Positions 1 to 64,000 of a stretch of 64,000 nucleotides of DNA are shown piece after piece. How positions within the stretch are numbered: position 1 is the stretch's first letter; every line of letters begins with the position of its first letter. The notes beneath the pieces are model-generated. The model searched no databases. It was not told where the DNA came from and was given only the letters and a program-made list of their open reading frames with translations. A program made the position numbers and the translations under genes. The stretch is taken from NCBI GenBank assembly GCA_021651055.1, contig JAJHOH010000001.1, positions 1,860,001 through 1,924,000 on the forward strand, in the 5' to 3' direction. Origin of the DNA: Candidatus Manganitrophus morganii. GTDB taxonomy: Bacteria > Nitrospirota > Nitrospiria > SBBL01 > Manganitrophaceae.

Positions 1-3000
1 GATATCGGAAGCGAGCCGGTCCGACGGCAAGCCCTCGAACAAGCGCGCGATACAGGTCATCCCGCCTCGACCGGACGGATTATCCTGGTCGGGACCGAGG
101 AGGTCGGATTTTCCATTCGGGTCCCGGTCTACCGCAATGGGCTGCCTCAGACCACAGTGGAGGAGAAACGCCGCGCCCTGATCGGATTCGTCGCCTCCGC
201 GTTCACCACGAAGAATCTCATGGAGGAGGTCCTCGGCGGCAATTCCATGCTCGACTTTCAATTTGAGATTTTCGACGGTGGAATGGAGAAGACAACCAAT
301 CCCCTTCCCCTCCTAACGAAAGAGAGACTGCTTTACGACAGCAATGACATTCTGGGCGCCAACACCGGCAACAATCCCCCCCGATACACACAAATCGCCT
401 CTTTGGATATCGCAGGTCGCCATTGGTACATCTACTTTTCCACCCATGCCTCCTTCCTATCGGAAATAGAAGAAACCCTTCCTTTCCTTATTCTTTTCGG
501 CGGGGCGACGTTCTCCCTGTTGCTCTCGTACATTACCTGGTCGACGACGACCGCGCGCCGGCGCGCCATCGACCTCGCGGAGAGCATGACCGTCGATCTT
601 CGGGATAGCGAAGAGCGCTTTCGGGCGATTTTCGATCGGGCCCCTTCCGGAATCGGCGTGGTCGATCTGGAAGGACGTTTTATTCAGGTGAATCAGAGTT
701 ATGCCGCCTTCCTCGGCTATACGCGGGAAGAGCTGCCGGGACGGACGTTCCAAGAGATGACCCATCCGGACGACCTGACGGCGAGCATGACGGTGAAAGA
801 GGAGCTGGCGGCCGGAAAGGCTGATAAACATCGATTTGAAAAACGCTATATCCGCAAAGACGGTCGGATCGTTTGGGGCGATATCACGGTCTCTCAGATC
901 AACGACCCCTCGGGAAAGCCGAAGTATTTTGTTGCAGTCGTGGACGACATCACCGAGCGGAAACAGATGGAAGAAGCGCTGCGCGAGACCAACCACACCC
1001 TTCAAGCCCTCATTGAGGCCTCCCCCCTGGCCATTATCACCCTCGATCTGGATGGTACGGTCAAAAGCTGGAATTCCGCCGCCCAACAGATTTTCGGATG
1101 GAGTCCGGAAGAGGTCATCGGCCGCTTCAATCCCATCGTCCCCAAAGAAAAAGAGAATGAGTTTAAAGGATTGGTAAAGGCGCTTCTGCAAGGAAAAGTT
1201 TTTTCCAATCTCGAAGTCAACCGTCAAAGAAAGAACGGCTCCCGGGTCGATGTCAGCTTATCCACCGCACCGTTGCGGGACGGGCAAGGTCATATCCGAG
1301 GGATCGTCGGAATTCTGGCCGACATGACGGTGCAGAAGCGGGCGGAGGAAGCGCTGCGGAATAGTGAAAGTCGCTTCAGACGGGTCATTGATTCCAACAT
1401 GATCGGCATTGTCTTCTCGGACGTCAACGGAAATATCACGGAGGCCAATGACGCTTTTCTTCAAATGGTTGGATATACCCGCGAGGAGCTTCGCTCGGGG
1501 GAAATCAGCTGGAAAGAGATGACCCCCTCCGAATATCATCCTCTGGACATGAAAGGCCTCGATGAGATGACCGCCACCGGGGTCTGCGCTCCTTTTGAGA
1601 AAGAATTTATCCGCAAAGACGGAAGCAGGGTGCCTGTGATGATCGGCGCCGCCTTCCTTGAAGGCTCTCAGGAGAAGACGGTCGGTTTTGTCGTCGATAT
1701 CACCGACCGCAAACGGGCCGACGAACGGCTGCGGGAAAGCGAAGAAAAATATCGGCTTTTGTTCGAGAACAATCCGTACCCGATGTGGGTGTTCGATCTG
1801 GAGACGCTCGCTTTTCTGGCGGTCAACGAAGCGACCGTATCCCGCTACGGCTATCATCGGGAGGAGTTTCTCTCGATGACGATCACAGATCTCTGCCCCA
1901 CCGAAGATATACCTCTTCTCCTCAAGAGTCTTCCGGAGATCAACACCCGGGTCGGCCCGGGGGGGATCTGGCGAAACAGAAAAAAAGACAGGACGGTGAT
2001 CGACGTGGAGATCACCGCGGATCTGATCTCCTTCTCCGGAAGGAAGGCCAAACTTGTCCTGGCCAACGATGTGACCGAGCGCCTCCGCGCGGAAGAAGCG
2101 CTCCGACAGAGCGAGGAACAGTACCGGCTCCTATTTGATCGAAATCCCCACCCGATGTGGGTCGTCGATCCTCCAACGCATGCTTTCTTGGCGGTCAATG
2201 AAGCGGCGATTCGTCATTATGGTTATTCAAGAGAAGCGTTCCTTCGGATGACGATTTGCGACATCCGCCCGCCGGAAGAAGTTCCGCTCTTGCTCGGCTA
2301 TCTCCAAGAGGCTGCGCATCGGGAAACATCTTCGGACCCGGTTATGGGCGGGGTCTGGACACATCGAAAAAAAGATGGAAGCCTCATCGAGGCCGAGATC
2401 ACCTGGAATCTGATCCTCTTTCGGGGAAAGGAGGCCCGGCTGGTTCTGGCCGAGGATGTCACCGAATCGAGAAAAACCGAACGGGAACTGCAAGATTCAG
2501 AGCGCCGGTTTCGACAGCTGGCGGAGAACATCCATGAGATCTTCTGGATCGTGGAATTCTCCCCTTTCCGAATGCTTTACATCAGTCCCGCCTACGAGCA
2601 GATCTGGGGACGCGCCTGTCAGAGCCTTTATGATCAGCCGAAATCATTTCTGGATGCGGTTTATCCCGAAGACCGGGTCCGTGTTCTCGACGCCATGGAG
2701 CAACAAGGCCGGGGAGAGCCGACCGACACCGAATATCGTATCATTCGGACCGACGGCTCCGTTCGCTGGATTCGGGATCGGGGCTTTCCGATCAAAGACG
2801 AATCGGGAAAGGTCTACCGCGTGGCCGGGGTGGCCGAAGACATTACCGAGCGTCGCCAAGCCGAACAGGCCTTGCGTGAAACGAATGAGACACTTCGCGC
2901 TTTGATTCATGCCTCTCCCTTGGCGATCTTCGCCCTCGACTCGGAAGGAAAGGTAAAGATGTGGAACCCGGCGGCGGAGCGGCTCTTCGGCTGGAGAGAG

Positions 3001-4908
3001 TATGAAATTTTCAATCAGCGATTCCCGATCCTCCCCGTGGATCAAGAGGAAGAGCTGGATCTTCTTCAAAAACTGGTCTGCGAAGGGAAAGGGTTTACCG
3101 GATTGGAGACGTGCCATTCCCGAAAGGACGGATCGTCGGTCGATATCAGCATCTCCGTGGCTCCCCTCCCCGGCTCGGAGCCGATGATGACCGGTATTGT
3201 CGCCGTCGTGGCCGATATTTCGGATCGCAAAAAAACGGAGGAGGCGCTCCGGAAGAGCGAAGAGCGTTTTCATCTCGCCACACGCGCCACCAACGACGCC
3301 GTCTGGGATTGGGATCTGATCACGAACTCGCTTTGGTGGAATGAGAACCTTCAAACCCTCTTCGGCTACAGGCCGGAGGAGATCGAGCCGGGGGTCGAGT
3401 CTTGGACAAGTCGGCTCCATCCGGAAGACAAAGAGCGGGTCCTCTCGGGGATTCACACTGCAATCGTTGCTGGTGATCAGCTCTGGTCGGGGGAGTATCG
3501 TTTCCGGCGAGGCGATGGAAGTTATGCGACCGTTCTCGACCGCGGCTATATCGTACGGGACGCGGCGGGGGCGCCGGTCCGGATGATCGGGGCGATGATG
3601 GACATCACCGAGAGAAATCACGCGGAGGAAGCGCTCCGAATCAAGACGGACCAGCTGGCGGCGGTCACCGATGCGATGACCGCCTACCTCGATAATCGGG
3701 ATTGGGGCGAGACCAGCTCCCTTCTCCTCCGGTCGGCCCTCCATCAAACAGAAAGCGAGTACGGCTTTATCGGCGTGGTCGTTGAGGGGCCGGCCTTCCG
3801 GATTCTCGCCACCGAGGGGATTGATGTGGGACCGATCAAGAGTCGTCCGTTCTACACGGAGGCTCTCCGGATGGATGGAGAACAGGAATATCTTGAGTTA
3901 CACCAGTTCGATAATCTGTTCGGAAAGGTGATCCAAAGCGGAAAGGTCGTCCTCTCCAATGACGCCGCCACCGATCCCCGGTCGGGGGGAATTCCGCCCG
4001 GACATCCTTCCATGCGCAATTTCCTCGGTGTTCCGATCATCCGGGAAAACAAGGTGGTGGGAATGATCGGGATTGCGAATTGCCCCAAAGGATACAGCGG
4101 AACGGAGCAGGCGGGGCTTGAAATCCTCTCCCATGCGACAGGGATTCTGTATGATAATTACCGGCGGCGGGAAAGAGAGATCGCCCTGGAAAATCAGCAG
4201 AAGAGTGTCGAGAAGGAATTAAGACGATCCCAAGAGCAGTTGCGCAATCTCTCAAGCCGGCTTCACTCCATGGTGGAAGAGGAGCGGACCCGCATCTCAA
4301 GGGAAATTCACGACGAATTGGGGCAGCTATTGACAATTTTGAAAATGGAACTATCATGGCTGAAAAAACGACTGCCGAAAAAAGAGGCGTTGTTGCGAGA
4401 CCGGACGAAATCGATGGCGAAGCTGGTCGACACCACCGTCCAGACCCTCCGGAAGATTTCAACGGAATTGAGGCCGGGCGTTTTGGATGACCTCGGGCTC
4501 ACCGCCGCCATTGAATGGCAGGTTCAGGAATTCCAAAGTCGAACGGGGATGCGCTGCCACTTTACCGTTCGTCCGGAGGAAATTCTGCTCGATCCCGATC
4601 GGTCGACTGCGGTTTTTCGAATCTTCCAGGAGACGCTCACCAACATCGTCCGCCATGCCAACGCCGATGAAGTCGCGATCCTTCTGGAAAAAACCGAGGA
4701 GAACCTGATTTTGGAGGTCAAAGACAACGGAAGAGGGATCACGCAAAGCCAGATTACGAATTCAAAGTCACTTGGACTCTTGGGAATACGTGAAAGGGCC
4801 CTCCTCTGGGGAGGGACGGTCCAGATCAACGGCGTTCCCGGAAAAGGAACCATCATTACCGTCCAGATTCCACTTCATCAACCGACCGACGCCGGAATGA
4901 AATCATGA
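1..4908 (+). CDS. multi-PAS sensor histidine kinase, NarL/UhpB type (5'-truncated by window edge)
   Basis: The frame is open from base 1, so the true start lies upstream of the window. An internal GTG at 157 is not the start, because the residues before it continue an extracytoplasmic CHASE-like sensor region. One membrane helix lies near 478-540. By eye eight PAS domains follow, beginning near 600, 980, 1355, 1730, 2100, 2490, 2870 and 3250, then a GAF domain (about 3640-4170). The kinase core is HisKA_3 (phospho-acceptor His in REIHDELGQ, about 4300) and an HATPase_c domain (N box NIVRHA, G boxes DNGRGI and GLLGIRERA). HisKA_3 kinases normally phosphorylate NarL/FixJ regulators, and one starts inside this stop codon. 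PAS4 and PAS5 are close to each other, suggesting internal duplication. The ligand is unknown. Confidence 0.93.
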   Translation, partial: DIGSEPVRRQALEQARDTGHPASTGRIILVGTEEVGFSIRVPVYRNGLPQTTVEEKRRALIGFVASAFTTKNLMEEVLGGNSMLDFQFEIFDGGMEKTTNPLPLLTKERLLYDSNDILGANTGNNPPRYTQIASLDIAGRHWYIYFSTHASFLSEIEETLPFLILFGGATFSLLLSYITWSTTTARRRAIDLAESMTVDLRDSEERFRAIFDRAPSGIGVVDLEGRFIQVNQSYAAFLGYTREELPGRTFQEMTHPDDLTASMTVKEELAAGKADKHRFEKRYIRKDGRIVWGDITVSQINDPSGKPKYFVAVVDDITERKQMEEALRETNHTLQALIEASPLAIITLDLDGTVKSWNSAAQQIFGWSPEEVIGRFNPIVPKEKENEFKGLVKALLQGKVFSNLEVNRQRKNGSRVDVSLSTAPLRDGQGHIRGIVGILADMTVQKRAEEALRNSESRFRRVIDSNMIGIVFSDVNGNITEANDAFLQMVGYTREELRSGEISWKEMTPSEYHPLDMKGLDEMTATGVCAPFEKEFIRKDGSRVPVMIGAAFLEGSQEKTVGFVVDITDRKRADERLRESEEKYRLLFENNPYPMWVFDLETLAFLAVNEATVSRYGYHREEFLSMTITDLCPTEDIPLLLKSLPEINTRVGPGGIWRNRKKDRTVIDVEITADLISFSGRKAKLVLANDVTERLRAEEALRQSEEQYRLLFDRNPHPMWVVDPPTHAFLAVNEAAIRHYGYSREAFLRMTICDIRPPEEVPLLLGYLQEAAHRETSSDPVMGGVWTHRKKDGSLIEAEITWNLILFRGKEARLVLAEDVTESRKTERELQDSERRFRQLAENIHEIFWIVEFSPFRMLYISPAYEQIWGRACQSLYDQPKSFLDAVYPEDRVRVLDAMEQQGRGEPTDTEYRIIRTDGSVRWIRDRGFPIKDESGKVYRVAGVAEDITERRQAEQALRETNETLRALIHASPLAIFALDSEGKVKMWNPAAERLFGWREYEIFNQRFPILPVDQEEELDLLQKLVCEGKGFTGLETCHSRKDGSSVDISISVAPLPGSEPMMTGIVAVVADISDRKKTEEALRKSEERFHLATRATNDAVWDWDLITNSLWWNENLQTLFGYRPEEIEPGVESWTSRLHPEDKERVLSGIHTAIVAGDQLWSGEYRFRRGDGSYATVLDRGYIVRDAAGAPVRMIGAMMDITERNHAEEALRIKTDQLAAVTDAMTAYLDNRDWGETSSLLLRSALHQTESEYGFIGVVVEGPAFRILATEGIDVGPIKSRPFYTEALRMDGEQEYLELHQFDNLFGKVIQSGKVVLSNDAATDPRSGGIPPGHPSMRNFLGVPIIRENKVVGMIGIANCPKGYSGTEQAGLEILSHATGILYDNYRRREREIALENQQKSVEKELRRSQEQLRNLSSRLHSMVEEERTRISREIHDELGQLLTILKMELSWLKKRLPKKEALLRDRTKSMAKLVDTTVQTLRKISTELRPGVLDDLGLTAAIEWQVQEFQSRTGMRCHFTVRPEEILLDPDRSTAVFRIFQETLTNIVRHANADEVAILLEKTEENLILEVKDNGRGITQSQITNSKSLGLLGIRERALLWGGTVQINGVPGKGTIITVQIPLHQPTDAGMKS

Positions 4909-5537
4909 TTAAAATTCTCATCGCGGACGACCACGCGATCGTCCGAAGAGGGTTGAAGCAGATCCTAACAGAAACAGCCGACATGGTCGTTGCCGGGGAA
5001 GCGCACAACGGTCAGGAGCTGCTCGAAAAAATGAGGAGCGATCAGTGGGACGTGATCGTTCTGGATATTTCGATGCCGGGCCGCGGAGGCCTCGATATCT
5101 TGAAGCAGTTGAAGAGCGAGCGGCCGAAGCTCCCCGTTCTCATGCTGACCATTCACCCGGAAGATCAATACGCCGTCCGCGTGCTCCGGGCGGGGGCGTC
5201 CGGCTATTTGACGAAGGAGAGCGCCCCGGATCACCTCGTCGAGGCGATCCGGAAAGTCGCCCGAGGAGGGAAATATATCAGCCCGCATCTGGCGGAGCGG
5301 CTTGCCTTCAACCTGGAGTCCATTTCCGAGCGGCCGCTTCACGAAGCGCTCTCCGACCGTGAATTTCAAGTCCTCCGCCTCATCGCCTCCGGAAAAACGG
5401 TCAAAGAAATCGGCGAGGAGCTCTCACTCAGCGTAAAGACCATCAGCACTTATCGAACCCGCATTCTTGAGAAGATGAAGATGAAAAACAATGCGGAGAT
5501 GACCCACTACGCCATCCAACAAAAGCTCGTTGAATAA
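4905..5537 (+). CDS. NarL/FixJ-family response regulator
   Basis: The 210-residue protein has an N-terminal receiver domain (acidic pair near the start, phospho-acceptor Asp in VIVLDISMPG around residue 53, Lys in YLTKES) and a C-terminal LuxR-type HTH (LSDREFQVLRLIASGKT). Its ATG overlaps the kinase stop codon (ATGA), so the two are translationally coupled and almost certainly form one two-component pair. It should bind DNA after phosphorylation by the upstream kinase. Target genes are not evident; the adjacent small HTH gene with an inverted repeat in its promoter region is a candidate. Confidence 0.94.
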   Translation: MIKILIADDHAIVRRGLKQILTETADMVVAGEAHNGQELLEKMRSDQWDVIVLDISMPGRGGLDILKQLKSERPKLPVLMLTIHPEDQYAVRVLRAGASGYLTKESAPDHLVEAIRKVARGGKYISPHLAERLAFNLESISERPLHEALSDREFQVLRLIASGKTVKEIGEELSLSVKTISTYRTRILEKMKMKNNAEMTHYAIQQKLVE

Positions 5538-5570
5538 CGCGGACCTCCCTAATCCTCAACACCTGTAGAC

Positions 5571-5593
5571 TTTGTAGGACAAACACCTACGAA
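5571..5593. promoter_or_regulatory. 23-bp inverted repeat upstream of small HTH gene
   Basis: Arms TTTGTAGG and CCTACGAA are separated by 7 bases and match at 7 of 8 positions. It lies about 150 bp before the next gene, in the only gap of this signalling cluster. This looks like an operator; a response-regulator site is an inference. A second, perfect palindrome GTCCGA-GG-TCGGAC lies at 5693-5706. Confidence 0.35.
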
Positions 5594-5745
5594 CATACCA
5601 GTCGGCGTCCCACAAAATAAACAGACCGAATCCGATACTCATTTCAAGCCTTCCCTTCTATATTTCTGACTAGCTATATCAATGGGGGTATTGTCCGAGG
5701 TCGGACGCCGCCCATTGTCAATAAATCAACTAGGAGGGATGAGAG

Positions 5746-5985
5746 ATGCCGGAAGCAAGGGCGTTGACCAAGCGAGAACAAGAAGTGATCCGTTTGGTTG
5801 CAGAAGGATTTAAGAATCGAGAGGTCGCGGAAAAACTCGGGATCCGGGTTAAGACGGTAGAAACGCACCGGGCCAACATCATGAATAAACTTGCCCTCCG
5901 AAACGTGGCCCAGTTGATCCGGTATGCCATTCAAAAAGGATTGGTTAAAATCGATCAAGAGGCTTTTGAGGAATCGATCCGCTGA
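5746..5985 (+). CDS. stand-alone LuxR-type HTH protein (79 aa)
   Basis: The protein is almost entirely a LuxR/FixJ C-terminal DNA-binding domain (LTKREQEVIRLVAEGFKN then VKTVETHRANIMNKL), with no receiver or ligand-binding domain. A strong Shine-Dalgarno (AGGAGGG) precedes the ATG by 8 bases. Its stop overlaps the next gene's ATG by one base (TGATG), so the separate receiver protein may act with it as a split response regulator. Its HTH is about two thirds identical by eye to the C-terminal half of the 138-residue protein at 30394-30810, so the two are paralogues. Confidence 0.88.
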   Translation: MPEARALTKREQEVIRLVAEGFKNREVAEKLGIRVKTVETHRANIMNKLALRNVAQLIRYAIQKGLVKIDQEAFEESIR

Positions 5986-6353
5986 TGAAGCGAATTCTCG
6001 TCGTCGACGACGAACAACTCCTCCTTGACCTTGTATCACATCTTCTTTCCAAGATCGGTTATCACGTCGATCAAGCGATCGATTGCCGGGAAGCCGCAGG
6101 GAAATTAAAGGAAAAAGGATATGATGCCATCTTCCTTGATATGAAGATGCCATTTATGGATGGGAAGGGATTCTATGAGAAGGTTCAGGCCCACTTTCCA
6201 GAGATGGCAAAGCGGATCATTTTCTTAACGGGCGATATCGCAAACCAGTCGACGACCGAATTCATTCAGGAGACCGGCAATCTCCATCTTCACAAACCGT
6301 TCACGATAAAGGAATTCAAGGCGGTCCTCGACCAGCTTTTTCAGTCGGTTTAA
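5985..6353 (+). CDS. CheY-like single-domain response regulator
   Basis: The 122 residues form one receiver domain: DDE acidic cluster at residues 8-10, phospho-acceptor Asp in AIFLDMKMPFMDG, conserved Thr in FLTGD and Lys in LHKPF. There is no output domain. Translational coupling (TGATG) to the preceding stand-alone HTH gene suggests they work together. The cognate kinase may be the multi-PAS kinase or an unlinked one. Confidence 0.92.
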   Translation: MKRILVVDDEQLLLDLVSHLLSKIGYHVDQAIDCREAAGKLKEKGYDAIFLDMKMPFMDGKGFYEKVQAHFPEMAKRIIFLTGDIANQSTTEFIQETGNLHLHKPFTIKEFKAVLDQLFQSV

Positions 6354-6358
6354 AATTT

Positions 6359-6910
6359 CTAAACCGCTTTTAGAACGATCTGTCGATACCAGAGAAGCGC
6401 CAAAAGCGTCTTGCTGTCGATGATCTTTCCTGAAAGCCCCTGCTGATAGACCTCTTCGAACGGAAGGAGCACCACCTCGATGAACTCCCCGGGATCGGTA
6501 TGCGCATGGGGGTTGGGACGGAGATCACGGCCGAGAAAGACTTCGATCTTGCCGGTTGAAAACCCGACCGAATGGTAATAACCGAAGAGGAAATCAAGCC
6601 GCTCCGGCCGCATCCCCACCTCTTCTTCGCACTCCCGCCGCGCCGTTTCGGCCGAGCGCTCCCCCATTTCTAAGATCCCGGCGGGAATCTCCAGCGTGAC
6701 CTGGCCGATCGCCGGCCGATATTGCCGGACCAGATAGACATTCCCTTCCGAGTCGATCGGAAGAATACCGACCGCGTCCGGCGGGGAGACAATCTCCCGA
6801 AGCGCCTCCGTTCCATCGGGAAGCCGGACAATTTGCTCCTCGGTCCGGATATACTTTCCCTGATAAACCACCGTTTTCCGAATTAACTTTTCTTCCAGAT
6901 CCAAGAACAC
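6359..6910 (-). CDS. NUDIX hydrolase, ADP-ribose pyrophosphatase type
   Basis: The 183-residue protein carries a perfect Nudix box: G-x5-E-x7-RE-U-x-EE-x-G-U, running from GILEMGE to RECEEEVGM, which binds the catalytic Mg2+. The preceding array LVRQYRPAIGQ and the following GYYHSVGFSTGKIEVFL are typical of ADP-ribose/NDP-sugar pyrophosphatases. The called start is GTG; a TTG two codons later is also possible. It lies 20 bases downstream of alpha-glucan phosphorylase on the same strand, so the two are probably co-transcribed, which fits a sugar-nucleotide substrate. Confidence 0.9.
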   Translation of the reverse strand: MFLDLEEKLIRKTVVYQGKYIRTEEQIVRLPDGTEALREIVSPPDAVGILPIDSEGNVYLVRQYRPAIGQVTLEIPAGILEMGERSAETARRECEEEVGMRPERLDFLFGYYHSVGFSTGKIEVFLGRDLRPNPHAHTDPGEFIEVVLLPFEEVYQQGLSGKIIDSKTLLALLWYRQIVLKAV

Positions 6911-6930
6911 CCCACCGGATCAATTCGGTC

Positions 6931-9072
6931 TTACTCTTTCGCCCCTCTTGCCGCCGGTGCATAGAGTTTATCGGCGTACTCTTTGACCATCCGCCTGGCG
7001 CAGAAAAAAGGGGCCACGGTGCGAATCGCCTCTTTGACCGTTTGAATCCAACCGCGCGGGACACCGTCCGCGTCCCTCCGGTAGTAGAGGGGAATCACCT
7101 CGTTCTCCAGGATCGCGTAGAGGCCCTCCGCATCGGAGGTATCCTGCATCTCGGGAGAAAGATTCTGAAGGGAGGGACCCGGCTTCACCCCAAAGGTCCA
7201 TCCATTCGAGCCGTTGTATCCCTCCGGCCACCACCCATCGAAGATACTCAGCTGGGGGACACCGTTGAGGGAAGCCTTCATCCCGCTCGTGCCGCTCGCC
7301 TCCAGCGGCGCCCGGGGAGTATTCATCCAGATATCGACCCCCTGTATAAAAAAGTGGGCGACGTGCATGTCGTAGTTCTCAACGAAGGCAATATGCCCGG
7401 CCAGCCCCGAATCTTTGGCGAGATTGTAGATCTGCTGGATGTAGCGCTTGCCGACCTCATCGGCCGGATGGGCCTTACCGGCGAAGACGATTTGAACCGG
7501 CCGCCATCGGTTTCCCAAGATTTTCTTGAGCCGCTCCAGATTCTGAAAGATCATCGTCGCCCGTTTGTAGGCGGTGAATCGTCTGGCAAAGCCGATGGTC
7601 AACGCCTCCGGATCGAGGAGGGTGCCGGCCGCCAGAAGTTGAATCGGATCGGCCCGATCTTCCGTCCAAGAGGTGCGGGCCCGCTCCCGGATGAACCCGA
7701 GCAACTTTCGTTTCAGCTGCTGACGGGTCTCCCAGAGAAGATCGTCCGGGACATCCATCACCCGTTGCCAGAGGGTCGGCTCGTCATGATGATGGACCCA
7801 ATCGGGAGAGAGATACTTTTTATAGAGCTCGTCCATTTCCGGCGCGACCCAGGTCGGCGTATGGATTCCGTTGGTAATCGAAAGAATGGGGACCTTCTCG
7901 ACGTCGGTATTCGGCCAAAGATGCTGCCACATCTTTCGCGAAACCTCTCCATGGAGCTGGCTGACCCCGTTTCGTCCCTGCGTGAGATGAAAGGCAAGAA
8001 CGGTCATGTTGAACGCCTCGCCCCACGGTTCCGGATGGCGGCCCAGCTCCCAAAAACGGGCCTGATCGAGTCCCAACATCGGCCAATAATTTGAAAAATA
8101 TTTTTCGATCAGCGCGGCGGGAAAAGCATCATGCCCGGCCGGAACCGGCGTATGGGTGGTAAAGATGCTGCTCTTTCGGACCGTCTCTGCCGCCTCGTCA
8201 AAGCGCTTCCCGGCCGCCACCCCTTCGCGGATTCGCTCCAGCATCTGGAACGAGGTATGTCCTTCGTTGCAGTGCCAGACGGTGGGACGGATGCCGAGGG
8301 CGCGCAGGAGGCGAACCCCCCCGATTCCGAGGACGATTTCTTGGCGAATCCGCAGCTCTTGATCCCCACCGTAAAGACGGGCGGAAAGCTCTCGATCCCA
8401 GGGAGCATTTTCCGGAACATCGGTATCCATCAAATAGAGCCGGACCCGGCCGACCTGAACCTCCCAGACTTTGATATAGATGCTCCTCGGTCCGACAGGA
8501 ACCTCCACGAGCACCTGACCGGAGGGGAACTGGGCGGGTCGAATCGCCACGGTGTTGAGGTCGAGCGGTCGGTAGATCGGCTCCTGCCATCCGTCCGCCT
8601 GGATCTTCTGATGGAAATAACCTTGCGGATAAAGAAAGCCGACGCCGATGAGAGGGATCCCGAGATCCCCCGCCTCTTTACAGTGGTCTCCGGCCAAGAG
8701 GCCTAACCCGCCGGAGTAGATCGGCAGCGAGTTATGCAGTCCAAACTCCGCCGAGAAGTAGGCGATCGACGCGGAAGAAAGATCCGGGAATCTCTCGCCA
8801 AACCAGGTCGGGCGAGAACCGAGATCGGTGTCGAGCGCCTTGAGCACCGCATCATAACGACGGAGGAAGGTCGGGTCTTCCGCCACTTCCTTGAATCGCT
8901 CCTGCGCCAGTCCTTGTAATACCTTCACCGGATTGTGATTGGTCTGCTTCCAGAGGGGGCGATCGAGGGCCTCAAAGAGGGAGCGCGCCTCCGGGTGCCA
9001 GCTCCACCAAAGATTGTAAGCAAGCTCTTCCAACCGATTGATCCGTTGAGGAATTTGTAGCTGCTGCGTCAT
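6931..9072 (-). CDS. glgP: alpha-glucan (glycogen/maltodextrin) phosphorylase
   Basis: The 713-residue protein of family GT35 (short, bacterial form) releases glucose-1-phosphate from alpha-1,4-glucans. The PLP-binding lysine lies in the hallmark SGTSGMKASLNGV near the C-terminus, followed by FDGWWPEGYNG; the N-terminus LEELAYNLWWSWHPEA is typical of this subfamily. I place the start at 9072 rather than the longer GTG at 9093: the Shine-Dalgarno AAAGGA lies inside the longer version and 9 bases before this ATG. Neighbours (NUDIX hydrolase, PEP synthase regulator) point to storage-carbon mobilisation linked to gluconeogenesis control. Confidence 0.95.
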   Translation of the reverse strand: MTQQLQIPQRINRLEELAYNLWWSWHPEARSLFEALDRPLWKQTNHNPVKVLQGLAQERFKEVAEDPTFLRRYDAVLKALDTDLGSRPTWFGERFPDLSSASIAYFSAEFGLHNSLPIYSGGLGLLAGDHCKEAGDLGIPLIGVGFLYPQGYFHQKIQADGWQEPIYRPLDLNTVAIRPAQFPSGQVLVEVPVGPRSIYIKVWEVQVGRVRLYLMDTDVPENAPWDRELSARLYGGDQELRIRQEIVLGIGGVRLLRALGIRPTVWHCNEGHTSFQMLERIREGVAAGKRFDEAAETVRKSSIFTTHTPVPAGHDAFPAALIEKYFSNYWPMLGLDQARFWELGRHPEPWGEAFNMTVLAFHLTQGRNGVSQLHGEVSRKMWQHLWPNTDVEKVPILSITNGIHTPTWVAPEMDELYKKYLSPDWVHHHDEPTLWQRVMDVPDDLLWETRQQLKRKLLGFIRERARTSWTEDRADPIQLLAAGTLLDPEALTIGFARRFTAYKRATMIFQNLERLKKILGNRWRPVQIVFAGKAHPADEVGKRYIQQIYNLAKDSGLAGHIAFVENYDMHVAHFFIQGVDIWMNTPRAPLEASGTSGMKASLNGVPQLSIFDGWWPEGYNGSNGWTFGVKPGPSLQNLSPEMQDTSDAEGLYAILENEVIPLYYRRDADGVPRGWIQTVKEAIRTVAPFFCARRMVKEYADKLYAPAARGAKE

Positions 9073-9377
9073 CAAATTAAATCCTTTCTTCACATGTATG
9101 CAAGAGACCCATCCAAGATTGAGGTGTCGTTTTCAAAAAGCATCTGCTTCAGGACACCTTTGTCCGGCCCAAAAATAAGATTGTATGTATTTGTGCCAGC
9201 TTAACAAAATCGGCTCTAAAGATCAACGAAAGACATAAAATAACCATCAGACACGATGTCTGTGTCAGAAGATAAAAACCACTATTTTTTTAATGTTCTT
9301 TCCGTCTCATTCTAATCTTTTGTGCCCTTTCGGTTTTGGTGTTTGGTTTTTCCTAAAAAATCGGTTATCATGTCGCC
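9073..9377. other. divergent intergenic region (305 bp)
   Basis: This AT-rich spacer separates glgP from the kinase-pyrophosphorylase gene and must hold promoters for both strands. It contains a perfect inverted repeat CAGACA-CGA-TGTCTG at 9248-9262. No small ORF with a ribosome site is evident. Confidence 0.5.
9343..9371 (+). promoter_or_regulatory. candidate sigma-70 promoter giving a near-leaderless transcript
   Basis: TTGGTT and TATCAT are separated by exactly 17 bases. The -10 ends 6 bases before the ATG at 9378, so transcription would start at or next to the start codon; no Shine-Dalgarno is visible before that ATG. The -35 is weak (3 of 6). Confidence 0.35.
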
Positions 9378-10208
9378 ATGCCCGAACGTCCCGCCGAGGT
9401 TCGTCCCATCTTCGTCGTCTCCGACGCCACGGGAGAGACTGCGGAAAAAATCTGCCAGGCGGCGCTCTCTCAGTTCTCTCAAGATAAGACCATCTTGGCC
9501 CGCCGGCACTATATCCGCTCAGAAGCCCAAATTCAAGAGGTGCTCCAGGAAGCAAAGTCGCGCCAGGGGCTGATTATTTTCACCTTCGTCTCCGAGTCGC
9601 TTCGGCTCAAGATGCGCGAAGAGGCGCTCCAATCGGGGCTGCTCGCGGTCGATCTGCTGGGGCCGCTGTTGACGGCGATGAGCCACTTTCTCAATAGCCG
9701 GCCCCGCTCCGAGCCGGGACGCCTTCACCGGATCGATACCGACTATTTCAGCCGCGTCGAAGCGGTGCAGTTTACAGTGAAGCACGACGACGGCCAGAGC
9801 ATTCAGGGGGTCGTTCAAGCCGATATCGTTCTGGTCGGCCCCTCCCGAACGGCGAAGACCCCTCTCTCCATCTACTTGGCGCAGTTCGGCTACAAGGTGG
9901 CGAATATCCCAATCATCTTGAATATTCCCCTACCGAAAGAGCTGCAGCGGGTCGATCCGGCGAAGGTCGTCGCCCTGATCATCGACCCCCAACGCCTCAT
10001 GGAAATCCGCGAGGCGCGGCTGATGAAGCTGAACCGGCGGGTCGCCGGGTATGCCGACATGGAGCCGATCATCCAGGAGCTCAACTACTGCCGCGAGCTC
10101 TACCGCCAGAATCCGCAGTGGGGAATCATCGATGTGACGGGGCGCGCCGTAGAAGAGGTCGCAACCGACATCATGGGGTGGATCCGTCGCGCTGACCCCC
10201 TCCGATAG
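9378..10208 (+). CDS. pyruvate, water/phosphate dikinase regulatory kinase-pyrophosphorylase (DUF299)
   Basis: This 276-residue protein belongs to the PPSR/PDRP family, bifunctional enzymes that inactivate PEP synthase or PPDK by ADP-dependent Thr phosphorylation and reactivate them by Pi-dependent dephosphorylation. The N-terminal motif FVVSDATGETAE and the P-loop-like GPSRTAKTPLSIYLA around residue 153 are family hallmarks. It governs carbon flow between pyruvate and PEP, consistent with glgP next door. Whether the partner is PEP synthase or PPDK cannot be decided here because neither is in the window. Confidence 0.92.
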   Translation: MPERPAEVRPIFVVSDATGETAEKICQAALSQFSQDKTILARRHYIRSEAQIQEVLQEAKSRQGLIIFTFVSESLRLKMREEALQSGLLAVDLLGPLLTAMSHFLNSRPRSEPGRLHRIDTDYFSRVEAVQFTVKHDDGQSIQGVVQADIVLVGPSRTAKTPLSIYLAQFGYKVANIPIILNIPLPKELQRVDPAKVVALIIDPQRLMEIREARLMKLNRRVAGYADMEPIIQELNYCRELYRQNPQWGIIDVTGRAVEEVATDIMGWIRRADPLR

Positions 10209-10281
10209 AAAGCCCCCTGAAGGCCGCCTTTCCCGCATGTTTGATCCCTGTGCTAAAATGAGTAGCGAGAGGATTGTTCCG

Positions 10282-11139
10282 ATGGATTCTGCCTGGATCA
10301 AAGAAGCGACTGAAGCCGATTTCGAAGAGAAGGTGATCGCCGCATCGAAGACAACGCCGGTGCTGGTCGATTTCTGGGCGGAGTGGTGCGGCCCCTGCCG
10401 GATGCTCGCCCCGATTCTGGAGCGGGTGGTGGACGCCTTTCAGGGAAAGGTCCAACTGGTCAAGGTGAACACCGACGAAAATCCGAGCCTCGCGGGGCGG
10501 TATCGCATTCAGGGAATCCCTGCCGTGAAAGCCTTCGTCGACGGTCACCTGATCGACGAATTCGTCGGTGTTCTTCCAGAGAGGCAGATTCGGGAGTTCG
10601 TCGATAACCTCGTCCCCTCCGAGGCCGACCTCATCGCGCAGAAAGCGCGCCCCATGGAAGAAAAACAGCCGCTCGAAGCGCTCGGTCTCTACGAAGAAGC
10701 GCTCAAGCAAGAGCCGCAACATGCGGCTTCCCTGCTCGGAAAGCTCCGGCTCCTCCTGGCGCTCGGACGGGTTGAGGAAGCCCGCCTGTTCTTCAATCAT
10801 CTTCCCGCCGCGCTTCAATTTCATGAGGAGACCCGCCGCCTTCAGATTCGGCTCGATCTCGCCCTTTCCCAAAAGAGCGGCCCGTCGCTGGCCGAGTTGC
10901 AAGACCGTGCGGCGCGCGAGCCGGAGAATCTGCAACATTCGTTTGATCTGGCCCATCGGCTTGCCGCCGACGGGAAATATGAAGAGGCGCTGGAAGCCTA
11001 CCTTACAATCGTCCGGAAAGATCGCCGTTTCAAAGACGATGCCGCCCGCAAGGCGATGCTCCAACTCTTCGAGGTGATCGGTCTGCGTTCTCCCCTGGCG
11101 GAAAAATATCGGGAGAAGCTGGCGCAGATTCTTTTCTAA
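10282..11139 (+). CDS. thioredoxin-domain protein with C-terminal TPR region (CnoX/YbbN type)
   Basis: The 285-residue protein starts with a thioredoxin fold carrying an intact active site (WAEWCGPCRM, about residues 30-40) and the cis-Pro segment (GIPAVKAF). It is followed by helical TPR-like repeats matching the CnoX family, whose members act as chaperone-redox holdases passing substrates to GroEL/DnaK. The ATG at 10282 is preferred because GAGAGG precedes it by about 8 bases; longer in-frame starts at 10237 and 10258 lack one. Its stop codon interlocks with that of the convergent transporter gene. Confidence 0.9.
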   Translation: MDSAWIKEATEADFEEKVIAASKTTPVLVDFWAEWCGPCRMLAPILERVVDAFQGKVQLVKVNTDENPSLAGRYRIQGIPAVKAFVDGHLIDEFVGVLPERQIREFVDNLVPSEADLIAQKARPMEEKQPLEALGLYEEALKQEPQHAASLLGKLRLLLALGRVEEARLFFNHLPAALQFHEETRRLQIRLDLALSQKSGPSLAELQDRAAREPENLQHSFDLAHRLAADGKYEEALEAYLTIVRKDRRFKDDAARKAMLQLFEVIGLRSPLAEKYREKLAQILF

Positions 11140-12023
11140 CCCTTCCCTTCCCGCCGATTCACCATCCAGACGCTGACCAAAATCAACCCCATCCCCGCCA
11201 ATTGTTTGATCGAGATCGTTTCCGAAAGGAGAACCACGCCCAATACCAGCGCCGTCACCGGGATCAGGTTGCTGAAGATAGACGCCCGCGTCGGGCCGAC
11301 CGCCTGAAGACCGATGTTCCAGGCAAAGAAGGCAATGACGGAAGCAAAGAGGATCAGATAGGTCAGCGCCCCCCAGGCCGACGGCGGAACCGATTGCAGC
11401 GGCGCCGCCTCCCAGATCGCCAGGGGAACGACCAGCACCGTGCCGATGGAAAAGGTCGCCATCGTGAGGGCGAGCGAAGAGTGCTCCTTCAGAATGGATC
11501 GCGCAAAGAGGGTGTACAAAACCCAGGAGAAAACGCCGAGACAGACGAGAAGATCCCCTTTCCAGGAAGCGACGACCGCCCCTTGAGGAACCCGCGCCAC
11601 GACTAACATTACCCCGATGAAAGAAAGAAGGCATCCGACCGTCCGCCGCCGGGTCAGCGGTTCTCGAAAGAAGAGCGAGGAGAGGAGGACGGTCAAGACC
11701 GGCGTCGATCCCATGATGATTCCGGCCTCCGAAGCGGTGATCGTCCGAAGACCATAATAATTGGCAAGTTGATTTCCGATCATCGATAGGAAGGCAAGCA
11801 AGAAGAGAAGCGGAAGCTCCCCGCGTTTGAAGGGCCGCCGCCGATCATTGGACCCCCACCAGAACGGCAGGAGGCAAAGGGTCGCCCCGGCCCCGCGCAG
11901 GAGGGCGAGACGAAGCGGCGGGAAGTGGGTCACCCCCCATTTTTGAGCGATCACCGACCCGCCCCAAAGAAAGGCGGCGAGCATCAATAGAAGCGAAGCG
12001 GTGCGCTGCGAGACCGGTTTCAT
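11136..12023 (-). CDS. EamA/DMT-superfamily transporter
   Basis: The 295-residue membrane protein has ten predicted helices in two EamA repeats (first LMLAAFLWGGSVIAQKW; second begins near KGDLLVCLGVFSWVLYT). DMT members export or import small metabolites; the substrate is not predictable. Its ATG overlaps the DUF5069 stop by 4 bases. At the 3' end its TAG (minus strand) and the neighbour's TAA (plus strand) share two base pairs, so no intergenic terminator exists between the convergent genes. Confidence 0.9.
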   Translation of the reverse strand: MKPVSQRTASLLLMLAAFLWGGSVIAQKWGVTHFPPLRLALLRGAGATLCLLPFWWGSNDRRRPFKRGELPLLFLLAFLSMIGNQLANYYGLRTITASEAGIIMGSTPVLTVLLSSLFFREPLTRRRTVGCLLSFIGVMLVVARVPQGAVVASWKGDLLVCLGVFSWVLYTLFARSILKEHSSLALTMATFSIGTVLVVPLAIWEAAPLQSVPPSAWGALTYLILFASVIAFFAWNIGLQAVGPTRASIFSNLIPVTALVLGVVLLSETISIKQLAGMGLILVSVWMVNRREGKG

Positions 12024-12457
12024 CTCGTCGGAATCCGCCCCTCATCCAGATCGATCATGTCGAGAACGCTGATCGAGGCCAGATCGACCTTGCCCGCCAG
12101 CTCCGGATAAATCTTCTTACGATGTTCCGCCATCTCCGGCGTGGGGCGGTAGGTCGCAATCTCGTCGGCCCAGGCCTCCTTTTCCGAAAGGTTGTGGGAA
12201 ATGGCGTGTCGTTCGACCCAGGAGAGAACCGCGTCGTCATTCTTTGCCGTTAGAATCGCCTCTCTTAATTTCTCCGCATCAAGCCCGGTGAACGAGAGAA
12301 ATCGGCTGTCGAGGGTCGATCCCGTCGGCTTGAGAAGATTGCCGACATACTCCGGCGGAAGAGTCCCCTGCGCGTGCAGCCGGACCTTGTCGATCAGCCG
12401 GGGGAGGAGGAGATAGCCGCCGAGCCGCGCACGGGGGGATCGGAGCGCGGACGTCAT
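12020..12457 (-). CDS. DUF5069 domain-containing protein
   Basis: This 145-residue soluble protein has the DUF5069 opening (LRSPRARLGGYLLLPRLIDK) and the later ISHNLSEKEAWADE and DMIDLDEGRIP segments. Function is unknown for the family. It overlaps both the upstream acetyltransferase and the downstream transporter by 4 bases (ATGA), so it sits in the middle of a tightly coupled four-gene minus-strand operon. Confidence 0.85.
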   Translation of the reverse strand: MTSALRSPRARLGGYLLLPRLIDKVRLHAQGTLPPEYVGNLLKPTGSTLDSRFLSFTGLDAEKLREAILTAKNDDAVLSWVERHAISHNLSEKEAWADEIATYRPTPEMAEHRKKIYPELAGKVDLASISVLDMIDLDEGRIPTR

Positions 12458-12900
12458 TGCTTCGTCTCCTTTCGAACAAAGATCATCGAGCTGTATCCTT
12501 CCTCTTCCGTCGTCACAAAGCCGAGTTTTTCATAGAAGGGACGCTTGTCCCTGGTCAGCAGATAAAAGACCGGAACCTTCTTTAAAGAAGGATGGGTCAG
12601 GATTTTATAGATCAGCGCGCGCCCGATCCCCTGTTTCTGCACATCGGGGTGGACGATGACGTCATAAACCGCCGCGCGAAAAATGAAATCGGTCAACACC
12701 CGCCCAAAGGCGACCAGGCGCGGCCCCTCCCAGAGGGAAAAGACCAGACTCGACTGTGAGAGAACCTGTTGCGTCTCCTCCAGCGTCCGATCTTTGGACC
12801 AATCGGCATAACGGTAGAGCGCCAAGACCTCTTTCGGATCGATCTCTCGGCTGTCGCTGAATCGGAGCGGCGTTTTCATTTCGGCGTGATCTCTTTCCAT
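12454..12900 (-). CDS. GNAT-family N-acetyltransferase
   Basis: The 148-residue protein has the GNAT acetyl-CoA motif A (VHPDVQKQGIGRALIYKI, with Q-x-x-G-I-G-x-A) and the C-terminal YEKLGFV strand. Acyl acceptor unknown. The frame extends much further upstream, but that part overlaps the methyltransferase gene in a different frame and has no acetyltransferase similarity, so I start at the ATG 8 bases after the methyltransferase stop. A second ATG at 12879 is equally possible; neither has a strong Shine-Dalgarno, suggesting translational coupling. Confidence 0.85.
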   Translation of the reverse strand: MERDHAEMKTPLRFSDSREIDPKEVLALYRYADWSKDRTLEETQQVLSQSSLVFSLWEGPRLVAFGRVLTDFIFRAAVYDVIVHPDVQKQGIGRALIYKILTHPSLKKVPVFYLLTRDKRPFYEKLGFVTTEEEGYSSMIFVRKETKQ

Positions 12901-12908
12901 CGGCAAGA

Positions 12909-13766
12909 TTAAGACGGCTTGCGCGCAACGACAACCCGGATCGCCATCGGCAGGGAGATTTCTTCTCCCCTTCGATACGGCTCCACCGCTTCTTTGATCT
13001 GTCGCTCCGCCTCTCCCCGATCCTTTGCTGAGAGTTTGGCGAAAAGCGGTTGCAGCGGGGCGGCCATATCGATGAGGTTGGTCCAATAGGTCTCCGGCGA
13101 ATCGTAAAACGATTCTGCTTGAATCTCTTCGTCTGTCAATTTACGAAGTCCCGCCTTCTCGGCCATCCCCGAGAGATCTCCCGGTTTCGCCAACCGGAAA
13201 ATCCCCGGCTGATCGGGAGAAGGGGTCGGAATATCGATAAACCGCCTGAGAACATCAACCGGAATTTTGACGAAGGGGTTTTGGTCCGGTCCCGACCAGA
13301 CCGCCGCCGCAAAATAACCTCCCGGCTTAATCACCCGCGCGATTTCGCCGACCGCCTTCGGAACGTCGGGAAGGAACATCAGGCAGAATCGACTGATGAC
13401 CGCGTCGAAGGAGTGATCTTCCTCCGGTAGCTGCGTGATATCCGCAACGCGGAAGTCGAGCTGAAAGAGTCCCAAGCCGTATGCCTTGCGCTTGGCCCGG
13501 TCGAGCATCTCCTCGGAAAGATCGAGACCGAGCACCTCTCCTTCGTTCCCGACCGCATCGGCGGCGACAATCGCCGGATAGCCGGTCCCGGAGCCGAGAT
13601 CCAACACCCGCTGCCCCGGCCGAATCCGGGCATCGCCGACAAGCCGGTAATTGAGAAAGGAGAGGTTTCGGTGAAGCAGCGCATCCCACTTCTCCCACGC
13701 CGGGGCAACCCGGCTCCAATCTTGCCGTTGCTGCTCAATGATCTCTTCGGGACTCATCTGCGCCAT
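12909..13766 (-). CDS. class I SAM-dependent methyltransferase (UbiE/BioC-like)
   Basis: The 285-residue protein shows motif I VLDLGSGTGYPAI for SAM binding, the acidic post-I residue in VLGLDLSEEML, motif II FDAVISRFCLMFLPD and post-motif IKPGGYFAAAVW. The substrate is unassigned. Start at 13766: AAAGGAAAGGA lies just before this ATG and would be internal to the longer ORF starting at 13793. It is the first gene of the minus-strand operon and is divergent from the SDR gene. Confidence 0.9.
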   Translation of the reverse strand: MAQMSPEEIIEQQRQDWSRVAPAWEKWDALLHRNLSFLNYRLVGDARIRPGQRVLDLGSGTGYPAIVAADAVGNEGEVLGLDLSEEMLDRAKRKAYGLGLFQLDFRVADITQLPEEDHSFDAVISRFCLMFLPDVPKAVGEIARVIKPGGYFAAAVWSGPDQNPFVKIPVDVLRRFIDIPTPSPDQPGIFRLAKPGDLSGMAEKAGLRKLTDEEIQAESFYDSPETYWTNLIDMAAPLQPLFAKLSAKDRGEAERQIKEAVEPYRRGEEISLPMAIRVVVARKPS

Positions 13767-13930
13767 CGAAATTCCTTTCCTTTGAAAATTCATTCTCTAT
13801 ACGAAAAAATAAATCGTTGGGGCAATCTACCACAGCAACGGCGTTCAAATCAATGAACAGAGCGACCGATCCGGGTTTGCCATTGATATTGATCGGTCGT
13901 TTCCATTATCCTAATTTCCGGAGGTTCAAT

Positions 13931-14662
13931 ATGCAATTGAAAGACAAGGTCGTCCTGATCACCGGGGGAGGCCGCGGCATCGGACGGGCGGCGGCGGAGC
14001 GATTCGCCGCCGAAGGGTGCAAGATCGCGATCTGCGCTCGAAGCGAGGGGGAGCTCTTCGGAACAGCGAAGGTGATCGAAGAGGCCGGCGGCCTGGTCCG
14101 GCCCTTCCGGCTCGATATTTCGGTTCGCAGGGATGTCCAGCGGATGGTGGCCCAGACCGTTTCCGATTGGAGGGCGATCGATTTCCTGATCAACAACGCC
14201 TCGGTCCTCGGCCCCTCGGAGCCGATCGCCACCTATCCCCCCGAGGCTTGGGAAGAGGTGATTCGGGTCAACGTCAATGGCACCTTCTATGTCACGCAGG
14301 CGGTCGTCCGGACGATGATTCCGCGCCGGGCCGGAACGATCCTCTCGGTCACCTCCAGCGTCGGAAGAATCGGGCGGGCCACCTGGGGGGCTTATTCCGT
14401 TTCGAAGTTCGCGCTCGAAGGGATGATGCAGACGCTCGCCGAGGAGGTCGCTCCATTCAATCTCCGCGTCGTGACGCTGAATCCCGGCGGCACGCGGACG
14501 AAGATGCGCGCCGCCGCCTACCCGAAGGAAGATCCGACCCGGGTTCAGGATCCGGCCCGGGTCGCAAAGGCCCTTCTCTTCCTTGCCATGACGGCCGACG
14601 CCGACCCGAATCTCCACGGGAAGTCGCTTGACATGGCCGATCTTCCCAACGAGGCAAAATGA
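13931..14662 (+). CDS. short-chain dehydrogenase/reductase (SDR)
   Basis: The 243-residue classical SDR has a Rossmann motif TGGGRGIGRA at residues 11-20, the NNAS motif, a catalytic Ser in SVTSSVGR and the YxxxK pair in AYSVSK. It is NAD(P)-dependent; the substrate is unclear. The ATG at 13931 is chosen because CCGGAGG precedes it by 6 bases and the conserved fold starts there; the longer frame from 13817 adds a non-homologous extension. Its stop overlaps the next gene's start (ATGA). Confidence 0.92.
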   Translation: MQLKDKVVLITGGGRGIGRAAAERFAAEGCKIAICARSEGELFGTAKVIEEAGGLVRPFRLDISVRRDVQRMVAQTVSDWRAIDFLINNASVLGPSEPIATYPPEAWEEVIRVNVNGTFYVTQAVVRTMIPRRAGTILSVTSSVGRIGRATWGAYSVSKFALEGMMQTLAEEVAPFNLRVVTLNPGGTRTKMRAAAYPKEDPTRVQDPARVAKALLFLAMTADADPNLHGKSLDMADLPNEAK

Positions 14663-15648
14663 CCCCGCCCCAAGCGCCCCCCCGGATCGATCTTCCGCTG
14701 GCGCAGGAGATCTGCCGCCGGCACCGGATCGGCCGTCCGGTTTGGGTCTCGGAGCCAATGGGGGGCGCGGTGAATGAGAGTTCTCTTTTTTTGATGGATA
14801 ACGGCCGGCGATGGGTCTGCCGGATCAATGTCCACGATCGGGAGCTCGACAAGATCGGCCGGGAGGCGAAGAATTATCGCTGGCTCCACCAGGTCGCCCC
14901 CGACCTCCCGCTCGCCCTCGATTATCTCCCCGACTGTTCCAAAGAATTGCTGCCGTTCGACTACGCGCTGATCCCTTTTCTGGAAGGGCGCGGCGTCGGC
15001 GAAGCGATCGAATCGCTTCCGAAACCGAAACGGAATGCTCTCTTGGAAGAGATCGGCCGGCTGCTGCGGCGATTCCATCGAATTCGGGTCCCCTTCTTCG
15101 GCAATCGGCTTGATGACCCGCGCGTCTTTCCGAAAGAGGCTTCCTGGCATGACTACTTGCGGGGGCGATTCGCCCGGGAGCTTTCCCGTTGCGAGAAAGA
15201 CCTCGGCGGTCCCCCCACCTGGAAAGAAGCGCTCACGCGCCACTTTACCGAGGGGCTGCAAGCGCTCCCTGAGCAGATCGAGCCGGTCTTCCTCCACGGC
15301 GACTTCCATTATGATAATCTTCTCTTTATGGAGAGCGACTCCGGCGCGCCGCGGATCTCAGGGGTCTTCGATCTTGAATGGGCCTGGTGGGGGGACGCGG
15401 CGGCCGATCTGCTTCATCTGGAAGAAGCGTTTTTCTTCTACCCGCAAGATCGCGCTCCGTTTCTGTCGGGTTATGAGAAAGTCGAATGGCCGGCCGAGTC
15501 GTTGAAGGTCTATCGGACACTCCATTCGCTCCAGGTTCTCGCCGTCGGTTATGAAATGGCGCCGGAGCCGAATTGGGATCTCATCGCCCGACACCAGGAG
15601 CGCCTTCGTTTGTTGGCCGAAGGGAAAAATCCGATGGAACCGTTTTGA
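14659..15648 (+). CDS. APH/choline-kinase-like phosphotransferase
   Basis: The 329-residue protein has the Brenner catalytic loop HGDFHYDNLLF (general base Asp, Mg-binding Asn) and a following metal-binding Asp in GVFDLEWAWWGDAAADLLHL. The family contains aminoglycoside phosphotransferases and many small-molecule kinases, and chromosomal members like this are rarely resistance enzymes. It is translationally coupled to the SDR, suggesting one small metabolic unit with an unknown alcohol substrate. Confidence 0.85.
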   Translation: MTPPQAPPRIDLPLAQEICRRHRIGRPVWVSEPMGGAVNESSLFLMDNGRRWVCRINVHDRELDKIGREAKNYRWLHQVAPDLPLALDYLPDCSKELLPFDYALIPFLEGRGVGEAIESLPKPKRNALLEEIGRLLRRFHRIRVPFFGNRLDDPRVFPKEASWHDYLRGRFARELSRCEKDLGGPPTWKEALTRHFTEGLQALPEQIEPVFLHGDFHYDNLLFMESDSGAPRISGVFDLEWAWWGDAAADLLHLEEAFFFYPQDRAPFLSGYEKVEWPAESLKVYRTLHSLQVLAVGYEMAPEPNWDLIARHQERLRLLAEGKNPMEPF

Positions 15649-15674
15649 TCGATAAGGTTTAAAAACTCTTAATT

Positions 15675-15754
15675 CGTCATTCCCGAATGTTTAATCGGGA
15701 ATCCAGCGCATTTAAACTGACCACTTCTGGATTCCCGCTTTCGCGGGAATGACG
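15675..15754. repeat. REP-like palindromic element
   Basis: Outer arms CGTCATTCCCG and CGGGAATGACG are perfect inverted copies. Internally the element carries a second pair of inverted motifs (CGGGAATCCAG and CTGGATTCCCG) and a small hairpin CCCGCTTTCGCGGG. This is the common intergenic CGTCATTCCCG-type palindrome of many bacterial genomes. It sits between the phosphotransferase and oxidoreductase genes and may end the upstream transcript. Confidence 0.8.
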
Positions 15755-15782
15755 GGCTAATCCATAAAAGGAGACCCGCCAG

Positions 15783-16811
15783 ATGAAAGCCGTCCGTTTC
15801 CACCGGTTCGGAGAGATCGACACCCTGGTTTATGAAGAGGTCCCCACACCGAAGGCGGGACCGGGAGAGGTGGTCGTGCAGGTCAAGGCCTGCGCCTTGA
15901 ATTATCTCGATCTCTGGATCCGCCAAGGCGTTCCGGCGTATAAGATCCAGCTTCCGCATATCCCCGGCTCCGATGTCGCCGGGATCGTGGCGGAGGTCGG
16001 CCCCGGGGTGGAGGGAATCTCCGTCGGGCAGCGGGTGGTCATCGCGCCGGGCCTCTCCTGCTTTCGCTGCGCTTACTGCCTCTCGGGACGGGACAATCTT
16101 TGCGATCAATACCGAATCTTCGGAGCGGGAACCGACGGCGGCTACGCCGAGCTTACGAAAGCGCCGGCGGCAAATCTCATCCCCATTCCCGATGGGATTT
16201 CTTTTGAAGCGGCCGCCGCCTTTCCGATCACCTTTGTCACCGCCTGGCACATGTTGATCACCCGCGCCGCCTTAAAACCGGGACAGGATCTCTTGGTTCT
16301 CGCGGGGGGAAGCGGGGTCGGGAGCGCCGCCGTTCAGATCGGCAAGCTCGCCGGGGCGCGGGTGATTGCGACGGCCAGCACCCAGAAGAAGCTCGACCAG
16401 GCCCGCCAGCTGGGGGCCGATCTATTGATCAACTATGCGGAGCGCGACTTCTCGAGGGAAGTGTTCAAGATGACAAAAGGGCGCGGCGTCGATGTCGTCT
16501 TCGAGCATGTCGGCCCCGCCACCTTCGGGAAAAGCATCGTCTCCCTTGCAAAGAACGGGACTCTCGTCACCTGCGGCGCGACGACCGGACCGACGACCGA
16601 GCTCGATCTTCGCCACGTCTTCTGGAAAGATCTCTCGATTTTAGGGGCGCGGACCGGAACCCGGGCCGAGATGGAGACGGTCGCCCGCCTCGTCGGCGAG
16701 CGAAAACTGAAACCGATTGTCGATTCGGTTTATCCCCTCTCCAAGGCAAGAGAAGCGCAGGAGAAGATGCAGTCGCGGGATCTTTTCGGGAAGGTGGTCC
16801 TCACACCCTGA
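15783..16811 (+). CDS. zinc-type alcohol dehydrogenase/quinone-oxidoreductase-like protein
   Basis: The 342-residue MDR-superfamily enzyme has a GroES-like N-terminal domain, a nucleotide-binding domain (VLAGGSGVGSAAVQIGKLAGA) and the structural zinc site, four Cys in CFRCAYCLSGRDNLC. The usual catalytic GHE motif is replaced by GSD, so the active-site metal ligands differ from true alcohol dehydrogenases and a quinone/enoyl reductase-like reaction is more likely. The ribosome site AAAGGAGA precedes the ATG. A hairpin terminator follows. Confidence 0.88.
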   Translation: MKAVRFHRFGEIDTLVYEEVPTPKAGPGEVVVQVKACALNYLDLWIRQGVPAYKIQLPHIPGSDVAGIVAEVGPGVEGISVGQRVVIAPGLSCFRCAYCLSGRDNLCDQYRIFGAGTDGGYAELTKAPAANLIPIPDGISFEAAAAFPITFVTAWHMLITRAALKPGQDLLVLAGGSGVGSAAVQIGKLAGARVIATASTQKKLDQARQLGADLLINYAERDFSREVFKMTKGRGVDVVFEHVGPATFGKSIVSLAKNGTLVTCGATTGPTTELDLRHVFWKDLSILGARTGTRAEMETVARLVGERKLKPIVDSVYPLSKAREAQEKMQSRDLFGKVVLTP

Positions 16812-16833
16812 AAAACGAGGGCCAGGAATCGGC

Positions 16834-16862
16834 AGGGGCGAACCTTGTGTTCGCCCTTTTAT
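16834..16862 (+). terminator. rho-independent terminator after oxidoreductase gene
   Basis: Perfect 8-bp stem GGGCGAAC / GTTCGCCC with loop CTTGT, followed by TTTTATTAT. It lies 25 bases after the oxidoreductase stop and touches the stop of the convergent lipoprotein gene, so it may work in both directions. Confidence 0.8.
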
Positions 16863-17488
16863 TATCTTGCGAAATTCAGCAGCGGATTGTAGAGGGAGAA
16901 GAGGCCGTTCGGGTTGGGGTACCAGACCCAGGCCGACATCATCCAGAGCTCAGGATGCCAGAAAACAAGCGCCGACTGGGTCAGGGGATGCTCCTGAGGA
17001 CATTGCTCCTCTTTATCTAGATTCAGGTTGGTCCCGTCCTGGTAGTGGCACATCATCGGGTGTTTCATGAATTCAGCCTCTTTGAAAGGAAGAACGCTCC
17101 CGGGGCTTTTATTGATTGGGGCGATAAAGACCACGCCGGTTAATTCATAACGCCCATCCCGTTCATCATAGGTGAGAATCGGGGGACGCTTCAGATCAAA
17201 TCCGGAAAAGAGCTTCGGGTTCGCAAACTGATAACCCATGTTTGGGATATACCCGGTAAATCGGAAATAGCCGTCGGCCTGCGCCTTCTCGATATCCCGG
17301 TACTTCTCCGTCGCCAGGCGGATGTCATACACCTGCCGGGCCGCCTCGGGACTGACCCCCGGCACGGAAGAACGCCCCCGAAACGAAGAGCACCCCCCAA
17401 GAAGGAAGGCGATCAGTAGGAGAAGGCCCCCTCCGCGAATCCCGATGGGGATGAACCGAAGGCGATCAAATCGGAACCGTTTCTTCAT
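16862..17488 (-). CDS. hypothetical lipoprotein
   Basis: The 208-residue protein starts with a basic N-terminus, a hydrophobic stretch and a lipobox LLGGC, so it should be lipidated at that Cys and anchored to a membrane. The mature part (AARQVYDIRLATEKYRDIEK, later ICHYQDG-like and FWHPELWMMSAWVWYPNP segments) is a full-length domain that I do not recognise with certainty. Start at 17488: AAAGGA lies 7 bases upstream; the longer frame would overlap the Rieske gene. It is probably co-transcribed with the Rieske protein. Confidence 0.8.
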   Translation of the reverse strand: MKKRFRFDRLRFIPIGIRGGGLLLLIAFLLGGCSSFRGRSSVPGVSPEAARQVYDIRLATEKYRDIEKAQADGYFRFTGYIPNMGYQFANPKLFSGFDLKRPPILTYDERDGRYELTGVVFIAPINKSPGSVLPFKEAEFMKHPMMCHYQDGTNLNLDKEEQCPQEHPLTQSALVFWHPELWMMSAWVWYPNPNGLFSLYNPLLNFAR

Positions 17489-17510
17489 GCACAATCCTTT
17501 TCTAGCAGTT

Positions 17511-17816
17511 TTAGGGAAGGTCAATCAGAATTTGATCTTCTTCCCTCTTGACCGGAAAGGTCCTCAATTTCAGCTTTGGGCTGAGGGGGGAAGTGCCATC
17601 CTTAATATTAAAACGCCAGTGATGCCAGGGACAGATCACCTGCTCCCCGTCAATCCTCCCCTCCGCGAGCGGCCCCCCCTGATGGATGCAGAGGTTTGAG
17701 GTGGCGTAAAACTCATCGCCCAATCGAAAAAGGGCGATCTCGAGATTGTTGATCTCTAACAGTATAGCCGATCCCGGCGGAATTTCACTGGCTTTTGCAA
17801 CCGGTACGAATGACAT
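17511..17816 (-). CDS. Rieske [2Fe-2S] ferredoxin-like protein
   Basis: The 101-residue soluble protein has both Rieske cluster motifs: C-x-H in NLCIHQGGPL and C-x2-H in ICPWHHWRF, so it should bind a [2Fe-2S] centre through two Cys and two His. It resembles small NirD/assimilatory-type Rieske ferredoxins. GGAGAG precedes the ATG by 3-4 bases. Its partner oxidoreductase is not adjacent. Confidence 0.92.
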   Translation of the reverse strand: MSFVPVAKASEIPPGSAILLEINNLEIALFRLGDEFYATSNLCIHQGGPLAEGRIDGEQVICPWHHWRFNIKDGTSPLSPKLKLRTFPVKREEDQILIDLP

Positions 17817-17934
17817 CTTCTCTCCATAAATGAAAGTGACGTGAGGCGTTCCTTATATAACAAAAAAAGGAAAGAGCGTCAAATGATCCCCGGACGGCTT
17901 TCGGCGTCAACACGTCGCCTCGTAAGGCTTTTTT

Positions 17935-17963
17935 TTGACAAGCCCCGGGGCCTCCGATATAAT
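17935..17963 (+). promoter_or_regulatory. perfect-consensus sigma-70 promoter of cstA
   Basis: TTGACA (17935-17940), a 17-base spacer and TATAAT (17958-17963) match the consensus at all 12 positions. The predicted transcription start, about 7 bases after the -10, falls on or beside the cstA ATG at 17971, so the mRNA would be leaderless. Confidence 0.85.
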
Positions 17964-17970
17964 GGCGCCG

Positions 17971-19638
17971 ATGAGTATTCTGACCATTGCTCTAATCGTC
18001 ATCGCTTTATTTTCGATCGCTTACCGATTGTACGGCCGCTTCCTCAGACAGGAATTTAAGCTCGACAACCGACAGCCGACCCCCGCCAGTATCGTCAATG
18101 ACGGGGTCGATTACGTTCCAACGCGCCTCCCCATCCTTCTCGCCCAACATTTCTCTTCGATCGCCGCCGCCGGTCCGATCGTCGGACCGATTCTGGCCGG
18201 CCTCTGGTTCGGCTGGCTCCCGGCGCTTCTCTGGATTATCTTCGGCAATATCTTCATCGGGGCGATGCACGACTTCGCCAACCTCACCGCCTCCCTGCGC
18301 CATAAGGCCCGCTCCATCGCAGAGGTCGTCAAAGAAAATATGAGCCAGCGGGCCTATCTTCTCTTCCTCCTCTTCATCTGGCTCTCTTTGGTTTATGTCA
18401 TCGTCGCCTTCACCGATCTGACCGCCTCGACATTTGTCTCCGCCGAGTATGGGGCCGGCGTCGCCAGCTCGTCTTTTTTATATCTTCTCCTTTCGATCTT
18501 CTTGGGGCTGGCCCTCACCCGGTGGCAGTGGCCGCTGGGGCGGGCGACCGCGGTGGCGCTGCCGCTGCTCCTCCTGATCATCTGGGGAGGCCAGGCAATT
18601 CCCCTCTCTCTTCCGGCGTCGATTTTTCCAAACCCCGCCAAGGGGTGGGATATCATTATCCTCGTCTACTGCTTCTTCGCTTCGATCCTTCCCCTCTGGG
18701 TCCTTCTCCAGCCGCGAGGGTATCTCGGCGGCTACTTCCTCTATGCCGCCTTAGCGGTCGGTATGATCGGACTTTTCTTCGGGGGCTACACCGCGGAATA
18801 TCCGGCTTTCATCGGCTTTCATAATGCCAAAGGGGCGCCGCTCTTCCCGATCCTGTTCATTACGGTCGCGTGCGGCGCCTGCTCCGGCTTTCACGGTTTG
18901 GTCTGCAGCGGGACGACATCAAAGCAGCTGGCGAAAGAAGAAGATGCCGGACCGGTGGGGTATGGCGGGATGCTGTTGGAGGGACTGGTCGCCGTGATCG
19001 CACTGGCGACCGTGATGATGTTTCCGGCGGGCGACCCGCAGCTTGCGAAAGGACCGACAGAGATTTACGCGGGGGGCCTGGCTCGATTTGCCGCTCTTCT
19101 CGGGATTCCGATCAAGGTCGCCATGAGCTTCGGTCTGCTCGCCTTCGCGACCTTTGTGTATGACACCTTGGATGTGGCGACGCGGCTGGGACGGTATATC
19201 CTACAGGAATTGACCGGATGGGAAGGTTCGGCCGGCCGGATCGGCGCGACGCTGGCGACCCTCGCCCTTCCCCTTTTCTTTTTGATGACGACGCAGGAAG
19301 CGGCCTATTTAAAGTTCTGGCCGATCTTCGGGGCGAGCAACCAGCTCTTGGCCGCCCTCAGCCTCTTGGGGATTTCGGTCTGGCTGATCAAGAGCGGGAA
19401 AAACCCCCTTTATGCCCTCCTCCCGATGCTTTTTGTTCTCACGATGACCCTCTGGTCTCTCGGGTTATTCGTCGCCCCTTGGCTCCAGGGGTGGACGGCG
19501 GGACAATTTCAGCTCGACGCCATTCCGATCGTGGCGCTGATCTTGATTGCGATCACCCTCCTTCTCCTTATCGAAGCCTATCAAACGGTCGCCCGGCACA
19601 AATCGGCGGGGAAGCCGGTCCCCTCTTCGGCCCGGTAG
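17971..19638 (+). CDS. cstA: CstA-family carbon starvation/pyruvate-type transporter
   Basis: The 555-residue multi-helix inner-membrane protein has the CstA signatures GPIVGPILAGLWFGWLPALL and GNIFIGAMHDF, plus the later SGTTSKQL segment. CstA and BtsT import pyruvate or peptides in enterics. This one is shorter than E. coli CstA (about 700 residues), like the compact forms of other phyla. I start at the ATG at 17971 because an upstream TTG is the promoter -35 and the ATG at 17962 overlaps the -10. No Shine-Dalgarno is visible, as expected for a leaderless mRNA. Confidence 0.9.
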   Translation: MSILTIALIVIALFSIAYRLYGRFLRQEFKLDNRQPTPASIVNDGVDYVPTRLPILLAQHFSSIAAAGPIVGPILAGLWFGWLPALLWIIFGNIFIGAMHDFANLTASLRHKARSIAEVVKENMSQRAYLLFLLFIWLSLVYVIVAFTDLTASTFVSAEYGAGVASSSFLYLLLSIFLGLALTRWQWPLGRATAVALPLLLLIIWGGQAIPLSLPASIFPNPAKGWDIIILVYCFFASILPLWVLLQPRGYLGGYFLYAALAVGMIGLFFGGYTAEYPAFIGFHNAKGAPLFPILFITVACGACSGFHGLVCSGTTSKQLAKEEDAGPVGYGGMLLEGLVAVIALATVMMFPAGDPQLAKGPTEIYAGGLARFAALLGIPIKVAMSFGLLAFATFVYDTLDVATRLGRYILQELTGWEGSAGRIGATLATLALPLFFLMTTQEAAYLKFWPIFGASNQLLAALSLLGISVWLIKSGKNPLYALLPMLFVLTMTLWSLGLFVAPWLQGWTAGQFQLDAIPIVALILIAITLLLLIEAYQTVARHKSAGKPVPSSAR

Positions 19639-19670
19639 CGGCAGGCCGATCCTCTCCCATCCCCGCCCAC

Positions 19671-20435
19671 TTACGAATGCGTGAGCACCTTCAAGTGAAA
19701 CAGACGTTTCGGCGGAGGGGGGATTCCTTGCTCTTTCCGAAAGGACTCGATCGCTCCCCAGAGGCGCCGGATTTGCGTCGTGAGATACCGGTTCGATGAG
19801 ATCCGCTGCATCTCGGTGGTGGTCGGATGATGCCCCATTTCCAGAACCACTTTATGATATCGTTCAATACAAATCGCCTTCTTTTCTTTAAACCAGATCT
19901 CCTCCAGCTCGGGTTCGGTAATCCCATGCACCTTCAGAAGCCGATGAAGGCGGCAGAGCGACATCTGGTTCACCTGCGCGACCCCCTTGAGAGTCAGAAC
20001 CCGGCGGTAATCTTCGAGGATCTTCTCCCGCGGGAGTCCCACCTCCCACGAAGGCTTATACTCGAAGAGCCCGCACTCCGATCCTTTGACCAAGAGCTGC
20101 CGCACCCGCTCGCGGCTGAGGCCGATCTCGTCCGCCACCCGCTGAAGCGTCCCATGTTCCTGGTAGAGATGGTAGACCTCCAGGAGCCGTTCGACCCTCG
20201 ATCGCCTTGGACTCCCCGGCAACGCGCTCCCTCTCCCATCGAGGACCCGGCCGATTTTCCTCTGAATGAATCGTGAAATCGGGGCCCCTGCCAGGATTTT
20301 TCGGAGGGTGGAGGGGGTGACCCCCAGTCTTGATGAGGCATTGAGAAGGTCGATGTGATTGGTGATCATCTTTCTCAATTGAAAGAAAAGCCGAACATTT
20401 GAATGGACCGGGACCGTTGTCATGGTAGACGACAT
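19671..20435 (-). CDS. HTH protein with sigma-region-4-like motif
   Basis: The 254-residue protein is not a named family I can assign. A central HTH (LQRVADEIGLSRERVRQLL) closely resembles sigma-70 region 4. The N-terminal part contains another HTH-like stretch (SSRLGVTPSTLRKILAG). The C-terminal part has a segment (TTTEMQRISSNRYLTTQIRR followed by LWGAIESFR) resembling repeats seen in homing-endonuclease-associated DNA-binding modules. It is likely a DNA-binding regulator. AGGAGGG precedes the ATG, 16 bases downstream of the chlorite-dismutase-family gene, so the two form an operon. Confidence 0.7.
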   Translation of the reverse strand: MSSTMTTVPVHSNVRLFFQLRKMITNHIDLLNASSRLGVTPSTLRKILAGAPISRFIQRKIGRVLDGRGSALPGSPRRSRVERLLEVYHLYQEHGTLQRVADEIGLSRERVRQLLVKGSECGLFEYKPSWEVGLPREKILEDYRRVLTLKGVAQVNQMSLCRLHRLLKVHGITEPELEEIWFKEKKAICIERYHKVVLEMGHHPTTTEMQRISSNRYLTTQIRRLWGAIESFRKEQGIPPPPKRLFHLKVLTHS

Positions 20436-20451
20436 CTTCTTCCCTCCTCAT

Positions 20452-21132
20452 TTAGACCGGATCTGTGGATAACGAAAGTTTGGTCATCCAGACTTCATAT
20501 TCGAAATCGACATAGAGCCATTCCGGACTCTTCTTTACATCCCGCAACTCCGTCAGCATCTTTCTGAACTCGGGAGCATCCGATTCATGAAACTCGAAAT
20601 AGGTGAGAAAATCATAGGGCGCCGACGGATCGACATACCGGGTATGATAGAGCCTTCGAAAAATTCGGTCTGCATACCGCCGCCCGATCCCATGATGTCC
20701 CTCATGCCGATCGGTCCTCTTAAAAAGGATCTGCCGCTCATCCTGGCTCATCGCCCACCAGCCGTCCGACTTGCCAATCGGAATCAAGACGGCCAGGGTC
20801 TCTGCGGAGGCAGCCAACTCGGGTCGTGAGATCGTTTTGAGCTCCGTCTGCTCGTTTCGGCTGGTATAGTGCAGGTGTTGAACGATGCCGCGGAGGGGAA
20901 AGCCCTCCGAAGGCTCTCTATAACCGCCGGAGAACTGAATCGGCGATTCACTCTCAACCCGGGCCATGCCGGTTCCACGCCGCAGAACGGCCGGGGCCTC
21001 TCCCCGAACCGAGTGCACCTCGCGAATCAGATATCGATCGAGCCGGTTTGTTTCGCCGGGCGTGAAGCCGATCGGAACCTCCACCATCGGCATGAAGTGG
21101 ACCCAGGTTGTAGAAACAGCCGTCATCTGCAT
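20452..21132 (-). CDS. chlorite dismutase-family heme protein
   Basis: The 226-residue protein has the Cld-family core: GWWAMSQDER, then RHEGHHGIG, RRLYHTRYV, YDFLTYFEF and PEWLYVDFEYE. Aligning LYH with that of Nitrospira-type Cld puts His146 at the proximal heme ligand and Arg159 (spacing 13) at the distal arginine required for chlorite decomposition; this is a by-eye alignment. The family also includes heme-processing members, so true chlorite dismutase activity is unproven. Start at 21132: GAGGAG lies 6 bases upstream. No signal peptide, so probably cytoplasmic. Confidence 0.75.
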   Translation of the reverse strand: MQMTAVSTTWVHFMPMVEVPIGFTPGETNRLDRYLIREVHSVRGEAPAVLRRGTGMARVESESPIQFSGGYREPSEGFPLRGIVQHLHYTSRNEQTELKTISRPELAASAETLAVLIPIGKSDGWWAMSQDERQILFKRTDRHEGHHGIGRRYADRIFRRLYHTRYVDPSAPYDFLTYFEFHESDAPEFRKMLTELRDVKKSPEWLYVDFEYEVWMTKLSLSTDPV

Positions 21133-21240
21133 TGCTTCTCCTCGCTTCAGAGTCAATGATTAAAGCCGTCTCTGATTACAGAAAAATCACAACGACGTTA
21201 ATCCCTTGTTAAAACAGCTTCCGGAACGGTTCTTCCGACC

Positions 21241-22581
21241 TCAAAAAAGGACATTGACCATGGCAAAGGCAAAGGTCGGATCTTCACCTTCCGCGATCCG
21301 GCCAAGCAGTTCCATCCCTTCATCCGCGAGGAACTTGGAAACGCCGACCAGGATGGAGGTGACCTTGTTCACCTGGGCGAAGAAGGTGAGATCGATCTCC
21401 GTTCCCAACGCGTCCTCGCCTGCAAAATCCTCTTCCAAGGAGAATTGGTGAAGATCGATCGCAAGACCTCCTTTTTCCAAAGGGCTCAGGTGGAGCCGGA
21501 CAAAGGCGTCTTTTAATCCGCGGCCCTGCGTGTCGGCCGGAATGGCGAGGAAATAATCCATGTAGCCGTAGTAGATGTGATTGGTCGCATACAGCGTGTC
21601 AAAGACCCCATAATCGTCGTCGGTCAGACTGTCGTCTCCGGAGAGAACTTCATAACCGGCCATCACCATCGGCTTGAGGGGAAGATCGAATCGGTATCCG
21701 AGCCGGAGGGCATACAGAAAGGCGTCGATCTCCTGTGTCTCGGTCCGGTCCCCCCACTGCTTGTAATATTCCGCCCGCCAGATCGGTCCGGTGAGTGGGG
21801 AGACGAACGCCAGCGGCGGGAGATTCGGTGTCTGCTCGATCTTGATTCCGGCGGTAAAGCGCTTCGAGTCGGGAAGCCCGGCCAGCTTCCGATCGTTGAC
21901 AAAGGTCAATTCGGTCTGGCTCATCGGAATCAAGGCGGTATTGAAGTGAGCCCCCAGCAGATCGGTGTCGAGGTCCCGATCTCCCGCCGGTAAAGGGCCG
22001 GCCTCCGTCTCGCCGGTCAGCCGGAAGGTAAAAAGGGAGAGGGTCCCGGCGGTCGGAATGGCATAGCTTAAAAGGCCTCCGTCAAAGGAGCGGCCCCGCT
22101 GGCTCCAGTCGAAGTTCCCAATCAACCGGTGCCCGCCGACGATATATTCAAATCGGCCGAGTCGGAGATTAAGCGGCATCCCCCCGATCTCCTTAAAGTC
22201 GAGATAACCCTGGTGGAGTGTCATGTTCCCGGTGGCGGTATTGGTGGTCGTGTTCACCGATGAGAGAGACACATCGGTGCCGGCCCCCGTTTCCCCATTC
22301 CCGAAAACGCCGACCTTTTGCGGCTGGATGAAGAAAGAGACCCCATCCGTCAGGGCGACATCGACATTGAGCCGGAAGCGGTAGTTGGTGAAAAAGTCGA
22401 GCTCTTCCCTCGGAGGCGCGGGAAATGATTGATACCGGATGCGTCCTTGGCCGCCGATAGTGATCTGTTTGGCGGCGGTTTTGATTGGAGGCAGTTCCAT
22501 CACCTCTTCGGCATAAACCAGATTTGATAACAAAAAATAAACAGATAAAAAGAGCGCAGCGCCCCTCCGAGTTGACTTCAT
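21241..22581 (-). CDS. outer-membrane porin, alginate-export-like beta-barrel
   Basis: The 446-residue protein starts with a Sec signal peptide (AALFLSVYFLLSNLVYAEE, cleavage after AYA-like site). It continues with alternating beta-strands characteristic of alginate_export/porin barrels (QGRIRYQSF, YRFRLNVDVAL, LRLGRFEYIVGG) and ends in a C-terminal Phe. Start at 22581: GGGGGA lies upstream and the signal peptide begins there. As the last gene after cyanase on the same strand, it plausibly admits cyanate, nitrate or similar anions through the outer membrane; that role is inferred. Confidence 0.82.
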   Translation of the reverse strand: MKSTRRGAALFLSVYFLLSNLVYAEEVMELPPIKTAAKQITIGGQGRIRYQSFPAPPREELDFFTNYRFRLNVDVALTDGVSFFIQPQKVGVFGNGETGAGTDVSLSSVNTTTNTATGNMTLHQGYLDFKEIGGMPLNLRLGRFEYIVGGHRLIGNFDWSQRGRSFDGGLLSYAIPTAGTLSLFTFRLTGETEAGPLPAGDRDLDTDLLGAHFNTALIPMSQTELTFVNDRKLAGLPDSKRFTAGIKIEQTPNLPPLAFVSPLTGPIWRAEYYKQWGDRTETQEIDAFLYALRLGYRFDLPLKPMVMAGYEVLSGDDSLTDDDYGVFDTLYATNHIYYGYMDYFLAIPADTQGRGLKDAFVRLHLSPLEKGGLAIDLHQFSLEEDFAGEDALGTEIDLTFFAQVNKVTSILVGVSKFLADEGMELLGRIAEGEDPTFAFAMVNVLF

Positions 22582-22747
22582 GTATCCCGTTCCCCCCTGT
22601 GTTTGTTCGTTTCTCGTTAACCTTCTCTGCATTATTAGAACCGCGGACGACGATGCTCCGCTTCATGACAGACCACTCCACTGGATCAATCAGACCCCTC
22701 GTCTGAATCCGATTGTGAGTGAAACGGTCCTCGGTGTGGTTTCTTCC

Positions 22748-23188
22748 TTACCACATCTTGTAGGGAAGGAACTTTCCGTTCATCGTCAGCTTGACGCGGT
22801 CCCCCTTCGGGTCCGGCACCTTTTCAACGTGCATGGTAAAATCGATGGCGCTCATGATCCCATCGCCGAACTTTTCATGGATCAGCTCCTTCAGCGTCGG
22901 TCCGTAGACCTGAACGATTTCGTAAAGGCGGTAGATGAGCGGGTCGGTCGGCACCACCGTCTCCGAGCCCTTGTAAGGAAACGCCTGCAGCGCGGCGGAG
23001 ACTTCGGGACCGAGGTTCAGGAATTTGCAGAGCTTGTCGGCATACTCCTTCGGCATGCTGTTCTGCCCCAAACAGGCCGACGTGGTCCAGACGGGAGACA
23101 TGCCGACCTCCGCGGCGATTTGCTCCCAGGTTAGTTTTTTGTCGCTTTTTGCCAAGACGATCGCCTCAGCGGCTTCGACTTTTGTCAT
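22748..23188 (-). CDS. cynS: cyanate hydratase (cyanase)
   Basis: The 146-residue enzyme converts cyanate plus bicarbonate to ammonia and CO2 as a decamer. It has the N-terminal HTH-like domain and the catalytic domain with Arg, Glu and Ser of the active site in YRLYE and MSAIDF, and the family signature YGPTLKELIHEKFGDGIMS. The ATG at 23188 is chosen over one 4 codons upstream because GGAG sits 6 bases before it. Clustering with an ABC transporter of the nitrate/cyanate type supports cyanate use as nitrogen source or detoxification. Confidence 0.96.
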   Translation of the reverse strand: MTKVEAAEAIVLAKSDKKLTWEQIAAEVGMSPVWTTSACLGQNSMPKEYADKLCKFLNLGPEVSAALQAFPYKGSETVVPTDPLIYRLYEIVQVYGPTLKELIHEKFGDGIMSAIDFTMHVEKVPDPKGDRVKLTMNGKFLPYKMW

Positions 23189-23273
23189 TTTTATCTCCAT
23201 TTTATGTGGGGCCTGCGCTGGAAGAAGCCGGTTGATCCCAGATAGTCACACCCGGTGCGCCTTGCCCCGCGCC

Positions 23274-24593
23274 CTATGTTCTCTTAATGCTAAAGCTCTT
23301 GATATACTCTTCCGGTTTGTGGGGATCGAAGACCTTGTTCATGATCGTGTGGTTCTGGTAGGTGCTGCCCGGCGGGGGGTAACCGATCTCTTTCATCTTC
23401 TCGCCGCACTCCGAGGCGAGATAGACCCGCTCCGCCACCGCTTTGTAATCGACGTCTCCTTTGATATACCCCCACCGCTTCATCTGGGTCAGAATCCAGA
23501 CCCCCATCGAATGCCAGGGGAAGGGATTAAAGTCGATCCGGCCGGGAACATGATGCTCCTTGCCGAGGCCGTCCTCATACTTCCCGGTCAACACCTGCTC
23601 CACCACCGGCAGCGGCTGATTGAGATACGCCTTCGGCGCGATGGCGGCGGCGATCTCTTTGCGATTTTCATGCTTCGACGAAAAGTGGGTGGCATCGACG
23701 ATCGCTTTCAGCAGCGCGCCGAAGGTGTTCGGGTTGGCGGTCACAAACTCCCGGCTCGCCGCAAAGGCGCAGCAGGGGTGCCCGTCCCAGATCTCCTTGG
23801 TCAGCAGATGAATAAATCCGACCTTGTCGAAAACAGCCCGCTGGTTGAACGGGTCGGGAGAGAGGTAACCGTCGAGATTTTCGATCCGTAGGTTGGCGAC
23901 CATCTCCGGCGGCGGCAGCACCCGGATCTCCACATCTTTGTCGGGGTCAAGGCCATGCTCCGCGAGATAGTAGCGGAGGAGGAAGTTGTGCATCGAGTAG
24001 TCGAACGGAACGGCGAACTTAAATCCTTTCCACTGCTTTGGGTCTCTTTTATCTTTATGTTTGATGTGAAGGGTAATTGCCTGGCCGTTGATGTTCTCCA
24101 CCGCCGGCATGACGAACGGAACGGCGGGGGAGCCGGCCCCCAAAGTGATCGCCAGCGGCATCGGGGTCAACATATGCTCCGCCTCGTACTCCTTGGCGAT
24201 CGCTTTGTCCCGCATGACGGCCCAGCCGGCGGTTTTGATCAGCGCGACATCGAGGCCGTAACGTTTGTAGAAACCCATCGGCCCGGCCATGATAATCGGG
24301 GTGGCGCAGGTGATCGGCACAAAGCCGATTTTCAGCGCGGTCTTCTCCAAGGGACCGCTCTTCTCCTGGGCGGCCGCCTTCACCGCCGCCAGCGGGAGAA
24401 ATTGCGCGATCAGCGCGGCGATCGTCCCCTGGCCGAGCATGCCGATGAACCGCCGGCGGCTGAGCGGCGTGTGGCGGAGCACCGCCCGGACGACGGCCCC
24501 CTCGACGGCGCGGTCGAGCACCTCCTCAGGTCCGGCCGGAGACGGGTCATGATTGTGAGGGTTTTGCAGATGGAAATGTTTCTCCTTTTTCAT
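23274..24593 (-). CDS. NrtA/CynA-family binding protein (second copy), Tat signal
   Basis: The 439-residue protein has a long N-terminus with a twin-arginine motif (SRRRFIGML), a hydrophobic stretch and then the NrtA/CmpA fold starting at LKIGFVPITCATPIIMAG. Conserved segments include NGQAITLHIKH and PPPEMVANLRIENLDGY. Start at 24593: AAAGGGGGG is 5-6 bases upstream, and the extra 50 codons of the longer frame look noncoding. In classical NrtC such a domain is fused to the ATPase; here it is a separate exported protein directly downstream of the ATPase. It may bind cyanate, bicarbonate or nitrate. Confidence 0.88.
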   Translation of the reverse strand: MKKEKHFHLQNPHNHDPSPAGPEEVLDRAVEGAVVRAVLRHTPLSRRRFIGMLGQGTIAALIAQFLPLAAVKAAAQEKSGPLEKTALKIGFVPITCATPIIMAGPMGFYKRYGLDVALIKTAGWAVMRDKAIAKEYEAEHMLTPMPLAITLGAGSPAVPFVMPAVENINGQAITLHIKHKDKRDPKQWKGFKFAVPFDYSMHNFLLRYYLAEHGLDPDKDVEIRVLPPPEMVANLRIENLDGYLSPDPFNQRAVFDKVGFIHLLTKEIWDGHPCCAFAASREFVTANPNTFGALLKAIVDATHFSSKHENRKEIAAAIAPKAYLNQPLPVVEQVLTGKYEDGLGKEHHVPGRIDFNPFPWHSMGVWILTQMKRWGYIKGDVDYKAVAERVYLASECGEKMKEIGYPPPGSTYQNHTIMNKVFDPHKPEEYIKSFSIKRT

Positions 24594-24630
24594 TACATCC
24601 CCCCTTTCTTTGATTGTTTTTTCGTATCGT

Positions 24631-25536
24631 TTATTTATCCGTCGTTGAAACGAGCGCAGCGCCTTCCGCCGATGCATCGATCTGATGAGAATCGCCTCCG
24701 TCCGATCGTCGCTTGGCGTCCCCTTCGCCGTAGAGAAACTCAAGGATCTCTCCCTTCCAATGCTGATAGCCCGACTGGCGGACCAGCTCCATCCGCGACC
24801 GGGGACGGCGGAAAGGAATCGGCACGATCCGTCCGATCGTCGCGGCGGGCCCCCGGGTCATCATCACGACCCGGTCGGAGAGCAACAGCGCCTCGTCGAC
24901 GTCGTGCGTCACCATCAAGACGGTCGTTCCGAATTTTTCCCAGATCCGGAGCAGCTCGTCTTGAAGATGCCCGCGGGTCAGCGCGTCGAGCGCGCCGAAC
25001 GGCTCGTCAAGGAGGAGCACTTTCGGCCGGATGGCGAGGGCCCGGGCGATCCCGACCCGTTGTCGCATTCCGCCCGAGAGCTCGGCCGGCCGCTTCTGCG
25101 CCGCCTCGGTCAGACCGACCATGTCAAGGAAATGGCCGACCCGGTCCTTCTGCTCTTTACGGCTCATTTGAGGAAAAACCGCTTCGACGGCGAGCGCAAT
25201 GTTCTCGGCGCAAGTCAGCCACGGAAGCAAGGCATGGCTCTGGAAAACCACCCCCCGATCGGGTCCCGGCCCGTCGATCTCCTTCCCCTCCAGGACAATG
25301 ACCCCTTCGCTCGGTGTAATCAGGCCGGCCACCATCGACAAGAGGGTGCTCTTTCCGCAGCCGGAGTGGCCGATCAGGGTGACGAACTCCCCCTTGCGGA
25401 TCTTGAGGTCGATCCCCTGGACCGCGGGATAAACGCCATTGGCCCCCTCGAAGGTCTTGCCGATCCGGCTGATCTCCAGATAATTCGTCTCGATTCGTTT
25501 AATCAAATCCTGACCGGTTGCTTCATCGCACTTCAT
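24631..25536 (-). CDS. nitrate/cyanate/sulfonate-type ABC transporter ATPase
   Basis: The 301-residue NrtD/SsuB-like ATPase has Walker A GHSGCGKST, Q-loop FQSHALLPW, signature LSGGMRQRVGIARAL, Walker B VLLLDEPFGALD and switch His in VTHDVDEA. GGAGG lies 7 bases before the ATG at 25536, inside the 3' end of the permease gene (14-bp overlap). The C-terminus is extended and Asp/His-rich without a binding-protein domain, unlike NrtC. Confidence 0.94.
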   Translation of the reverse strand: MKCDEATGQDLIKRIETNYLEISRIGKTFEGANGVYPAVQGIDLKIRKGEFVTLIGHSGCGKSTLLSMVAGLITPSEGVIVLEGKEIDGPGPDRGVVFQSHALLPWLTCAENIALAVEAVFPQMSRKEQKDRVGHFLDMVGLTEAAQKRPAELSGGMRQRVGIARALAIRPKVLLLDEPFGALDALTRGHLQDELLRIWEKFGTTVLMVTHDVDEALLLSDRVVMMTRGPAATIGRIVPIPFRRPRSRMELVRQSGYQHWKGEILEFLYGEGDAKRRSDGGDSHQIDASAEGAALVSTTDK

Positions 25537-26407
25537 AATCAAACCTCCTTCCAAGCCAGCCCATGGCGTTATCCAAGATCAGGCCGACGATGCCGATGAC
25601 AAAGATCGCCAGGATAATGTGTTCCAGGCTGAGGTTGTTCCATTCATCCCAGACGAAGAAGCCGATCCCGATTCCGCCGGTCAGCATTTCCGCCGCCACA
25701 ATCACAAGCCAGGCGATCCCGACCGAGATCTTAAGGCCGGTGAAGGTATAGGGAAGGGTCGCCGGCAGGAGAATCTTCGTGAACCGCCGCCAGGGGGAGA
25801 GCTTCAGAATGCGCGCCACCGAAATATAATCGGCTGGGATCTTCTGAACTCCGAAAGCGGTGTTCAAGACGATCGGCCAGATGGCGGTGATGAAGATGAC
25901 GAAAAAGGCGGCCGGGTTGGCCGCTTTGAAGGTAGCCAGTCCGATCGGAAGCCAGGCGAGGGGCGAAACCGGTCTCAAAATCTGGATCAGGGGGTTGACC
26001 GCCCGGTGAAACGCCGGCACCGCGCCGACGAGGAACCCGACCGGGATACCGACTGCGGCGGCCAAGCCGAATCCGACCGCCACCCGCCCTAAGCTGTAGA
26101 GCAACTGCCAGCCGAGTCCCATATCGTTGGGGCCGCGATCAAAGAAGGGGTCGCGGATCAGATCCCAGCTGTGCGTGAACGTTTTGATCGGCCCGGGAAG
26201 CATCGGCGCGACCGTTCGGCTGATTGCCTCCCAAATTCCGAACACAATTGCGAAAACAAGCAGCGGCAGGATCAGCCGATCGAGGCGCGGAAAACGGAAC
26301 CGGCGCTTCGGCGCCGTGATCTCCGGACCCGGCGCCGGTTTCTCCTCCGCCCCGCGGATCGCCTCTTCTGTCGCTTGGAACACCACCTCCATCTCCACCT
26401 TCTCCAT
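25523..26407 (-). CDS. nitrate/cyanate/sulfonate-type ABC transporter permease
   Basis: The 294-residue NrtB/SsuC-like inner-membrane protein has a charged N-terminal tail, six predicted helices and the EAA loop (AARILKLSPWRRFTKILLPA) that contacts the ATPase. The ATG at 26407 follows GGAGGAG by 6 bases and is 2 bases after the first binding-protein gene's stop; the TTG at 26413 is less likely. It is in one operon with both binding proteins and cyanase. Confidence 0.93.
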   Translation of the reverse strand: MEKVEMEVVFQATEEAIRGAEEKPAPGPEITAPKRRFRFPRLDRLILPLLVFAIVFGIWEAISRTVAPMLPGPIKTFTHSWDLIRDPFFDRGPNDMGLGWQLLYSLGRVAVGFGLAAAVGIPVGFLVGAVPAFHRAVNPLIQILRPVSPLAWLPIGLATFKAANPAAFFVIFITAIWPIVLNTAFGVQKIPADYISVARILKLSPWRRFTKILLPATLPYTFTGLKISVGIAWLVIVAAEMLTGGIGIGFFVWDEWNNLSLEHIILAIFVIGIVGLILDNAMGWLGRRFDYEVR

Positions 26408-26409
26408 CC

Positions 26410-27687
26410 TCAACTCCTCCGAATCTTAAACTTTTGGACATATCCCTCCGGGTCGGACGGGTCGAACTCGATCCCGTCGAAAAGGGTCTCCTTCTTGTAC
26501 TCTTCCTTCGGAACCGGGATGCCGAGCGACTTGGCCGCGTCCCGGTAGAGATCGGTCCGGTTGACCTGATCGACCACTTTCTTATAGTCGATCGGCTTGT
26601 CGATAAATCCCCAGCGCCGATGCTGCGTCAGAAACCAGAGGCCGTGCGATTTGCAGGGGAAAGTGACCTCCCCGCCGCGGTAGAACTTCATATAGTCGGG
26701 ATCGTCGACCGTCTTGCCGTCGCCGTAGTCGATCTTCCCCCGGATCCGCCCCAAGAAGACCTCGGTCGGCGCGTTGACATATTCCTTGCGGCTGATGATC
26801 TCCGCAACCTTGGCACGGTTCTCCATCTTGTCGAGGTGTTGAGAGGCCTCGATGATCGCCATCAGCAGCGCCTGGACCGTCTTCGGATTTTTCTCCGCAA
26901 ACTCCTTCGTCATCCCCAGCACCTTCTCGGGATGATTTTTCCAGAGCTGCTGTGTCGTGATGGCGGTCCAGCCGATGCCGTCGAAGATCGCCCGCGCTCC
27001 CCACGGCTCCCCGACGCAGAAGCCGTCCATGTTTCCGATCCGCATGTTGGCGACCATTTGGGGCGGGGGGATGGTGATCAGCTTGATATCATTGTCCGGG
27101 TCGATCCCCCCCGCGGCAAGCCAGTAGCGCATCCACATCGCGTGGGTTCCGGGCGGGAAGGTCATCGCGAAGGTGTAGGTCCGCTTTCCCTTATCGGCGT
27201 CGATCTGCTTCTTCAGATCGGCGAGCGTGTTCACCCCTTTTTTCTTTAAATCGGCGCTCAACGTGATCGCCTGGCCGTTGTGATTGATCGCCATCGGGAT
27301 GATCATTTCTTTTTTCTGCCCCTCGGCCCCGGTGATCCCGAGGGTGGAGGCATACGGCATCCCATAAAGGATATGAGAGGCTTGAAGCTCGCCGATCGTC
27401 AACTTGTCCCGAACCCCCGCCCACGAGGCCTCCTTCGAGACGATCACTTCCAGGCCGTATTTTTTATAAAGTCCTAACTCATACGCCATGACGACCGAGG
27501 CGCAATCGGTCAAGGGAATGAATCCGACTTTCAACTTGGCCGTCTCCGGCGTATCGCCCGTCCCCGCAAAGAGCCCTCCCGCCAAGGGCGGCAGTCCCGA
27601 AAGAAGCACCCCGAGCGCCGAAAGTCCGGCGGCGCCGAGAAACCGCCGTCGGGTGATCTCGTTCTTCTTATTTGATGATTCTGGCAT
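26410..27687 (-). CDS. NrtA/CynA-family substrate-binding protein (first copy), Tat signal
   Basis: The 425-residue protein begins with a Tat signal (TRRRFLGAAGLSALGVLLSG). Its mature domain starts at KLKVGFIPLTDCASVVMAYE and is typical of CmpA/NrtA/CynA binding proteins of bicarbonate, nitrate and cyanate transporters. Conserved pieces match those in the second copy (NGQAITLSADL, PPPQMVANMRIGNMDGF). AAAGGGG lies before the ATG at 27687. Cyanase in the operon makes cyanate the likely ligand, but nitrate or bicarbonate cannot be excluded. Confidence 0.92.
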   Translation of the reverse strand: MPESSNKKNEITRRRFLGAAGLSALGVLLSGLPPLAGGLFAGTGDTPETAKLKVGFIPLTDCASVVMAYELGLYKKYGLEVIVSKEASWAGVRDKLTIGELQASHILYGMPYASTLGITGAEGQKKEMIIPMAINHNGQAITLSADLKKKGVNTLADLKKQIDADKGKRTYTFAMTFPPGTHAMWMRYWLAAGGIDPDNDIKLITIPPPQMVANMRIGNMDGFCVGEPWGARAIFDGIGWTAITTQQLWKNHPEKVLGMTKEFAEKNPKTVQALLMAIIEASQHLDKMENRAKVAEIISRKEYVNAPTEVFLGRIRGKIDYGDGKTVDDPDYMKFYRGGEVTFPCKSHGLWFLTQHRRWGFIDKPIDYKKVVDQVNRTDLYRDAAKSLGIPVPKEEYKKETLFDGIEFDPSDPEGYVQKFKIRRS

Positions 27688-27711
27688 CTCTTCCCCTTTC
27701 ATCGGTCAGCG

Positions 27712-28134
27712 TCAGCCCCAAAAACCTTCTTGTGTCAACCCTAAAGCCCCCATCCATCCTCGCAGGACATCGTGCCGGGTCACCGTTCCAACCAAATGGT
27801 TCTCTCGATCGACCACCGGGATCCGAAAAAGGTGAAGCTCCATCATGTAATGGGCCACCTCTTCGAGGGGAGTCGCCTCATCGATCACAACGGGGCAGAT
27901 CTTCATGACCTTGCCTGCCGTTGTTTCCTTGAGATCTTTCCCCTCCATCAGCGCGTTGATCAGATCGATCTCGCTTACCTTTCCGACCACTTGGTCTTTC
28001 GAATTGACGATCGGCATTCCGTGAAAGCCCGACTCTAAGAGAGCCAGGGCGATATCGAATGCCGACGTCTCCTCCCGGGCCGATAATGTATTCGTCTTTT
28101 TGATCTCTCCCACGGTTGCATAGTGCGGCTTCAT
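27712..28134 (-). CDS. CBS-domain pair protein
   Basis: The 140-residue protein is a tandem CBS (Bateman) module, the first half around GMPIVNSKDQVVGKVSEIDL and the second around RIPVVDRENHLVGTVTRHDV. Such modules bind adenine nucleotides and act as energy sensors. It is the first gene of the cyanate-transport operon, 24 bases upstream of the binding-protein gene, so it may tune transport or act on an unlinked target. A homologous protein is encoded at 39510-39959. Confidence 0.88.
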   Translation of the reverse strand: MKPHYATVGEIKKTNTLSAREETSAFDIALALLESGFHGMPIVNSKDQVVGKVSEIDLINALMEGKDLKETTAGKVMKICPVVIDEATPLEEVAHYMMELHLFRIPVVDRENHLVGTVTRHDVLRGWMGALGLTQEGFWG

Positions 28135-28689
28135 CTGGATTCCTCCTCAAACAAAAAAAACGCCCGCCTCCATGAGAGAAACTTCACTTCATCATGGAAG
28201 AGAGCGCCTTCGCTGCTTTCGGAATACAACGCTGTATCCTGCCCGTCTAAAGAGCAAATCGAATGCCAACTCATGCGCCGGGCATGGCAACCACACAAAG
28301 AGCTGATTTCACATACGATTTCTAATTTTATTCAGAAATCGGCATGATCGACCGAAGGAGGTCTCCGCGACGGAATTGTCTGGTTTCTGACAAGGGGGGT
28401 GATCGAAAAAAATAAGTTCTCTCTTAAACAAGCCCCCCATCCGACCGGCACGCGAGTGCTTGTATCGGTCATCGGCTAAGAGAGCTGAGTCAATCCGTGC
28501 AGGTCAGATGATCCTCCTTGCACCCTCCTCAAGGCGAGGCGAGCAGATGGCTAATTATATTAATTACTTGACTGCTCTCATTTATTTCTGTATATTGCCC
28601 GCGGGCGAGACATTTTTATTTCTTCATAAGATCCTTTCTATCCTGCCGCAATCCAGCTTTGTGTTTAAACTGTAAGGGAGTGGATAGTG
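28135..28689. other. 555-bp divergent intergenic region before luxR
   Basis: It separates the cyanate operon (minus) from luxR (plus). It includes an inverted repeat CGATTTCT / AGAAATCG at 28316-28341, AT-rich sequence after 28540 and the luxR promoter. I see no ORF with coding character or tRNA-like fold. Confidence 0.5.
28568..28596 (+). promoter_or_regulatory. sigma-70 promoter of luxR
   Basis: TTGACT, 17 bases, TATATT (10 of 12 consensus positions), about 90 bases before the luxR ATG, in AT-rich sequence. Confidence 0.7.
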
Positions 28690-29445
28690 ATGACTCGCAT
28701 CCCTTCCGATTTAACTAAACATGAACTGGTTACCATTCTAGAGTTGATTCATGCCTCGCTAAGTGTCAACGGCGAGGAAGAATTTAAATTCCTTCTCTCC
28801 CGCGTCGAAGCACTCATTCCCTCTACACATACGATCATTTGCCTTGGAAAAATCGACGCCGAAACCCGTTTTCAAAGCTTCATGAAAATGATCAACATTA
28901 GCTACCCCCTCGACTGGATCAGTCTATACACGAAAGAGGATTATGCGGAAGTAGATCCCATTCTTCAATCTCATTACGGTCGATTTAAGACCCAGATCTG
29001 GTCGGAAACTTATCGACAAGCCTCCTCCCCAGGCGAGTTAAAATTTATTAGAGATGCGGACACATTCGGCTTATCGGAAGGGATTACGCTCGGTGTCGCT
29101 TGCCATCGAAGCGGGGTCGGGAGCATCTTCTCCTTCGCGGGCCAATCGATGTCGGATCATACCCGTCACGCCACGATACTCGAATATCTTGTGCCCCACC
29201 TTCATGTCGCACTGATGCGAACCCTCTCCCCCTCCTCCACCCAAAATCCGGATCTCTCACATCGTGAGCGAGAGGTTCTGGATTGGATGAAGGAAGGGAA
29301 AACGAGCTGGGAAATTTCCCACATCCTTCACATCAGTGAACGGACAGTGAATTTTCATGTCCAAAATATTCTTTCAAAACTTCAGGCTTCGACCCGTGGA
29401 CACGCCATTGCCCTTGCGCTACAACAGGGGCTGATCGGACCGTAG
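28690..29445 (+). CDS. LuxR-family acyl-homoserine-lactone receptor/regulator
   Basis: The 251-residue protein has an N-terminal autoinducer-binding domain and C-terminal HTH. The AHL-pocket residues of TraR/LuxR are present: Trp76 and Tyr80 in DWISLY, Asp89-Pro90 in VDPIL, Trp104 in IWSE and a Gly in GLSEGITLG. The HTH keeps the invariant Glu, Leu and Gly (LSHREREVLDWMKEGKT). ATG at 28690 is preferred over the GTG one codon earlier; AAGGGAGTGG precedes it. A luxI homologue is encoded convergently immediately downstream, making this the receptor of a complete circuit. Confidence 0.92.
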   Translation: MTRIPSDLTKHELVTILELIHASLSVNGEEEFKFLLSRVEALIPSTHTIICLGKIDAETRFQSFMKMINISYPLDWISLYTKEDYAEVDPILQSHYGRFKTQIWSETYRQASSPGELKFIRDADTFGLSEGITLGVACHRSGVGSIFSFAGQSMSDHTRHATILEYLVPHLHVALMRTLSPSSTQNPDLSHREREVLDWMKEGKTSWEISHILHISERTVNFHVQNILSKLQASTRGHAIALALQQGLIGP

Positions 29446-30064
29446 CCATCCATTCTAGAAATTCAGGCTGGCGACTCCGATTGTGGGATCGAAATGCCTC
29501 CCAATCCAGAATAGCGGCCATTGAGTTTGCGCCCGCCGGAGGGAGACATTTCACCGGACCAATCGGCGTCGAAATAAACCCCAGGAATTGAAGGATTCTC
29601 CAAAAACGCTTCTCGACTTCGAGATAGGAATACCGGACGTTGTTGACGAGGGTCCACTGATAGAGCCCTTTGAGAAGGATGTTCAGATAGCGGGAAGAGA
29701 GTCCTTGTTCTTTTGCGGAGGGGGTTATCGCGAGCCTGGAAATTTCGGCGGTATCGATCTCTTTGCGGATCTGGTATCCGGGGGCAACCAAATCGGAAAA
29801 ATCGGTCTCCAACATGAAGGGTTGGTTCGGAGGGAGGAGACGGATCATTCCCAGAAGCGTATTCTCTTCCGAGAACAGTCCCAGCAATGTTGCAAACGAA
29901 TCGTACCGGTCGATCTCCAATCCGGTCGAATTGGCTGGAACCCAGCCGAGAGTCTCGCAAAAAATCTCATACCGCAGCCGGTAAGCCTGCAAATACTCTT
30001 CTTCCGATTCAATCGATCTGATCCAACATCCATCTTCATAAAACTGAATCGTTCGATAATCCAT
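29333..30064 (-). CDS. LuxI-family acyl-homoserine-lactone synthase
   Basis: The 243-residue protein makes the autoinducer from SAM and an acyl carrier. All residues invariant in LuxI/EsaI occur with exact spacing: Arg31, Phe35, Trp41 (RYEIFCETLGW), Asp52 and Asp55 (EIDRYD), Arg75 (GMIRLLP), Glu107 and Arg110 (AEISR). Start at 30064: GGAGG precedes this ATG by 5 bases; longer frames run into the lux box. The last about 40 codons lie antisense to the luxR HTH, giving a tail longer than usual for LuxI (about 200 residues). The acyl chain cannot be predicted. Confidence 0.9.
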   Translation of the reverse strand: MDYRTIQFYEDGCWIRSIESEEEYLQAYRLRYEIFCETLGWVPANSTGLEIDRYDSFATLLGLFSEENTLLGMIRLLPPNQPFMLETDFSDLVAPGYQIRKEIDTAEISRLAITPSAKEQGLSSRYLNILLKGLYQWTLVNNVRYSYLEVEKRFWRILQFLGFISTPIGPVKCLPPAGANSMAAILDWEAFRSHNRSRQPEFLEWMATVRSAPVVAQGQWRVHGSKPEVLKEYFGHENSLSVH

Positions 30065-30393
30065 TTTTTCCTCCATTTGTGAAAGGGTGAAATGACGGGG
30101 ATACAAGCCAAGGCTACCTGAAGACGACGAATCTGCCGACCTGTTAGAACTGACAGGTGACTTTTTAGGCGAGCCCGATAGAATGCACATTGAAATAAAC
30201 TGAGAAGAACATTCATTGAAATAGGAACTTTCTTATCGCGAAGGACTGGAAAGAACATCGAGTAGATTTCTTGAAACCGGGATCTCTTTTCTTTTTGTCT
30301 CTTGACGAGAAGCGCGTGGAACCGTGATGGGTGTAAACCTGCCTTATTTATAGAAGTGGTAGAACCGACGAACAACATACCGAGAGGGAAACG
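30065..30393. other. divergent intergenic region between luxI and short LuxR-HTH gene (329 bp)
   Basis: Apart from the lux box it holds a TTGACG-like hexamer near 30302 that could belong to the downstream plus-strand gene. A 177-codon minus frame crosses it but has no ribosome site or family resemblance. Confidence 0.45.
30139..30158 (-). promoter_or_regulatory. lux box (LuxR operator) of luxI
   Basis: The 20-bp ACCTGTTAGAACTGACAGGT has perfect 6-bp outer arms ACCTGT / ACAGGT, identical to those of the classical Vibrio fischeri lux box, with the same 8-base centre length. It lies 75 bases upstream of the luxI start on the minus strand, the expected position for a LuxR-activated promoter whose lux box overlaps the -35. 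Confidence 0.85.
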
Positions 30394-30810
30394 ATGATGT
30401 CGTCAGATAACATTAAGGATGGGCTTAAAAACCATCAGGAAAGTCTTGCAAAATTTGCGCAGGGTCAAGAAATAGAAAAAAACAAAATCACGGGAACACC
30501 TTATTTAATGTCTCCCCACAGCGGCAAAGAAAACGAAAAGACGACGGAAATCGTCGAAAAACCGAAGACGAAAACGAAGCGACAAATGCCTCACAAGAGG
30601 CCCCTTACGAAACGGGAAGCGGAAATCGTTCGCTTGATTTCGGGCGGATTGAGAAATAAGGACGTCGCAAAAACACTCGGAATCAGCGTCAAGACAGTTG
30701 AAACTCATCGGGTAAACATTATGAACAAGCTTGCCCTTCAGAATCTTGCACAGTTGATACGTTATGCCGTTCAGAACGGGCTCATTCATATTGAAGTAGA
30801 AAATAAGTAG
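30394..30810 (+). CDS. short LuxR-HTH protein with polar N-terminal extension
   Basis: The 138-residue protein has about 70 residues of charged, low-complexity sequence rich in Lys and Glu, then a LuxR-type HTH (LTKREAEIVRLISGGLRNKD, VKTVETHRVNIMNKLAL). No receiver or ligand-binding domain. The HTH is about 67% identical by eye to the 79-residue protein at 5746-5985. GAGGG lies 5 bases before the first of two adjacent ATGs. It neighbours the LuxRI circuit but whether it belongs to it is unknown. Confidence 0.85.
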   Translation: MMSSDNIKDGLKNHQESLAKFAQGQEIEKNKITGTPYLMSPHSGKENEKTTEIVEKPKTKTKRQMPHKRPLTKREAEIVRLISGGLRNKDVAKTLGISVKTVETHRVNIMNKLALQNLAQLIRYAVQNGLIHIEVENK

Positions 30811-30994
30811 TCCGGTCGATACCAGCCCAGCCCTTCCGGAGCCAGCCCTCTACCTCTAGACGTTATGTTTTGCCGTAACGACCTATTGATTTTTATCGTT
30901 CAATTTCTGTTCCCTAAAATCCGTTATCGTTCGGCCTATTCCCCATCCGAGTGATCGACTTCCTTTCCCTATCCTTCTATATGCCGGAAACTTC

Positions 30995-31023
30995 TTGACA
31001 AAAAGGGTGAAATCGTGTTTAAT
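30995..31023 (+). promoter_or_regulatory. sigma-70 promoter of the rplU operon
   Basis: TTGACA, 17 bases, TTTAAT (11 of 12 consensus positions), placing the start about 30 bases before the rplU ATG. This is the expected strong promoter for ribosomal protein genes and the whole downstream housekeeping string. Confidence 0.8.
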
Positions 31024-31060
31024 AACTTTTTTTGAAGGACCAGAAAAAGGGAGATTGGAA

Positions 31061-31372
31061 ATGCACGCAGTGATGGAAACAGGTGGAAAACAGTATCGGG
31101 TGACCACCGGTGATGTCGTTCAAGTGGAAAAATGTATCGGTCAGGTCGGCGATAAGGTTGAGATTCGATCCCTTTTGCTCCTGCAGGATGATCAGGGAGT
31201 CACCGTCGATCCCGAACAGATCAAAACCGCCAAGGTGGTCGGTGAGATTCTCCAGCAAGGCCGGAATCGCAAGGTGGTTGTCTTCAAGAAAAAGAGACGA
31301 AAGAACTATCGGAGAACGCAGGGCCACCGGCAGGCATTCACCCGTCTGAAAATCGTCGAAATTGTTTCATAA
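31061..31372 (+). CDS. rplU: 50S ribosomal protein bL21
   Basis: The 103-residue protein matches bL21 along its length (METGGKQYRVTTGDVVQVEK at the start, KKRRKNYRRTQGHRQAFT at the C-terminus). The ATG at 31061 is preceded by AAGGGAG; a longer frame beginning in the promoter is excluded. First gene of the conserved rplU-rpmA-obgE string. Confidence 0.97.
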   Translation: MHAVMETGGKQYRVTTGDVVQVEKCIGQVGDKVEIRSLLLLQDDQGVTVDPEQIKTAKVVGEILQQGRNRKVVVFKKKRRKNYRRTQGHRQAFTRLKIVEIVS

Positions 31373-31499
31373 ATAAGCGAGCGGCCGGGTTCCCGGCGCG
31401 AGCGCGGGGCGTGGGGGCATTGGAGGATGGAGTGGCGCTCCGTTCGCGCCTCTCCACCGCACAGGCCCTCACATCTAATAGACTTAAGGAGTTAGAGAA

Positions 31500-31757
31500 A
31501 TGGCACATAAAAAAGGGGTTGGCTCCTCCCGAAATGGCCGCGACAGCCACTCTCAACGGTTGGGAGTCAAGCGGTTCGGTGGCGAGCAGGTTTTGGCCGG
31601 TAATATCTTGGTCCGGCAGAGGGGGACCCGCATCCATCCCGGCTTGAATGTCGGAATCGGAAGCGACGATACGCTCTTCGCCAAGATCTCCGGCGTTGTT
31701 ACGTTCGAGCGGGTTGGAAGAGATAAAAAGCGGGTCAGCATCTATCCCTCCTCGTAA
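31500..31757 (+). CDS. rpmA: 50S ribosomal protein bL27
   Basis: The 85-residue protein starts directly with [20 protein letters not shown], the unprocessed form of Gram-negative bL27 without the cleavable extension of Firmicutes. AAGGAG lies 8 bases upstream. The 127-bp gap after rplU is GC-rich and holds no Prp-like protease gene. Confidence 0.97.
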
Positions 31758-31803
31758 CGCTCCTTTCCACCCTCCTCTCCCTCATTTTAGAAAGCGCCTT
31801 TAG

Positions 31804-32892
<1,089 letters not shown>

Positions 32893-32905
32893 CTCGGAGA
32901 CCGGG

Positions 32906-34042
32906 ATGTCTTCGCCGCGACAGCGCCTCCATAAAAACAAACGGATTGTCATCAAAATCGGCAGCAGCATCATCGCTTCGCATGAGAAGGGCCTTCGCGA
33001 AGAGCGGATGGCGGAGATTGCCGAAGAGGTGTCTATCCTCCGGTCCGAAGGACACGAGATCTTCTTGGTCTCCTCCGGCGCCATCCTCTGCGGGATGGAA
33101 AAGCTGGGTCTGACACGCCGGCCGAAGACGATCCCCCTCAAACAGGCCGCCGCGGCTGTCGGGCAAAGCCGGCTGATGTGGGCCTATGAAAAACATTTCG
33201 AGAAGTTTCAAATCAACGTCGCCCAGGTTCTCCTGACGCGGGAAGACATTGCCGATCGAAAACGCTTCATCAACGCCCGAAACACCCTGATGACCCTTCT
33301 GGAACACGGCATCTTGCCGATCATCAATGAGAACGACACCGTTACGGTCGATGAGATCAAGCTGGGCGATAACGATCACCTCGCCGCGCAAATTACTCAT
33401 CTCGTCGATGCTTCTTTGTTGGTGATTCTCTCCGATGTCGACGGCCTCTTCACCGCCGATCCGAGAAAAAACCCGGAAGCCACCTTGATTCCGCTCATCG
33501 AGGAGATCACGCCGGAGATCGAGGGAATCGCCGGCGAGCCGGGGGCCATCAGCGGCACCGGCGGCATGGCAACCAAAGTCCAGGCGGCCAAAAGCGTCGC
33601 CGCCTACGGGGTGACGACCCTGATCGTCAATGGAACCGCTCCCGGGTTGATGCAGCGGGCCTTTCAGGGAGAATCGATCGGGACCCTCTTCCTACCGAAA
33701 CCGGTCCGCCTCACCTCCAAGAAGCATTGGATCGCCCACTCCCTGAAGGTGAAAGGAGAGGTCGTTCTCGATGCCGGCGCGGTGGAGGCGATCTTGAAAA
33801 AGGGGAAGTCGCTCCTCGCCTCCGGCATCCGCGAGATTACCGGAAAATTCGAGGTCGGCGACGCCATCCGATGCCTCACTTCCGACGGGAAAGAGATTGC
33901 AAAAGGCTTGACGAACTACAGTGCGTCTGAGATGATATTGATCAAAGGAATTCATTCTTCTCAGATCGAGAAAAAGCTCGGTTACAAGTCGACCGATGAG
34001 GTGATTCATCGGGATAATTTGGTGATCCTCAATGGGGCTTAA
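32906..34042 (+). CDS. proB: glutamate 5-kinase
   Basis: The 378-residue enzyme performs the first step of proline synthesis. The amino-acid kinase domain (IVIKIGSSIIASHEKG, NENDTVTVDEIKLGDND, SDVDGLFTADPRKNPEA) is followed by a C-terminal PUA domain (GEVVLDAGAVEAILKKGKSL). The ATG at 32906, 13 bases after obgE, follows CGGAGA; the longer frame is an obgE shadow. The 3' end overlaps proA by 11 bases. Confidence 0.95.
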   Translation: MSSPRQRLHKNKRIVIKIGSSIIASHEKGLREERMAEIAEEVSILRSEGHEIFLVSSGAILCGMEKLGLTRRPKTIPLKQAAAAVGQSRLMWAYEKHFEKFQINVAQVLLTREDIADRKRFINARNTLMTLLEHGILPIINENDTVTVDEIKLGDNDHLAAQITHLVDASLLVILSDVDGLFTADPRKNPEATLIPLIEEITPEIEGIAGEPGAISGTGGMATKVQAAKSVAAYGVTTLIVNGTAPGLMQRAFQGESIGTLFLPKPVRLTSKKHWIAHSLKVKGEVVLDAGAVEAILKKGKSLLASGIREITGKFEVGDAIRCLTSDGKEIAKGLTNYSASEMILIKGIHSSQIEKKLGYKSTDEVIHRDNLVILNGA

Positions 34043-35303
34043 AGAAACCCTCAGAGAACAGGCGCAACGGACAAAAGCGGCGGCGCGAAGCCTGGCAAAG
34101 TGCTCGTCCGAAGTGAAGAATCGCGCCCTTCTCGCCATGGCCGAGCGCCTGGAGCGCGAAACCGCTTCTCTTCTGACCGAAAACATGAAAGACCTCGAAG
34201 CGGGGAAAGAAAAGGGGCTCGCCGGACCCCTTCTGGAACGGCTGACCCTCACGCCGAAGCGAATAACGGAAATGGCGGCCGGGCTGCAGGAAGTGGCATC
34301 CCTTCCCGATCCGGTCGGCGAGGTCCTCAAGATGACGCGGCGGCCCAACGGCATTCAGGTCGGCCAGATGCGGGTTCCGATCGGCGTGATCGGCATCATC
34401 TACGAGTCTCGCCCGAACGTCACCGCCGATGCGGCAGGCCTCTGCATTAAGTCTGGGAATGGGGTGATTCTCCGGGGCGGATCGGAGGCGATTCACTCCA
34501 ACATCGCCATTGCGCGCCATTTGGACGAGGCAGGCCGCGCGGCCGGACTTCCCCCGCATGCTGTCACGCTGGTGGAAACGACCGCTCGCCAAGCGATCTT
34601 CGATCTTCTCACCTTTGATGACCTCATCGACCTGATCATCCCCCGCGGCGGAGAAGGTTTGATCCGCACCGTTGTGGAACACTCCAAGATCCCCGTGATG
34701 AAACATGACAAGGGAATCTGCCATACCTTCGTTGACGAATCGGCCGACCTTCAAATGGCTGAAGAGATCTCTCTGAATGCGAAAGTCCAGCGCCCCGCCA
34801 CCTGTAATGCGATGGAGAGCCTCTTAGTCCATCGGAAAATCGCGCCGTCGTTCCTCCCCAAAATCGCAAAGCGACTGCAAGAGGCCGGTGTGGAGATCAG
34901 AGGCTGTCCGGCGACAATAAAACTCCTGGAGGGAGGGAGCGGATCCAAAATCGTTCCGGCCAGTGAGATCGACTGGAAAACCGAATATCTCGATTTAATT
35001 CTCTCGGTCAAGGTCGTCGACTCGATCGAATCGGCGATGGCGCATATCGCCACCCATGGATCCCAGCACTCGGAAGCGATCATCACGCAAGATTATGCGC
35101 ACGCCATGCGATTCTTGAACGAGGTCGATGCCTCCGCCGTCTTCGTCAACGCCTCGACCCGCTTGAACGACGGTTATCAGCTCGGCCTCGGCGCTGAAAT
35201 GGGGATCTCCACCAGCCGCATCCATGCCCGCGGCCCGATGGGTCTCGAAGCGCTGACCTGCATGAAATTCATCATCTTCGGGGATGGACAAATTCGAAAG
35301 TAA
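34032..35303 (+). CDS. proA: gamma-glutamyl phosphate reductase
   Basis: The 423-residue NADPH-dependent enzyme reduces gamma-glutamyl phosphate to glutamate semialdehyde. Catalytic Cys lies in KVQRPATCNAMESL and the cofactor region in SGNGVILRGGSEA. It overlaps proB by 11 bases, so both are translated together. Confidence 0.96.
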   Translation: MGLKETLREQAQRTKAAARSLAKCSSEVKNRALLAMAERLERETASLLTENMKDLEAGKEKGLAGPLLERLTLTPKRITEMAAGLQEVASLPDPVGEVLKMTRRPNGIQVGQMRVPIGVIGIIYESRPNVTADAAGLCIKSGNGVILRGGSEAIHSNIAIARHLDEAGRAAGLPPHAVTLVETTARQAIFDLLTFDDLIDLIIPRGGEGLIRTVVEHSKIPVMKHDKGICHTFVDESADLQMAEEISLNAKVQRPATCNAMESLLVHRKIAPSFLPKIAKRLQEAGVEIRGCPATIKLLEGGSGSKIVPASEIDWKTEYLDLILSVKVVDSIESAMAHIATHGSQHSEAIITQDYAHAMRFLNEVDASAVFVNASTRLNDGYQLGLGAEMGISTSRIHARGPMGLEALTCMKFIIFGDGQIRK

Positions 35304-35304
35304 T

Positions 35305-35379
35305 CGTGATTCGCTATTCGTTCAATGTTAAACGTAAGAACGGATTGCACGAATAACGATTCACGTTTAACGATTCACG
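35305..35379. repeat. imperfect palindrome with repeated CGATTCACG motif
   Basis: Left arm CGTGATTCGCTATTCGTTC (35305-35323) is an imperfect inverted copy of GCACGAATAACGATTCACG (35347-35365); a further CGATTCACG follows at 35371-35379. It fills the proA-nadD gap. Such CGATTCACG/CGTTATTCGTG palindromes resemble REP-like elements, and it could form an mRNA hairpin between the genes. Confidence 0.6.
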
Positions 35380-35393
35380 TCCTCTTATGAACT

Positions 35394-36068
35394 ATGCGCA
35401 TCGGCCTTCTAGGCGGCACCTTCAACCCGATCCATAACGGACATCTCTATATCGCCGAGGAGGTCCGGAAAAAACTTCATCTTGATCGGATTCTTTTTAT
35501 CCCTTCCGGAACGCCACCCCACAAAAAGGAAAAAACGATCCCTCCGGCAAAACATCGCCTCGAAATGACCCGGTTGGCCCTATTGGGCCATCCCGATTTC
35601 GAGCTCTGTGAAATTGAAGTCAAACGACCGGGCAAGTCGTATTCCGTAGAAACCCTCTCGGAGCTGAAACGTCTCCACCCCCACGACAGGCTCTTTTTCA
35701 TCATCGGCACGGACGCCTTCGTTGATCTCCCGACCTGGAGGGAGCCCGAACGCCTCCTCTCGCTCTGCGATTTTGTCATTGTGACCCGCCCAGGCCATCC
35801 ATTCTCGCAATTTCCCGATATCGGACCGCTACAAAAGATCCAAAAGATCGATTCGAGCCAGCTCCTGGAACTCGACCACCTGGGCAAGGGAAGTGTGACA
35901 ATTCCATTAACATCAGGGACATCGATCCACTTTCTTTCGATTCTTCCCAGCCCGATCTCAGCAAGCGAGATCCGAAAGAGGCTGGCGGCCGGAGCGGAGA
36001 CGAAAAATCTCTTGCCTGAACCGGTGGCCTCATATATAATTAAAAACAAACTCTATGGGGCTTCATAA
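35394..36068 (+). CDS. nadD: nicotinate-nucleotide adenylyltransferase
   Basis: The 224-residue NAD-biosynthesis enzyme has the nucleotidyltransferase motif GGTFNPIHNGHL and the C-terminal ISASEIRKRL (ISxTxxR-type). Length is typical. The ATG follows the palindrome closely and has no clear Shine-Dalgarno. Its location before rsfS is conserved in many bacteria. Confidence 0.95.
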   Translation: MRIGLLGGTFNPIHNGHLYIAEEVRKKLHLDRILFIPSGTPPHKKEKTIPPAKHRLEMTRLALLGHPDFELCEIEVKRPGKSYSVETLSELKRLHPHDRLFFIIGTDAFVDLPTWREPERLLSLCDFVIVTRPGHPFSQFPDIGPLQKIQKIDSSQLLELDHLGKGSVTIPLTSGTSIHFLSILPSPISASEIRKRLAAGAETKNLLPEPVASYIIKNKLYGAS

Positions 36069-36114
36069 GGCAGAGATTAAGCGCACTGATTAGATAAGTA
36101 TAAAGAGGATAACG

Positions 36115-36552
36115 ATTCCTAAGGATTCAAAGAAAGTCCGCACAAAGAAACCGGTCTGGGATGCCAAGGCGAAAGCCCTTCTCATTGCGACGGCCGCCCA
36201 AACGAAGCACGCTGAGGAAATTACCGTTTACCAAGTCGGCGACCTGACCTCCCTCGCCGACTTTTTTGTCATCTGCTCTGCGGAATCGGAGCCTCAGATT
36301 CGGGCCATCGTCGATGCGGTTCACGACTCTCTCGCTAAAAAGGGCTCGAAGGCGCTTGGGGTCGAAGGCCGCGAGGCGAGCCTTTGGGTTCTCGTCGATT
36401 ACAATGACGTGATCCTTCATATCTTTAAAAAGGAAGCGAGGGAGTTTTACAATCTCGACCGACTCTGGGGAGATGCCCCGCAACTTCCTTTCCCTTCTTC
36501 AGAGCTGGAAGAACCTCCAAGAAAAAAGAAAGAGCGAGGGAGGGTCAGATAG
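36115..36552 (+). CDS. rsfS: ribosomal silencing factor RsfS, predicted ATT start
   Basis: The 145-residue frame encodes a clear RsfS/Iojap domain: LTSLADFFVICSAESEPQIR, KALGVEGREASLWVLVDYND, VILHIFKKEAREFYNLDRLW. It binds uL14 and blocks subunit joining in starvation. The frame has no ATG, GTG or TTG between its upstream stop (36091) and the domain. ATT at 36115 has AGAGG exactly 6 bases upstream and yields a basic N-terminus of normal length, so I call ATT as start. Position between nadD and the next gene, 3 bases apart, supports a real gene. Confidence 0.88.
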   Translation: MPKDSKKVRTKKPVWDAKAKALLIATAAQTKHAEEITVYQVGDLTSLADFFVICSAESEPQIRAIVDAVHDSLAKKGSKALGVEGREASLWVLVDYNDVILHIFKKEAREFYNLDRLWGDAPQLPFPSSELEEPPRKKKERGRVR

Positions 36553-36555
36553 TCC

Positions 36556-37923
36556 ATGCCTCTCTTAATTCTTATTTTCTTCGCCTTCATCGGGATTGTC
36601 GGTTATCTCGCCCAACTGAATCCGGAAAAGGTCACCTTTTTCATCACACGCGAGACCTCCTTTGAAATGCCGGTCACCGCGCTGATTCTCTTCTCCACCG
36701 CCTTCGGCGGCCTCCTGGTCATCCTCTCCGCCGGCATCCGCGAAACCAGAAACCTTTTTCTCAACTGGAAATACACCCGGCTGCAAAAGAAAGAAGCCCA
36801 GATCGAGACCTACTATACCGAGGCGGTCAACGCCTTTCTCGGGAAGCGGTATCGGGACGCCACCCTCCTTTTCCAGAAGGTGTTGGCGCTGAACCCGAAT
36901 CATGTCAGCACCCTCCTGCGGCTCGGAAAAATCCAGCGAATTGAGAAGAATTTCAATGAGGCGATTCGGCTCCATCGGAAGGCACGGAGTCTCGACGAGC
37001 AAAACATCGAGGTCCTCCTCGCCCTCTCGCGCGATCTCGAAGAGGCGCAGCGATTCGAGGAAGCGATTCAGCATTTGAAGGAAATTCTGCACCTCGATGA
37101 AACCAACGTCGCGGCGCTCACCCGTCTTCGAGACCTCCATATTCGGCTTCAGCATTGGGAAGAGGCCCATCCGATCCAAGAGAAGATCCTGAAGCTGCCG
37201 CTCTCCTCCGAGGCAAGCCAAAAAGAGCGGGTCATTTTCCTCGGAATCAAATACGAAATCGGGCGGCTCTTCCTGCAGCGGGACCAGAAAGAAATCGCCC
37301 GGCGCTACTTCAAAGGGGCCATCAAACTTGAAAAGGGATTTTTGCCGGCCTACATCGGCATCGGCGAGGTCCATCTGAAAGAAGGAAAAACGGAACTCGC
37401 CGCGGCCCTGCTCGAAAAAGCCTATGAGATGACGGACCATCTCATCTTGCTTCATCGCCTGGAAGATCTCTATCTCGAGATGGGGGAGCCGGAGAAGATT
37501 CTGCAGGTCTACCGGAAGGCGATCAATAAAGACCGCCACAACACGGTTCTCAAATTTTATCTCGGAAAGCTCTACTACCGTCTTGAAATGATCGATGACG
37601 CCTTCGAGACCTTGGCCGAGATCGACGCCCATGTCGAATATTTCCCCGATCTACACAAGATTCTCGGAAACATTTACATGCGGCGGGGAGAGCCCGAGTC
37701 GGCCGTGGAAGCGTTCAAAAAAGGTCTCAAGCTGAAGAAACGGGTCTTGGTCCCCTACTACTGCGCCCAATGCGACTATCACACCATCGAATGGTCGGGG
37801 CGATGCCACCGGTGTGGCCGGTGGAATACCTATCAGGCCAATCCAATCCTGGTCGACAAAGCCCACAAGAAAGCCCTCACCGAAACCCCCTATTCCACCC
37901 CACATCCCCGGGAGATCATCTAA
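36556..37923 (+). CDS. LapA-LapB-like fusion: DUF1049 membrane domain, TPRs and zinc ribbon
   Basis: The 455-residue protein begins with two membrane helices around a short loop (ILIFFAFIGIVGYLAQLNPE, then TALILFSTAFGGLLVI) typical of LapA/DUF1049. TPR repeats follow (about residues 85-400) and a C-terminal rubredoxin-like zinc site CAQC...CHRC. In E. coli LapA and LapB are separate neighbours; LapB recruits FtsH to degrade LpxC and thereby controls LPS synthesis. Here both parts are in one frame. Implication: an LPS outer membrane with LpxC control. ATG 3 bases after rsfS; GGAGG further upstream. Confidence 0.82.
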   Translation: MPLLILIFFAFIGIVGYLAQLNPEKVTFFITRETSFEMPVTALILFSTAFGGLLVILSAGIRETRNLFLNWKYTRLQKKEAQIETYYTEAVNAFLGKRYRDATLLFQKVLALNPNHVSTLLRLGKIQRIEKNFNEAIRLHRKARSLDEQNIEVLLALSRDLEEAQRFEEAIQHLKEILHLDETNVAALTRLRDLHIRLQHWEEAHPIQEKILKLPLSSEASQKERVIFLGIKYEIGRLFLQRDQKEIARRYFKGAIKLEKGFLPAYIGIGEVHLKEGKTELAAALLEKAYEMTDHLILLHRLEDLYLEMGEPEKILQVYRKAINKDRHNTVLKFYLGKLYYRLEMIDDAFETLAEIDAHVEYFPDLHKILGNIYMRRGEPESAVEAFKKGLKLKKRVLVPYYCAQCDYHTIEWSGRCHRCGRWNTYQANPILVDKAHKKALTETPYSTPHPREII

Positions 37924-39480
37924 ATGACGCAGAGACCGAAACCTGTCGTCCTGATCATCCTGGACGGCTGGGGAATCAATCCCCGGACCGATGCCAACGC
38001 CATCGCGCTGGTCGATCCCCCTTTTTACCGGTCACTCCTGGAGCATTATCCGAACACCTATATCGAGGCCTCCGGCGAGGCGGTGGGGCTCCCCGATCAG
38101 CAGATGGGGAATTCGGAGGTGGGACATCTGAACATCGGCGCGGGCCGGATCGTCTATCAAGATTTTACCCGGATCAATAAGGCGATCACCGAGGGAACCT
38201 TCTTCAACAACCCGGCCCTGAATGCGGGGCTCGATGCAGCCAAGAAGAGAAACAGCACCCTTCATTTAATGGGGCTGCTCTCCGATGGGGGGGTTCACAG
38301 CCATATCGACCATCTGATTGCTCTGCTGGAAATGGCCCGCAAGAAACAACTCCAATTAGTCCGAATTCATCCCTTCTTGGATGGGCGGGACACCCCGCCG
38401 CAGAGCGCGCTTCGCTATCTCGACCAGCTCGAGCAGGTCCTTCAGGAAAAACGTCCGGCGGGTGCCGATTGGAAGATCGCGACAGTGATCGGGCGCTATT
38501 ATGCGATGGATCGAGATAAGCGCTGGGATCGAACCGAGAAGGCCTATCGAGCGATCGTCGAAGGGAAAGGAATCGAGGAGATCTCTGCAAGAGTGGCCGT
38601 AGAGAAGAGCTACACTGCGCAGATCACCGACGAATTTGTAAAACCGGTTGTCCTCGTTGAGGAGGGAAAGCCGGTCGGAAAAGTCCTAGACGGGGACAGC
38701 GTCCTCTTCTTTAACTTCAGGGCCGACCGCGCCCGGCAGCTGACCCGCGCCATGACACAGAAAGAGTTCACCGGCTTTCCACGAGAGCTCTTCCCACAAC
38801 TCGCCGCGTTCGTCACGATGACCCGTTATGATGAGACCCTCGATCTGCCCGCCGCCTTCGGGCCGGTTTCGCTCGACCAGATCCTGGCGGAAGTGATCAG
38901 CCGGCGGGGGCTCCATCAGCTTCGGATCGCCGAAACCGAAAAATATGCCCATGTCACCTACTTCTTCAACGGCGGCCGTGAGGTCCCATTCGAAGGGGAA
39001 GAGCGGATCTTAATCCCCTCTCCCAAAGAGGTGGCGACGTATGATCAGAAACCGCAGATGAGCGCCTTTGAAGTGACCGATGAGGTGGTCCGCCAGATCG
39101 AGCGCGGCCGCTTCGACCTGATTGTGTTGAACTTCGCCAATCCCGATATGGTGGGGCATTCCGGCGTGTTGAAAGCGGCGATGCAAGCGGTCGAGGTGAT
39201 CGATCGATGCCTTGAACGAATCGTCGACAAAACCCTTGCGGCAGGGGGGACGGTTCTGATCACCGCCGATCACGGCAACTTGGAGCAGATGGTCGATTAC
39301 CAGACGGGGGAGCCGCATACCGCCCATACGACGCTGCCGGTCCCCTTTATTCTGGTCTCTCCGGAAAAGGTCCGGCTTCGGCCCGGCATCCACGCCGATA
39401 TCGCGCCGACCATTCTCGATCTGATGCAGATCCCGAAGCCTCCGCAGATGGACCACGACTCGTTGATCGTGAGGAGCTAA
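37924..39480 (+). CDS. gpmI: 2,3-bisphosphoglycerate-independent phosphoglycerate mutase
   Basis: The 518-residue Mn-dependent enzyme interconverts 3- and 2-phosphoglycerate. It shows metal-binding LIILDGWGIN, the catalytic Ser in MGNSEVGHLNIG and the C-terminal metal site ITADHGNLE plus HTTLPVPF. The ATG follows directly on the previous stop (no gap), implying translational coupling to the LapAB-like gene. Confidence 0.96.
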   Translation: MTQRPKPVVLIILDGWGINPRTDANAIALVDPPFYRSLLEHYPNTYIEASGEAVGLPDQQMGNSEVGHLNIGAGRIVYQDFTRINKAITEGTFFNNPALNAGLDAAKKRNSTLHLMGLLSDGGVHSHIDHLIALLEMARKKQLQLVRIHPFLDGRDTPPQSALRYLDQLEQVLQEKRPAGADWKIATVIGRYYAMDRDKRWDRTEKAYRAIVEGKGIEEISARVAVEKSYTAQITDEFVKPVVLVEEGKPVGKVLDGDSVLFFNFRADRARQLTRAMTQKEFTGFPRELFPQLAAFVTMTRYDETLDLPAAFGPVSLDQILAEVISRRGLHQLRIAETEKYAHVTYFFNGGREVPFEGEERILIPSPKEVATYDQKPQMSAFEVTDEVVRQIERGRFDLIVLNFANPDMVGHSGVLKAAMQAVEVIDRCLERIVDKTLAAGGTVLITADHGNLEQMVDYQTGEPHTAHTTLPVPFILVSPEKVRLRPGIHADIAPTILDLMQIPKPPQMDHDSLIVRS

Positions 39481-39509
39481 GCGGGGAAGCGAATGGACCT
39501 CAGGTGAAG

Positions 39510-39959
39510 TCAAAACCACCAGGGGGGCGGGCTTTCCTTCGATTTCAGATAACCCTGTAAGATATCCCTCCTTGCAACCACCCCCACCAGGGTGCCATTC
39601 TTATCGACGACCGGCACCCGGATCAGATGTTTCTCCTGAAGCAATTGAATGATCTCTTCCGATAGGGTCTCTTCGGTTACACAGATTGGGCTCACCGTCA
39701 TGATCTCTTCCGCCGTCACCTTTTCCAGCTCTTTTCCGCTTGTGATCGCCTTGAGCAGATCAAATTCGCTGATAATCCCGACCAATCTCTTTCCTTTATC
39801 GACAATCGGCACACTCCCGAATCCACCCATCGTGATTGCGGTCGCAAGCTTGTCTCCGGTTGCATTCTTCGGGTAATAATAAACATCGGTCTGCATGAAG
39901 TGGGCGGCCGACATCTTCTTGAAATCCTCTCCCCCCAGCATATAGTCGACGCGTCTCAT
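39510..39959 (-). CDS. CBS-domain pair protein
   Basis: The 149-residue tandem CBS module (GGFGSVPIVDKGKRLVGII and HLIRVPVVDKNGTLVGVVAR) has a short N-terminal leader. GGAGGG precedes the ATG by 8 bases. It is homologous to the CBS protein of the cyanate operon. A nucleotide-sensing role is family knowledge; target unknown. It is convergent with gpmI. Confidence 0.88.
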   Translation of the reverse strand: MRRVDYMLGGEDFKKMSAAHFMQTDVYYYPKNATGDKLATAITMGGFGSVPIVDKGKRLVGIISEFDLLKAITSGKELEKVTAEEIMTVSPICVTEETLSEEIIQLLQEKHLIRVPVVDKNGTLVGVVARRDILQGYLKSKESPPPWWF

Positions 39960-40047
39960 AACGGTCCCTCCGTGTGAACGATATTTATTGTATCAACTTA
40001 TCAGGTTGAATTGAAGCCCCCGATTCGATCAGGGAGCGGAAAGAAGC

Positions 40048-41004
40048 TTACTGGGGATCTTGATTGGATTCACGGACCGTGGCCGATTCCGCACAGTCTC
40101 TTCCGTTTTTTTTGGCTTTGTAGAGGGCATAATCGGCGCATTGCATCATCTGATCCATCTCCTTCAAGTCGGGGTCTGGCAGCGCTGCGATTCCGATGCT
40201 CAACGTAATTTTTTCCCCCTTTTTCATCTCTTTGAAGCGAAGCTGCTTGACATGTCTGAGGATCCGCCCCGCCGCCTTCACCGCCTCCTCTCCTTTCTGC
40301 TGGGAGAGAAGCACCGCGAATTCATCCCCTCCATACCGGGAAACCATATCAACCCCCCGGATCTGCGCCTGGATCGTCTGTGCCGTCTCCTTTAAAACCA
40401 GATCGCCGACATCATGGCCGTAAGTGTCATTGATTCTTTTGAAATGATCGACATCGATCATGAGGCAGGTAAATGGCGTCCCATAGCGGCGGTAGCGCTC
40501 GAACTCCTGGGCCAGCATCTCCTCGAACCGCCTTCGGTTGAAAAGACCGGTCACCGGATCGGTAATCGCCATCCGCTCGAATTTCCGCATCAGCTCCTCA
40601 TACTCCGTGTTCTTCTTCTCAAGCTGATCACGGAGGGTCTTCTCGCGGAGGACGGCGTCGATCCGCGCCTTCAGCTCCGAATCATCGCACGGTTTGGTGA
40701 CATAATCGTTCGCCCCGTCTTCCAGTCCGGCCACCCGCTCCTTGACATCGGTCCGGGCAGTCAAGATAATAATCGGGATCGATTGCGTCTCGGCATTCAA
40801 CTTTGCCCACCGGCAGACCTCCCGACCGGAGATATCGGGAAGCACCAAATCGAGGAGAATCAAATCGGGCCGCTCAAGTTTGATCAACTTCATCCCCTGC
40901 ATCCCATTTTCGGCGACCAGGACCTCATGGCCCTCTCTTTCAAGCAGAACCTTAGAGTGTTTGGCCTCAAACGGGCTATCGTCAACGACCAGGATCTTGG
41001 CCAT
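40048..41004 (-). CDS. PleD-like response regulator with GGDEF diguanylate cyclase
   Basis: The 318-residue protein has a receiver domain (phospho-acceptor Asp in LILLDLVLPDISG, Lys in TKPCDD), a short coiled linker (about residues 118-155) and a GGDEF domain with intact active site SRYGGDEFAVLL. It should make c-di-GMP when phosphorylated. The ATG at 41004 follows AGGAG by 6 bases; the longer frame is excluded. The tandem-PilZ protein at 56145-56759 is a candidate c-di-GMP receptor in the same window. Confidence 0.93.
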   Translation of the reverse strand: MAKILVVDDSPFEAKHSKVLLEREGHEVLVAENGMQGMKLIKLERPDLILLDLVLPDISGREVCRWAKLNAETQSIPIIILTARTDVKERVAGLEDGANDYVTKPCDDSELKARIDAVLREKTLRDQLEKKNTEYEELMRKFERMAITDPVTGLFNRRRFEEMLAQEFERYRRYGTPFTCLMIDVDHFKRINDTYGHDVGDLVLKETAQTIQAQIRGVDMVSRYGGDEFAVLLSQQKGEEAVKAAGRILRHVKQLRFKEMKKGEKITLSIGIAALPDPDLKEMDQMMQCADYALYKAKKNGRDCAESATVRESNQDPQ

Positions 41005-41318
41005 TCCTTGCTCCTCGCGACGGGAACTGAATCTGAACACGTATGTATGCCTTCCCCGCAGTCATTTGGGGGAGGCATACGAAGCGGCGGTGTCTTTTCT
41101 CTCGGGCCGACGCTCTCCCGAGGCTTGGCGGGAGCGTCAATCTGAGCCAAAGATACCACATCTCCTTGACCTGTCAAGAAAATGAGCCCCTCTAGGGCAA
41201 GCTCCGATGAGTGAGAAAGATCACAATCATTGACCTGTGAAATACAACCGGATTGCCCCATGGGGGGACTTCCAACTTCGACGGGGCTTCTGTATAATCA
41301 TCCCAGGAGTGAATCACC
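41005..41318. other. divergent intergenic region with strong hairpins
   Basis: It holds a hairpin GTATGCCTTCCCC / GGGGGAGGCATAC (41045-41080, 12 of 13 pairs), a second GACGCTC / GAGCGTC (41109-41138), and a perfect palindrome CTTGAC-CT-GTCAAG (41165-41178). On the minus strand the first two would form the 5' leader of the GGDEF gene; neither is followed by a U run, so they are not ordinary terminators. The rnr promoter lies at the right end. Confidence 0.6.
41270..41298 (+). promoter_or_regulatory. candidate promoter of rnr
   Basis: A perfect -10 TATAAT (41293-41298) is preceded at 17 bases by a weak -35 TTCCAA. The leader would be about 14 bases, just enough for the AGGAG before the rnr ATG. 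Confidence 0.55.
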
Positions 41319-43466
41319 ATGCGCATTGAAAAAGAAGCGGTTCTTCGAGAACTGGAGAAGAAATCCGACCACCCCATGCTCCTGAAGGAGCTGATGCGGG
41401 CCCTCAAAGTTCCGAAGGATGCGCGAAGAGAGATCAAGAAACTTCTCCGTAAAATGATCCAGGAGGGGGAGATCATCAAGACCCGCGGCAACCGCTACGG
41501 CCTGCCGCAGAAGATGAACCTGGTGATCGGCCGTTTGAAAGGGCACCGCGACGGATACGGGTTTGTTATCCCCGAAGCGGAGGGAGAACCCGACATTTTC
41601 ATCGCCGCCAAGAAAATGGAAGAGGCGATGCACGGCGACCGCGTCGTCGCCCGGATCGAAGCGACCAAGCCCGACGGGCGGCGGGAAGGAAGGGTCATTC
41701 GGGTTTTGGAGCGGGCCCGCAAACAGATTGTCGGCCGGTATGAAAAAGGACGAACGGTCGGATTCGTCATCCCCGCCGACAAACGAATCACCAGCGATCT
41801 CTATGTCACCCCCGAAAACAGCCTCTCGGCCGAACCCGGAGAAATCGTTCTCGCCGAGATTCTCTCCTACCCGACCAAAACCCGAAACCCCGAAGGAAAG
41901 ATCATCAAAGTACTGGGGAAGGCGGATGATCCCCGAATCGATACGATGATGGTCGTGGAGTCGTACGGCCTCCCGCGCGATTTTCCGCAGGAAGCGATGC
42001 AGGAGGCCGGCAAGATCAAAGAGTCGGTCACCGCCCAGATGCGCAGGGGGAGAGAAGACCTCCGGGATCTTCCGACCGTGACGATCGATGGAGAGAAGGC
42101 GCGCGATTTCGACGACGCCATCTCGATTGAGAAGACCCGAAAAGGCTATCTCCTCCGGGTCCACATTGCCGATGTCTCCCATTATGTTCCGCAAGGGTCG
42201 GCGCTCGATCGAGAAGCATACGAGCGGGCGACGTCGGTCTATTTCCCCGATGCCGTCATCCCGATGTTTCCGGAGAAGCTCTCCAACGGCATCTGCAGCC
42301 TCAATCCGAAAGAAGACCGGCTGGCGATGACGGCGGAGATGACCTTCGACGCCGACGGCCGGCGGGTCGGCTACAAGCTCTATAACAGCGTGATTCAAAG
42401 CGACGAGCGGATGACCTACACCGCCGTCCGGCAGATCCTGGTTGACCGCGACGAGAAGGTGCGGGAGCGGTATGCCGCGCTGCTTCCTCAATTCGAATTG
42501 ATGGAGCGGCTCGCGATGCAGCTTCGAAAGAACCGGCTGGAGCGGGGGAGCCTCGATTTCGATCTTCCCGAGCCTTCGATCGTCCTCAGCCTCACCGGGG
42601 AGACGATCGACATCATCCGAGAGGAACGGAATGTCGCCCATCAAATTATCGAAGAGTTTATGCTCGCCGCCAATGAGACGGTCGCTGAACATATGACCGC
42701 TTTAGAAGTTCCTTTTCTTTACCGGATTCACGACCCCCCGACGCCGACCCGGATTTTCGAATTTAATGAGCTGCTCAAATCGTTCGGCCTCGTCCTTCGC
42801 GATCTGGAAAAAATCCGCCCCAAGTCGCTCTCCGATGTCTTGGAAGTAGTGAAAGGGCGCCCGGAGGAGCGCCTCATCAACCAAATTCTCCTTCGCTCTC
42901 TGAAACAGGCGAAGTATTCCGCCGAGAATCACGGTCATTTCGGACTCGCTTCCGAGGAATATACCCACTTCACCTCGCCGATCCGGCGCTATCCCGATCT
43001 GGTGGTTCACCGTCTTTTAAAAAAGGCCCTCCATCAACGGATGTCGCAAGACGAGCAGGAAGAATGGGCCCGTCGCCTCCCTGAAATCGGCAAGCATACC
43101 TCGGAGCGGGAGCGGGCCTCTATGGAGGCGGAGCGGGAGGTGATTCAACGGAAGAAGGTCAAATTCATGTCGGACAAGGTCGGCGTAATCTACAGCGGCT
43201 TCATCTCCGGCGTCGCCGCCTACGGCCTCTTTGTCGAACTGGGCACCTATTTTGTCGAGGGATTGATTCACGTCAGCAATCTACACGACGATTATTACAT
43301 CTACGACGAGAAGCAGCACGCGCTGATCGGTGAGCATCATCGGCGCACCTTCCGGCTGGGTGACCCGATCCAAGTCCGCGTCGATCGGGTCGATCTGGAG
43401 AATTGGCAGATTGATTTCGGTTTGATGGAAGAGGAAAAACCACAGAGGAAGCGCCGATCGAGATAA
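41319..43466 (+). CDS. rnr: ribonuclease R
   Basis: The 715-residue 3'-5' exoribonuclease has an N-terminal winged helix (residues 1-60), cold-shock domains, the RNB catalytic domain (metal-binding Asp cluster in KARDFDDAISIE) and a C-terminal S1 domain (YSGFISGVAAYGLFVELGTY) with a basic tail. Domain order and length match RNase R rather than RNase II. AGGAG precedes the ATG. Confidence 0.95.
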   Translation: MRIEKEAVLRELEKKSDHPMLLKELMRALKVPKDARREIKKLLRKMIQEGEIIKTRGNRYGLPQKMNLVIGRLKGHRDGYGFVIPEAEGEPDIFIAAKKMEEAMHGDRVVARIEATKPDGRREGRVIRVLERARKQIVGRYEKGRTVGFVIPADKRITSDLYVTPENSLSAEPGEIVLAEILSYPTKTRNPEGKIIKVLGKADDPRIDTMMVVESYGLPRDFPQEAMQEAGKIKESVTAQMRRGREDLRDLPTVTIDGEKARDFDDAISIEKTRKGYLLRVHIADVSHYVPQGSALDREAYERATSVYFPDAVIPMFPEKLSNGICSLNPKEDRLAMTAEMTFDADGRRVGYKLYNSVIQSDERMTYTAVRQILVDRDEKVRERYAALLPQFELMERLAMQLRKNRLERGSLDFDLPEPSIVLSLTGETIDIIREERNVAHQIIEEFMLAANETVAEHMTALEVPFLYRIHDPPTPTRIFEFNELLKSFGLVLRDLEKIRPKSLSDVLEVVKGRPEERLINQILLRSLKQAKYSAENHGHFGLASEEYTHFTSPIRRYPDLVVHRLLKKALHQRMSQDEQEEWARRLPEIGKHTSERERASMEAEREVIQRKKVKFMSDKVGVIYSGFISGVAAYGLFVELGTYFVEGLIHVSNLHDDYYIYDEKQHALIGEHHRRTFRLGDPIQVRVDRVDLENWQIDFGLMEEEKPQRKRRSR

Positions 43467-43474
43467 CCCTCCTA

Positions 43475-43510
43475 GCTTGAACTTGACATCCACAAGCTTA
43501 TCAATATAAA
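43475..43510 (+). promoter_or_regulatory. promoter with overlapping inverted repeat, upstream of GHKL gene
   Basis: TTGACA (43483-43488), 16 bases, TATAAA (43505-43510). The inverted arms AGCTTG (43475-43480) and CAAGCT (43493-43498) flank the -35, an arrangement fit for a repressor. The leader to the ATG at 43645 would be about 130 bases. Confidence 0.6.
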
Positions 43511-43644
43511 ATCGCACCGTAACTAACCTGCTGCGATTGCCTCTCGATGCTAGGCGGGCATGGTGCCTGACCGGTATCACGTAGGCAAAACCGGCGAAGA
43601 GCTGAAGGCCTGGAATATCCGGGACCTAGGCAAAGGAGAATCCA

Positions 43645-45597
43645 ATGTCTACAACTTCCCCCGCTACAGATCTGCCTCGTATCGTTCCCCTCGGTCAAAA
43701 TCCAGTCAATCCTATGCAGGCACGTCAGTATGCAATGGAATCAAGCCCGGGGATATTGGCTGTCATTTTAGAGCTGACCGAAAACGCGAGAGATAATGCC
43801 ACTGAAATCACCCTTATTATCGACGTCGAGAAAAACCGCCTAGAAAAGGGGAGACACTACCTAGTACCCAAACGAATTATCTGCCAAGACAATGGCTCCG
43901 GATTAACACATGCCGAATTCCTTAACCGCTTTTGCGCCGCCTTTGCTGACTCTGAAAGTCACCACGAAACTGATCGCGCAGGACGTAATGGCGTTGGTAC
44001 CAAGACGTACCTTTCTATTGCAGGTAAGGTCTTGGTCACCACAACGACAGGACGACAGACAGAAGGTCTCGACGAGCACCGTGAAGTTCTCAAGGACCAG
44101 ATCCCAGCAGGCTTTAGTCTGCCACATGATGGTGAGCCTGATACTGTTTGGCGCAAATACGAGTTCAAGCTACATAATCGCAGTGCTATAACGGCGGAAT
44201 GGACAAAGGCCGATGCACATGAAATGGGTACTATCGTAGAATTAGTCGATCTTTTTCGCGGCGTTGAGATCTGCTATGAGACCTTGATCGAGCGGCTTTC
44301 GTACTGTCGAGAATGGCTCAGTCATGCAGCTCACCGTTTGACAGTATCTCTTACCGGAAACGCACCTGATTCCCTAAAGGGACGCCGCCTTGTGGTACGC
44401 CCCTGGGAACACCCTGTTAAGAATTGGCTCACACAAGCCCAGGGTCGATCGGATAAAATAATAACGATCTATGATCCGACAACCAAAGAATCTCAAGATG
44501 TTCTTCAACCAGAAGACCTCCCCGGCGTTCTTGAGATGGATTTTCGCGTAGTAGGCCGAGGCCCTAATGGGCAGATGCAAACCTTGGAACAACCAGCGCT
44601 TTTGCTAGAAATCGCTGGTGCCCTTCCCTACGCTCCCAATATAGAAGGGACACTCAGTAGTCGTACGTTGCCTCTTCTCACATTTGTCGGGCTTGAACAT
44701 GCCAGCTCCATCGGAGCCTTTTGCAATACGATATGCGGCTATGCTCGCATAAACACAATGCCTTTAAAAGAGGCTCTCCGCAACAATAAGACAACACTGG
44801 CATCTGGTCCCGGGACTGAATCTGTCGAAGCATTACGGCAGTATCTCGAAAATGTCTTGGGGCATCTACATCGGGCATGGTATAACGCAACAAGAACTTC
44901 GATCGATGAGGCGACATCCGATGCTCTCCGTGAGGCAGCGGAAGAGGTAAATTGTGCCTTAAAAGGAGTAAATAAATCTCCATTCAAAGATGGTGACATC
45001 CCAGGCGGTACGGGTAAAACAAAAAATGGCAAGCAGCACATGCCAACGAGGCGTCACCGATGGGAGTGCGGTGTATGCGGGAAACGATGGCTTGCCGATG
45101 CTGGCTTCACACCACGCGTATGCGCTCAGACGAGTGCCAGCAGTGGGCCGAGTGACGGTTGTGGCTCAAAAGAGATCAGTCTTTCTAAAAATCAGCCCCG
45201 TATTGCGGACTGTGACATCCGTATCGAGGAATTAGGCGATCCAAAACTTCCTGCAGTGTTCCAATTCGAGAAAGCCGCGGAAGAGGTCGATATGCCGATC
45301 GTCCGCGTGAACCTCAAAAGTCCCCGATATATTGAACTACGTGGGATAGGTCCTATGTCAGGACAGGCCCAGAAGAAACTCAAGCAGTATCTCGTGGATA
45401 TTTCTCTTGCAGCCATCGCGGAGTTTTATTCCAAAACGAAAGGCACTGACTTTATTGAAGAATGGGGCGAGCTATACTTTAATCGGATGTTGCGCTTGCA
45501 AGGTATAAAACAGTACCAATATCAACTTGATAAATTACTCGAATCGAGTTCAGCAAAAACGGAAGATAGAGCTCTAAATAAAGAAACTAAGATCTAA
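43645..45597 (+). CDS. GHKL (HSP90/MutL-like) ATPase with C-terminal zinc ribbon
   Basis: The 650-residue protein has a GHKL ATP-binding fold: N box ELTENARDNA (about 43-52), G1 box CQDNGSGLT and GRNGVGTKTYLSIAG (G2-like lid). A central transducer-like region follows, then a zinc ribbon (CGVCGKRWLADAGF with further Cys in RVCAQTS and DGCGS, about residues 475-515). It resembles MORC/MutL-type stand-alone ATPases seen in defence and modification loci; the specific function is unknown. GC is lower than the surroundings: 53% and 40% in two hand-counted 60-base lines, against 63% in rnr. AAAGGAG precedes the ATG. Confidence 0.75.
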   Translation: MSTTSPATDLPRIVPLGQNPVNPMQARQYAMESSPGILAVILELTENARDNATEITLIIDVEKNRLEKGRHYLVPKRIICQDNGSGLTHAEFLNRFCAAFADSESHHETDRAGRNGVGTKTYLSIAGKVLVTTTTGRQTEGLDEHREVLKDQIPAGFSLPHDGEPDTVWRKYEFKLHNRSAITAEWTKADAHEMGTIVELVDLFRGVEICYETLIERLSYCREWLSHAAHRLTVSLTGNAPDSLKGRRLVVRPWEHPVKNWLTQAQGRSDKIITIYDPTTKESQDVLQPEDLPGVLEMDFRVVGRGPNGQMQTLEQPALLLEIAGALPYAPNIEGTLSSRTLPLLTFVGLEHASSIGAFCNTICGYARINTMPLKEALRNNKTTLASGPGTESVEALRQYLENVLGHLHRAWYNATRTSIDEATSDALREAAEEVNCALKGVNKSPFKDGDIPGGTGKTKNGKQHMPTRRHRWECGVCGKRWLADAGFTPRVCAQTSASSGPSDGCGSKEISLSKNQPRIADCDIRIEELGDPKLPAVFQFEKAAEEVDMPIVRVNLKSPRYIELRGIGPMSGQAQKKLKQYLVDISLAAIAEFYSKTKGTDFIEEWGELYFNRMLRLQGIKQYQYQLDKLLESSSAKTEDRALNKETKI

Positions 45598-45629
45598 CGT
45601 TCTTGGATGGTGTAGTCGATTATTTGAAG

Positions 45630-45687
45630 ATCAGGGACACATCCTATTTCCGAATATGAAAAATTAATTATGGGATGTGTCCCTGAT
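45630..45687. repeat. REP-like inverted repeat after GHKL gene
   Basis: Perfect 15-bp arms ATCAGGGACACATCC and GGATGTGTCCCTGAT are separated by 28 AT-rich bases. GGGACACATCCC-type palindromes are typical of REP elements mobilised by RAYT (Y1) transposases; no such gene is in the window. It could also act as a terminator for the upstream gene. Confidence 0.75.
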
Positions 45688-45777
45688 TACTTTCTAACGG
45701 AATGTTCGGCTCACCTTTTATCGTAAAACGATAGTGAACACGTTTCTAGGAAAAAACCGACCTGATGCGGCTGACCA

Positions 45778-46443
45778 CTAGGCATTCAAGGAATTAATGG
45801 AAGAAGGTTGGTCGTTTCTTTTAGTATGAAGTAGACCATAAATGTGTTGTAGCTGGCGCCGGCAGTCGTCGGCCCCCTGAAATAAAATCGACTCCATCCC
45901 GAGCCGTCGTGCGCTCTCCACATTGGGAAGATGGTCGTCGATGAAGACACAGGTAGCGGGAACCAATCCGTACCGGGAGAAGAGATGGTGAAAAATCTCG
46001 GCGTCCGGCTTGATCATTCGAATGTGCGCCGAGATCACCAGCCCCTTGAACTTCCCCCAAAAATCATATCGCCTCTGAAGATAGGCAAAGACATTCACCT
46101 GCATGTTCGACACACAATAAAGATGCATCCCTTCCTTCGACAGCTCTTCTAAAAGCGCGAATGTCGGCTGAATGGGGATGAGGGTCTCTCTTACAGTGTC
46201 CATCAATTTCTTCATCTCCGAGAGAGGCCGCCCCGATCGCCGCTGGAATAACAGAATCGCCGCTTCCTCGTCGAGGGTCCCTTTATCCAGGGCAAGCCAA
46301 TCGGGATGTTGAAATACCTCCTTCTTGATGAGGGCCTGCGTCTTCGGGGCCTCCGGATAAAGCCGCGCTAAGATTTGGTCGGGCTTCCACTCCAGCAAAA
46401 CACCGCCGAGGTCGAAAACAATGTTCTGAATAGACCGACTCAT
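45778..46443 (-). CDS. HAD-superfamily hydrolase (subfamily IA)
   Basis: The 221-residue phosphatase-like protein has motif I FDLGGVLLEW (nucleophile Asp in DLGGV), motif II CVSNMQ, motif III Lys in KPDAEIF and motif IV FIDDHLPNVESA. The first motif has Gly where the general acid Asp usually stands (DLGGV rather than DxD), as in many HAD-IA variant 3 proteins. ATG at 46443 follows GGAGGG by about 4 bases. It lies 19 bases downstream of the amidotransferase gene, hence one operon. Confidence 0.88.
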   Translation of the reverse strand: MSRSIQNIVFDLGGVLLEWKPDQILARLYPEAPKTQALIKKEVFQHPDWLALDKGTLDEEAAILLFQRRSGRPLSEMKKLMDTVRETLIPIQPTFALLEELSKEGMHLYCVSNMQVNVFAYLQRRYDFWGKFKGLVISAHIRMIKPDAEIFHHLFSRYGLVPATCVFIDDHLPNVESARRLGMESILFQGADDCRRQLQHIYGLLHTKRNDQPSSINSLNA

Positions 46444-46462
46444 TAACCCTCCGCCATCAAAT

Positions 46463-47167
46463 TCATTTCGGAATGAATTTCGTCCACCGCTCGAAAACGA
46501 CGCCCCCGATCTTTTGTAGCCGGGGAAGGTGATCATCCACCTTGTCGACAATTTCCCGCCGATCAATCCGGCATTCCTTGAGTTCCTCGGAAAAAGTCTC
46601 CACCATCTCCCCAATGATCTTCTGAGTCACTTCCATATGGAACAGAAATCCGTAGGCGTGGGGTCCATAACGAAAGGCTTGGTGCTCTGTCTGCTCCGAT
46701 CGGGCCAACGGGACCGCCCCTTCGGGGAGTTGAAAGAGATCCCCATGCCAATGATAGGCCGTGAAAACCGGTTCGATTCCTTTCCAGAGTCGATCGGTCT
46801 GCGCCTCTTGCGTCAGCTGCACCGGATGCCATCCGATCTCTTTTCTCTTCCCCGGCGCGACCGCCCCCCCCAATGCGGCCGCCAAGAGCTGGCTCCCGAG
46901 GCAAACCCCCAAGATCGGCTTTTCTTCTTTGAGGGCCTGCTCGATTAATCGCATCTCGTCCGAAAGGAAGGGATACCGAGGATGATCATACACCCCCATC
47001 GGTCCGCCCATTACGATGAGTCCGGCGGCATCTCCCATCGTCTTCGGAACAGGCATCCCTACGAAAGGCCGGATGTATTCCAGCGAGAGCTTCTCCGTCC
47101 CCAGGGAATCGGCAATGGTTCCCGGCGTCTCACAGCCAATGTGTTGGAGTACAAGAACGTTTGGAAT
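46463..47167 (-). CDS. class I glutamine amidotransferase-like protein, predicted ATT start
   Basis: The 234-residue protein has the triad context: nucleophile Cys in ILGVCLGSQLL, His and Glu in FLFHMEVT. The family is GuaA-like stand-alone amidotransferases. The conserved first strand VLVLQHIGCETPG lies upstream of the first in-frame ATG (47056), and no ATG, GTG or TTG occurs before it back to the in-frame stop. ATT at 47167 has GGAGG exactly 7 bases upstream and starts just before this strand. Starting at 47056 would delete the first beta-alpha unit. Confidence 0.85.
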   Translation of the reverse strand: MPNVLVLQHIGCETPGTIADSLGTEKLSLEYIRPFVGMPVPKTMGDAAGLIVMGGPMGVYDHPRYPFLSDEMRLIEQALKEEKPILGVCLGSQLLAAALGGAVAPGKRKEIGWHPVQLTQEAQTDRLWKGIEPVFTAYHWHGDLFQLPEGAVPLARSEQTEHQAFRYGPHAYGFLFHMEVTQKIIGEMVETFSEELKECRIDRREIVDKVDDHLPRLQKIGGVVFERWTKFIPK

Positions 47168-47521
47168 CGATTTTCCTCCAAAAAGCCTTAAAACCTTTCA
47201 TTGGTTCAGTATATCCCGTCTGGATGAGTCGGATGGCAATCTTTAGCACTTCTGTGCAAAAGCTGCAACCACTGACCGCCACCCGCTGGGCCCTTCTATT
47301 ATAGACACCCCTATATAGGCTATTTTTTCTTTACTTTAGCCCAAACCTGTGTTATGAAGAAACAAGTTTCTTGTTGTTTTGGAGGTCTTTCTGCTTATCT
47401 TGATGGACCGATTCGACATTCAGGATCGATCCCCCACGACGCCGGGAATTTTCTTCCCCGCCCCGGTTTGCTTAATTCCTTTTCTCTCCAATTTACCCAT
47501 CGAATATTTGAGGATGTAAAG
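47168..47521. other. divergent intergenic region before smc (354 bp)
   Basis: Contains a perfect 16-bp palindrome AAGAAAC-AA-GTTTCTT at 47357-47372 directly after the candidate smc -10. A frame from 47354 continues into smc but is not conserved SMC sequence. Confidence 0.4.
47330..47358 (+). promoter_or_regulatory. candidate promoter of smc
   Basis: TTTACT, 17 bases, TATGAA (8 of 12 consensus positions). The palindrome at 47357-47372 would cover the transcription start and might be an operator. Confidence 0.35.
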
Positions 47522-50500
47522 ATGCGTCTTAAAAAATTAGAGGTCTTCGGATTTAAATCGTTCTTCGACAAAACCGTGGTTACCTTTCAACCCGGCATCA
47601 ATGCCATCGTCGGGCCGAACGGCTGCGGGAAGAGCAATCTGGCCGATGCCATCCTCTGGGTGCTGGGAGAGCAGAGCGCCAAAAACCTCCGCGGGGAAAA
47701 AATGGAAGATGTGATCTTCAACGGAACGGAGCAGCGCAAAGCGCTCGGGATGGCGGAGGTGTCTTTGACCTTCGGCGACATCGACAATGAACTCCCCCCT
47801 CCCTACTCCCCTTACGCCGAGATTACCGTCAGCCGGCGGCTCTTCCGCTCGGGCGAGAGCGAATATCTCATCAACAAGACGACCTGCCGGTTGAAAGATA
47901 TCCGGGATCTATTGATCGATACCGGGGCCGGATACCGCGCCCATACCATCATCGAGCAGGGGAAGGTCGATGATCTGATCTCCGCCTCCCCGATGCAGCG
48001 GCGGGAGCTCGTCGAAGAAGCGGCCGGAATCGCCAAGTACCGCCTCCGGAAAGCGGAAGCCCTCCGCAAACTGGAAGCGACCGAACAGAACCTCACGCGC
48101 GTCCGCGATATCATCGGCGAGATCAAGCGGCAGATCAATTCCCTCGACCGCCAGGCACGAAAGGCGGAAAAATATCAGAAACTGCGGGAGGAGCTCCGCG
48201 CGCTGGAGCTGTGGGTCGCCCGCGCCGAGTGGGATCAGTGGTGCGGAACACGCGAGCTTTTGGAGCAGGAAGAGAGGGGGCTGCAGGAGACGGCGTCTTC
48301 GGAAGAGAACCGTCTCGCCGGGCTTGATCTGAAGCAGGCCGAGATCAAGCTCGCCTTGACGGAGCAGGAGCAGGCGCTGGGGCAGATTAAGACGCAGGTC
48401 TTCGAGATTGAAGGGAAGATCCAGCGGCTGGAAGGGCGGATTGAGACGATCCGCGCCCAGCGGAAAGAGTGGAGCGAGACCGAAGCGCGCAATCAGCAGG
48501 AGATCGGAGAGATCCGTCAGGCCGAAGCGAGCCTGAAAGCGGAAGAAGAACTCCTTGAGAAAGAGCGGGAAGAGATCGAGCGGGAACAACCGGAGCGGGA
48601 GCGGCTCCTCGCCGAACGGCAGGAAGAGTCGAGCCGGCGCGAAGAAGAGCTCAACCGTGAGATTGCCCGCCTGGAGCAGGAGAAGGTCGTTCTCTTCGAG
48701 CTCGCCTCGCGGCTCACCCAAGCGAACAATAACCTCCTCCACATTGAGCGGCGTAAAGAGGATCTCTTTAGACGTAAAGGGCGCGGCGCCCAGGAACTCG
48801 AAGCGGTCCAAGGGAAAAAACAAACGATCGAAGAGGCCGCCGGCCAGTTGAAAGGGGCATTGGAGCAAACACGGCAGCGTCTCTCGGAAAAGAGCGCCGC
48901 GCAGACCGCCGCCGCCGCCCGTTTAAAAGAAACGGAAGCCGACCTCAAAGCTCAGTCGGCCCGGCTCTCGCAGGCGAAGGAAGAGTGGGCCGCCCTGGCC
49001 GCTCAGGTCGCCTCCCGCGAAGGTTTTTACAGGGGGCTTCTCGGCTCGGGAACGGAGAGCTTGCTGGTCCAGCTCCAGGGAACTCACGGGATGGTCGCCG
49101 ACTTTATCGACGTGCCGGCCCCCTACGAAAAAGCGATTGAAGCGGTGCTCGAGAGCCGTCTGCGGGGCATTATCGTGGAAGGACCGGCCGAGATCAAGCA
49201 GGGAATCGATCACCTCCGGCAATCTCAGATGGGGCGGGGAACGTTCTTCCCCCGCCAGCCCCGCGTTCGGAAGGAGGGAGCTCCCCCCCTCGAAGCGGGC
49301 CAAGACGGGGTCATCGGCCGCGCCCTCGATCTGGTGACCAGCCGCGAAGGGTATGACGCCCTGGCGAACGCCCTCCTCGGAGAGGTGGTTCTGGTTCGAG
49401 ACCTCGACGTCGCCCTTCGGCTCTGGGAGAGCGCATCGGCCCCGACCGTCTGGGTCACCTTGCGTGGAGAGGTCTTGGATCCCTCCGGGGGGGTGACCGG
49501 GGGAGAGCGGGGTGAGACCGGTCTTCTTGAACAAAAGCGGGAGATCAAATCGTTATCCGACCAGATGGACCATCTTCATGAAGAGATCCGCCGGTTGGAA
49601 GGGGAAATCACTGAAACGCAGGGGACCCTCCAGACCACGCGGCAGGAGATCGAAACGCTGACGGCGGAGATCCGGTCGCTCGAGATGCAGCAACTGCACG
49701 AGCAGAAAGACCACAGCACCTCCCTCGTCGAAATTGATCGCCTCCAGAATGCGCTTCAAACGGTTCTCTTCGAGCAAGAGGAAGGAACGAAGGAAGAACG
49801 GGAACTCTTGCAGCAGGAAGAAGGAGAGCGGAACCGGATCGCCGAAGCGCAGCGCCTCAAGGGAGAAAAAGAGGCAGAAATTGTCCGCCAGCAGGAGCAG
49901 GTCGAGGCATTTCGGCAGAGCTTGGGGGGAATGAAAGAAGAGGTTGTCCGGTTAAAGATGGAAACGGCCTCCCTCAAAGAGCGGCATCGTCACCTCCTGG
50001 AGAAGCGGGACCGGGTCCGCCGGGCCCAGGAAGAGCTCGGGCAGCGATTCCAAGAGAAAGAGCGTCTTCTCGCCTCGCTCAAGGAGAAGTGGCGGGCGGC
50101 TGAAACAGAAGAGGCTGAAACAACCACGGCCATTTCGCAGGCCATGTCCGAACGGGAGGAAAAGGTCTCCCAGATCCGTGAGAAGACCGAGGTCCACGCC
50201 GCCGTTCTGGCGCAATTACAACAGATAGAGGAGGAGATCCACCAGGTTCGCTCGCAGCTGGACCAGACCCAGAAATCGCTCCAGGAGCGCGCCCTTCGCA
50301 AGATTGAAGCCCAGATGACGCAGGAAAAGATCCGGGAGACGATCTTCATGAATTATCAAATCGAGATCGCCGAGACGACTCCCCCTCCCCCCCCTTCTTC
50401 CGAAGAAGGAGCGTGGACGATGGACCAGGCGCGAGATCGCGCGGCAACGCTCCGGCGCGCGCTCGATGAGATGGGGCCGGTAAACATCGGCGCCATCGAA

Positions 50501-51127
50501 GAGTACCGCGAGCTGGAGACCCGCTACCAGTTCCTCACATCGCAGGAGACCGATTTAACCACTTCGATGGAGAGTCTCCGGCAGGCGATCGCCAAGATCA
50601 ACAAAACCACGCAGAGTCTCTTCACCGATACGTTCCACCTCCTGAATGAGAAATTCAAACAGGTCTTCGTCTCCTTCTTCGGCGGCGGCAATGCGGAGTT
50701 GATCCTGCTGGACGAGGCCCATCCGCTCGAATCGGGGATCGAGATGGTGGCGCAGCCTCCGGGGAAGAAACCGCGCAGCATCACCCTTCTCTCCGGCGGG
50801 GAGAAGGCGCTGACGGCGATCTCCCTCTTGTTTGCAACGTTCCTGATCCATCCGAGCCCCTTCTGTCTGCTCGATGAGATCGACGCCCCGCTCGATGAAG
50901 AGAACACGCGCCGGTTCACCAAGGCGATCGACGACATGTCGCAGCAGACGCAATTTATCGTCATCACCCACAACAAGCGGACGATGGAGATTGCCGATGT
51001 CCTTTACGGGGTCACGATGGAAGAGACCGGTCTCTCCCGCCTCATCTCGGTCGACTTGAACGAGAAGGAGCGAACGAACGGCAATGGACATCCGGTCGGA
51101 GCGCCGGTGACATCCGATTCAATTTAA
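47522..51127 (+). CDS. smc: chromosome segregation protein SMC
   Basis: The 1201-residue protein has an N-terminal Walker A GPNGCGKSNLADAI and long coiled coils (about 170-500 and 660-1000). A hinge lies around residues 510-640 (GTHGMVADFIDVPAPYEKA). The C-terminal signature is LLSGGEKALTAIS with Walker B FCLLDEIDAPLD. The start MRLKKLEVFGFKSF at 47522 is canonical and follows GAGG by 8 bases. The kleisin partners ScpA/ScpB are not nearby. Confidence 0.96.
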   Translation: MRLKKLEVFGFKSFFDKTVVTFQPGINAIVGPNGCGKSNLADAILWVLGEQSAKNLRGEKMEDVIFNGTEQRKALGMAEVSLTFGDIDNELPPPYSPYAEITVSRRLFRSGESEYLINKTTCRLKDIRDLLIDTGAGYRAHTIIEQGKVDDLISASPMQRRELVEEAAGIAKYRLRKAEALRKLEATEQNLTRVRDIIGEIKRQINSLDRQARKAEKYQKLREELRALELWVARAEWDQWCGTRELLEQEERGLQETASSEENRLAGLDLKQAEIKLALTEQEQALGQIKTQVFEIEGKIQRLEGRIETIRAQRKEWSETEARNQQEIGEIRQAEASLKAEEELLEKEREEIEREQPERERLLAERQEESSRREEELNREIARLEQEKVVLFELASRLTQANNNLLHIERRKEDLFRRKGRGAQELEAVQGKKQTIEEAAGQLKGALEQTRQRLSEKSAAQTAAAARLKETEADLKAQSARLSQAKEEWAALAAQVASREGFYRGLLGSGTESLLVQLQGTHGMVADFIDVPAPYEKAIEAVLESRLRGIIVEGPAEIKQGIDHLRQSQMGRGTFFPRQPRVRKEGAPPLEAGQDGVIGRALDLVTSREGYDALANALLGEVVLVRDLDVALRLWESASAPTVWVTLRGEVLDPSGGVTGGERGETGLLEQKREIKSLSDQMDHLHEEIRRLEGEITETQGTLQTTRQEIETLTAEIRSLEMQQLHEQKDHSTSLVEIDRLQNALQTVLFEQEEGTKEERELLQQEEGERNRIAEAQRLKGEKEAEIVRQQEQVEAFRQSLGGMKEEVVRLKMETASLKERHRHLLEKRDRVRRAQEELGQRFQEKERLLASLKEKWRAAETEEAETTTAISQAMSEREEKVSQIREKTEVHAAVLAQLQQIEEEIHQVRSQLDQTQKSLQERALRKIEAQMTQEKIRETIFMNYQIEIAETTPPPPPSSEEGAWTMDQARDRAATLRRALDEMGPVNIGAIEEYRELETRYQFLTSQETDLTTSMESLRQAIAKINKTTQSLFTDTFHLLNEKFKQVFVSFFGGGNAELILLDEAHPLESGIEMVAQPPGKKPRSITLLSGGEKALTAISLLFATFLIHPSPFCLLDEIDAPLDEENTRRFTKAIDDMSQQTQFIVITHNKRTMEIADVLYGVTMEETGLSRLISVDLNEKERTNGNGHPVGAPVTSDSI

Positions 51128-51172
51128 TTTGTTTGGTCGATCGACCCACCCACGATGATGGAGGAGGAGAAG

Positions 51173-51601
51173 ATGTCCGCGGAAGAGAATGCCAACATCG
51201 TTCGGGAACATTACAGCGCCTTCAATAAACGTGATTTCGGGTACGGGGCAACCCTGGTCGATCCAAAGGTGCGATGGACCAATATCCCCTTTGCGACCAC
51301 CTACGAGGGGCCGGAAGGGTATAAAGCGTTTTTAAAGATGTGGACCACCGCCTTCTCGGATGCGCGGATCGAGATCACGAATTTGATCGCCTCGGGTGAT
51401 TGGGTCACCGTCGAGTTCACCGGGAAAGGAACCCATCAATCGGGCCCGCTCATCGGCCCCAAAGGATCGATCCCGCCGACCGGCAAGTCGATCGATCTCT
51501 CGTTCTGCGAGATCTTCAAACTCAAAAACGGAAAAATCTCCCTCGCCCGCCTCTATTTCGATGCCGCCACAATGCTGCGGCAGCTGGAAAAGCTCCCCTA
51601 A
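51173..51601 (+). CDS. SnoaL-like / ester cyclase family protein
   Basis: The 142-residue NTF2-fold protein has typical SnoaL features: N-terminal helix IVREHYSAFNKRD, then FATTYEGPEGYKAFLKMW and the C-terminal strand SFCEIFKLKNGKIS. Substrate unknown; most members are uncharacterised. GGAGGAG precedes the ATG at 51173. Confidence 0.82.
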   Translation: MSAEENANIVREHYSAFNKRDFGYGATLVDPKVRWTNIPFATTYEGPEGYKAFLKMWTTAFSDARIEITNLIASGDWVTVEFTGKGTHQSGPLIGPKGSIPPTGKSIDLSFCEIFKLKNGKISLARLYFDAATMLRQLEKLP

Positions 51602-51879
51602 CCGGACGTAGATTATTTTCATCCGACCGGTCTCATTTTTGTGAACTTTCCCGCTTGATTGAGAACAATTAATTTCGTTATACTTTTTCATGATACTCAA
51701 GATCAGTGTAACGCATGAGGGGTCCTCCTTTTCTTCAAGGTAGGGTGTTGGGCCGACATCATCCTTAAAGAGAAGATGGCCCCTTTTCATTTTGATTGCG
51801 ACGAGGCGCGCAGCATCGTTTCCACCGCACGGATAGAAACAACCACCTAAACAGATCACGGATCGGGAAAGAGCGCCGC
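51602..51879. other. 278-bp leader region of the 131-residue paralogue A
   Basis: AT-rich until about 51700 (includes TTATAC near 51678, a possible -10), then GC-richer. It contains GGGGTCC and GGCCCC blocks that could pair across 51720-51785. No known riboswitch consensus recognised. Confidence 0.35.
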
Positions 51880-52275
51880 ATGTTCACACAAGAGGATTTC
51901 GAGCAACTGATCAAGCATTACAATGACGACTATCTTTATCTATTAATACGGGCGAGCCACCGGAGTTATGAGTGCCTCATCTCCTCGTTTATGGTGCTGA
52001 AGGATCTCTATCACGTAATCGTCAAGTTCCAGGCCTCTGGAGATTTCCAATTTCGAACCCTCCCTTATCCTTTGTCTTTTCGCGCCAACGACGATCTTCT
52101 CAAGAGCATGGGGTTCGACGACGAAGAAATCAGAAACATCTATCACTTTCTTGAATTCGTGAAGCAAACACAAGGGAAAGAGTTTGAGGAATGTTTAGAA
52201 GGAAGCGTCTACAATTTGTGTAAACGTCTGCCGGATGATCAAGCTTGGAAAATGAAAAGCGCATTGCCTTCGTAG
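51880..52275 (+). CDS. unrecognised 131-residue protein, paralogue A
   Basis: I do not recognise a family. The protein is soluble and mostly helical: FEQLIKHYNDDYLYLLIRAS, YECLISSFMVLKDLYHVIVK and LPYPLSFRANDDLLKSMGF are the conserved blocks, with no signal peptide or membrane helix. It is 78% identical by eye to the protein at 52646-53041, without gaps. The ATG at 51880 is chosen because the paralogy begins exactly there. Likely a recent tandem duplication. Confidence 0.75.
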   Translation: MFTQEDFEQLIKHYNDDYLYLLIRASHRSYECLISSFMVLKDLYHVIVKFQASGDFQFRTLPYPLSFRANDDLLKSMGFDDEEIRNIYHFLEFVKQTQGKEFEECLEGSVYNLCKRLPDDQAWKMKSALPS

Positions 52276-52645
52276 CAGGACCTTCAAACAGGAGGCTACG
52301 TAGATGGAAGCGGGCGGAACGGCACAGGGATCAATACATCTCACCTCCATCTGGGCAGCTCTCCTTAAAAAACGGCGCCATTTTCCTTCGGGTTCCCCCC
52401 TCTTTTTGCCGATTTCTAAGCGTTGTAACGGAATGAATTTCCCTTCTTGAACCGAGAAGAATGCCCTGGCTATACTTTCGGTAACCCTTTCTCTCGGCGC
52501 TTCAAATAGGTACACACCATTCGCTTCGTAAAGCGACTGTATCAACCGGTGCCCTTATTCTTTCTCACCTTGTCAAGGTGGGGGCGGCAATGAGTCATTG
52601 CCCGTAGCGTTTTGTGAACAATATAATTAAAAGGAAGAGAGACGC
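52276..52645. other. 370-bp spacer between the paralogues
   Basis: Contains a perfect hairpin CACCTTG-T-CAAGGTG at 52566-52580, about 65 bases before paralogue B, and AT-rich sequence with GGAAGAGAG as ribosome site for B. No gene recognised. Confidence 0.45.
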
Positions 52646-53041
52646 ATGTTTACACAGGATGATTTCGAGCAACTGATCAAAAACTACAATGAAGATTTTA
52701 TTTATCTCCTGATACGGGCCAGCCAACAAAGTTATGAATGCCTTATCTCGTCCTTTATGATGCTGAAGGATCTCCATAACGCCATTGTCAAATTTCAAGC
52801 ATCGGGGAAATTTCTATTTCGAATTCTTCCCTATCCGTTGTCCTTTCGCGCGAACGACGATCTCTTGAGGACCATGGGATTTAACGACGAGGAGATCAGA
52901 AACATCTACGGCTTTCTTGAATTCGTAAAAGAAACACAAGGAAAAGAGTTCGAAGAGTGTTTGAAAGAGAGTGTGTACAACCTGTGTAAACGTGAGCCCG
53001 GAGATCAGCCATGGCGAATGAGAAGCTCAGTGCCTTCGTAG
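52646..53041 (+). CDS. unrecognised 131-residue protein, paralogue B
   Basis: Same family as paralogue A, with the same length and ending (VPS/LPS). Strictly conserved blocks between the copies are SYECLISSFM, IVKFQASG, LPYPLSFRANDDLL, EEIRNIY and KEFEECL, suggesting selection. The 3' end overlaps the next gene by 31 bases in another frame. Possible small signalling or adaptor protein, given the RsbRD_N-like neighbour; this is speculative. Confidence 0.78.
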   Translation: MFTQDDFEQLIKNYNEDFIYLLIRASQQSYECLISSFMMLKDLHNAIVKFQASGKFLFRILPYPLSFRANDDLLRTMGFNDEEIRNIYGFLEFVKETQGKEFEECLKESVYNLCKREPGDQPWRMRSSVPS

Positions 53042-53448
53042 AAGCAAATATCGAACATCTCACCGAAATGTGGATGCAGGCCGTGCGGAGCGACGCACGG
53101 ATCGATTCGGACGCCGCGCTGTCGCGCCTTGAATTACGCGACCATGTTCCTGCGATTATCGAAGAAATCTGCGAATTACTTCGAGCCGATGAAACACCGT
53201 CCCCCACCAACACATTGGAAGGGCGCGTCAAAGTCTACCTGCGCTTTCAACAAGGTTATCGCGGACGAGAGCTTGCAAGGGAAGTCTCTTTGTTGAGGAC
53301 AGCATTGCTCGATTTCCTGGCGGATCGCTGCGCCGATCCGTTGATGAACGCGGCTCTGAAAGTCTATTATCCTGCGGCGCGCATCGTCAATCTTTATATG
53401 GACGAAATCCTGATTAATGCCATTTCGGCTTATAGTGAAGCCGCCTAG
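53011..53448 (+). CDS. RsbRD N-terminal-domain-like protein
   Basis: The 145-residue all-helical protein resembles the RsbRD_N sensor domain found at the N-terminus of stressosome RsbR proteins and some histidine kinases (RLELRDHVPAIIEEICELLR, RVKVYLRFQQGYRGRELARE). Here it is alone, without STAS or kinase output. The ATG at 53011 lies inside paralogue B with GGAG 7 bases upstream, so expression is coupled. Confidence 0.75.
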   Translation: MANEKLSAFVEANIEHLTEMWMQAVRSDARIDSDAALSRLELRDHVPAIIEEICELLRADETPSPTNTLEGRVKVYLRFQQGYRGRELAREVSLLRTALLDFLADRCADPLMNAALKVYYPAARIVNLYMDEILINAISAYSEAA

Positions 53449-53493
53449 TCCGCTAAGCCGCCGGCGGTCGGCCACGCGCCGCTTGAACCCCCG

Positions 53494-53973
53494 ATGATCG
53501 CCCTTCTCTCGGTTCTCGCCGTCGTTTTGATCGTGCTCGGCCTCGCCGGGCTGGTGTTGCCCGCCCTTCCCGGCGCGCCGCTCCTTTTCGTCGGCTTGCT
53601 CCTGGCAGCCTGGGCGGAAGATTTCGTCTATGTGGGGGGATGGACGCTGGCGGCGCTGGGGGGGATGGCGGTGCTGACCTATCTGGTCGACTTCGCAGCA
53701 ACGGCGTTCGGAGCAAAGCGCTTCGGCGCCTCCAGACGTGCGATGGCCGGGGCAGCATTGGGCGGGCTGGCCGGCCTGTTTTTGGGATTGCCGGGGGTCT
53801 TATTGGGTCCTTTTATCGGGGCGGTCATCGGCGAGCTCACCCTCCGTCGCGATCTTGCGGCGGCAGGACGGGCGGGTGTGGGCGCCTCCCTCGGATTGGC
53901 AATCGGCGCGGCGGCCAAGCTCGCGCTCGGGTTTACCATGCTGGGAGTCTTCCTCGTCGCGCGGTTTGTATAG
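53494..53973 (+). CDS. DUF456 family membrane protein
   Basis: The 159-residue protein has about four hydrophobic helices, rich in Gly, Ala and Leu, with the DUF456 features LVLPALPGAPLLFVGLLL and GLFLGLPGVLLGPFIGA. Integral inner-membrane protein of unknown function. Confidence 0.88.
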   Translation: MIALLSVLAVVLIVLGLAGLVLPALPGAPLLFVGLLLAAWAEDFVYVGGWTLAALGGMAVLTYLVDFAATAFGAKRFGASRRAMAGAALGGLAGLFLGLPGVLLGPFIGAVIGELTLRRDLAAAGRAGVGASLGLAIGAAAKLALGFTMLGVFLVARFV

Positions 53974-54015
53974 AGCAGGATGTCGGATGACGCGAAGACC
54001 CGCCCGTTCCATTGT

Positions 54016-54873
54016 CTACTTCTTGAGCTTCTTCCCCTCGAATACCACCGTCTGTCCCGGCTTCATCACCCGGGCGGGAATCTTTTCTTTGCCGAGTGCA
54101 TCGACGAAGGGCTTCGGGTCTTGCGTCAGAATCGGCATCGTTCCGAAGTGATGCGGGATGGCCAGCTTCGCTTTGACCGTCGCGGCGGCCTTGGCCGCCA
54201 TCGCCGGGGACATTCCAAAGTGGCCGCCGATGTTGATCAGGGCGACGTCGGGGGCATGCTGGCCGATCAACGCCATATCGCCGAAGTAGGCGGTGTCGCC
54301 GGTGTGATAGATCGTCGGACCGTTCTTGATGATCACGATGAACCCGCCCGGATTGCCCCCATAGACGATGTCGGCCTCCTGGGGTCCCGCGTTCGGATTG
54401 CCGAGGCCGCTGGAGTGGACGGCCGGCGTCATCACGACGGTCACTTCTCCCTTGGCAATCTCGATCTCTCCCCCAATGTTCAGGAAAGTGTCGAACCCGA
54501 CCTGCTCTTTGGGAAACCCGAGGAGCTTCACCATATTGCCCCCCAGCTCGGCATTCGTGACAAGCCGGGCCCCTGTTTTTTTCGCCAAGGCGACTGAATC
54601 GCCGACGTGGTCCATGTGACCGTGTGTAATCAGGAGATAATCGGCTTTTTGAAATAGGGCGAGCGGATCTTTCTCTTCCTGCGCATTCGGATTGACCGGG
54701 TTCTTCAGCCAGGGATCGATCACCAGCACCGCTCCGCCGGGGGTCACAATCTCAAACGCCGCATGGCCATGCCAGGTCAGCCGGGTTTCCGCTCCCCACG
54801 CGGAAACAACCGGCATCAAGAAAATCGCCGATAAAAGAAGCGCCAGCCTGAACAGATTTCCCTTCCGATTCAT
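54016..54873 (-). CDS. exported UPF0173-like metallo-beta-lactamase-fold hydrolase
   Basis: The 285-residue protein has a signal peptide (LALLLSAIFLMPVVSAWGAE) and then the metal-dependent hydrolase fold: HGHAAFEI, metal motif THGHMDHVGD, later HSSG, HTGDTAYFGD and the C-terminal PHHFGT. The family (UPF0173) is usually cytoplasmic; here it should be periplasmic. Substrate unknown. ATG at 54873 follows GGAGG by about 8 bases. Confidence 0.88.
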   Translation of the reverse strand: MNRKGNLFRLALLLSAIFLMPVVSAWGAETRLTWHGHAAFEIVTPGGAVLVIDPWLKNPVNPNAQEEKDPLALFQKADYLLITHGHMDHVGDSVALAKKTGARLVTNAELGGNMVKLLGFPKEQVGFDTFLNIGGEIEIAKGEVTVVMTPAVHSSGLGNPNAGPQEADIVYGGNPGGFIVIIKNGPTIYHTGDTAYFGDMALIGQHAPDVALINIGGHFGMSPAMAAKAAATVKAKLAIPHHFGTMPILTQDPKPFVDALGKEKIPARVMKPGQTVVFEGKKLKK

Positions 54874-55085
54874 CGCATCATCCTCCCTCTCCGTTGATAG
54901 GATTACACCACGCAGCCGGCCCGATCTTTCCACTGAGATGATCCGCTCCGTTGTAACCGAATTCATCCTCCCTCGTCAACCCTCCACCCTCTTCTTGTGG
55001 CCGCGCCTCCGATTCCGATAGAATCAAAAACAAACGGCGTATCCGCGAGGAGGATTTGTCTACAGGACGCCGGGAGAAATCACCG

Positions 55086-56096
55086 ATGACCCTTCGGCTT
55101 CATTCAGGAACGATCCTGCTGCTGACCCTGCTCGGTGTCGGGCTGATTGGACTTTTCTTCCTCTGGAGTGTCATGATCCGAATGCCCGCGGCCTCTTTCC
55201 GCGGACCCCTCCCGCCCCTCACCCCCGCGGAAGAAACAAGCCGCGCGCGGCTTCAATCCCACCTCTCTGTTCTCGCCGGTCGGATCGGCGAGCGGAACCT
55301 TCAAAAACCGGCGCCGCTTGAAGCGGCGGCGAGTTATATCGAATCGACCCTTCGGCAAATCGGTTACGGAATCGTCTCACAGGAGTACACTCACAACGGC
55401 CAAACGTTCCGGAATCTGGAGGCGACCCTCCCGGGCCAAGACGGGACGGAAGAGGTTGTTCTTTTCGGCGCGCATTACGACTCGGTCTTCGGCTCGCCGG
55501 GAGCGGACGACAATGCCACCGGGGTGGCGGCGCTCCTGGAGCTGGCCGCGTTATTGAAGGGGGAACGATTCGACCGGACCATTCGGTTCGTCGCCTTCAC
55601 CAACGAGGAGCCCCCTATTTTTCTGACCGGCCAGATGGGAAGCCGGGCCTACGCCCGTGAAGCAAGACGGCGGGGGGATAAAATCACGGCGATGGTTTCG
55701 ATCGAGTCGATCGGTTATTACGCCTCGGAGCCCGGCAGCCAGCGGTATCCCTTCCCGTTCAGCTTCTTTTATCCGGATCGCGGCGACTTTATCGCCTTTG
55801 TCGGAAACATCCGGTACAGGCGACTGGTGAAACAAAGCATCGCCGCCTTTCGAAGGAGAACCCCCTTCCCCTCGGAGGGGGTCGCCGCCCCCGCCTGGAT
55901 CCCCGGCGTCTTTTGGTCCGATCACGACTCGTTTTGGAAGGAGGGCTACCCGGCGATGATGATCACCGACACGGTCCCCTTTCGAAACCCACACTACCAT
56001 CTCCCCACCGACAGGCCGGAGACGGTCGATCAGGTTCGCCTGGCGCGGGTGGTTCACGGCCTGGCCGATGTCGCCCGAAGTTTGGCGCAGAAGTAA
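55086..56096 (+). CDS. membrane-anchored M28-family zinc aminopeptidase
   Basis: The 336-residue protein has an N-terminal membrane anchor or signal (ILLLTLLGVGLIGLFFLW) followed by a peptidase M28 domain. Metal ligands and catalytic residues are in HYDSVFGSPGADDNATG (His and Asp), FTNEEPP (Glu-Glu), SIESIGYY and the terminal His in NPHYHLPTD. It probably degrades peptides in the periplasm. Start at 55086 follows GGGAGA; the frame from 55056 is less supported. Confidence 0.9.
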   Translation: MTLRLHSGTILLLTLLGVGLIGLFFLWSVMIRMPAASFRGPLPPLTPAEETSRARLQSHLSVLAGRIGERNLQKPAPLEAAASYIESTLRQIGYGIVSQEYTHNGQTFRNLEATLPGQDGTEEVVLFGAHYDSVFGSPGADDNATGVAALLELAALLKGERFDRTIRFVAFTNEEPPIFLTGQMGSRAYAREARRRGDKITAMVSIESIGYYASEPGSQRYPFPFSFFYPDRGDFIAFVGNIRYRRLVKQSIAAFRRRTPFPSEGVAAPAWIPGVFWSDHDSFWKEGYPAMMITDTVPFRNPHYHLPTDRPETVDQVRLARVVHGLADVARSLAQK

Positions 56097-56144
56097 AGAG
56101 GGAAGCCGAGCCATGCGCTGAAAGATAGAATTCCGGCGGGGCCG

Positions 56145-56759
56145 TTAAGCGGGGGGAGCGTCGGGGGGATGTTTCTTCACCAGGAAGCGGGCGATGTCGC
56201 CGATTTGGGTCGGATCGGGAGAGAGGAACTCGACGCCGACCCCCTCCGAACCGGTCCATCGAATTTGACCGGCGAGATGAATCTCTTCATCATTCAATAA
56301 AAACTGGACCTCGATAATGTCTCCGAGATTGAAGCGATGGGCCGTCCGCACAAAACAGCCCCCTTCACTCAGGTCCACCAGCAATGACGGCTCTTTATCC
56401 AGAAGGGCCTCCTGCTGAACCTTCAAACGGGTCGAACGTCTCGCGATGGAGGCATCCTGTATTTTCTTAATGGCATCGACAAGGCGCAGAAGCTGATCGT
56501 CGTTGTGGGACTCGAATCGGATTCCGTATTGGTTCGCGCCGATCACGTGAATGACCCGGCCGCGCAGATGAAACGTTTCGCCGAAGGCGGAGAACCTCAC
56601 TTCGAGCGGGTCGGCATCGGCCAGGGGCTTGTTGCACTCGACAAGACATCCGCCGAGACTCAGTTTTTTGATCGCCGCGCGGATGTTGCGATTAATCCGC
56701 GCTTCGAAGTTGACGTCCACGCGAACGAACTTGCGTCTTTCGTAGGCTGAAACCGACAT
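56145..56759 (-). CDS. tandem PilZ-domain protein
   Basis: The 204-residue protein has two PilZ domains. The first (residues 8-100) has RRKFVRVD with LSLGGCLV. The second (about 105-195) has RRSTRLKV with DLSEGGCFV, closer to the canonical RxxxR and DxSxxG c-di-GMP sites. It is probably a c-di-GMP effector; target not evident. Divergent from the FKBP gene. Confidence 0.85.
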   Translation of the reverse strand: MSVSAYERRKFVRVDVNFEARINRNIRAAIKKLSLGGCLVECNKPLADADPLEVRFSAFGETFHLRGRVIHVIGANQYGIRFESHNDDQLLRLVDAIKKIQDASIARRSTRLKVQQEALLDKEPSLLVDLSEGGCFVRTAHRFNLGDIIEVQFLLNDEEIHLAGQIRWTGSEGVGVEFLSPDPTQIGDIARFLVKKHPPDAPPA

Positions 56760-57130
56760 GGCTTAATTCTCCTATCCGGGATATCTTAAGATGGGATTGG
56801 AGATCCGAAACGGATTAATTGTACCAAATTTGAAACAATTTTCAATGGAAATAAAGCCTTCCGTTAAAACACGCAAGCGCGGGTCATTGTTTTTATCTAT
56901 CCGCGGGAATCTCGATTTCGGCGCCGTGTTCCTGCGGTCAGCGGCTCGACATCTCGGAAAATGGTTTCCCGATTGCAATGATCGGGCGTGATGTTTTATG
57001 ATTAGAATCACCCTGGATGTTTCCCGTCCCCGATCGGATCGATGAAGACGCGATCTACATCCAATCTTTTTCCAGAAGGACGACCCCTCATCTTACGCCA
57101 CCCATTGCCATTTACCGAAAGGAGAGAATC
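56760..57130. other. divergent intergenic region (371 bp) between PilZ and FKBP genes
   Basis: AT-rich on the PilZ side. TTGCAA followed at 17 bases by TTATGA near 56974-57002 might be a weak FKBP promoter. A short plus-strand frame (56791-56991) has no ribosome site or family resemblance. Confidence 0.4.
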
Positions 57131-57559
57131 ATGGCTCAAGCAAAACGCGGGAATGCCGTAAAAGTTCACTACGTCGGAAAATTCGAGGATGGGACGGTAT
57201 TCGACACCTCCAGAGAACGGGAACCGCTCCCTTTCACGATCGGCGAAGGAGAAGTCATCCCCGGTTTTGAAGAAGCGGTGGTCGGAATGAATCCGGGAGA
57301 GTCGAAGAAGGTCGTCATCCCGGCGGAAAACGCCTATGGCCCGCGCCACGAAGAGATGGTCCTGGTGGTCGATCGACAGAACCTCCCCGAAGGGGTCGAT
57401 CCGCAGGTAGGACAGCAATATCAAATTCCCCAATCCGACGGCCAATCGATCGTCGTCACCGTGACCGACGCCTCCGATTCGAGCGTTACACTGGACGGCA
57501 ATCATCCTTTGGCGGGACGCGAGCTGACGTTCGAAATTGAGCTGCTTGAAGTGGCCTGA
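57131..57559 (+). CDS. FKBP-type peptidyl-prolyl isomerase (SlyD-like)
   Basis: The 142-residue protein has the FKBP core VKVHYVGKFEDGTVFDTS and FTIGEGEVIPGFEEAV, and an inserted-flap region (NAYGPRHEEMVLVVDRQNLP) as in SlyD. It lacks the His-rich tail of E. coli SlyD. Cytoplasmic folding helper. AAAGGAGAG precedes the ATG at 57131; longer frames are unlikely. Confidence 0.93.
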   Translation: MAQAKRGNAVKVHYVGKFEDGTVFDTSREREPLPFTIGEGEVIPGFEEAVVGMNPGESKKVVIPAENAYGPRHEEMVLVVDRQNLPEGVDPQVGQQYQIPQSDGQSIVVTVTDASDSSVTLDGNHPLAGRELTFEIELLEVA

Positions 57560-57616
57560 TTACCCGACCGATCCGAGGGGAAAAGGTCCGGCCGGCGATC
57601 GCCGGCCGGATGCAAG

Positions 57617-58858
57617 CTACAAAAACCTCGCCTCTAAGATGAGGACCCCTATCCCCACGCCGATCGTCAACAGCGTTAAGATCGCGCCGACCTTGAAGTA
57701 CTCCCAAAAGGAGATCTCCACCTCCGGGCGCGCCAATGAGACGACAATCAGATTGGCGACCGAGCCGACCAGCGTCAGATTCCCGGCAAGCGTGCTGCTC
57801 ATCGCCAGGGTGAGCCACCCCAGATCGGGGTTGGGAAGCGCCTCCACAAACGGCTCCAGCAAGACGACCGCCGGAACGTTGCTGACGAGATTCGAGAGAA
57901 CCAGCGTCACCCCGCTGAGCACCGCCACCACCTGCGCCGGGCTTCCTTGAAGCAGCGGCGCGCTTCCCTCCAGCACCAACCGGACCCACCCCGAACGCTC
58001 CAGCCCCCGCATCACCACGAAGAGGGAGGCGAAGAAGACCAGCAGCGTCCAATCGACCTTTCGGAAGGCGAGCTCCGGCTTTCGGTTGCCGATCAGAAAG
58101 AGGACCGCCGCCCCCCCGATCGCAACAAGCGGATAGGGCTGCTCGGCGAAGAAGAGCGCCAGCATCCCCGCCACGACCGCCAGGCTTTTGATTAAAAGGG
58201 GGCGATCGGTTTCGGGCAGGAGGTCGTTCGGCCCGATCTCGACCGGGGAGGCGGGAGGCGCCAGCTCCTTTCGATAGATCCAGGCGATCACGGCCACGTT
58301 CAGGGCCAACCCGATCAGGGTGATCGGCGAGAGCAGGAGGAAGAATCGGGCGAATGAAATCTCCGAATGATTCCCGATGAACATGTTCTGCGGATTTCCC
58401 ATGATCGACATCTGGCCGCCGATGTTCGACGCCGTCGCCAGCGCAATCAGATAAGGAATCGGGTTCAGGCGAAGCGACCGGAGGAGCAGGAGCAGAATCG
58501 GGGTGAAAAGAAGACAGATCGTGTCGTTCACGAAAATGGCGGAGAGAAATCCACTCAACAGGACCACCCAGACCAGGAGGCGAAAAGGGGAGAGGAAGCG
58601 GCGGGCCAAACATGACGCGATCCAGTGAAAGAGCCCACCCATGGCAAGATAGGCAACGACGAGCATCATCCCCAGCAGGAGGAGGAGGGTGTCCCAGTCG
58701 ATGGCGATGTAGGCTTCTTGGAGGGAGAGGACGCCGGTCGCCACCATCAGGACGGCGCCGACCAGCGCGCCGGCCGGCATATCGAGCGGAACGCCCGGGA
58801 TGTTCCGAACGGCGATAAAGGTATAGGTAAAGAGAAAGATCAGGAGAGAGGCGGTCAC
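57617..58858 (-). CDS. SLC13/ArsB-NhaD-superfamily anion permease
   Basis: The 413-residue protein has about eleven helices and ion-transporter-superfamily signatures: FLSAIFVNDTICLLFTPIL, ALATASNIGGQMSIMGNPQN and a repeat-like TLAGNLTLVGSVANLIV. Such proteins carry dicarboxylates, citrate, arsenite or Na+; substrate unresolved. It begins 7 bases after the rimO stop, so it is co-transcribed. Confidence 0.87.
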   Translation of the reverse strand: MTASLLIFLFTYTFIAVRNIPGVPLDMPAGALVGAVLMVATGVLSLQEAYIAIDWDTLLLLLGMMLVVAYLAMGGLFHWIASCLARRFLSPFRLLVWVVLLSGFLSAIFVNDTICLLFTPILLLLLRSLRLNPIPYLIALATASNIGGQMSIMGNPQNMFIGNHSEISFARFFLLLSPITLIGLALNVAVIAWIYRKELAPPASPVEIGPNDLLPETDRPLLIKSLAVVAGMLALFFAEQPYPLVAIGGAAVLFLIGNRKPELAFRKVDWTLLVFFASLFVVMRGLERSGWVRLVLEGSAPLLQGSPAQVVAVLSGVTLVLSNLVSNVPAVVLLEPFVEALPNPDLGWLTLAMSSTLAGNLTLVGSVANLIVVSLARPEVEISFWEYFKVGAILTLLTIGVGIGVLILEARFL

Positions 58859-58865
58859 GGCCCCC

Positions 58866-60305
58866 TCACCGATGTATTGACGGCGAGATCATCGGAAGGA
58901 GCGCCTCCTCTTTTTGAGGCGGGGCGGGATTGTCTTTTTCCTCCGCGATCTCCCCGACCAGATCGTAATCGTGCGCCGCGGTGATTCGAACGGAGACGAA
59001 CCGGCCCGGGTTCACCACCTCCCCGCCGGTGTCGTTGATCAGGATGACGCCGTCCACGTCGGGGGCTTGTCCCTCCAATCTCCCTTCGAGAAGAAGATCG
59101 CTCTCCTTCGAGAGCCCGTCGACCAAGACTGTCTGGACCGTCCCGATCATCTTCCGGTGTTTTCGCCGTGAAATCTTCCGCTGCATTTCCAAGAGCGTTT
59201 TCTGACGTTTGATTTTGACCCCTTCCGCAATCGGATCGCCGAGCGGATGGGCGGAGGTCCCCTCCTCCAGCGAGTAAGTGAAGATGCCGAGCCGGTCGAA
59301 TTCGGTCTCCCGGATGAACTCCGAAAGGGTCCGGAATTCCTTCTCCGTCTCCCCCGGGAAACCGACGATGAAAGTACTTCGGAGGGTGACGCCGGGGATC
59401 CGGTCGCGAAGTTTTTGGATCAGCCGCTCGATGTCGCGCCGCTTCCCCTTTCGGTTCATCTTCTTGAGAATGGTATCATCAATATGCTGAAGCGGGAGGT
59501 CGATGTAGCGGCAGATCTTCTCCTCCTCGGCGATCAGATCGATCAACGCGTCGGTGAAATCGGTCGGGTAGGTATAGAAAAGGCGGATCCAACGAAGGCC
59601 GTCAATCCGGACCAACGCTTTCAGAAGGGTGACCAGCTCCCCCTTTTTCCGGCGGTCCCAACCGAAGCTGGTGAGGCTCTGCGCGATGAGGTTGATCTCG
59701 ACCACCCCTTCGTCCGCCAGCGCCTGCGCCTCGCGGACGACCGAATCGATCGTCCGGCTCTGAAGATCCCCCCGAAAAGAGGGAATGCTGCAGAACGAGC
59801 ACCGGTAGTTACACCCCTCCGAAACCTTGATATAGGCCCAGTGTTTCGGTCCGAGCCGCAGGCGCGGGGTCTCCGGCTGATAGAGATAGGTCGGCGTCTC
59901 GGTGAGGCTCGGGCGATGATCCGTTCTCTTCGGATTCAGCAGCGCGTCGCAGAGGGAGGCGATCTTCGGGAAGTCGCCGGTCCCGACGACGGCGTCGATC
60001 TCCGGAAGCTGATCGAGGAGATCGCCCGAATAACGCTGCGTCAGACATCCGGTAGCGATGAGCGCTTGGCAGCGGCCGCTCTTTTTCAGCTCTCCCATTT
60101 CGATGAGAGTGTCGATCGACTCCTCTTTGGCCTGATCGATGAATCCGCAGGTGTTGACGATCACGATATCGGCCTCTCCCGCTTCGGCGGTCAATTCATA
60201 CCCCGCCTGAAGGAGCGATCCGAGCATCACCTCGGAATCGACCTGATTCTTGGGACAGCCGAGGCTGACCAGCCCGACTTTTTTCTTTTCATTTGAATAC
60301 TTCAA
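58866..60305 (-). CDS. rimO: ribosomal protein uS12 methylthiotransferase RimO
   Basis: The 479-residue enzyme has the N-terminal MTTase domain (VGLVSLGCPKNQVDSEVML, NTCGFIDQAKEES), the radical-SAM motif CNYRCSFCSIP and a C-terminal TRAM domain (QTVLVDGLSKE onward). LGCPKNxVDSE is diagnostic for RimO over MiaB. Start at TTG 60305: AGAGG lies 5 bases upstream and the preceding codons of the longer frame are not conserved. The C-terminus is extended by about 20 residues. Confidence 0.93.
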   Translation of the reverse strand: MKYSNEKKKVGLVSLGCPKNQVDSEVMLGSLLQAGYELTAEAGEADIVIVNTCGFIDQAKEESIDTLIEMGELKKSGRCQALIATGCLTQRYSGDLLDQLPEIDAVVGTGDFPKIASLCDALLNPKRTDHRPSLTETPTYLYQPETPRLRLGPKHWAYIKVSEGCNYRCSFCSIPSFRGDLQSRTIDSVVREAQALADEGVVEINLIAQSLTSFGWDRRKKGELVTLLKALVRIDGLRWIRLFYTYPTDFTDALIDLIAEEEKICRYIDLPLQHIDDTILKKMNRKGKRRDIERLIQKLRDRIPGVTLRSTFIVGFPGETEKEFRTLSEFIRETEFDRLGIFTYSLEEGTSAHPLGDPIAEGVKIKRQKTLLEMQRKISRRKHRKMIGTVQTVLVDGLSKESDLLLEGRLEGQAPDVDGVILINDTGGEVVNPGRFVSVRITAAHDYDLVGEIAEEKDNPAPPQKEEALLPMISPSIHR

Positions 60306-60733
60306 ACCGACCTCTCCGCAAAGAACGGCTATTGTATGCCAACTTCCCCCGAAAAACAAGCGTTTCGCGAACCAGCCTCTCCCCTCCAGATCCTCTCCTT
60401 TGGATTGGATGGATCCTCTTTTTCATTTAACCGTTCTTCCCTCTCTGAGTAGTTTACCAGATCCGATCCGCCTGATTTTCAGGGAACGAGGAGAGATACA
60501 GCAAAGCATCGAAATCATACAGCAGGGCAGGGATATTCTTGCGGAAAGACATTCTTCCTTCCGGAAGGCTTCCGAATTCCGGAAGAGAAACCTTCCCACC
60601 GATCCCGATTTTGGTCCCTTCGGATCGTCAAACGGCTTTTTTTCTCACTCTTTCCTTCTCCCCGCGTCACGGCACATTGCTTGCTTTAATCTATGATCGT
60701 CATACCAACAATCAAACATCCAGGGGGGATAAA
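60306..60733. other. 428-bp intergenic region
   Basis: Holds a cluster of inverted TTCCGG motifs (TTCCGGAAGG and TTCCGGAAGA near 60556-60590) that could fold. I see no gene; frames here lack coding character. Confidence 0.4.
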
Positions 60734-60913
60734 ATGAATTGCAGAAAATGTGGCGGACTGATGGTGGCGGAGAAATTCTTATTCACATCGATCGAATCGC
60801 GTCCTTGGGACTATGTCGGCTCGCGGTGTCTCTGCTGCGGGCGGATCGAGGACCCGGTGATCTTGGCGCACGAGATGAGGGCACGGTCCCGTCGTTCCAG
60901 AGCGAGGGGTTAG
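60734..60913 (+). CDS. 59-residue zinc-ribbon protein
   Basis: Two CxxC knuckles (CRKCGG near the start, CLCCGR near residue 35) with a basic Arg-rich tail. AGGGGGG precedes the ATG at 60734 with good spacing. Tiny treble-clef/zinc-ribbon protein, no specific family recognised; a regulatory or RNA/DNA-binding role is only a guess. Confidence 0.7.
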   Translation: MNCRKCGGLMVAEKFLFTSIESRPWDYVGSRCLCCGRIEDPVILAHEMRARSRRSRARG

Positions 60914-61051
60914 CGTCGGAACGCTGCGGAACCGCGCAGAATCATCCATCTTGTCTGAAATCGTCCATTTTCGTTTTGATTGTGGAATCGCTCCGTCCCG
61001 ATTCAGTATAATGGTCTGACCCCGACATTTGCTGATGAGCGGAGCCCCACG

Positions 61052-62509
61052 ATGGATGCTTTTTTCTCGACCCCCCTGGAAACCAGACTCGCACGCCATC
61101 TGACCGAATCGCCCGGGCAGGCCGCCCTCACTCTCTTTCACTCGGTCGTCGCCGAGGTTCCCGCCTACCGCGACTTCCTAAAACGCGAAGAGATCGATCC
61201 AAACCGGATTCAAACGTCTGCCGACTTTCAAACCCTCCCCCTTCTCACGAAACAAAATTACATGACCGTCTACCCGCTCCCGCAGCGCTGCCGCGGGGAA
61301 AAGCTGCACAACTGCGAGATGATCGCCGTCTCCTCCGGATCGACCGGAACACCCCTCTTCTGGCCCCGCTCTCTGAAACATGAGCTCGACATCTCCTTTC
61401 GTTTCGAGCAGATTTTCAGGGATGCTTTCCAAGCCGACCGCCGCCCCACGCTGGCGGTGATCTGCTTCGCTCTCGGCACCTGGGTCGGCGGGATGTACAC
61501 CGCCGCCTGTTGCCGGTATCTTGCCCAGAAGGGTTACCCGATCACCCTCGTCACGCCGGGGAACAACAAGAGCGAGATCTTCCGAGTGATTGAGACCCTG
61601 GGTCCGCACTTCGAGCAGGTGGTCCTCGCCGGCTATCCGCCGTTTATCAAAGAGGTAATCGATCATGGGATTGCGCAGGGGATCGACTGGAAACGGTATC
61701 GGATCAGAATGGTCTTCGCCGGCGAGGTCTTCAGCGAAGAGTGGCGAACGCTGGTCTGCGAGCGGGTTGGATCGAGCGATCCGGTCCATGACACCGCCTC
61801 CCTCTACGGAACCGCCGATGCCGGGGTGCTGGGAAATGAGACACCGATTTCCATCACCCTCCGACGATTTTTCGCCACCCACCCCGACGCAGCGCGGAAG
61901 CGGTTCGGAGAATCCCGCCTCCCGACGCTCGTCCAATACGATCCGTTGAGCCGCTTCTTCGAGGTCACGCCGGAGGGAACCTTGATCATCACCGGCGACA
62001 ACGGCGTGCCGCTCATCCGTTATCATATCGCCGACAAAGGGGGGGTCGTTCCTTACGAAACAATGCTCCGGTTCGTGAAGGAGAACGGCGGAGATCCGTT
62101 GACCGACCTGCGCGGCGTCTATCCCCTCCCCTTCGTTTATCTCTTCGGCCGGGCCGACTTCACCGTCTCCTACTACGGCGCGAACGTCTACCCGGAGAAT
62201 GTCACCGTCGCCCTGGAGCAAGAGCCGATCAAACAGTGGGTTACCGGGAAGTTCGTCCTTCAGGTGCAAGAGACCGAAACGAAAGACAAGCGCTTCAGTG
62301 TGGCCGTCGAGCTCCTGCCGGGGATCACCGGCGACGAGGAGAAACGGCAGGCGATCGCCGCATCGATTCAGCGGGAGCTGCTGCGGCTGAACAGCGAGTT
62401 CGCCCACTACGTTCCCGCCGCGCGCCAACGGCCGGAGGTGACGTTGAAGCCGTCCGGCGATCCCGATTATTTTCCGGTCGGGATAAAACATCGATACACG
62501 AGAAAGTAG
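61052..62509 (+). CDS. phenylacetate-CoA ligase-like adenylate-forming enzyme
   Basis: The 485-residue protein has the ANL-superfamily P-loop SSGSTGTPLFWPRS, the FAGEVFSEEW segment and YGTADAGVLGNE typical of PaaK-like ligases. It lacks the standard C-terminal Lys loop of acetyl-CoA synthetases. It should activate a carboxylate with ATP; substrate unknown. ATG at 61052 follows GGAG by about 8 bases. Its neighbour on the same strand is a lipid-type reductase. Confidence 0.83.
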   Translation: MDAFFSTPLETRLARHLTESPGQAALTLFHSVVAEVPAYRDFLKREEIDPNRIQTSADFQTLPLLTKQNYMTVYPLPQRCRGEKLHNCEMIAVSSGSTGTPLFWPRSLKHELDISFRFEQIFRDAFQADRRPTLAVICFALGTWVGGMYTAACCRYLAQKGYPITLVTPGNNKSEIFRVIETLGPHFEQVVLAGYPPFIKEVIDHGIAQGIDWKRYRIRMVFAGEVFSEEWRTLVCERVGSSDPVHDTASLYGTADAGVLGNETPISITLRRFFATHPDAARKRFGESRLPTLVQYDPLSRFFEVTPEGTLIITGDNGVPLIRYHIADKGGVVPYETMLRFVKENGGDPLTDLRGVYPLPFVYLFGRADFTVSYYGANVYPENVTVALEQEPIKQWVTGKFVLQVQETETKDKRFSVAVELLPGITGDEEKRQAIAASIQRELLRLNSEFAHYVPAARQRPEVTLKPSGDPDYFPVGIKHRYTRK

Positions 62510-62536
62510 TTTGACATCCCTCATCTCAGGTTTGCA

Positions 62537-63742
62537 ATGCGCTACGATGTGATTGTGGTGGGGAGCGGTCCGGCCGGAAGCACCGCGGCGCGGGAGTGTG
62601 CGGCGCGGGGAATGTCGGTTCTGCTCCTCGATAAGGCGACCTTCCCGCGCGACAAACCGTGCGGCGGCGGAATCACCCTCCGCGCCGCGCGTCTTTTGCC
62701 GTTTGATCTTGCCCCGGTCGTCGAACGCTCGATTTGCGGGCTCGACCTGACCTTCTCCGGCCGCGGCGGCTTTGCCCGCGATGCAGCGCAGCCGCTTTTC
62801 CATCTCGTCCAGCGGAACCGGTTCGATCATTTCTTAGTCGAACAGGCGGTCAAGGCCGGCGCGACTCTACGGGAGCGGACCCCGCTCCGCGAGATCGAGC
62901 GGGAGCGCTCCCGGGTGATCGTCCGAACAGGCGGCGAAACATTCGAGGGCCGGACCTTGGTGGCGGCCGACGGCGCGAATGGGGAGACCGCCAAGCGCGC
63001 CGGACTCACCGTGCCCCGTTGGCGCATCCTCGCCCTGGAAGGGAACATCACCCCGGACGGCCGCTTCCCGGAGCGGTGGCAAACCCGCGTCGGGATCGAT
63101 CTCGGCGCCGTCCCCGGCGGATATCACTGGCTCTTTCCGAAGGGGAACCATCTCAACATCGGGATCGGGGGGTTGCCGTCGGTTGGATCGGCCCTGCGCC
63201 GGAAGTTCGAGGAGGCGGTCCGCGGTTACGGTTTCGACCCGGCCACGCTCTGGGGGGTCCGGGCCGCCCCCCTCCCGATACGCCGTCCCGATACGCCGCT
63301 GATCCATGGCAACCTCCTTCTGGTCGGCGATGCCGCCGGCCTGGTCGATTTGCTGACCGGAGAGGGGATCTACGGCGCGATCTGGAGCGGCCGGGCGGCG
63401 GCCAAACATCTTGCCGCACACTTGGATGGGAAGGTCTCCGATCTGGAAGGCTACCGGCAGGAGGTGGAACGGGAGTTGATCCCCGAGCTTCAGATCGCCT
63501 TCCAGATGTGGTCTCTCTTCCACCTCGCTCCCGCCGTTGCAGCCAATCTGCTCTGGCGCCGATCGATCGGGCCTCTCAGCCGGCTCATCGGCTGGACCCG
63601 CTTCTGCCGGTTGACCCAAGGGGAAGATCGTTATAGGGATATACGGAGAGACTTGCGACCGCTTTGGTCGATTCTCGATCTGGTGCTCCGGCCCACGGCG
63701 TTTCCGTTCGCCTCGAAAATCTTTGAGACGTTCCAGCGGTAG
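62537..63742 (+). CDS. geranylgeranyl reductase-family FAD-dependent oxidoreductase
   Basis: The 401-residue flavoprotein has the dinucleotide motif VVGSGPAGSTAARECA at the N-terminus, CGGGITLRAARLLP, the ADGANG segment and the second FAD motif LLVGDAAGLVDLLTGEGI. Members reduce isoprenoid chains of lipids, quinones or pigments. It follows the ligase gene by 27 bases, so the two may form one pathway. Confidence 0.87.
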   Translation: MRYDVIVVGSGPAGSTAARECAARGMSVLLLDKATFPRDKPCGGGITLRAARLLPFDLAPVVERSICGLDLTFSGRGGFARDAAQPLFHLVQRNRFDHFLVEQAVKAGATLRERTPLREIERERSRVIVRTGGETFEGRTLVAADGANGETAKRAGLTVPRWRILALEGNITPDGRFPERWQTRVGIDLGAVPGGYHWLFPKGNHLNIGIGGLPSVGSALRRKFEEAVRGYGFDPATLWGVRAAPLPIRRPDTPLIHGNLLLVGDAAGLVDLLTGEGIYGAIWSGRAAAKHLAAHLDGKVSDLEGYRQEVERELIPELQIAFQMWSLFHLAPAVAANLLWRRSIGPLSRLIGWTRFCRLTQGEDRYRDIRRDLRPLWSILDLVLRPTAFPFASKIFETFQR

Positions 63743-63763
63743 GGCTCACATGAATGATCGGGA

Positions 63764-64000
63764 TCAGAGGAAAGCGACGGCGACCTCATCCGCCAAAAGC
63801 AGCCCTTTAGGGGTCAGCCGGATCTCTTGTTGATCGATCAAAAGAAGCCCCTCCAAGATGAGTCGGTCGGCGGTCCTTCGGAGGGAGGGGTCTTCCTCCA
63901 GGAATTCGAGCGGAATTCCTTCCGTCTTTCTCAACCCGAAGATGATCCGGTCTTTCCGCAACATCTCCGGGCTCACCTTTTCGGTGCGATCGACCGGAAG
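63764..64000 (-). CDS. HemW-like radical SAM heme chaperone, C-terminal part (runs off window)
   Basis: Only the last 78 codons are present; the frame stays open to base 64000. The segment matches the C-terminal winged domain of HemN/HemW: EMLRKDRIIFGLRKTEGIPL, then LEEDPSLRR, LILEGLLLI and LTPKGLLLADEVAVAFL. Without the radical-SAM Cys motif, HemW versus HemN cannot be told. Confidence 0.72.
   Translation of the reverse strand, partial: LPVDRTEKVSPEMLRKDRIIFGLRKTEGIPLEFLEEDPSLRRTADRLILEGLLLIDQQEIRLTPKGLLLADEVAVAFL

Follow-up and report, generated by a model that had tools for sequence, protein, structure and literature searches.

RsfS is a protein that holds the two halves of the ribosome apart, and its gene in Candidatus Manganitrophus, a manganese-oxidising bacterium, very probably starts at an ATT codon (36115..36117, forward strand), as judged from its sequence context and its conservation in relatives. 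A non-canonical rsfS start (ATT or ATC in most of the class) appears, moreover, to be a class-wide trait with lineage-specific shifts to GTG or ATG, beyond a single-gene oddity. Coordinates refer to the window, that is, to the whole 64,000-nucleotide stretch analysed, which belongs to a 4.29 Mb, single-contig genome (termed here G000); its sister genome is that of isolate GAC4 (CP114561).

Counted from the ATT, the coding sequence (36115..36552, forward strand) comprises 145 codons plus a stop. Its product is unambiguously RsfS/iojap/YbeB: profile searches matched it to PF02410 with 109.5 bits (cut-off 21.6) and to TIGR00090 with 106.8 bits (cut-off 56.9), which bears out the original prediction of a clear RsfS domain between nadD and the next gene; a genome search found one rsfS copy in G000. 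The preceding gene, nadD (nicotinate-nucleotide adenylyltransferase; 35394..36068, forward strand; NF000840, 206.6 bits), is the probable upstream gene of an operon with rsfS, its stop lying 49 nt before the ATT, and a LapB-like TPR protein recognised by profile matches follows (36556..37923, forward strand), so that the gene order is nadD, rsfS, TPR protein. The open frame of rsfS (36094-36552) is closed on its 5' side by an in-frame TAG (36091..36093, forward strand), which excludes upstream starts, and the first ATG, GTG or TTG thereafter is the GTG at 36409--codon 105 of the open frame and already within the RsfS domain; as had been claimed, therefore, no in-frame ATG, GTG or TTG precedes the domain. 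The window contains 47 coding-like ORFs, and of the complete ones rsfS alone is preceded, 5' of its first canonical start, by sequence that looks strongly coding. The putative start is accompanied by a Shine-Dalgarno (SD) sequence, AGAGG (36104..36108, forward strand), which is conserved in the genus and is separated from the ATT by the spacer ATAACG (36109-36114), confirming the predicted spacing of exactly 6 nt.

The arrangement AGAGG-N6-ATT, followed by a similar N-terminus, recurs in all six Ca. Manganitrophus genomes; 5' of the SD, insertions and deletions disrupt their alignment, and the stop of nadD is found at -49, -49, -5, -94, -48 and -26 relative to the ATT, in different frames. Across the order (families f1-f5), 17 of the 18 genomes have ATT as the codon placed by the SD (partly read by eye), and it stays while neighbouring codons vary: the codon preceding it reads ACG, AAG, ACA, ACT, ATC, TCA, GCC, CGC, AAA or GCA and, because its identity varies so widely, is not itself the start. 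Three of these genomes (G005, G003 and G014) have in-frame stops 4-5 codons 5' of the ATT, and hence no space for another start. Internal isoleucine codons of the same rsfS genes are ATT in 85 of 173 instances (49%), so that the uniform ATT at the start is not a matter of codon bias, although shared ancestry inflates this contrast and the chance figures carry no correction for it. In the eighteenth genome (G011, locus L015) the rsfS N-terminus seems frameshifted relative to the domain, ATT being present in the other frame; the frame break appears to be either an assembly error or real. Within family f5, the nadD and rsfS reading frames share 8 nt at four loci (L007, L010, L013 and L016), the TAA stop of nadD lying just inside rsfS (ATTNNTAA).

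From the codon after the ATT onward, dN is well below dS in most genome pairs. Leaving aside the sister pair, which is nearly identical, and the closely related G002, same-genus comparisons gave a dS of 0.3-1.5 and a dN of 0.06-0.19 over the first 22 codons, and a dS of about 0.8-1.7 and a dN of 0.06-0.09 over the RsfS domain. Because dN is below dS within these 22 codons, the stretch following the ATT is translated and constrained.

That translation begins instead at ATA 36109, ACG 36112 or ATA 36100, or that ribosomes enter the gene by frameshifting from nadD or from a preceding mini-ORF, is very improbable: these three codons are near-cognate and in the rsfS frame, but they are not conserved and sit either 0-3 nt after the SD or before it, and the frame of nadD relative to rsfS varies among species, against frameshift entry. 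A nadD-rsfS frameshift fusion is ruled out by this variation in frame together with that in distance. The mini-ORF (36055..36093, forward strand; 12 codons, beginning with ATG) lies in the rsfS frame, overlaps the end of nadD and runs into the TAG that precedes the SD; it has no evident SD of its own, the arrangement is kept only in the sister genome among the relatives, and it is probably incidental. Its ATG at 36055 was rejected as the rsfS start, since the TAG follows after 12 codons and the ATG is not conserved. A sequencing error or a decayed gene has a negligible probability. The genome does look metagenome-assembled (contamination estimate 3.49%; the sister record is labelled MAG), but the ATT site is common to GAC4 and four further members of the genus, and a read error is very unlikely because six genomes agree; decay is contradicted by the more distant pairs, in which dS is mostly 0.7-1.7 and dN about 0.1. 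The original prediction survives the refutations proposed with it: other assemblies carry the same ATT, and close homologues have no canonical start at that place; the ATT start that it proposed is strongly backed by conservation in genus and order and by a parallel ATC in a sister family.

In this large family, termed f6 and probably the Nitrospiraceae, rsfS genes have the architecture AGGAGG-N6-ATC or one close to it. An SD-placed ATC is found in all 40 of its genomes that have no GTG, in 39 at the same codon and in one (G065) two codons later. One genus, g16 (L323-L330, L099-L105), provides a natural experiment: three genomes retain the ATC without a GTG, and a further 13 carry GTG as the codon preceding that position; in 12 of the latter the former ATC reads AGC, these 12 losses possibly descending from one event, and the remaining genome (G092) has GTG then ATC, the expected intermediate state. 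Because ATC became AGC in 12 of the 13 genomes where GTG arose, ATC is taken to be the former start in g16, and it was kept for as long as it was needed as a start. Together, the order-wide ATT and this disappearance of ATC from genomes that have gained GTG indicate conservation of the start codon beyond amino-acid or neutral expectation, ancestry being uncorrected.

Over the phylum, in 77 of 136 Nitrospirota genomes the stretch from the upstream stop (or from 30 codons back) to the domain contains no ATG, GTG or TTG. In family f13, ATT versions of rsfS carry AAGGAG (mean SD match 6.0) and ATG or GTG versions are without an SD (2.9). Families further removed have GTC, ATA or TTA as the homologous first codon, after a strong SD; the loci concerned (L019-L030 in f10; L271, L287 and L290 in f25; L266, L282 and L292 in f34) are suggestive, and only suggestive, of GTC, ATA and TTA serving as rsfS starts there. 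The way in which the codon varies among families suggests that the start codon itself has been under selection, and a weak start is not indispensable, since some members of the class have GTG or ATG. Gene callers restricted to ATG, GTG and TTG are likely to overlook rsfS, or to shorten it, throughout much of the Nitrospirota.

Among 39 loci from other phyla, rsfS often starts with TTG or GTG. At least four of these loci are without a canonical rsfS start at the expected place (L040 and L041 of Omnitrophota, L064 and L080 of Chloroflexi), ATA and CTG being candidate starts. The Escherichia coli orthologue (b0637) likewise has a weak start codon, a TTG after GGGGG, called a minor start in the literature (PMC10917681); TTG is, however, a standard start, whereas the ATT and ATC of Manganitrophus and f6 are not. 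Expression of E. coli rsfS is highest in the exponential phase (PMC10917681), and hence simple induction by starvation is not suggested. No description of an AUU or AUC start for rsfS was found among the papers searched in an open-access library.

Two control genes exclude an altered genetic code or generally odd starts, as does the fact that rsfS stands alone in the window: all 30 frr loci have an in-frame ATG where one is expected, and hpf, another ribosome-silencing gene, starts with ATG in 28 of 28. (TIGR00741, a hibernation-factor family, has four matches in G000, only one of them above the cut-off.) The gene infC starts with ATC in most genomes of the class, in G000 as GGAGG-N6-ATC (L216, G000:C1, about 1322478). 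The start classes of infC and rsfS are not strictly coupled, since they part in two places: in genera g5 and g7 of f5, an ATG and a longer N-terminus in infC go with an unchanged ATT in rsfS; in g16 the change, to GTG, is in rsfS, and infC still has ATC.

To our knowledge, very few genes have conserved AUU or AUC starts, the textbook case being infC. Going by PMC1780047 and PMC13009471, the conserved non-canonical starts on record include those of infC (AUU or AUA), pcnB (AUU) and the Staphylococcus aureus genes ccpN and cvfC1; PMC1780047 describes both AUU-dependent autocontrol of infC and the AUU start of pcnB. The likeness of rsfS to infC (AUU, AUC or AUA) is that of a translation-factor gene with a third-position mismatch in a start codon conserved across lineages. 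Control of infC is, however, autogenous--its own product discriminates the codon, whereas rsfS would answer to another factor--and in E. coli it involves a structured mRNA operator, none being evident at the rsfS start by pseudoknot-free folding, which detected no structure beyond that of shuffles (z 1.65 and -0.51). The AUU start of E. coli pcnB limits its translation, as cited in PMC13009471, but pcnB has another function and its case is presented as one of limited translation, not of feedback. In PMC13009471, ccpN (AUA) and cvfC1 (AUU) have conserved non-canonical starts with strong SDs, which yield about a tenth of AUG in reporters; unlike rsfS, they are not ribosome factors and their effect was measured by experiment, and the rsfS codon changes identity between families. 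On present evidence, rsfS would join infC, pcnB and ccpN as a gene with a conserved non-canonical start, the conservation appearing to be unusually deep.

What might such a start accomplish? IF3 rejects initiation complexes with a codon-anticodon mismatch, and infC feedback exploits this. Non-canonical starts are inhibited by excess IF3 (PMC2268962), and RsfS is an anti-association factor that binds uL14 and hinders subunit joining, as shown for S. aureus RsfS (PMC7125091); the Manganitrophus product is predicted to be such a uL14-binding anti-association factor. The proposed mechanism is as follows. The ATT at 36115, placed by AGAGG at 6 nt, would be decoded by the ordinary initiator tRNA; owing to its third-position mismatch, initiation would be poor and IF3 could reject it; the cell would therefore make little RsfS, and more of it whenever IF3 runs short with respect to 30S subunits, just as for infC, whose start is also non-canonical in G000; and, because RsfS would block joining by way of the 50S subunit and IF3 by way of the 30S subunit, the pair may be adjusted together. 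We infer the decoding by initiator tRNA, the low yield, the sensitivity to IF3 and the co-regulation with infC; that start codons are discriminated here in the manner of infC is plausible, infC of G000 itself starting with ATC. The reading as a whole--that a weak ATT keeps RsfS low and IF3-sensitive, as in infC--seems somewhat probable.

Its main rival accepts ATT as the start but makes of it a fixed attenuator holding RsfS at a low level, with IF3 feedback having no physiological weight; a comparable role has been proposed for pcnB, whose translation is described as limited by its AUU (cited in PMC13009471). Consistent with this are the TTG and GTG codons, weak yet standard, that rsfS often has in E. 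coli and other phyla, and the parting of infC and rsfS start classes in f5 and g16. Against it, third-position mismatches (ATT or ATC) have been retained with a strong SD, rather than ATG with a weak SD, and the former combination is what is expected if the codon itself matters; the fixed attenuator is considered unlikely, though it deserves to be kept in mind. Still less probable is that termination-reinitiation from nadD tolerates a poor codon, such that the ATT is close to neutral. The nadD stop does fall just inside rsfS (offset +5) in four f5 genomes and slightly 3' of the ATC in f6 (frames read by eye), but within the genus nadD stops occur from 5 to 94 nt 5' of the ATT, in varied frames, and yet the ATT is invariant in six of six genomes; moreover, a neutral ATT would let ATG, GTG or TTG appear often.

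If control by IF3 is the correct reading, it might extend further: as a tentative and rather doubtful proposal, RsfS and IF3 could form a start-codon regulon, in which a shortage of IF3 relative to 30S subunits raises both, thereby coordinating subunit splitting from both sides, and which might operate across bacteria through weak rsfS starts (ATT, ATC, possibly GTC, ATA, TTA and CTG; TTG and GTG elsewhere). A second ribosome factor with an infC-like start, kept across a bacterial class, would make start-codon discrimination a testable route for ribosome silencing; if this is true, the amount of RsfS may be set according to the cell's own reading of its capacity for initiation.
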